Virus record (IMG/VR): IMGVR_UViG_3300044701_000748
Span: 1 to 24,443 of that record
Length of the DNA stretch: 24,443 bases
Strand: one strand, 5' to 3'
Source of the DNA: a virus
Shown here piece by piece: positions 1 through 24,443 of this stretch. The notes beneath the pieces are model-generated. The model saw only the letters and a program-made list of their open reading frames with translations. It was not told the origin of the DNA and did not search any database. Each line of letters starts with the position of its first letter. Position 1 is the stretch's first letter. The position numbers and the translations under genes are program-made.

Positions 1-1226
1 TCAGCGCCAGGGGTGCCGTCCACTTCGCATTGGATGCGAGCAGCATCGACAAGGTTGGTACCATCGCTGCCTTGGAAACTCAATACGCCAACTTGATCAC
101 CACTCTGAACAATCGTGTTGGACCCAATGGATCCTCCTCGTGTTTTACCAAAAACTATTCGTGGAGCGGTGATTGTATTAACGTCTAGGGTTAGAGCTAG
201 AGAAGCTTTGTTGTAGTCCGTGCCTTCAATCTGAACTGCAGGATATTCTCCTGTTGTGTTGTAGAAATTGTCACGCGCACTAGACGTACCAACTAAAAGC
301 CTGCCGCTGGAGTCAATCTGGGCTCTCTGGGTGTTTCCCCCCGCAGCAAAAATAAGATTTGCTTCGGAACGAATTAACCCGTCTGCCGTTGAAGATCCAG
401 TAAGCCATGAACCTCCAGCCGTACCAACAAAAAGTGCTTGTGTTCCAGAGCGTAAAAATGCTGCGCCACCTCCGTCGGAGCTTGTTGTGTTTACGTAAAG
501 CGGTTGATAACTTGAACCGACAATATGCAGTTGGCTATTGGCATTAGGGCTCGTAGTGCCAATCCCTACGTTGCCTGTCACACCAATTGTTACTTTGGTG
601 GCGTAAGTGGTCCCACCCACAGTTGTTGATTGCTGAATACCAAAATCACCAGCAACAGCGTCAGAAGGTAGTATGCGCCAATTACGTTCAGAGCCAGAGG
701 CGGGTTTTGATAGAACAAAAGCTCCGTCATGTACCTGAAAAGTTGCATGAGGCGAACTAGTCCCTATGCCTACTCGATCGTTGCCAGCGTCAACAAAGAA
801 TAGGTTCGCGTTTGTATCACCTTCGATTCTGAAATCAACGTCTGCCCCGCCATCGTTGAACACCACTTCACTGGTGCCGAACTCCACCCGCTCAACGCCG
901 TTAGTCGCAATGCCTAGTGCGTTCGTGCCAGCGCTGAACAGTCCGGTATCAAGATCCGATGCAAAGGCAAGACCCGGCGATGCAGCCGAGCCAGCCTCCA
1001 TCAGCATCGTGCCGTCAAGTTCCTGGATCGTGATCCAAGCACTATTGGCCGCGTTTCTCAGCTTCAGCTGGTTGGCTGTGGTGTCCGCCCACCATTGGTA
1101 GGCGTAAGTCGTGGTCGGCTCTGTTGATCCGCTGTTGTTGCTGACGATGGCGGCCAGCGCATTGTTCAAGTCACTGCGAACCGCCGCGCCAGTGCCGTTA
1201 GCGATCACATAGTCGTGCTGACTCAT
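1..1226 (-). CDS. Phage side tail fibre protein, C-terminal part outside window
   Basis: This minus-strand frame is open from an ATG at 1226 to the left edge, giving 408 codons without a stop, so the protein continues beyond the window. It starts MSQHDYVIANGTGAAVRSDL, a start I recall from tail fibres of cyanobacterial phages. A Thr/Ser/Gly-rich beta stretch follows with WWADTT and LKLRNAANSAW. Further on are two copies of the fibre repeat type GIGTxSPxAxxQ(L/V)H, beginning VGIGTSSPHATFQVH and NVGIGTTSPNANSQLH. This type is typical of trimeric shafts, often ending in an Ig-like or peptidase chaperone domain, which is not visible here. The gene starts 42 bp after the tail-tip J-like gene, the usual site of receptor-binding fibres. 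Product class is seen from the repeats; receptor and host are not known. Confidence 0.8.
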   Translation of the reverse strand, partial: MSQHDYVIANGTGAAVRSDLNNALAAIVSNNSGSTEPTTTYAYQWWADTTANQLKLRNAANSAWITIQELDGTMLMEAGSAASPGLAFASDLDTGLFSAGTNALGIATNGVERVEFGTSEVVFNDGGADVDFRIEGDTNANLFFVDAGNDRVGIGTSSPHATFQVHDGAFVLSKPASGSERNWRILPSDAVAGDFGIQQSTTVGGTTYATKVTIGVTGNVGIGTTSPNANSQLHIVGSSYQPLYVNTTSSDGGGAAFLRSGTQALFVGTAGGSWLTGSSTADGLIRSEANLIFAAGGNTQRAQIDSSGRLLVGTSSARDNFYNTTGEYPAVQIEGTDYNKASLALTLDVNTITAPRIVFGKTRGGSIGSNTIVQSGDQVGVLSFQGSDGTNLVDAARIQCEVDGTPGA

Positions 1227-1268
1227 TTGCCTGTGGATCGACTGTCGTTAGCTTGATTCTTGCAGGAA

Positions 1269-4200
1269 TCAAGCCCCCTTGCCATAACCGACTGCCGTCC
1301 ACGCAAAATCGCGACTGACTGCAGTGCCTGCCGAGTTGCGGAAGGTGACCGTGAACTGCGTTCCGCTGACGCCACTCACCTCAAAGTAGTCGCCAGTTCC
1401 CATATTCTGCGCAGTGATGCCAATGCTGGGGAGACTGCTGTTGACGCCGCCAAGCACTGAGGTGCCGGTGAAGAACGGTTTGTCGAAGGTGACCGTCTTG
1501 GCACCGGCGCCGCTACTAATGCTGCCAACGCTTTGATCCTGTCGGCGTTGGAAGGTGGCTTCGTAGCCCAACTCATCGATCAGGATGTTCTGCGCAATGT
1601 CAGCACTGGTCAGCTCTGCCTTGAATTGGAACGCCCTGGCCTTAAAAGTGCCATTGACAAACTCCTGCCATGCCGACCAGGTGGGCGATCCGCTCGGGTT
1701 GTCGCTGGTGCTGCGCAGGTACAGCTTCGAGTTCACCCTGGCAGCAGCAGAGCCATCCCAGTCGTCCCAATCGTCGACGTTGCCGGCTCGGCTGTCGATC
1801 AGATCAGATGGGAAGTAGGCGCGAGTAACGAAGAATCTCTTCAGGTCCAGGCTATAGGCCGCGGCCAGGTCCAAGGTGCTGTTGAACTGATAGGTGCCGC
1901 TGCTGGCAACATCGCCAAAAACATCAAATGATGTGATTGCATCAAAGTCCGCAATGCCATCTAGCAGGCCAGTCCCTTCTAGGGTCAGCGCGTCATATTC
2001 CTCGCTGTAGAAGACCGTCGTCTTACTGCCTTGGAAGGGCGGCGTGTCGGCATCTTCACGCCGCGATTCAACCAGCAAATTGCCTAGGGCGTCAGGTAGG
2101 TCGATGATGACGCTCGTCTCTGATGCAGACTGTCTGCCGCCATCGTCCTCGAACTTCACCAGCACTTCACCTTCAACAAGCGGGATGATCGCCTCAGTGG
2201 CGCTGCCGGACTTGGCCTCAACCAGGTCGACGCTATTTGCCCAGGTTGCAGTGCCATCCGTCAGGTTGCTGTGGCGGATGTGAACGCGGCCGCCGATCTT
2301 TACGTCAAGGTCGACCGTTGGATTCCAGCGCAGACGACCTGAGTTAGCGCTGATTGCTTCAAAGGTCAGATTCTGAACATTGCCGGGGACTGCGGTCTTG
2401 CCGACTGCTGCATAGCTCAGCGATGCCGGTGATGTGCTTGGAGTCCGTGAACCGTTCAAGCTGTAGACCCGGATCTCATAGGTCTGCGCCGTGGTGTCGA
2501 GGATTTCGTAATCAGTCCGCGGCACATTGACCGTTGTCCAGTTGCCATTAACCGGCCGCCACTGCACCTGATACTCAGAGACACCGACCACCGCGCGCCA
2601 GCTGACGATCAGCTTGACGCGCACCTGGCCGTTGTTTTCGTAGATCGTCTCCGATGCCGCCAAGTTGCCAGGTGCCGGCCGCGGTTCGTTCAGCTGCGTA
2701 ATGTCGCGCGTCTGCAGCTTGAAACCACGCTCGACGTAGTTGTATTTGCTGGAGTTGTAAGAGATCGCGGTGACTTCATACTGAACACGATCGATCTCGG
2801 CGACCGTCAGCACGCGCCAAGTGCTGGTCTGTACGTTGCTGTTACTCAGCACCCAGACGCTATTAACATTCGGCGCTGCACTAAATGCAGAGGCAACGGT
2901 GATCGCTGCGCCGGCGATGCTGCTGATCGCTTTGGTTTCGACCGTGCCATCAGGCAAGATCACCGACAACGTGGCGCTGCCGGTGGTGACCAGATCAGTC
3001 TCCGCCGTGTCGTCGACCGTAATCACGGTGGTGGTGGCCGATGCAATGCGACCACCGCGGCGAACGCCAGCCTTCACCGGGTCGGCGATCTCAATCACCT
3101 GACCAGGGCGCACCAGCACGCCTGCATCGATTGAAGTCTTGAACTGAACGACCTCGCCTTCCTGTTGTTCGGTGTAGAGCAGCCATTCGCCCAGCCGTGC
3201 AGCCTGTCCGCGGCTGGTGCAGGCAAATGCTTTCACGCTGGTGCTGATCACGCCATATTTCGCGATCGCATCCTTGTCCTCGACGATTTCATAAGCAACG
3301 TCCTGCGTTGTCAGATCGAGGTAGCTGACGATCGCGACCGTATGTCTGGTCTTCAGATCAGAGCCGGTGTAGCTGAAACCGTCAGAGCTGACGTTCGCCA
3401 GCGTGAACAGGTAACTGGAGTCGACTGGCTTGTCTTGGCTGATGGTCAGCGATCCGGTGCTCCAGTACGGCATCACCCGCATACAGGAACACAGATCGTT
3501 GATCAGCTTGTACGCCTCTTCTTGGTTTTGAATCAGGGCATTGCAGGAGAAGCGCGGCTCAGTGCCGCCAAAGCCGTCATCGATGCTGGCCGATGCGTAT
3601 TGGCTGGCCGAATAGAAAGCGAACTTATCCAGCTGACTAGCGCTGATGTGATCGCCTAGCCCCCAGCGCGTATTGGTCAGCAATGCGTACAGAATCCACG
3701 CCGGATCCGATGTCCATGCAGCAGCCGCAAAAGTGCCATCCCATGCGCCGGCGTAGCTGATCGCACCAGTGGTCTGATCAACGGTGCCATTGCTCGGAAT
3801 CGGCACCTTGATCCCGCGGATGCGATAGGTGCGCGCCGGAATGCTGCTGAACTGCTCAGCATCTAACCGCATCGCCACTAGGGCGCTGTTGGGATAGCGC
3901 AGCTTCTGCTCGGTGATCTCGGTGTAGCTCGCCCAATAGAAGTCATTCAGCAGGTTGGTGTCACCGCTATCAGCTGTGACGCGCACCACGCGCACATCAA
4001 TCGGGAACGCACCCGACAGCTGCACTTTGTAGTCCTTCTGATACTGGTCAGCAGTACGGCCTGAGATCGTGTCGTCGACCACGGTGGAGTAGCCGCCGCC
4101 GTTGTACTGCACCTGGACCCGCAGGTTCAGGCTGGTGCCTCTTACGTCGCCCTCGCTTGTGTACTGCTCCAAACGCGGCACTGCAATCGTGACGCGCACT

Positions 4201-4673
4201 GCATTGACAGTGGTGTCAGTAATGCTGCGGGTGACAGGCGTTGCTTGCTCGACCTTTACTTGAACGTTGGTCTCTCGTTCGATGTCCGAGAAACCCGTCA
4301 TGTACGTCTGCGCCTGCGTGCCGTACCTGGCCTGGAAAGAGACGTTCTGATAGTTGTAGTCCGCAGCCTGCGGATTGGTTGGATCAGCACCCTGCCGCAG
4401 GATTTGGGTGCCGTTAAGGAATACGTCCTTCAGCAGCGCCCGGTTGTAGTCGTCAGTGCCGCGCGTGTAGGCGCGAGCTGATGGAAACCCCTCGATCTCG
4501 CCTTCGCTCAGCAGATCGACGAACGTCGCAAACTGCTTAGAAGCCAGCGTGTCTGCATCGCGAACCGGCGTGCGGGTTGGCGCGACAACCGTCTGCTGGA
4601 CGACCGTGGTGCCGCCACCGCCACCGCCACCGCCGCCTCCGCCACCACCAGCACCGCGAATCAGTTCGTCCAT
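1269..4673 (-). CDS. Central tail-tip / host-specificity protein, lambda gpJ-like
   Basis: This is the large tail-tip protein that forms the distal hub and contacts the host. At 1134 residues it is almost exactly the length of lambda gpJ. The N-terminus has a run of about 13 glycines (residues 9-21), then a Thr/Val segment and the conserved start LSEGEIEGF (about residues 54-62). The middle holds hub beta domains with WILYALLTNTRWGLG, a gpJ family signature. Two fibronectin-III-like repeats lie at roughly 660-830 (PAPGNLAAS... and VPGNVQNLTF...). The C-terminal third is beta-rich and probably the host-variable part. The ATG at 4673 overlaps the stop of the I-like gene by 1 nt (TGATG), so translation is probably coupled. 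Lambda gene order K-I-J supports the call strongly. Confidence 0.93.
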   Translation of the reverse strand: MDELIRGAGGGGGGGGGGGGGTTVVQQTVVAPTRTPVRDADTLASKQFATFVDLLSEGEIEGFPSARAYTRGTDDYNRALLKDVFLNGTQILRQGADPTNPQAADYNYQNVSFQARYGTQAQTYMTGFSDIERETNVQVKVEQATPVTRSITDTTVNAVRVTIAVPRLEQYTSEGDVRGTSLNLRVQVQYNGGGYSTVVDDTISGRTADQYQKDYKVQLSGAFPIDVRVVRVTADSGDTNLLNDFYWASYTEITEQKLRYPNSALVAMRLDAEQFSSIPARTYRIRGIKVPIPSNGTVDQTTGAISYAGAWDGTFAAAAWTSDPAWILYALLTNTRWGLGDHISASQLDKFAFYSASQYASASIDDGFGGTEPRFSCNALIQNQEEAYKLINDLCSCMRVMPYWSTGSLTISQDKPVDSSYLFTLANVSSDGFSYTGSDLKTRHTVAIVSYLDLTTQDVAYEIVEDKDAIAKYGVISTSVKAFACTSRGQAARLGEWLLYTEQQEGEVVQFKTSIDAGVLVRPGQVIEIADPVKAGVRRGGRIASATTTVITVDDTAETDLVTTGSATLSVILPDGTVETKAISSIAGAAITVASAFSAAPNVNSVWVLSNSNVQTSTWRVLTVAEIDRVQYEVTAISYNSSKYNYVERGFKLQTRDITQLNEPRPAPGNLAASETIYENNGQVRVKLIVSWRAVVGVSEYQVQWRPVNGNWTTVNVPRTDYEILDTTAQTYEIRVYSLNGSRTPSTSPASLSYAAVGKTAVPGNVQNLTFEAISANSGRLRWNPTVDLDVKIGGRVHIRHSNLTDGTATWANSVDLVEAKSGSATEAIIPLVEGEVLVKFEDDGGRQSASETSVIIDLPDALGNLLVESRREDADTPPFQGSKTTVFYSEEYDALTLEGTGLLDGIADFDAITSFDVFGDVASSGTYQFNSTLDLAAAYSLDLKRFFVTRAYFPSDLIDSRAGNVDDWDDWDGSAAARVNSKLYLRSTSDNPSGSPTWSAWQEFVNGTFKARAFQFKAELTSADIAQNILIDELGYEATFQRRQDQSVGSISSGAGAKTVTFDKPFFTGTSVLGGVNSSLPSIGITAQNMGTGDYFEVSGVSGTQFTVTFRNSAGTAVSRDFAWTAVGYGKGA

Positions 4674-5299
4674 CAGATGTTGTCCGTATCGATGCCTGCC
4701 GAGATCACGATGGATCCGGTGATGATTTCACCGAATGCCAACGGCAATGGAGTGCCTGCCCGGCTGGTGTTCTGAATACCGCTGAAGCTGTAAGACTTCT
4801 GCGGATCCAGTTCGGTGTTGGTGGTGCCGCTATAGCCGGAATAGCTGCCGCCTGTGCCAGCAGATCCAAGCGTTGGTGTTGGTGTTAGTAGCTGCGAAAC
4901 GCCACCGAGGATTAATGCGCCGCCGAGCAGGCCGATCTTTGTCACTGTTGCCCCAGCAAGTCCCATCCCTAGGCCAGGAATAAAGATCGCCGCCGCAACC
5001 AACGCCACGCCCAGGATGATCTGGCCGATGCTTGCGCCTCGACCACCAGCACCACCAATCACCGGGATGATCTGAATCGCACTGCTGCCCACTGGTCCGT
5101 GCAACTCATCCAACCCCACCGAGTGATCGCCCACAATCACCTTGTAGTGCCGGCCTTCCTCGCACATGTGGCGTTCAACTTCCGGGAAGTTGGCGAGCAG
5201 AAAGCGAATTGCCTCAGCTGCTGAATCGACTGCGGCCATAAACTTCCGCCGCCCGAGGAGTTTCGCCAGCTGCCCATACACTCGGATTTCGCGGAGCAT
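4673..5299 (-). CDS. Tail assembly protein, lambda gpI-like
   Basis: This is a 208-residue protein between the K-like and J-like genes, the position of lambda gene I. It starts MLREIRVYGQLAKLLGRRKF, a ubiquitin-like fold start typical of the family. A Gly-rich linker (IIPVIGGAGGRG) and a long hydrophobic Gly/Ala/Leu segment (about 90-140) follow, then a Gly/Ser/Tyr-rich stretch and a C-terminal domain (PLPLAFGEIITGSIVIS). In lambda, gpI acts in tail-tip initiation but is not found in the mature particle. I chose the ATG at 5299 because GAGG lies 7 nt upstream; an in-frame TTG at 5305 would add two residues but sits too near that site. The hydrophobic segment could be membrane-active, but this is inference. 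Confidence 0.88.
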   Translation of the reverse strand: MLREIRVYGQLAKLLGRRKFMAAVDSAAEAIRFLLANFPEVERHMCEEGRHYKVIVGDHSVGLDELHGPVGSSAIQIIPVIGGAGGRGASIGQIILGVALVAAAIFIPGLGMGLAGATVTKIGLLGGALILGGVSQLLTPTPTLGSAGTGGSYSGYSGTTNTELDPQKSYSFSGIQNTSRAGTPLPLAFGEIITGSIVISAGIDTDNI

Positions 5300-5308
5300 G
5301 GGCAATCC

Positions 5309-6028
5309 TCAGCCTTCGATCAGTTTATCGGCGTTGCAATGCCGCAGCCTACGGCCAGTGCAATCCTGCAGCCATCCGCCATATAGATCCCGGCTCGACA
5401 ACCGACCGCGCAGGTGATGCAGCACCAACTGGTCGCCGATGTAAACGCCCACATGATTCAGGCCGCGGCCTTCGATGTTCATCAGTAAGGCATCGCCAAA
5501 CTGCAGGCCATCATCAGCATCAAGTGGAGCAAAGCCAGCCTCCTCCCAACAGCCGTCAAACATCGGTGCAGCTTCAAACTCAGCATGGGTAGCCGGACGT
5601 TGCCAGTCCGGCAGATCAATGCCGTGCTCGCCGTACCAGTCGCGCACCAGGGTCCAGCAATCGCTCACCGCCCAGACCCAGCTGCGGCCAATCAATGGCG
5701 CGCGGTAGCCGCTTGGATGCGTCTCTGACCATGCCTCAGTCTTTGGGTTGACGATGAACCAAGGCAGCCCGGTCGCCTCAATGCTGATCAGATCAGCCTG
5801 GCTGGGCTCTGCAGGTGTGACCGGATGGCTATGGAACACTGCCTCGATCTCGCCGGCATCTTCCGCTGCGGCGTAGTCCTCCGGGCAGAGCACAAACTGC
5901 GCGCCATCTTGGTCCAGGTTCTTGCACGGCCAGTAGCGCCGGCGCCCTTTGACCACCACCACCAGGCCGCAGGCTTCGCGGGGATCTTCCGCTTGCGCGT
6001 GCTTAAGCGCTTCGTCCTTCCAGCTCAT
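5309..6028 (-). CDS. Tail-tip peptidase, lambda gpK-like (JAMM/MPN + NlpC/P60)
   Basis: This 239-residue, two-domain tail-tip enzyme is homologous in layout to lambda gpK. The N-terminal MPN/JAMM metalloprotease shows E18 and the full zinc motif H66-S-H68-P...S76-x-x-D79. The C-terminal NlpC/P60 domain has the catalytic Cys in [11 protein letters not shown] (C124), a His in NHVGVYI (H192) and the further His pair H204/H205. NlpC/P60 domains in tail tips cut peptidoglycan stem peptides during DNA entry. Both active sites look intact. The ATG at 6028 overlaps the stop of the L-like gene by 4 nt (ATGA); the I-like gene follows closely. Operon order L-K-I-J matches lambda. Confidence 0.95.
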
Positions 6029-6762
6029 ACGGTGTAGGCACCAATGCCAGGGAAGCTGCCATAAGGCAGCTCTGCAGTTGCACCGAACCGCAGCTTGCAG
6101 CTGCTCAACCGTTTGCCGCAGACATCATTCGCTGAACTTGCGACCGAGACATCATTCGCGTCCCAGTAGTTGGTGCCGGTGTAACCGCATTCCGTCGAGC
6201 GGTAGACCCATTGGCAGATGTTGGCAATGCACTGCCGCTTAGGTGCACGCACACCAGCAAGGTCAAACGCCGCCGCCAACTCAAACTCAACCACCTGACG
6301 GTTCTCGGTTGATTTGCGCGCGATCTTGTACACCTCCCTCGGGAACTCCGCCGTCGGGTCCGGCGTGCCGTAGGGATTGGTGCCGCCCGTAAAGTTGGCG
6401 CCATCGATATACCGCGCCATGGTGCGGATCCTGGTCAACGTCGCGCCCGTTAGATCGTTGTGCGCCGTGGTCGCATTGACCGTCAGGAGAATCGAGGTGA
6501 TCGTGCCGAGCACATTGCTGACCCGGATCTTTGGCCGCGGCAGGCTTCCGGTGCCGGTGTACTCAAAACCCTCCGCTTCAACCGGAAACCGTTGATAGGT
6601 GTTGCTGTTCCAAACCAGCTCGCCATTGGCATCCATGTTGCTGCCGGCATGGAACCGATAGACCGTGCTGCTGCCATGCAAGGCGGTGACCAGTTGCAGC
6701 TCAAACAGCTCGATGATGCTGCTCGGGGCGATTTTCTGAAGCTCTGAGACTGGGATCGCCAT
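6025..6762 (-). CDS. Minor tail protein, lambda gpL-like, with cysteine cluster
   Basis: This is a 245-residue tail-tip protein in the lambda gpL position. The N-terminal beta domain contains the family pattern [16 protein letters not shown] (about 68-83). The C-terminal domain holds five cysteines at 178, 183, 192, 215 and 222 ([23 protein letters not shown]). The lambda-family gpL C-terminus binds an iron-sulphur cluster through four cysteines; the 183/192/215/222 set (spacing 9, 23, 7) is the likely equivalent here. The ATG at 6762 lies 3 bp after the M-like stop, and the end overlaps the K-like start by 4 nt. The call is firm; the cluster is inferred. Confidence 0.93.
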
Positions 6763-6765
6763 CGT

Positions 6766-7101
6766 TTACGGCTCGTACACCTGCACGAATGTTGCGGTGA
6801 TGTTGTTGAAATTGCACGATCTCAGCGTGGTCTGCCATTCCTTGCAGATGTACTTGCCAGCCGATCCGCGCGGTGGTGTCCAGTCAAAGCTCTCGACGCC
6901 ACCACGAGCCTCCAGAAATGCCGTGATGTTGTCGCGTTCGGTGTCGGTGCGGTTCAGGAAATTAAGCTGCCATTCCTTGGCATCGCGGTGCAAACCGAAC
7001 CCGACGCGGTGCTGGTAGCCATCGCCGGCCTCAAAGGTGACGACGCGCGGCTTACTAACCTCGGTCGCTTCAAAACTAGGGGTATAGGAGAAGGTGGCCA
7101 T
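6766..7101 (-). CDS. Minor tail protein, lambda gpM-like
   Basis: This is a 111-residue tail-tip protein, nearly the length of lambda gpM (about 109). Family landmarks are FEAGDGYQHRVGFG near residue 24, the W-x-L-x-F strand EWQLNFLNR (about 43-51), GGVESFDWTPPRG (about 67-79) and the Trp/Thr-rich C-terminus ending in TATFVQVYEP. The protein forms part of the hub joining the tail tube to the L/K/I/J tip. The start codon overlaps the tape-measure stop by 1 nt (TAATG), and the L-like gene begins 3 bp after its stop. Position between H and L is exactly as in lambda. Confidence 0.92.
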   Translation of the reverse strand: MATFSYTPSFEATEVSKPRVVTFEAGDGYQHRVGFGLHRDAKEWQLNFLNRTDTERDNITAFLEARGGVESFDWTPPRGSAGKYICKEWQTTLRSCNFNNITATFVQVYEP

Positions 7102-9431
7102 TATGCGAGCAAGCCTCCGGGGCGTTTCTGAGCAACGATCTCATTCTTGACCGCTTCGCTGATTACGCGACCAAGATCACCAGCGCGGCCGCCATCACCC
7201 TGCACGCTGGTGCCTTGCGCGTCGACGTTCACCACTACGTTCACACCACCGCCGCCACCTGCAGCTTCAACGCCCAGCCTGCCATCACTGCCGCGACGTA
7301 GCGGCATGATCGCCTCGGGACCAGCCTCACCCATCAGGCCGATGCCTTTAGCGAACGGGAAGACGGTCGGCTTGTCAATGATCCCGCCGCGGGCGAACTT
7401 CTGGATGCCGTTCTGGGCAAAGACGTTGCCCATGGCGCTCTTTTTCAAATCAGGAAACAACGCCCCAACAATCGGGCGAATGATCGCCTGCCTGATTGCG
7501 ATCCTGGTGATGTCCGCGATGATGCTGTTCGCCAGATCGCGGAAGTTAGCCTTACCAGTGGTGACGAAGGTGGTTAGCTGATCTTCGATGCCTTTGAAGG
7601 CGCCGACAACAGCGGAGCCAACCTGACCGCCAAAGTTGCTCAATTCGTCGTAATACTGTTTAAGGCTGTCGTTGAAGGTGTCCTTAAAACTGTCCTTGAC
7701 TTCCTTGCTGGCAGTTACCAAGCCTTTGATTTTGTCGATCTGCGCCTGAGTCAAACCAGGCAACCGCTCAAGAATTGACGCAACTTCGCGGTCAATCTCC
7801 AGTTGCTTTAACTGTTCGCCAGTGATAGCTCCGGTCTTAATTTGTAAATCCTCGACGACTCTCTTGTAGTCCTCCTGCAGTTTGTTTCTTTCCAAGAACG
7901 CCTGGGCTACGGCGCTGCCCGCTTCTTTGGCAAAGTTCATTTCTGCCATGCGCAGGCGAGTTGCTGCCTCGTCTTCGGCTTTTAATTTCGCCCGCTGGCC
8001 CAACTTCTGCTTGCCGATTTCAAGCATATCCAGCTCAAATCGGGTTTGCGCCTCAAGCAGTTGATTTTCGCTAACGCGAGCAGCATTTAGCTTTCTGCTC
8101 AAGTCCAGTTCGGCCTGACTGATCTCGCGGATTTCAGCTGCAGCACTTTTACCTGCACCCCCGCCGCCGCCAGTCCTTGTGGGGCGAGGACGATCGCGAC
8201 GCTCTCTGGACTGAACGCCAGCAATAATGTCAGGAGTCAATGCAGGCCCCAGCTTTTGCGGCTTCGCTCGACCACCCCTAGGTGTTATTGATAAAGAGCC
8301 GCCAGAAATAAGCGGCCCCGCTTGGCCAATAGCTTCAAAGACAAGATTCCAATCAACGATCTTGATAATTGCATTCAGTTCTTTGATAAAGAAAGTCAGA
8401 TCTTTGACGCCTTGAATAATCGCAGGTAAAGCAAAATCGGCCGCAGTTAATTTCAAGTCCTGAACTGCAACATCCAAATTTCTAAATTGCTGCTCTGGTC
8501 CTTTCAGCGCTTCTTCAAGTTTTGCAGAACCATCTCGCTCAATGCTTTGCAGTGCAGCAATAACGATGTCGCTGGTGACCTTGCCCTCTTTGGCTAATTC
8601 ACGAATCTGGCCAACACCAACGCCCATCTCCTTAGCAATAGCCTGCACAACAGCAGGTGTCTGCTCAAAGACGCTATTCAGTTCTTCACCACGCAGCACG
8701 CCGGTGCCGAGACCTTGGCTTAGCTGCAGAAAGGCAGCGCTAGCTTCGGTTGCGGTCGTTCCGCTGAGTTTGGCTGCAGTATTAAAGCCGTTGTAGACCG
8801 AAGTGATTTCTTCAAGACTCAAACCAATCGGTCTTAGTCGAGCATAAACCTGAGCGAACTCTTGATTGGCTTGCGTCTGAGTTATGCCGAACTTCTGAGC
8901 AGCCGCAGAAGCAGCAAATTGCACCTGAGTGTAACTATCTAAACCTTGGCTCAGCGACCTTAATCGCCGCTCAGATTCAATGGCTGACACGCCAGTGTCA
9001 ACCACTGATTTTGCAAGGATTCCAAATCCAGCGGCTGCAGCAGTAATTGCGGCCAATTTGCCGCCTAGACCAAGGATCGATTGCAACGCACCACCACCTG
9101 CGCCACCCCCTCCAGCCGCTGCACCAGATGCTGCTTTGAGCTTGCCCTGCAGCTGGTCGATCTCATTGCCCAGGCGCTGATATGCCTTGCTGTTGAGATC
9201 AACCCGGTCACGCAACGTGGTCAGCGCTGCGATGTGCTGCCGAATCCCGGCAGTGGTGTTTCCAGCCTCCCGCGCCATGCGGTTGATCTGGATGTTCATC
9301 TGCCCAAGCTGGGCCTTGCTCAGCTGCGCAGTGGTCTCTAAGCCCTTCAGATTGCGATTAAACGCAGTGATCTGATTGGCACCGTCGACGTTGACCTTGA
9401 GGCGGAATGCGGCGTCGCGGTTGAGGGTCAT
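7101..9431 (-). CDS. Tail tape measure protein, lambda gpH-like
   Basis: This 776-residue protein sets tail length and is threaded through the tail tube. Residues 1-110 are helical with heptad-like Leu/Gln content, then comes a Gly/Ala linker (about 100-115) and a hydrophobic stretch (AAITAAAAGFGILAKSVV). The tape-measure core domain (about 140-300) includes QLSQGLGTGVLRGEELNSVF and GKVTSDIVIAALQSI. A long charged coiled-coil region spans about 430-610. The C-terminus has the typical FARGGIIDKP and GLMGEAGPEAIMPLRRG motifs found in lambda-type tape measures. By the usual 1.5 angstrom per residue rule the tail would be near 115 nm, an estimate only. It starts 2 bp after the chaperone frame ends and overlaps the M-like start by 1 nt. 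Confidence 0.96.
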   Translation of the reverse strand: MTLNRDAAFRLKVNVDGANQITAFNRNLKGLETTAQLSKAQLGQMNIQINRMAREAGNTTAGIRQHIAALTTLRDRVDLNSKAYQRLGNEIDQLQGKLKAASGAAAGGGGAGGGALQSILGLGGKLAAITAAAAGFGILAKSVVDTGVSAIESERRLRSLSQGLDSYTQVQFAASAAAQKFGITQTQANQEFAQVYARLRPIGLSLEEITSVYNGFNTAAKLSGTTATEASAAFLQLSQGLGTGVLRGEELNSVFEQTPAVVQAIAKEMGVGVGQIRELAKEGKVTSDIVIAALQSIERDGSAKLEEALKGPEQQFRNLDVAVQDLKLTAADFALPAIIQGVKDLTFFIKELNAIIKIVDWNLVFEAIGQAGPLISGGSLSITPRGGRAKPQKLGPALTPDIIAGVQSRERRDRPRPTRTGGGGGAGKSAAAEIREISQAELDLSRKLNAARVSENQLLEAQTRFELDMLEIGKQKLGQRAKLKAEDEAATRLRMAEMNFAKEAGSAVAQAFLERNKLQEDYKRVVEDLQIKTGAITGEQLKQLEIDREVASILERLPGLTQAQIDKIKGLVTASKEVKDSFKDTFNDSLKQYYDELSNFGGQVGSAVVGAFKGIEDQLTTFVTTGKANFRDLANSIIADITRIAIRQAIIRPIVGALFPDLKKSAMGNVFAQNGIQKFARGGIIDKPTVFPFAKGIGLMGEAGPEAIMPLRRGSDGRLGVEAAGGGGGVNVVVNVDAQGTSVQGDGGRAGDLGRVISEAVKNEIVAQKRPGGLLA

Positions 9432-9433
9432 GG

Positions 9434-10101
9434 CTAGCTGGATTGGTTGAGCTTGCTCATTGCTGCTGCCTCCATAACTTGCAGGCCCTCCAGCAGCTCC
9501 CGCGGCTCTTCTACTGCGTACAGCTTAAACAGCCATTCGGCCGCTGTATAGTCCAATCCCGTCACTCCAGACATGCTGGTGCGCCATTGGGTTTGAAGGC
9601 GCAGAAACATCTGCACGATTTCCCAGTTGGATTGCCAGACCTGAAAGTTTTCCTCTGGTGGTGGAGGCAGATCTGGCAGCGTGATGCCCATGGCCGCGGC
9701 ATCGTCGGCGACCTCATCAACGACGCCGCCGCTTGTCCAATGCTCGGCGGCCTCGATCAGTTTTTTCGCTTGGCTCCCTGCAGGCTTTCAAAGTAGGCCA
9801 TGACAATGGCGCTCGCCAGCATTGGAACCTCAAGCAGATCCGCCATGCTTTTCTGGCTAAAAGGCACTTCTTTGCCTTCGTCATCGGTCACACCAGACCA
9901 GCCGACTAGCACCTCAGCCGCCACCTCTAAAGCCGATAGCTCATCGTTGCCGATGCCTTCGCTGATCTCTTGAATCCGCGATTGAGACTGGTGCTTGAAC
10001 TCGCAATCAAAGGTCTGGCGCTCAAAGCGGCCGCCATCGACAGGAATGTCGAAATGGACAGGCCAGCTGTAAGAGCCAGACCGCTTAAGGACGAAAGCCA
10101 A
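9434..10101 (-). CDS. Tail assembly chaperone frameshift product (gpGT-like), 222 aa
   Basis: This is a joint product of G and a T-like second frame made by -1 frameshifting at A AAA AAC (9766-9760). The zero frame reads ...AKRKN then stops. After the slip, reading resumes at CTG (9760-9758) and runs open for 23 codons (LIEAAEHWTSGG...) into the 85-residue frame starting MGITLPDLPPPPEENF at 9691, ending at 9434. That second frame resembles DUF1799: WQSNWEIVQMFLRLQTQW, GLDYTAAEWL, LLEGLQVMEAAAM. In lambda, G and GT act together as tape-measure chaperones; the T part binds the tube protein. The ATG at 9691 could also be an internal start, but no strong ribosome site is seen there. Confidence 0.85.
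9725..9766 (-). promoter_or_regulatory. Programmed -1 frameshift signal: slippery heptamer plus hairpin
   Basis: Read on the minus strand, the slippery heptamer A AAA AAC occupies 9766-9760, phased as X XXY YYZ in the G frame (CGA AAA AAC TGA). An 8-nt spacer (9759-9752) separates it from a perfect 7-bp GC stem, GCCGCCG (9751-9745) pairing with CGGCGGC (9731-9725) around a 13-nt loop. Heptamer type, spacer length and stem all match the known -1 frameshift design of siphovirus G/GT genes. The stop codon directly abuts the heptamer. Confidence 0.88.
9757..10101 (-). CDS. Tail assembly chaperone, lambda gpG-like
   Basis: This is a 114-residue protein between the tail tube and tape measure genes, the classic G position. 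It begins MAFVLKRSGSYSWPVHFDIP and includes RFERQTFDCEFKHQSQSRI, a beta-strand start common to this chaperone class, and a helical C-terminal half (ALEVAAEVLVGWSGV, FSQKSMADLLEV). The start is TTG at 10101, 2 bp after the tail tube stop; no in-frame ATG lies close by and no good ribosome site is seen, so it is probably translated by coupling. It ends at TGA 9759-9757 directly after the slippery heptamer, so most ribosomes would make G and a minority GT. Confidence 0.85.
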   Translation of the reverse strand: MAFVLKRSGSYSWPVHFDIPVDGGRFERQTFDCEFKHQSQSRIQEISEGIGNDELSALEVAAEVLVGWSGVTDDEGKEVPFSQKSMADLLEVPMLASAIVMAYFESLQGAKRKN

Positions 10102-10103
10102 GA

Positions 10104-11042
10104 TCAGGTGAAAGCGATACTCAGCTCATCATTGCCCGAACTGGTCGGAACTGCAATAAATGGCATGTTCAGCATCTGAACGCCATCCTGATCGCTATAG
10201 CTCAGGTTGCCCAGGTCCGACTGCGCAGTGGTCACCGTGCAGATGTTTCCGCCGGTGGTGCCGTGCTGGAAGGTGATGCTGCCGGTGCTGCTGCCAGTGG
10301 CAATGGCGAAAAAGTCCTTGTCCGTGATGGTCGGCGCTTCGATCACGATGGTGCCACTAGGGGCACGGTTGGTGATCATGATTTCCTTCGTGCAACCCAC
10401 CAGCTCGCGGTAGATCACATCATTGGCGATGCTGAAGTTGTAGGACTGCAGGCAACCGCTGTAGGAGAAGGCTGAGAAGTTGGTGGTGTTGCCAGCCTTG
10501 AAGATCAGCGGACTGGCCTGGTTGGCGTAGGTAGGGGTCGGCAGCGTCTCATCGGTCGGGGCGTTGTAGATGCCCGTCATGGAGAAGCTGATGACCGGGA
10601 TTTGACCCACTTCACCAGTGATCTCAAACGTGCCGCGGCAGCCGGTCACCTTATGGCGAATCCCATCTTCGTGGTAGTAGATGGTCACGCTCTCGAAGCC
10701 GCTGCTTTCAGGCGCGTAGGTGGCGCTGGTGCTGGTCACCAGGGTTTCGCTCAGGCCGCAGCTGCGCAGCACCGGACCATAGGCAGGGGCAGTGCCTGCA
10801 GCACCGGAGCCAGCCAGTTCAACCTCAAATGTCACCTCAACACGAGTCTGCGCCAGCAGCTGGTCAGCTTGCCCCATGTAAGGGCGCACCAGATCGCGGT
10901 TCACCGTGTCGGCGACCAGTGGCTGAATCTCAAGGTTGCGCACCAAGATGGCATTGCTCGACCCAGTAGGAGTCGAATCAGTGCCGTAGGTTGATTCAAT
11001 CTTCGCCAGGATCAGGCGCCGGCGTGTCAGAACTGAGGCCAT
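10104..11042 (-). CDS. Major tail (tube) protein, gpV-like role
   Basis: This is a 312-residue beta-rich protein in the major tail protein slot, just before the G/GT chaperones. It starts MASVLTRRRLILAKIESTYG and continues with NAILVRNLEIQP, a start shared by many phage tube proteins. Around 105-150 lies YYHEDGIRHKVTGCRGTFEI with GQIPVISFSMTG, another typical tube signature. Sequence is Thr/Ser/Gly-rich throughout, as usual for a secreted-like structural beta protein. The ATG at 11042 has GAGG 9 nt upstream. At 312 residues it is longer than lambda gpV (246), but gpV itself carries an added C-terminal Ig domain; I do not see a clear Ig domain here. Confidence 0.9.
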   Translation of the reverse strand: MASVLTRRRLILAKIESTYGTDSTPTGSSNAILVRNLEIQPLVADTVNRDLVRPYMGQADQLLAQTRVEVTFEVELAGSGAAGTAPAYGPVLRSCGLSETLVTSTSATYAPESSGFESVTIYYHEDGIRHKVTGCRGTFEITGEVGQIPVISFSMTGIYNAPTDETLPTPTYANQASPLIFKAGNTTNFSAFSYSGCLQSYNFSIANDVIYRELVGCTKEIMITNRAPSGTIVIEAPTITDKDFFAIATGSSTGSITFQHGTTGGNICTVTTAQSDLGNLSYSDQDGVQMLNMPFIAVPTSSGNDELSIAFT

Positions 11043-11160
11043 TGGTGGCTTCCTCGGGTGTTAGGTGGGGAGCCGGCTGAGTCCGCTCGACGAGCTTTCG
11101 CTTGCCGGTTTTCTTGTCGACCAGATAGCTGCCGCCCTGGCCTTTGTATTCGTCCATCAT
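10996..11160 (-). CDS. Small protein of 54 aa between U-like and tube genes
   Basis: A short frame starts at ATG 11160 (or the adjacent ATG 11157), 8 bp after the U-like stop, and ends in TGA at 10998-10996, overlapping the first 47 bp of the tube gene in another frame. The product begins MMDEYKGQGGSYLVDKKTGK and ends TPAPDPGED: a charged, Gly/Lys-rich head followed by a Pro-rich acidic tail. No known fold is recognised. It fills the only gap in the tail operon (11043-11168), and its stop inside the tube gene is consistent with translational coupling. Its own ribosome site is weak. I think it is real because the gap is otherwise unexplained and the residue pattern (KGQGGSYLVDKKTGKRKLVE) looks protein-like. 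Confidence 0.6.
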   Translation of the reverse strand: MMDEYKGQGGSYLVDKKTGKRKLVERTQPAPHLTPEEATNGLSSDTPAPDPGED

Positions 11161-11168
11161 CGTAGCTA

Positions 11169-11600
11169 CTACGGACTCTGAGCCAAATTAGCGACACGAG
11201 TCCGATACTTCACCACGAAATCGCAGGAGATCACACCAGATGGCTGGTCTGCCTCCTGCATGTCAAAACTCACTCCAGTCGGCTGCACGTCATAAGCGAA
11301 ACCGTTGCAGGTCAAATCCGCCATGATCTTGGCGTGCAGCGATTCGATGATCGGGTCAGCAACCTGATCTGGGATGTTGCCGCGCACGATCACTGCAACC
11401 CGCACCGTAAGGCTCCAATCCAGCGTCGGAGTGCTCGTCAGCTGCACGCAAACATCGCTGATCGGTTCGACCACAATCGCCGGCAGTTCGCCCCGCGCTA
11501 ACGGCTCCACTCGGCTGCGGTAGATCCGCGTGCCGACGTTGGTGGTATCGGTCAGGTTTGTGCGAATCCTGGCCAGGATCGACTCGCGGCGCGTTGTCAT
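11169..11600 (-). CDS. Tail terminator protein, lambda gpU-like
   Basis: This is a 143-residue protein, close to lambda gpU (131). It begins MTTRRESILARIRTNLTDTT, has a basic middle segment (IYRSRVEPLARGELPAIVVEP) and ends in a beta strand ISCDFVVKYRTR. This matches the alpha-beta plan of gpU-type terminators, which cap the tube after polymerisation and provide the surface for head joining. The ATG at 11600 overlaps the upstream C1q-like gene by 4 nt. Position just before the tube gene supports the call. Confidence 0.85.
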   Translation of the reverse strand: MTTRRESILARIRTNLTDTTNVGTRIYRSRVEPLARGELPAIVVEPISDVCVQLTSTPTLDWSLTVRVAVIVRGNIPDQVADPIIESLHAKIMADLTCNGFAYDVQPTGVSFDMQEADQPSGVISCDFVVKYRTRVANLAQSP

Positions 11601-12238
11601 GCGGATGCCACCTGGACCACTGTGCAGATGATGCCAGGGATGCTCGGATGCGAGAACGGGCTAGTAGCTGCAGCCTCTGCATGGATATAGGCCGCGACGT
11701 TGCTTGTTGCCCAAATCAGCTCGATGTAGTCACCAGCCACTAGACCCAACACAAAGTTCACCGTGCCGATCACGTTGCCATCAACGCCGCCATGGCTGCT
11801 GATGATGCTGAACTTGCTATCGCTAGCAGGCACATCGCCAGCGCTGCCGTCGTTGTTCTTGCGCAGCCAGACATTGATGTCGTGAATCTGTGAGTCGCTA
11901 TTGCTGAACTGGATTGAGAAGGTAATGCTATAGACCCCCGGATGGTCGACCGTCATGCGGCTATCCGAAATAAGCCTTACGCCACGGTTTGCCAGATCCA
12001 TCTGCCGCAGATTGATGGAGTAGGGCGTATTAGCAGCCGCGGCCACCTGCGAGGTGGTATCCCAGAACGATCCCCAATAGCCAGGGCAGCCGTGATACGG
12101 CAACTTATTCCAAGCCGTCAGGCCATCGCCGATCTTCAGGTTGTCGGTTTCTTTTTCGACGCCAGGTTCTCCTGCCATCAGCACTGGATTCAGCGCTGAC
12201 CACTGGCTGCGACTGTTGATTTTGAAGGGACCGCTCAT
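11597..12238 (-). CDS. C1q/TNF-like jelly-roll surface protein with phage-fibre N-terminal module
   Basis: This is a 213-residue protein not found in lambda. Residues about 5-50 (FKINSRSQWSALNPVLMAGE..., then KIGDGLTAWNKLPY) match a short module common at the N-terminus of phage receptor-binding and hyaluronidase-like fibres, which I know from many cyanophage and Firmicute phage proteins. Residues about 65-213 look like a C1q/TNF beta-sandwich: NTPYSINLRQMDLANRG, a GVYSITFSIQFSNSD strand pair, NVWLRKN, and GDYIELIW ahead of the C-terminal strand. Such domains trimerise and are often exposed. It overlaps FII-like by 4 nt at its start and U-like by 4 nt at its end, taking the place of lambda Z. 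A head or neck fibre, or a decoration spike, is the likeliest role, but this is inference. Confidence 0.65.
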   Translation of the reverse strand: MSGPFKINSRSQWSALNPVLMAGEPGVEKETDNLKIGDGLTAWNKLPYHGCPGYWGSFWDTTSQVAAAANTPYSINLRQMDLANRGVRLISDSRMTVDHPGVYSITFSIQFSNSDSQIHDINVWLRKNNDGSAGDVPASDSKFSIISSHGGVDGNVIGTVNFVLGLVAGDYIELIWATSNVAAYIHAEAAATSPFSHPSIPGIICTVVQVASA

Positions 12239-12513
12239 GTTCTTTGGATCCCAAGTTGGACAAACTTGCCGTCATCGAGCAGCATCGTCTCTCTGACGGT
12301 GTAAGCAGTCCCATCCACGGTGATCGAATCGCCGCGGATGAGACTGCCGAAGTTTGAGGTTCTGGCCGTCAGCGTGTAGTCGGTGGTAAGCACCATTCCA
12401 TCGCTGATTACCTGGCTAGGCATGTCCAGGATTCCGTTGGCGGTAGTGGCGCCAGCCGTACAGCTGACGCCGAAGTCCACCAAGAAACTATCCAGATCCT
12501 CAGTGATCGCCAT
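12235..12513 (-). CDS. Head-tail connector, lambda gpFII-like
   Basis: This is a 92-residue protein starting at ATG 12513. Its C-terminal half (RTSNFGSLIRGDSITVDGTA, then YTVRETMLLDDGKFVQLGIQR) follows the plan of lambda gpFII, where a GD-x-hydrophobic-x-hydrophobic hairpin is followed by DDG and a last strand. The N-terminal part includes LVDFGVSCTAGATTANGILD, an insertion typical of cyanophage and proteobacterial versions. gpFII closes the head-tail junction and docks the tail terminator. It lies 2 bp after the decoration-like gene and overlaps the C1q-like gene by 4 nt. Confidence 0.78.
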   Translation of the reverse strand: MAITEDLDSFLVDFGVSCTAGATTANGILDMPSQVISDGMVLTTDYTLTARTSNFGSLIRGDSITVDGTAYTVRETMLLDDGKFVQLGIQRT

Positions 12514-12515
12514 GA

Positions 12516-12896
12516 TCAGACGTACTTGGCAGAAGCCAGGCCAATCACAGCGACAGCACCAGCGCCAGAGCCACCGGCAACGGTTACAGAGACCTTCACG
12601 TAACGCTTAAGGGCGCTCACGTTCACGAAGATCTTTTGCAGCGAAGCAGTGTTAGCGGTGGTGGTGGTGAATCCGCCGCCGGTCACGTCGGTGTAGGAAC
12701 CGCCGGAGGTGTCGGATTCGGTCAGCTTCACGGCGTAGGTGATGCCAGCACCGCCGGCCTCGGCGTCCAGCAGCACAGCCATGTCGCCCTCATAGCCCTG
12801 CAGATCGATGGCAGAGCCGGTCCCGGTTGCAGCCACAACATCGTTGCGGAGCAGACCGAGGACCGTGGTCTTGGAACCAAGGTTGTGGATGGTCAT
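12516..12896 (-). CDS. Probable capsid decoration / small head protein
   Basis: This is a 126-residue beta-rich protein: TIHNLGSKTTVLGLLRNDVV near the start, AVLLDAEAGGAGITYAVKLT in the middle, SDTSGGSYTDVTGGGFTT, and the last strand RYVKVSVTVAGGSGAGAVAV. The pattern of short strands with Gly/Thr/Ser linkers is common in small structural proteins placed between capsid and connector genes in siphoviruses of many bacteria. It lies where lambda has decoration gene D or FI. I do not recognise a named family; decoration or head-completion is inferred from position. It overlaps the preceding gene by 4 nt (ATGA). Confidence 0.6.
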   Translation of the reverse strand: MTIHNLGSKTTVLGLLRNDVVAATGTGSAIDLQGYEGDMAVLLDAEAGGAGITYAVKLTESDTSGGSYTDVTGGGFTTTTANTASLQKIFVNVSALKRYVKVSVTVAGGSGAGAVAVIGLASAKYV

Positions 12897-13099
12897 GATT
12901 TTGCCCTCCGTCGAGGGGTAGATGGTTTAGGTGCAGGTTCAGTGATCTTCTCAATCACCTCGGCCACCTGAGCGGCGACCGCAACAGCCTTACCAATGCC
13001 AATCAACAGCTTGGCGTCGGAAGGGGAAGCCTCATGGACCTCCCCAATCCGAACAACCTGGCCTGCCAGCATTGATTGCCGTAGGACCTTGATCAACAT
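12893..13099 (-). CDS. Small conserved-type head-region protein, 68 aa
   Basis: This 68-residue product starts MLIKVLRQSMLAGQVVRIGE and has VHEASPSDAKLLIGIGKAVA, then an acidic helix and a Pro/Lys/Arg-rich tail ending TPRRRAKS. Small ORFs with an E-x-SPSDAKLLI-x-x-GKA motif lie directly after capsid genes in many siphoviruses; their role is not established. The ATG lies 2 bp after the capsid stop, and its own stop overlaps the next gene by 4 nt. The basic C-terminus could touch DNA or packaged head contents, but this is speculation. Confidence 0.7.
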   Translation of the reverse strand: MLIKVLRQSMLAGQVVRIGEVHEASPSDAKLLIGIGKAVAVAAQVAEVIEKITEPAPKPSTPRRRAKS

Positions 13100-13101
13100 G
13101 A

Positions 13102-15444
13102 TCAGAGGGTGTCGTTGCCGCGGCTGAAGGATTCAGGATGACGGACAGCGATGTCCACGTCCTGCATGGCCACCACGCGCACAGTCCCGGAGGTGCTGTG
13201 GGTGTAGGGGTCAACCATCAGATCCAGACCGGAGAAGTAGCCGATGATCAGGTCGGCGAAGTTGCCGAACCACAGATCGCCGGATGCCACCTGGTTGGAC
13301 AGCACACCGCGGTAGCCGTTCACCAGATCGCCTTCCATGACGAACAGACCGGAGCCTGCGTCCTTGGCCTTGGTCTTCAGACCACCGCGCATGGCGGCGT
13401 TCATCAGATAGACAGGAGTGCCGAGCAGGGCATTGCTGCCAGCCACGTCGCTCTCCAGTGCCACAACCTCAGCGAAGGTCGGGGTAGCAGCGGCGAAGTC
13501 CTCGGTGCCGATGCCGGTGGTGTTCTTAAGACCCAGGGGCTCGTTGCTAGCACCAGTGCCATACAGGCCGGCGTAGTCGATCTTCAGAGCGATCACGCGA
13601 GCCAGATCGCTGCGCACCATGTTCTCCACGTCGATGGAGGACTGAAGCATCAGCTTGCGGCTGTAGTCGGTGAAGGCAGCACAGGTGCGGGGCACCAGGC
13701 TCACTTGGTCGACGGTCTGCTGGGACTCGGTGGGGGAGCCGGACTCAGCCACCCAGTAGGCGGTAGCAGCGCCGGACTGGCGGGGGATAGCCACGTTGCC
13801 GGTCAGGCCGGTCAGCACGGTGGCGCCAGCTTGATCGAGAGCCGAAGCGTTGCGCAGCAGGTCGATGAAGGAACCAGCGTCCAGCTCGGTAGCGACCAGG
13901 TTGCCACCAGCGGAAGCGGTGCCGACGTTGAGGTCACGGCGCAGCACGTCCTGGGGAACAGTGATACCGCGGGACTGACGGCCGAGCTTTGCAGCAGCAG
14001 CATCAGATGCCTCGATCTCGAACGCAGCAGCCTCGCGGGCGTTGCGATCGGCCGGGTTAGCCAGATAGTTGATGGCACGCAGGAAGGAGAAGCTGCGGCT
14101 CTCCTTCTCGCTAAGGCCGATTTCAGCGGCGCTCATGGTGACGGGCTCCTGGGGAATGTCGAGCTTTTCAAGAACAGCGGCACGAGCCTCGTCGATAGAA
14201 CGACCAGACTCCACCAGCTGGCGGCCGAGATCGGCCATGCCGTGCTTATCGCACAGCGCAGAAATGCCAGCGATGCGGGAGCGCTCAGCCTCAGCGGCTT
14301 CGGCCCGCACCACGGCCAGATCGGGGGTGGTGTTTTCCATTGAAGGAATGGGATCAGGTGTTGGTGCTGCCGAAGCAGCTTCTTCGGTGGGCTCCAGCGA
14401 TCGGCCGATGCCCACCGTCTTGTCCGCCGGTATTGAGACCACGGAGATCTCATACGGCGACCAAGCAGTAGCAACAAAGTCGCCACTGCCGCGTTCCTCC
14501 ATCTTGTCAATGGAGTAACCGAAGGAGACATTTCGAAGAACGCCATCCTTCACATCACTCAAGACTTCTTGAGCGAATGGGTTGCGGCTGAACCGCACAC
14601 GCGCATAACCGCGGCGCTTTTTGCCGTCGATATATGCACGCTCCACAACACCGATCACACGGTCAGGGTTGTGGTTGAACAACAGCGGAGCGCCATCGTT
14701 CAGGCGACTAAGATCAGCCGCCTTGATCTCATGGCTCAAAATCTCGTTGCCGAAGTAACGAGCGACCGGATATTCAGAACTGAACGGGAACTCATAGGTC
14801 CGCTCTTCGATTTCATCAAACGCAGTCATCTCGCTGCGCTTGTATTTGCCCTCCATCGCCCGCAACGCTGCAATCTTCGTCAACGTCGAGAACCGATGCG
14901 CTACACGCACTGGCGTGTCCTCCCATCCCTGCTCTCCCTCGCGGAACACTGTGATCAGTGCCGCAGGATCGTCAGGCGTGCCATTGATCACCACCTCAGC
15001 ATTCGGCACATCAATCTGACCATCGCGCTCGATGCGGTCAATCTGGCCGCGTGCAGTGCCGCCGCTTGAATCCCATTGCACAAAATCACCGACCTTTAAG
15101 CCGTCAGGCTTTGCGCGATCAGCCTCGCCATCGCCAGTAGCTTCCTCAAACTCGATCGGATCAAAGTCGTGCTCAGCCAGCCACGCACGCGCTTCCGCCG
15201 GCGTGTACTGCGAACTACGGAACCGGATCGCTTGAATCTCGCTCTCGCCTTCCTTGATCCCATAGATGAAATCAATCCCAGCGCCACCTTCATCATTGAC
15301 GCGTTGCAGCGAATCAAACTGGTCGGGATCTTTCAACCGAGCAGCGTGCTCATTCGGATAGGGGCGCTCTAAGTCCACAGCGCTTCTGTCTTGTATTGCC
15401 TTGATTCTATCGGCCTTTGATGTAGCGCCTTCAATCGTCGCCAT
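13102..15444 (-). CDS. Prohead protease-scaffold-major capsid polyprotein with Tudor-like domain (780 aa)
   Basis: One uninterrupted frame holds several head modules. Residues about 45-103 (IRFRSSQYTPAEARAWLAEH) form a small module common at the front of phage proteases. Residues about 115-168 (GLKVGDFVQWDSSGGTARGQ ... NGTPDDPAALITVF) resemble the HVA1/Tudor-like domain. About 204-350 is an S78 (HK97 gp4-type) protease with APLLFNHNPDRVIG (His258), LRNVSFGYS (Ser307) and SPYEISVVSIPAD (Glu332). About 370-430 is a helical scaffold-like part (VRAEAAEAERSR). About 490-780 is an HK97-fold capsid, with PRQSGAATAYWVAESG and YGTGASNEPLGL. The protease would be expected to cut near 480-510 during maturation. 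The ATG at 15444 is chosen because AGGAGGTGA sits 6 nt upstream; the TTG at 15447 is too close. It overlaps the portal end by 14 bp. Confidence 0.93.
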   Translation of the reverse strand: MATIEGATSKADRIKAIQDRSAVDLERPYPNEHAARLKDPDQFDSLQRVNDEGGAGIDFIYGIKEGESEIQAIRFRSSQYTPAEARAWLAEHDFDPIEFEEATGDGEADRAKPDGLKVGDFVQWDSSGGTARGQIDRIERDGQIDVPNAEVVINGTPDDPAALITVFREGEQGWEDTPVRVAHRFSTLTKIAALRAMEGKYKRSEMTAFDEIEERTYEFPFSSEYPVARYFGNEILSHEIKAADLSRLNDGAPLLFNHNPDRVIGVVERAYIDGKKRRGYARVRFSRNPFAQEVLSDVKDGVLRNVSFGYSIDKMEERGSGDFVATAWSPYEISVVSIPADKTVGIGRSLEPTEEAASAAPTPDPIPSMENTTPDLAVVRAEAAEAERSRIAGISALCDKHGMADLGRQLVESGRSIDEARAAVLEKLDIPQEPVTMSAAEIGLSEKESRSFSFLRAINYLANPADRNAREAAAFEIEASDAAAAKLGRQSRGITVPQDVLRRDLNVGTASAGGNLVATELDAGSFIDLLRNASALDQAGATVLTGLTGNVAIPRQSGAATAYWVAESGSPTESQQTVDQVSLVPRTCAAFTDYSRKLMLQSSIDVENMVRSDLARVIALKIDYAGLYGTGASNEPLGLKNTTGIGTEDFAAATPTFAEVVALESDVAGSNALLGTPVYLMNAAMRGGLKTKAKDAGSGLFVMEGDLVNGYRGVLSNQVASGDLWFGNFADLIIGYFSGLDLMVDPYTHSTSGTVRVVAMQDVDIAVRHPESFSRGNDTL

Positions 15445-16996
15445 CAATCACCTCCTCCTCCTCGACCTCTTCTACCTCGCCCATGGGTGCTTCCGTATCG
15501 CCGAACGGATCCACCACGCCCGTTGGCTTGTGCTGGCTAGCGCCGCCATCGGTCACCTCACTCGGGTCGGTGTCGGTGACGATGTTCAGCTCATCCAACA
15601 GCGCCAGCTCTCTCTGACGCGCCACCAGCACATCGTCCAGATCACTGCCCTGTTCAGCGATCACCTGGCCCAACGTCTTAAATCCGCAGCGCACAGCAGT
15701 CTTGTACGCCTCGACCTCCTTCATCGGATCCACCCATTCCCAGCTACGGGCGACCCACCTGCTAGCGCGATAGCGCTCAGGATTGGTTTCATAGCCCGGC
15801 AGGTTGATCTCACCGCTCAGCACCGCCATGTCCAGCCATGCGTTGAATACCGGCTGCAGGAAGTTCTCGATCATGTACCGCTGCAGCACCCGGTAGGTAT
15901 CGCGCTCCTCCAACAAGCTCAACCTGCTGCTGCTGTAGTTGGTCTCTGAAAAGTTCTTGCTGATGCTCTCAAAGCTCACGCCTAAGCCAGCAGCCACGGC
16001 ACGCAGCATCGACCGGGTGAAGGGCTCCAACTGGCCATCGGGTGCATTCAAATCAGGCACCGTCACCTGTTGACCGGGGTCCAAATACTTAAAGACACCA
16101 GGCTGGAAATCACTCACCCGCTCGCCTTCGTAGACCTCATCAGGCGTCAGCTCACCCTCAGGGCTGGTGATGAATCCCATCAGCGCACTGCTAGCCCGTG
16201 CACGCACCACCTCGGCCTCCTCATAGCCCTGCAGCATGTGCAGCCGCATCAATGTCGAGGCGAACCACGTCACGCCCCTGGTCTGGCCCGGACGGTCAGA
16301 AATAAACAGGTGCAGCACCTCACTAGCAGGCACCCGGATCCGGCGCCCATTGGTCCGGGCATTGCCCGCATAGGTATCGCCCGGATGGTTCGCATAGAAG
16401 TGGTAAGCCTGCGGGCGTAGGTACTGATCTACCTCGATGCCCATCCGCACCGTGTTGCCGGCCGCGGCCTGCGGCACATCGTCATCAATCAGATAATCCG
16501 CCTCCAGCACCTGCAACGCAAAGGGCACTTTTGAATCGCCAAATGGCCGGCGAATCATCCGCACAAAGACCTCGCCGCTTTCCGCCAAGCTGCGGACCAG
16601 CAGCGATTGCATGTCATAAAAACCGAGCAGCCCGCTGACATCACAGCGGTTCTTGTTCATCCATTGCTCGAACGCCTCGTGGATCTGCGCGTTCATCACC
16701 TCATCCAACCGCCCGCCACGCAGCATCCGCACCTGCCCTTGGTGCCGAATACCGTGGCCGATCACGTTGTTCTGGATCGCCCGCAGTGCCTGCCGCGCAT
16801 AGTCGTTGTCGCGGCACAGCTGCCGCGCACGGTTGCGCAACGACTTAAAGCTCGACTTGATCTCACTATCAGCGCTGGTGCCACTGGTCACCCAGTCGCT
16901 GGTCAGCCTGCTCACCCGCGCACCCAGGTATGCCCTTTGCCGCGGCCGTACCGGCTCGAATCCCATCGCCTTGAACAGCCGGGTGCGGAGTCCCAT
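15431..16996 (-). CDS. Portal protein, lambda gpB family
   Basis: This 521-residue protein is near the length of lambda gpB (533). It forms the dodecameric DNA gate at one capsid vertex. Family landmarks are the N-terminal RARQLCRDNDYARQALRAIQ then NNVIGHGIRHQG (about 50-85), LLVRSLAESGEVFVRMI, VLEADYLIDDD, the stem/clip region with VLHLFISDRPGQTRGVTWFA, and the C-terminal FSETNYSSSRLSLLEERDTY. It ends in a strongly acidic tail (VEEVEEEEVIDGDD) whose codons include the capsid ribosome site. The ATG at 16996 overlaps the gpW-like stop by 1 nt (TAATG). The order W-B-protease/capsid is as in lambda. Confidence 0.96.
   Translation of the reverse strand: MGLRTRLFKAMGFEPVRPRQRAYLGARVSRLTSDWVTSGTSADSEIKSSFKSLRNRARQLCRDNDYARQALRAIQNNVIGHGIRHQGQVRMLRGGRLDEVMNAQIHEAFEQWMNKNRCDVSGLLGFYDMQSLLVRSLAESGEVFVRMIRRPFGDSKVPFALQVLEADYLIDDDVPQAAAGNTVRMGIEVDQYLRPQAYHFYANHPGDTYAGNARTNGRRIRVPASEVLHLFISDRPGQTRGVTWFASTLMRLHMLQGYEEAEVVRARASSALMGFITSPEGELTPDEVYEGERVSDFQPGVFKYLDPGQQVTVPDLNAPDGQLEPFTRSMLRAVAAGLGVSFESISKNFSETNYSSSRLSLLEERDTYRVLQRYMIENFLQPVFNAWLDMAVLSGEINLPGYETNPERYRASRWVARSWEWVDPMKEVEAYKTAVRCGFKTLGQVIAEQGSDLDDVLVARQRELALLDELNIVTDTDPSEVTDGGASQHKPTGVVDPFGDTEAPMGEVEEVEEEEVIDGDD
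15448..15456 (-). promoter_or_regulatory. Perfect Shine-Dalgarno site for capsid polyprotein
   Basis: The minus strand reads AGGAGGTGA, a nine-base complement of the 16S anti-SD tail, ending 3 nt before a TTG and with 6 nt between GGAGG and the ATG at 15444. It sits inside the GAG/GAG/GTG codons of the acidic portal tail (EEEEV), so coding sequence and ribosome site are shared. It is the strongest ribosome site I found in the window, fitting the need for hundreds of capsid copies per virion. Confidence 0.85.
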
Positions 16997-17565
16997 TAGA
17001 ACCTCACGAACAGGTTGAACGGATTGCCCAAACCATTGGCAATCATCTGCGCCTTTTGCTCGCGATTCACATCAGCCTTCAACTTCGTCTCCAACGCCAG
17101 CAGATCCGTTAGATCGTATTTCTTTAGGCTCCGGTTGCCGATGGTGTATTCCTTGGCAACGCCGCCGCTCACAATCGCGCGGATCGCCGCCTGCACCGCG
17201 TCCAGATCCTTCTGCGCTTGCGTCCGGCCATCCAGTGCAGCAGGTGTCCCCGAATAACTCAGTGCCGCCAGCACTAGCGATTGCCCGCTGCCCAGCGTGA
17301 TCACCGAGCCGGTCTTACTAGCGATTGCCTGCCAGTACCAAGTGCCAGCGTCCATGGTCGCGCTGGTGTTGGCGGCGATCGTGAACTCCCAGCCAGTGCC
17401 GTAGGCAGTGCCGGTCACATTGATGCCTTCGCTCGCAGCGTTGAATCGCAGCCAATAGGTCAGCGTGTAATCCGAGCTGCCGACCGTATTGCCCAAATTG
17501 TCGACGCCAGCAACATCACGCCACTGGATCGTGTCGCCTGCCCTGATTTCGCTCGGGATGTTCAC
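16996..17565 (-). CDS. gpW-like head-joining protein with extra N-terminal beta domain
   Basis: This is a 189-residue protein between TerL and portal, the gpW slot. The C-terminal ~75 residues (AQKDLDAVQAAIRAIVSGGV, then EYTIGNRSLKKYDLTDLL, then ALETKLKADVNREQK) look like gpW: helix, beta hairpin, helix. The N-terminal ~105 residues are beta-rich (IRAGDTIQWRDVAG, YTLTYWLRFNAASEG, GTGWEFTIAANTSATMDAGT, WYWQAIASKTGS) and resemble an Ig-like or similar sandwich absent from lambda gpW (68 residues). GTG at 17565 is the only plausible start, 3 nt after the TerL stop. The gpW part would plug the portal after packaging; the role of the N-terminal domain is unknown. Confidence 0.75.
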   Translation of the reverse strand: MNIPSEIRAGDTIQWRDVAGVDNLGNTVGSSDYTLTYWLRFNAASEGINVTGTAYGTGWEFTIAANTSATMDAGTWYWQAIASKTGSVITLGSGQSLVLAALSYSGTPAALDGRTQAQKDLDAVQAAIRAIVSGGVAKEYTIGNRSLKKYDLTDLLALETKLKADVNREQKAQMIANGLGNPFNLFVRF

Positions 17566-17568
17566 GGC

Positions 17569-19422
17569 CTACCAGTTGTGCACGAAACCAGGGGCCGCGG
17601 CGGGCGGCTGCTTCTTTGATCTTAGCGGCGTCTTCTTTCCTTCTTCCAACTGCGCCCGCAGCTGCTCCCACATCGTTAGCGGGTTCATCCTGCGCGCATA
17701 GATCAACAGCGCCGCATAGCCATAAACCGCACAATCGAGCGCCTCGTTTCGATCGCCTGCCTTCTTCACCCATTCCCGAATCGGAAACCCTCGGTGATAC
17801 CGCAGCGCCTGCCTCTCACTGGTTAACTGCCGGAAGTATTCCTCATCAGCAGCCATCCCGAAGTTCAAGCTCCCGCCCGCTTCGTTGTGCCGCAGCCTCC
17901 CGAACAGCGTGGTCTTGATCGTGTCAGTCCCCAGCTGGTACAGCGTCACGCCTCGCTTGATCACCTTGCCCTGCCAGTTCACATCCACCTTTGATCCCTT
18001 GCCCACCGCCGGGCTATTGCGCCTGCTGCTGCCCTTAATCGCCACCACACCCTGCCGCACACGATCTCGCACATACCGATAGACCTCATGCGTGCAATGG
18101 CCACCAGAGTCGATCGCCATCTGCGCCACCTTCAGCTCCTTGCCGCCAGCCGTTGGCCATGCCGTAGCCAGCACCTGGTCCAGCTGCTTCCACACCTCCA
18201 CCTGAGTCGGGTCACCCATCAGCTCCTGGTGCCACACCATCCAACCCGTTTCGCCCTCACCCCAGCCCCACACGCTCACCGCCAGCCTGTTGTCCTGCAC
18301 GTCCACGCCAGCCGTCAGCAGCACCACCCCGTCAGGGCAGGTGCCCGACTCATACGCCAATCGCTTCGCCATCAATCCCTCCGCATTCACGGCCGCGGCG
18401 TAGTCCTCCTCCCATGTCTCCGCCAGTCGCGTATTCACAAACGCCTTCAGCGCCGGCGCATCACCCTTCGCCCGCAGGAAGTCATCCACCAGCTGTTCCC
18501 AGCTGCACCAGCCCAGCGGGCTATACAACCCCGACAGGTGAAATCCCGCAGTCTTGCCATCGCTCGGTGCCGTAGCGCGCCACTCACCAGCAGCAAGCAT
18601 CCGCGGCTTATGCACTTCCTCAAATCGTTCACCACACTTCTCGCACTCATACCTCGCAGTTGACGGCCTGCCCTCCTCCCACTTCAACCTGGACCACTGC
18701 AGCCACTGCATCTCCCCACAGCACGGACACGGCACATAGAACCGCCGCTGATCGCTGCGCTGATACTCCGCCTCAATTCGGCTGAAGTCCTTCACCGTGG
18801 GCGTACTGGTCAGCAGAATCTTCCGCCGAGCGAACGTCGTCGTCCGTCGTTCAGCCAGTGCCACCGGATCGCCCTCGCCATCAACGTCGCTCGGGAAGGC
18901 GTCGATCTCATCCGCAAACAAATACCGACACGGCGCCGACCTGAGTCCCGTCGCACTGTTCGCACCAGTCAGCAGCAAAATGCCGCCCTGATACTCCTTT
19001 GAAAACATTGTGTTGCCAGAGTCTCTAGCCCGCGCCGGTGAGATCTTTTCCGCCAGGCATGGCGTCTCGCTGATCAAACTTTCAAGCCGCTGCTTGCTCA
19101 GCCTCTTGGCCATCTCCACCGTTGGCTGCACGCACAACATCGGACCAGGCGCATGGTCAATCACATAGCCCAGCCAGTTACTGCCCGCCTCCGTCTTGCC
19201 CGTCTGCGCCGCAAACTGCATCACCACCCTCTGCACGCTGCTGGTGCTGCTCAGGCAGTCCATCGGCTCCTTCAGGTAAGGCGTCCTTGAAGTCCGCCAC
19301 GGTCCAGGCTCCGCCGATGCCTTGCTGCTCAGCTTCCGATAACGGTCCGACCACTCGCTCACCGTCAACGGCTGCTCAGGTCGCAGGCCATCCATGAACC
19401 CAGCGCGCCACGGACTAACCAT
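17569..19422 (-). CDS. terL: Terminase large subunit, lambda gpA type
   Basis: This 617-residue packaging motor ATPase and nuclease has the lambda gpA layout. Numbered from ATG 19422: Walker A-like AAQTGKTEAGSN at about 71-82, Walker B RYLFADEID at about 166-174, and a C-motif candidate LLTSTPT. Two Cys pairs, CPCC (about 232-235) and CEKC (about 260-263), suggest a zinc ribbon. The RNase H-like nuclease has TAGVDVQDN (Asp374), MAIDSGGH (Asp438) and NEALDCAVYG (Asp563) as likely metal ligands. I chose 19422 because GGAG lies 7 nt upstream and it overlaps terS by only 8 nt; an in-frame start at 19455 would add 11 residues. gpA-type enzymes cut cos sites. Confidence 0.95.
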   Translation of the reverse strand: MVSPWRAGFMDGLRPEQPLTVSEWSDRYRKLSSKASAEPGPWRTSRTPYLKEPMDCLSSTSSVQRVVMQFAAQTGKTEAGSNWLGYVIDHAPGPMLCVQPTVEMAKRLSKQRLESLISETPCLAEKISPARARDSGNTMFSKEYQGGILLLTGANSATGLRSAPCRYLFADEIDAFPSDVDGEGDPVALAERRTTTFARRKILLTSTPTVKDFSRIEAEYQRSDQRRFYVPCPCCGEMQWLQWSRLKWEEGRPSTARYECEKCGERFEEVHKPRMLAAGEWRATAPSDGKTAGFHLSGLYSPLGWCSWEQLVDDFLRAKGDAPALKAFVNTRLAETWEEDYAAAVNAEGLMAKRLAYESGTCPDGVVLLTAGVDVQDNRLAVSVWGWGEGETGWMVWHQELMGDPTQVEVWKQLDQVLATAWPTAGGKELKVAQMAIDSGGHCTHEVYRYVRDRVRQGVVAIKGSSRRNSPAVGKGSKVDVNWQGKVIKRGVTLYQLGTDTIKTTLFGRLRHNEAGGSLNFGMAADEEYFRQLTSERQALRYHRGFPIREWVKKAGDRNEALDCAVYGYAALLIYARRMNPLTMWEQLRAQLEEGKKTPLRSKKQPPAAAPGFVHNW

Positions 19423-19963
19423 CAGCCAACTCCACCAGTGCCGCACGGTGCTCATCGCTCAGCACCTGGTGGATCACCGCCGGATCGTTCTCACCCGCCA
19501 GCTGGTGCGACAGCCGATCCGCCAGATTGCTCAGCGCTTCACGCACATTCCGACCCAACGCGAACGCCTCCTTCTTCACCTCAACAGCAGGCACCAGGTC
19601 GCGGCGCTTTAAATCCACCTCCAGTTTCGCCAGCTCCGCCTGATAGTGCTCACGCCGCGCTCTGCTCTCATTCAGCTCCGGGATCAGATCATCAGGCAAC
19701 CCAGCCACCCTCTGCCGCAGCTCACGCGCATCACGCGGTGGTGGATCCACTGGATCGGGGCGGCTTACCTTGCTGGCATGTGTAGCCGCTGTGTTCTTGT
19801 TCCACAGCTCCAGCGCTAGATCACGGTCCAGCCATTTTTTCTCATCCTTCACCACAACCGCCTCAGCGATTCGGCTCTTGCTGGCATGAGTAACCGCAGC
19901 CTTCGTGCATCCCCTGATCGCTGCAAACTCAGCGAACGTAACCAACACAGAGTTAAGTAGCAC
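19415..19963 (-). CDS. terS: Terminase small subunit, Nu1-like
   Basis: This 182-residue protein matches the length of lambda Nu1 (181) and lies directly before terL, overlapping it by 8 nt. Residues about 6-50 form a winged-helix-like DNA-binding domain (TFAEFAAIRGCTKAAVTHAS, with KKWLDRDLALELWNKNT). A Pro/Arg linker follows, then a charged coiled coil (LNESRARREHYQAELAKLEV) and the conserved VPAVEVKKEAFALGRNVREA region that likely meets TerL. Start is uncertain: GTG 19963, GTG 19948 and TTG 19945 are in frame and none has a clear ribosome site. The N-terminal codons lie inside an inverted repeat, so start choice matters for regulation and for DNA binding nearby. Confidence 0.88.
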   Translation of the reverse strand: MLLNSVLVTFAEFAAIRGCTKAAVTHASKSRIAEAVVVKDEKKWLDRDLALELWNKNTAATHASKVSRPDPVDPPPRDARELRQRVAGLPDDLIPELNESRARREHYQAELAKLEVDLKRRDLVPAVEVKKEAFALGRNVREALSNLADRLSHQLAGENDPAVIHQVLSDEHRAALVELADG

Positions 19964-20159
19964 TAGCGTTAACTTAACTGGTGCTAAACGCTCCTAAACT
20001 GTCTTAGGGGAGTCTCATTTGAGACTCAGTGAGATCCCTTGCAGCGCAAGGGTTTAGGAGGGTCAAGCGCTGGCGCTAGCCAATCCGTGGGCGCGCGAAC
20101 GACCCGCAGGGTTTGACCCGGCAAGGACCCGCAAGCCGCATGGCCCAGATCGCTTGCGG
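19951..20159. other. Repeat-rich gap upstream of terS: candidate cos/packaging site
   Basis: The gap of 207 bp between terS and the gpZ-like gene (with a few bases of terS) holds many inverted repeats. AGTTAAGT 19951-19958 pairs with ACTTAACT 19972-19979. CTCCTAAA 19991-19998 pairs with TTTAGGAG 20053-20060, enclosing two hairpins: GAGTCTCA-TT-TGAGACTC (20010-20027) and CCCTTGC-AGC-GCAAGGG (20036-20052). AGCGC-TG-GCGCT lies at 20066-20077, and CCGCAAGC 20129-20136 pairs with GCTTGCGG 20152-20159. Lambda-type terminases bind and cut cos just upstream of terS, so a packaging site is plausible here; termination of the gpZ-like transcript is a second possibility for the last hairpin. I see no gene in it. 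Confidence 0.5.
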
Positions 20160-20170
20160 CGCAGTGGATC

Positions 20171-20839
20171 TCAGCGAGCCGTGGCGACAGCCTGCTCAAG
20201 GCTGCTGATCAGGTAGCCCATAAACCGCTGCTCAGCCAGCTGTGTGCCCAGCTGACCGATTGGGAAGCGTGGACGGTATGCAGCGCGGCTGGTGTCAGCG
20301 ATGAACAGCGGGCGCAGCTTGCCGCTTGGCGTGCGCTGGTAGACACCAGCAGGGCGTGCGCCACCACGTGGCTTGCCGACCATCACACTGTTCGGCCCGC
20401 TGGTCGCCACCTTGCCGCTGATTGAGCGCAATGTGGCCAAGCTGACGTTGCCACCGCCATCGCGCCGTACAGCGCCTGTAGGGCGCAGCTGAGCGCCTGC
20501 AGGAATGTTCCCTACCTGCTGCCCTAAAAACTTGCGCTCTAGGCCCTTCTGAGGCCGCAGACCGCCATCAATGCCAAAGCGCAAATAGCGGGCACGCCTG
20601 GCCTCGGCGTAGACCACAGCCTCAAGGTTCTGCTTACTGCTGCGCTCGACTAGGAAGGCGCGCTGCGTGAACGCCACAGGGCGATCGAAGTAGCGCTGCG
20701 TTTCGTAGTTGAACAGCTGCCGGATGTCGAAGGCGGTGCGGTTCAGCGCCAGCGATGTGGCAAATGGCATCTGCCGCGCGAGAGCAGCCGACCAGTTGAT
20801 CGCACCGGACAGATCAGCGTCGAGCGTGACGGATGCCAT
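20171..20839 (-). CDS. Minor tail protein, lambda gpZ-like (tail completion)
   Basis: This is a 222-residue basic protein. The N-terminal helix (LARQMPFATSLALNRTAFDI) recalls gpZ-type proteins, which begin with an Ala/Asn-Arg helix followed by an Arg-rich region. Further similarities are AEARRARYLRFGIDGG, SVMVGKPRGGARPAGVYQRT and a C-terminal FPIGQLGTQLAEQRFMGYLI helix. In lambda, gpZ is the last tail-completion factor before head joining and is 192 residues. Here the gene lies upstream of terS, between the candidate origin and the candidate cos site, not between FII and U. It starts at ATG 20839. The match is moderate; an HK97 gp10-like neck protein is the main alternative. Confidence 0.5.
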   Translation of the reverse strand: MASVTLDADLSGAINWSAALARQMPFATSLALNRTAFDIRQLFNYETQRYFDRPVAFTQRAFLVERSSKQNLEAVVYAEARRARYLRFGIDGGLRPQKGLERKFLGQQVGNIPAGAQLRPTGAVRRDGGGNVSLATLRSISGKVATSGPNSVMVGKPRGGARPAGVYQRTPSGKLRPLFIADTSRAAYRPRFPIGQLGTQLAEQRFMGYLISSLEQAVATAR

Positions 20840-20927
20840 GGGTCAAGGGTAGGCGGCGGAGCCTTGTAACGCCGCGCAGGCCCGGGCCCGGCGAGCTGGT
20901 GAGGGGCGAAAAGCCGTGAGACTGGGT

Positions 20928-20953
20928 GTTCCTATGTTCCGATCGTTCCGACC
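20928..20953. repeat. Three GTTCC-type repeats, left arm of origin-like region
   Basis: The units GTTCCTAT, GTTCCGATC and GTTCCGACC follow one another with period 8-9. GTTCC is the reverse complement of the GGAAC core of the tandem array at 21028-21051, so the two arrays face each other across the A+T-rich core. Confidence 0.8.
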
Positions 20954-21027
20954 CTCCTTAGAGACTTTCCCTACAGCCCCCTATACCCCCCCCTATACCC
21001 CTATATAAATACATATACATATTAAGT

Positions 21028-21051
21028 AGGAACATAGGAACATAGGAACAT
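21028..21051. repeat. Three exact tandem 8-bp repeats AGGAACAT
   Basis: AGGAACAT occurs at 21028-21035, 21036-21043 and 21044-21051 without mismatch. Tandem 8-mers do not help encode any gene here, and they invert the GTTCC repeats at 20928-20953. The period of 8 bp is short for helical phasing but fits tightly packed binding sites. Confidence 0.9.
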
Positions 21052-21111
21052 CGCTTGGCACAGAACGGGTTTGATGTTCCGACCTGTTTTGCCGGAGTGG
21101 GAACAAACGCC

Positions 21112-21148
21112 AGTCTCAAGTTGAGACTCATGAGACGCAACTGTCTCA
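21112..21148. repeat. Double palindrome of GTCTCA/TGAGAC half-sites at primase 3' end
   Basis: AGTCTCAA (21112-21119), one base, then TTGAGACT (21121-21128) form a perfect inverted repeat. A second pair, TGAGAC (21131-21136) and GTCTCA (21143-21148), follows with a 6-bp gap, its last half-site overlapping the primase stop codon. The same hexamer forms the palindrome at 20010-20027 upstream of terS and a half-site at 20917-20922. A shared DNA-binding protein or transcription terminator function is possible; no T-tract follows. Confidence 0.75.
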
Positions 21149-23263
21149 AAAGTAGACCCATTTGAGAACGCCATCGACTCTCTGCCGTCGTCGCTGGTAT
21201 CCCAAGTCCCGCAAAATGCTCCCCACCTGCATCTGATCAGCCCGGGTCTGCCGCTCCACCGGCTTGAGGATTGCTTCAGCCAGCAGCACGTCGGTAGTGA
21301 TGTCCTTGGACTTATTGACCGGGGCAATGAGCCAAGACTCAATAGGTGCACGCCATGGCGACTCCACCAGGTAGTCCTGGTTCTGCTCAGCGACCATTGC
21401 TTCCTGGTCAGAGGTGAGGACGCTGGGCTCGCCATTGCGATAGGCCGCTACCGCTGCCGACCAGATCGCATCCCGCTCGATGTACAGGGCAGGTACATCG
21501 ATGGGCTTTTGAAGAGTGCAGGTGACGGGGATGACCCAGAAGCGGCGGTTCCCCGTTTCATCGACCAAGAAGCCGCTGTCGCGGTTGGTAGAACCGACAA
21601 TGATGCAGCGCCTGGGGAAGGCTTCGGTGGCCTTGCCGTATGGCACCCGGAACATGTCGGTGGATTGGCTGAGGAATGCCTTGACCTGACCGGCGTGCTT
21701 CTTGCTGGTGACGTGATCAAGCTCTGCCCATTCCATGAGCCAGGAGCGATGGAGAACCATCAGATCGTCCTTGCTGCTGATGTCGCGCAGGGCATCAGAG
21801 AAGAAGTCCCCACCAAGGGCTGCCCAGAAGGAAGATTTGCGGGCACCCTGCTCACCCATCAGAACAGTGGCGTTGTCGTGCTTACTGCCGGGTTCATAGA
21901 TCCGTCTGACGGCTGCGATGAGAGTGCAGCGGATCATGTGATCAAAAAGGGTCGGCTCTGAATGCTGCGCATCACCGGGTCTGAGGTAGGTGGATGCGAT
22001 GCGGTCGATGTAGGTGGGTTGAATGTGGTTGGCGACATGATCGAGGTAGTTGCGGATCGGATCGTATGGGTTGGCCTTGGCGATCTTGACGAGGCAATCA
22101 AGCGCGATTTCTTTGGAGATCTTGCCGCCAGCTTCTGCGATCTCTAGGTAGTAATGCTCAGCGTTCTCCAGAACGGCGTAATCGCTTTTTGATGCCTTGC
22201 GCTCGATCTGCTGAGTGAAGATGTTGTAGCGGAGGTTATTGGCTGCGCGGAGTTGAGCCAGTAGCTCATTGGACTCGATTTTGCGCAGTGGTGAAGGATC
22301 TGCTGTGACTGGTGTGGTGGTTGGCGGTGGTGATGGTGAAACCACCTGCGGGATGTGGCGCGGTGGTTTGTAGCCGTGCTGTTGAGCGAAATACCAGAAC
22401 GTGCCGGCGTTGACTGAATGGCAGTTGCTGCTGGCTACCTGCTCTACTTGGGCGAAGAGCGGGCTATGGCGTTTCATGAGGGCTATGGCGTCATCAGCTG
22501 ATGCACCGGCTTCGCGGCAGGCATCAATGAGACCCCACATGAGGTTGCGAAAGAACGGGTATTGCTTTGTTTTCGGTATGGCTGCAGGTATGCAGTTGAG
22601 GGCGTCTTGGATTTCAGAGAGTGTTCTGGGCGTGTAGTCGGTGAACTGCCGAGCCTGAACGATGGTGTTGTGAGTGGGCTCGTCGGGCAGACAACTGTCG
22701 AGCTGCTCGAAGGTGTAGTAGGTGTCTGATTGGTGAATAATTGCGACCTGATCACCTAGTGCGCCATCAGCACCGACGTGATAGGTGCCTGGCAGGCGCA
22801 TGACGCGCGACGGGTTTTTAAGGGTGCGATCGGCGTCCGCGTGTTCAAGAAGACGGCGCTGAAGTGACCGCCATTGATCGATGGTGATGGGATCAGCGAA
22901 TACCCAGTAGGTATGGATCGACTTGCCGCCGGTGTCGACCTGCATGGTGGGCTCTGGCAGGCCGAGATCTTGCCAGGCTGTGACCTGCCAGTCTTTGGGG
23001 CGATCGTCCCATTCGCAGAAGATGGCATGGCAAAGGGTGATCTCCGAATCTGTATCGCCGCCAGTGTTAATGACGAGGTAGACGCCACGGCCTTCGGCTT
23101 GCCAACCTTCGACGATTTGACGAGTGGGAGCAGATTTGCGACCAGGGTCGCCGGATTTGAAGGGATGACCGGAGGGGAAGAAGGCGCGCAGGCGTGAGGC
23201 TTTGGGTGGTTTGCGAAGAATGGAGATGAACTGACGAGCGGCCTCGAAATCGATGGGCTTCAT
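21146..23263 (-). CDS. Primase-polymerase / VapE-type helicase
   Basis: This is a 705-residue replication protein with three parts. The N-terminal PrimPol (RepB-like AEP) has an acidic motif FCEWDD (82-87), the S-x-H motif GGKSIHTYWVF (112-122) and RVMRLPGTYH (about 153-162). A primase C-terminal-like helical domain (about 215-300) includes DALNCIPAAIP and RNLMWGLIDACREAG, and ends NAGTFWYFAQQHGY. The C-terminal VirE/VapE-type SF3-like ATPase has Walker A GEQGARKS (about 470-477), acidic WLMEWAELD, and GSTNRDSGFLVDETGNRRFW (about 555-574). Such proteins make primers and unwind the origin of phages and satellites. The ATG overlaps the stop of the RHH gene by 4 nt (ATGA), so the two are co-expressed. 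The origin-like repeats begin at its 3' end. Confidence 0.92.
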   Translation of the reverse strand: MKPIDFEAARQFISILRKPPKASRLRAFFPSGHPFKSGDPGRKSAPTRQIVEGWQAEGRGVYLVINTGGDTDSEITLCHAIFCEWDDRPKDWQVTAWQDLGLPEPTMQVDTGGKSIHTYWVFADPITIDQWRSLQRRLLEHADADRTLKNPSRVMRLPGTYHVGADGALGDQVAIIHQSDTYYTFEQLDSCLPDEPTHNTIVQARQFTDYTPRTLSEIQDALNCIPAAIPKTKQYPFFRNLMWGLIDACREAGASADDAIALMKRHSPLFAQVEQVASSNCHSVNAGTFWYFAQQHGYKPPRHIPQVVSPSPPPTTTPVTADPSPLRKIESNELLAQLRAANNLRYNIFTQQIERKASKSDYAVLENAEHYYLEIAEAGGKISKEIALDCLVKIAKANPYDPIRNYLDHVANHIQPTYIDRIASTYLRPGDAQHSEPTLFDHMIRCTLIAAVRRIYEPGSKHDNATVLMGEQGARKSSFWAALGGDFFSDALRDISSKDDLMVLHRSWLMEWAELDHVTSKKHAGQVKAFLSQSTDMFRVPYGKATEAFPRRCIIVGSTNRDSGFLVDETGNRRFWVIPVTCTLQKPIDVPALYIERDAIWSAAVAAYRNGEPSVLTSDQEAMVAEQNQDYLVESPWRAPIESWLIAPVNKSKDITTDVLLAEAILKPVERQTRADQMQVGSILRDLGYQRRRQRVDGVLKWVYF

Positions 23264-23406
23264 TTGGCGGGCTTCTGCTGGCGGATGGCTTGAGAGAGAA
23301 GGAGCCTGATGGCGGCACTGCGGGAGAGGGTGGAGCCGCGCCAGGAATCAAGCCATGCAAGCTGTTCGGGCGAAAGGCGTAGCGGGATCGGAGGTGCGAG
23401 GGGCAT
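23260..23406 (-). CDS. Small ribbon-helix-helix-like DNA-binding protein, 48 aa
   Basis: This short gene runs from ATG 23406 to TGA 23262-23260. The product is MPLAPPIPLRLSPEQLAWLD, then SWRGSTLSRSAAIRLLLSQA and IRQQKPAK. A short strand (IPLRLS), helix (PEQLAWLDSWR), turn with S/T, and second helix (SRSAAIRLLLSQAI) is the classic ribbon-helix-helix layout (xLRLxxE...R-S-x-x-I-R-x-x-L). It is the first gene of the operon with the primase, and a palindrome sits in the promoter just upstream, so autoregulation of the replication operon is the natural idea. A 5' leader of about 14 nt and no clear ribosome site are seen. Confidence 0.75.
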   Translation of the reverse strand: MPLAPPIPLRLSPEQLAWLDSWRGSTLSRSAAIRLLLSQAIRQQKPAK

Positions 23407-23427
23407 GGGGCGGGAATGAGCTTGCGC

Positions 23428-23455
23428 AACGTAGTCGAAACGGCTACGGTGTCAA
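23428..23455 (-). promoter_or_regulatory. Promoter with palindromic operator in the spacer
   Basis: On the minus strand a consensus -35 TTGACA (23455-23450) is followed after 16 bp by TACGTT (23433-23428), matching the three most important -10 positions (T1, A2, T6). The spacer and -10 are covered by a near-perfect inverted repeat on the plus strand: CGTAGTCG (23430-23437), AAA, CGGCTACG (23441-23448), with one mismatch. A bound repressor would block polymerase. The RHH gene starts about 22 bp downstream. Confidence 0.5.
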
Positions 23456-23473
23456 GGCCGAATTAACGGATTG

Positions 23474-24205
23474 ATGCCAGCGCGCCGAATCAAGCCTTGC
23501 CCGCCATTGGGCGGAAGGCAATGGAGCAATTACAAAGACTACGAAAATCATATGAATAAAATCCGAAAGGAATTGCCTGAGGGATGTCCGCTTGAGGGCG
23601 AAGACTATCTGTATGCCCAGGAGTATTTGTCTTGGCATGTCGCTTGGCCGGAGTTCACCGAAGAACACGGACCCGCTGAGGCGATTTTTGTTGAGCACAA
23701 TCCCGATGTTCCGCCTTATCGCGACCGAACTGATCAAAACCAGTTCTGGGTCCACTTTGCTGATGGGGACTCAGAAGTCTTCTCTTACAAGATCTGCCAC
23801 AGTAACTTTGGGCATGACTTGAGTCATCCTGATCTGGTCTTTGATCAGCATCTGCGAAGAGTTAAATCTGCAGCCCGTCACATTATCCGACCGCTACACG
23901 AAGAACTAAAGCATCGCTCTGGAATGGTGGGCGCGCTAGATGTTCATCATGAAGGCGAACCGTTTCAGTCGTTGCTGTTTCGTTTTATCAAAGACGAATT
24001 AAAGCTTAAAACCTTGCACGATCTTGTTGTGATTGGTGTCGATGATATTGGCAGCAAGCGATTCCACCCGCAATCTGTTAGCCAAGACTGGTATCGATTC
24101 CATGAGCAGCAGGCCAATCTGGTCGTGATGACCAAAGAAGCCCATAAGCAATGGCACGTTGCGAACGGAAAGGATCCAGAACCTAACTGGTCGGAGTTTC
24201 GATGA
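23474..24205 (+). CDS. DCL/DUF3223-like protein with HNH-type nuclease C-terminus
   Basis: This is the only plus-strand gene in the window, 243 residues from ATG 23474 (TTG 23471 is adjacent). Residues about 25-115 fit the DCL/DUF3223 plan: a helix with IRKELPEGCPLEGEDYLYA, a SWHVAWPEFTEEHG segment, and the final strand FWVHFADGDSEVFSYKICHSN split by family landmarks F-SY-x-x-C. The C-terminal part has LDVHHEGEPFQSLLFRFI (about 155-172) and WYRFHEQQANLVVMTKEAH, which match the HNH-like half I recall in phage DUF3223 proteins. The gene is more A+T-rich than its neighbours and opposes them, and overlaps the VRR-NUC gene tail by 23 bp, so it looks like a later insertion (moron or homing nuclease). 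Confidence 0.6.
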   Translation: MPARRIKPCPPLGGRQWSNYKDYENHMNKIRKELPEGCPLEGEDYLYAQEYLSWHVAWPEFTEEHGPAEAIFVEHNPDVPPYRDRTDQNQFWVHFADGDSEVFSYKICHSNFGHDLSHPDLVFDQHLRRVKSAARHIIRPLHEELKHRSGMVGALDVHHEGEPFQSLLFRFIKDELKLKTLHDLVVIGVDDIGSKRFHPQSVSQDWYRFHEQQANLVVMTKEAHKQWHVANGKDPEPNWSEFR

Positions 24206-24443
24206 TCTGTTGAGCGTCTCGCACTGAGCGCGCAATGCCAGCGATACCACCAGCGCGGCGAACCATGTGGAGCCAGTTCTGCTGTTCTGGTGTGGCGCGG
24301 CCTGTTGGGGTCTTGACTTCGATGGAGGTGAAGACGGCAACTTGCTGACCAACCATCTCGGGCGTAATGGTGACGGTGCGCAGGCCGATGAGATCAGCGG
24401 AGCCACGGGCTAGGCCGAACTGAACGGGGCGGCCGGTGCGTGG
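24183..24443 (-). CDS. VRR-NUC domain nuclease, N-terminal part outside window
   Basis: The last 261 bp encode 86 residues plus a TAG stop in one open minus-strand frame running off the right edge. Visible are GLARGSADLIGLRTVTITPE (catalytic Asp in SADLIG), FTSIEVKTPTGRATPEQQNW (E-x-K pair) and LHMVRRAGGIAGIARSVRDA. This is the VRR-NUC form of the PD-(D/E)XK nuclease fold, common in phage replication modules beside VapE or D5-like helicases, where it probably resolves branched or flap DNA. The start is not in the window. It converges on the plus-strand gene with a 23-bp overlap of the two ends. Confidence 0.93.
   Translation of the reverse strand, partial: PRTGRPVQFGLARGSADLIGLRTVTITPEMVGQQVAVFTSIEVKTPTGRATPEQQNWLHMVRRAGGIAGIARSVRDAQQIIETPTS

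Follow-up and report, generated by a model that had tools for sequence, protein, structure and literature searches.

The window, by which we mean the whole stretch of DNA analyzed, is a linear IMG/VR virus fragment of 24,443 bases with its main genes on the minus strand. The gene order is VRR-NUC, vapE, a gap, a minor tail protein (phrog_1924), the small and large terminase subunits, the portal, a protease-capsid protein, and tail genes. The head protease and the major capsid protein are apparently fused in a single frame of 781 aa (13102-15447). On the opposite strand to vapE, a frame of 244 aa (23471-24205, plus strand), 63-85% conserved in relatives, had no match in PHROG, Pfam, or phage records, and its C-terminal part looked HNH-like by eye.

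The vapE gene (21146-23263, minus strand; Pfam PF05272, 8e-65) encodes a primase-helicase of 705 aa, the proposed initiator. Its product comprises an S-2L-type AEP primase (residues about 7-151), a VapE helicase (420-631), and a winged helix (about 640-705). The codons of this last domain, the proposed array-binding domain (residues 640-705), occupy 21149-21346 on the minus strand, and AlphaFold2 predicted it with a pLDDT above 90. Against the PDB, the VapE family profile matched SaPI PriRep1 (7pds, 1e-35) and S-2L PrimPol (6zp9, 4.5e-16), and a fold search with the full model, of modest overall confidence (pLDDT 68), also returned 7pds (2e-10) and 6zp9. When the C-terminal domain was searched in isolation with Foldseek, no match fell below E = 0.001 and plant methyltransferases came first by E-value, while the highest TM-score among the matches listed belonged to a part of PriRep1 (TMq 0.54, with a weak E-value). 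P4 alpha was not among the sequence or fold matches of VapE. Comparison of three related loci (L044, L048, and L087) with the window showed two primase modules, PF09250 plus PriCT_2 or the S-2L-type AEP, on the same helicase and winged helix.

A repeat array directly 3' of vapE

Eight GGAAC/GTTCC cores lie in the 306 bp of the gap (20840-21145), with GTTCC at 20928, 20936, 20945, and 21076 and GGAAC at 21029, 21037, 21045, and 21100. The initial annotation had described them, directly 3' of the primase-helicase gene, as three tandem 8-mers, three opposite copies, and two single copies, together with C-tract/TATA units, an A+T-rich core, and a 9-bp inverted pair at the borders, and all of these elements were found again where it had placed them.

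The whole array, from border to border (20917-21118), was annotated as a putative replication origin: its repeats were confirmed, and its position 3' of vapE and its layout are kept in relatives. It opens with the left border arm TGAGACTGG (20917-20925, plus strand), a far-side arm kept in close relatives, whose partner CCAGTCTCA forms the right border arm (21110-21118, plus strand). The far repeat block follows (20927-20949, minus strand), with three GGAAC words (cores 20928-20932, 20936-20940, and 20945-20949). Between it and a minus-strand G-tract, in which the G-runs are split by TATA (20976-21001), sits a conserved box recognized by eye (20954-20972, minus strand), which reads GGGAAAGTCTCTAAGGAGG in the window and GGAAACTCTCTATAGG or similar in relatives. 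This box, seemingly constant when the word changes, is perhaps a priming site or a second binding site, and the G-tract strand is a possible G-quadruplex. The C-tract/TATA units (20976-21005) lead into the A+T-rich core (about 21002-21025), a likely unwinding element, for which the median was 16 A/T out of 20 in 137 relatives. The near repeat block (21027-21051, plus strand) holds TAGGAACA three times with a period of 8, as an exact 3 × 8 bp tandem (21027-21050) that is also exact in nine other contigs. Adjoining vapE, an inverted word pair (21074-21105; GTTCC at 21076-21080 and GGAAC at 21100-21104) is likewise present in relatives. No Rfam match was obtained anywhere in the window.

Dinucleotide-preserving shuffles of the 306 bp (n = 5,000) ruled out a chance origin of the array. 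A mean of 0.8 GGAAC/GTTCC cores was expected against the eight observed, a count reached in none of the 5,000 shuffles; the 3 × 8 bp tandem was equally found in 0 of 5,000, and a 7-mer with five copies had a probability of 0.0002. As the whole window contains 37 such 5-mers, the signal lies in their clustering and not in the 5-mer itself.

Arrays beside vapE in related viruses

The initial annotation had proposed to look for the repeats beside close homologues of the primase, and there they were present. When IMG/VR was scanned for exact copies of the 24-mer, nine other contigs were found, in all of which (9/9) it lies directly 3' of a vapE homologue (67-88% identity). In most of 80 loci gathered by VapE similarity, an array was found in the same place and with the same layout, made of other words, which differ by lineage: TAGGAACA, TGGGAACA, GTTGGAACA, GGTTGGACA, GGTTGGACG, GTTGGCAA, GGTTAGCA, GGTAGGAAA, and GGTAGGGCA. 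Most of these loci are fragments of uncultured viruses. Synechococcus phage S-LBS1, with 63% identity over the helicase half, has an array of the words GGTTGGGCA/GGTTAGGCA. We infer picocyanobacterial hosts from S-LBS1 and the phages related to it and from a contig of Cyanobium (L349, 57%). The last 405 bases of the S-LBS1 record (MG271909.1, our L011) close with an exact second copy of 127 bp of the array, probably an assembly overlap, and the published contig ends inside the repeat array.

The gene on the far side of the array varies between contigs, so the array goes with vapE and not with its other neighbor. When the layout was scored in 137 relatives, with the words on the vapE side running one way and those on the far side the other way, both sides were as expected in 84 and at least one side in 132. 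Three G-runs on one strand were present on the far side of the core in 75 of the 137 loci, compared with three C-runs in 5. Some relatives have only about three recognizable copies of the word. In long contigs, the array frequently ranked with the densest repeat windows, though not in every case, and by this measure it was weak in five of them (G006, G013, G015, G017, and G019).

Co-variation of the repeat word with the VapE wing

On the G-rich strand, the word can be written as GTNRG plus a tail, the core pattern having been chosen from the first 55 loci. Among the first 55 distinct C-termini, the tail tracked the residues just before the conserved C-terminal Trp (L700-K701-W702 in the window). 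The rule was fixed in writing on these 55 proteins, before the retrieval of another 90, in which it largely held. Among the latter, Leu was associated with AA in 18 of 21 cases (two were mixed and one was TA), R-Q-W with GCA in 9 of 9, and Gln with CA in 7 of 8, with one tie. Proteins with R-R-W had ACG or, with one more G, GAC, and here the rule was only half right.

Over 139 distinct proteins, Leu700 corresponded to the tail AA in 41 of 42, Gln700 to CA in 24 of 25, and Arg700 to AC, GC, GA, or GT in 69 of 69. The exceptions to the code were L129 (Leu, TA), L055 (Gln, mixed), and L133 and L140 (both mixed). Residue 700, which is encoded at 21164-21166 (minus strand) and predicted to lie in the second wing strand of the winged helix (pLDDT above 90), was the top column by normalized mutual information (0.74; the next reached 0.56). 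It also ranked first when pairs were compared, differing in 66% of 62 different-tail pairs versus 5% of equally diverged same-tail pairs. Because Arg is compatible with several tails, residue 700 alone is not the whole code, and variation with the word is also seen at the neighboring wing positions 694-703. Relatives with the PF09250 plus PriCT_2 module, such as L048, have similar words, so the word is not tied to the primase. That the word changes in step with one residue near the end of VapE in about 140 related phages suggests that the enzyme reads this word.

A quick tree was built from the helicase core without the winged helix, on which about 24 tail changes and 18 changes at residue 700 were counted. 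Scored over independent pairs, with supported branches only, the residue followed the tail about 5:0, 6:0, and 7:0, in tests that overlap and involve small numbers of pairs. On these sequence comparisons, phylogeny does not explain away the co-variation of tail and residue. The clearest example is a pair of loci, L105 and L099, with helicase cores that are about 97% identical. Over the last 300 bp of vapE, their DNA identity is 78, 62, and 49%, it is about 43% in the array, and homology is back about 285 bp past the stop codon. Binding domain and array look as if they had been exchanged here as one cassette. It is reasonably probable that a large phage family, mostly of picocyanobacteria, swaps its origin specificity in this way, as a cassette of ~600 bp made of the last vapE codons (the winged helix) and the adjoining array, and that the 3' half of the word is read by wing residue 700 according to a code (Leu for AA, Gln for CA, and Arg for the others). 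Speculatively, the frequent switching could help these phages to evade nucleases directed at the origin, satellites, or related phages that superinfect.

The putative origin, its alternatives, and its wider reach

Computation established that the array exists, that it stays 3' of vapE, and that its word co-varies with the VapE wing, and binding of the array by VapE is supported by this co-variation with the winged helix and by the winged-helix model. The gap at 20917-21118 is very probably the replication origin of the phage, with the VapE encoded beside it as the initiator, SaPI-like in logic. The arrays found 3' of VapE relatives and the co-variation thus lend support, at the level of sequence, to the origin proposed in the initial annotation. 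The C-terminal winged helix of VapE would bind short words, here TAGGAACA, that converge on the A+T-rich core; on each of the two blocks, VapE rings would form, melt the core, and move outward as they unwind the DNA, with the fused primase priming the exposed strands. Ring loading, melting, priming, and bidirectional forks are suggested by homology to the self-loading SaPI Rep helicases. The open-access literature searched yielded no account of a replication origin in phages with VapE.

GC skew, which the initial annotation had recommended as a check, supports an origin in most of 14 contigs. The skew step at the array ranked high among positions (median rank 0.065, KS p = 6e-5), but it was missing in three of them (G016, G018, and G020), and the cumulative minimum fell at the array in only some of the 14. 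In view of the three contigs without a step, GC skew was not accepted as sole proof of an origin.

Packaging was considered as another function, in which the small terminase would bind the repeats and the large subunit would cut there (cos or pac). This would suit a terminase of the lambda gpA type, as encoded here, with a single gene separating the array from terS and terL and with terS about 0.9 kb away; in lambda-type phages, the cos sites lie upstream of terS. Yet the terminase of L044 is close to that of the window (TerS N-terminus 89% and TerL 85% identical) and its word is GTTGGCAA. In L029 and L030, conversely, the word is that of the window and the terminase belongs to another cluster. 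Site specificity, therefore, did not follow the small terminase as expected of a lambda-type cos or pac site. Moreover, the array of L006 and L009 remains beside vapE with terS almost 4 kb away, and the packaging terminus of S-LBS1 was predicted at 25,643, while its array is near 34.3-34.6 kb (PMC6157547). We rejected a packaging site on the basis of this double dissociation of terminase and word and of the published S-LBS1 terminus, and a packaging role of the array is very unlikely.

An operator or promoter, with VapE or another phage protein binding the repeats to control late genes, would agree with the position of the array, which precedes the structural genes and shares their direction, and with a core that has a TATA-like sequence and would serve as the promoter. 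However, the word tracks VapE, a homologue of helicase-initiators, and the far-side gene varies between contigs, and converging blocks around an A+T-rich core, together with the skew step, fit an origin better than an operator. We regard this explanation as improbable, but the array may have a second, regulatory role beside that of an origin. The least probable alternative, which we give very little credence, is a stem-loop origin of the kind proposed for pRN1 and phage BIP-1, to which the repeats would be incidental. The gene layout is the same (AEP primase, helicase, winged helix, and an element 3' of the gene) and the inverted blocks could pair (PMC4234260), but each block is made of words repeated directly in tandem, needless for a stem-loop, and the words co-vary with the winged helix across many lineages.

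The origin interpretation finds its nearest parallel in the SaPI Rep helicases, in which the C-terminal domain recognizes origin iterons located directly downstream of the helicase's own gene (PMC7581432). Like SaPI Rep/PriRep1, and SCCmec Cch2, VapE would be an initiator helicase with a C-terminal DNA-binding domain and short iterons directly 3' of its gene, here also around an A+T-rich stretch, and PriRep1 (7pds) is both its sequence homologue and a fold match. In view of the homology, the position, the layout, and the co-variation, an origin function is likely here. In contrast to SaPI, the array belongs to the phage's own genome, an S-2L-type AEP primase is fused to the helicase, and the words, of 8 bp and another sequence, co-vary with a wing residue across many lineages.

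The initial annotation had drawn its parallel with P4. This stands as an analogy, since P4 alpha is described (PMC4234260) as a primase-helicase whose C-terminal winged helix binds repeats, and a winged helix and an array are present here. It is not the nearest one, the VapE homologues of known structure being SaPI PriRep1 and S-2L PrimPol: the P4 primase is of the Toprim type (DnaG-like), whereas the N-terminus of VapE matches the S-2L AEP domain (6zp9), and the word differs. The pRN1 protein ORF904 also unites an AEP primase, a helicase, and a winged helix, with its origin 3' of the gene (PMC4234260), but this origin is a 100-nt stem-loop without iterons, unlike the iteron-like arrays of direct tandem words found here. 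In the PLE satellites of Vibrio cholerae, the origin and the DNA-binding domain of the RepA initiator co-vary and are exchanged as a module, an exchange associated with evasion of a nuclease that targets the origin (PMC8263062); unlike VapE, the RepA_N domain is N-terminal, the iterons are of about 30 bp, and few variants are known.

The cyanophage S-2L encodes a homologous primase-helicase, identified as the sole possible polymerase of this phage (PMC8065100). In the 360 nt that follow the S2L_32 PrimPol gene (L012), eight GGCAC/GTGCC copies were counted, the maximum of the 42 kb examined (mean 1.3), although the word GGCAC lies outside the GTNRG family. Both orientations are represented among the copies, and a C-tract and an A-rich stretch lie next to them. 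No report of an S-2L replication origin was found in the literature searched, and these 360 nt are a candidate for it. Among VapE relatives encoded in bacterial genomes, mostly of Rhodobacteraceae, a 7-mer occurred at least six times in the 350 nt 3' of vapE in 20 of 73, compared with 10 of 618 control stretches. GTGGGAC and GGTGACA are among the words of these arrays, and where the arrays are densest, the wing of the protein mostly reads R-E-W. Many of the alphaproteobacterial vapE loci in our set (L349-L428) carry repeat arrays with these two words 3' of vapE.

Most uncultured phages have no known replication origin. If our interpretation is true, the origin of a large and widespread phage group could be read directly 3' of vapE, its repeat word would be largely predictable from the end of VapE, and a place is proposed for the origin of S-2L. 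These phages would then also offer a collection of naturally occurring initiators with their origins, including some in which the helicases barely differ but the words do, to follow how the specificity of a winged helix changes, and they would raise the question of what drives the switching of words.
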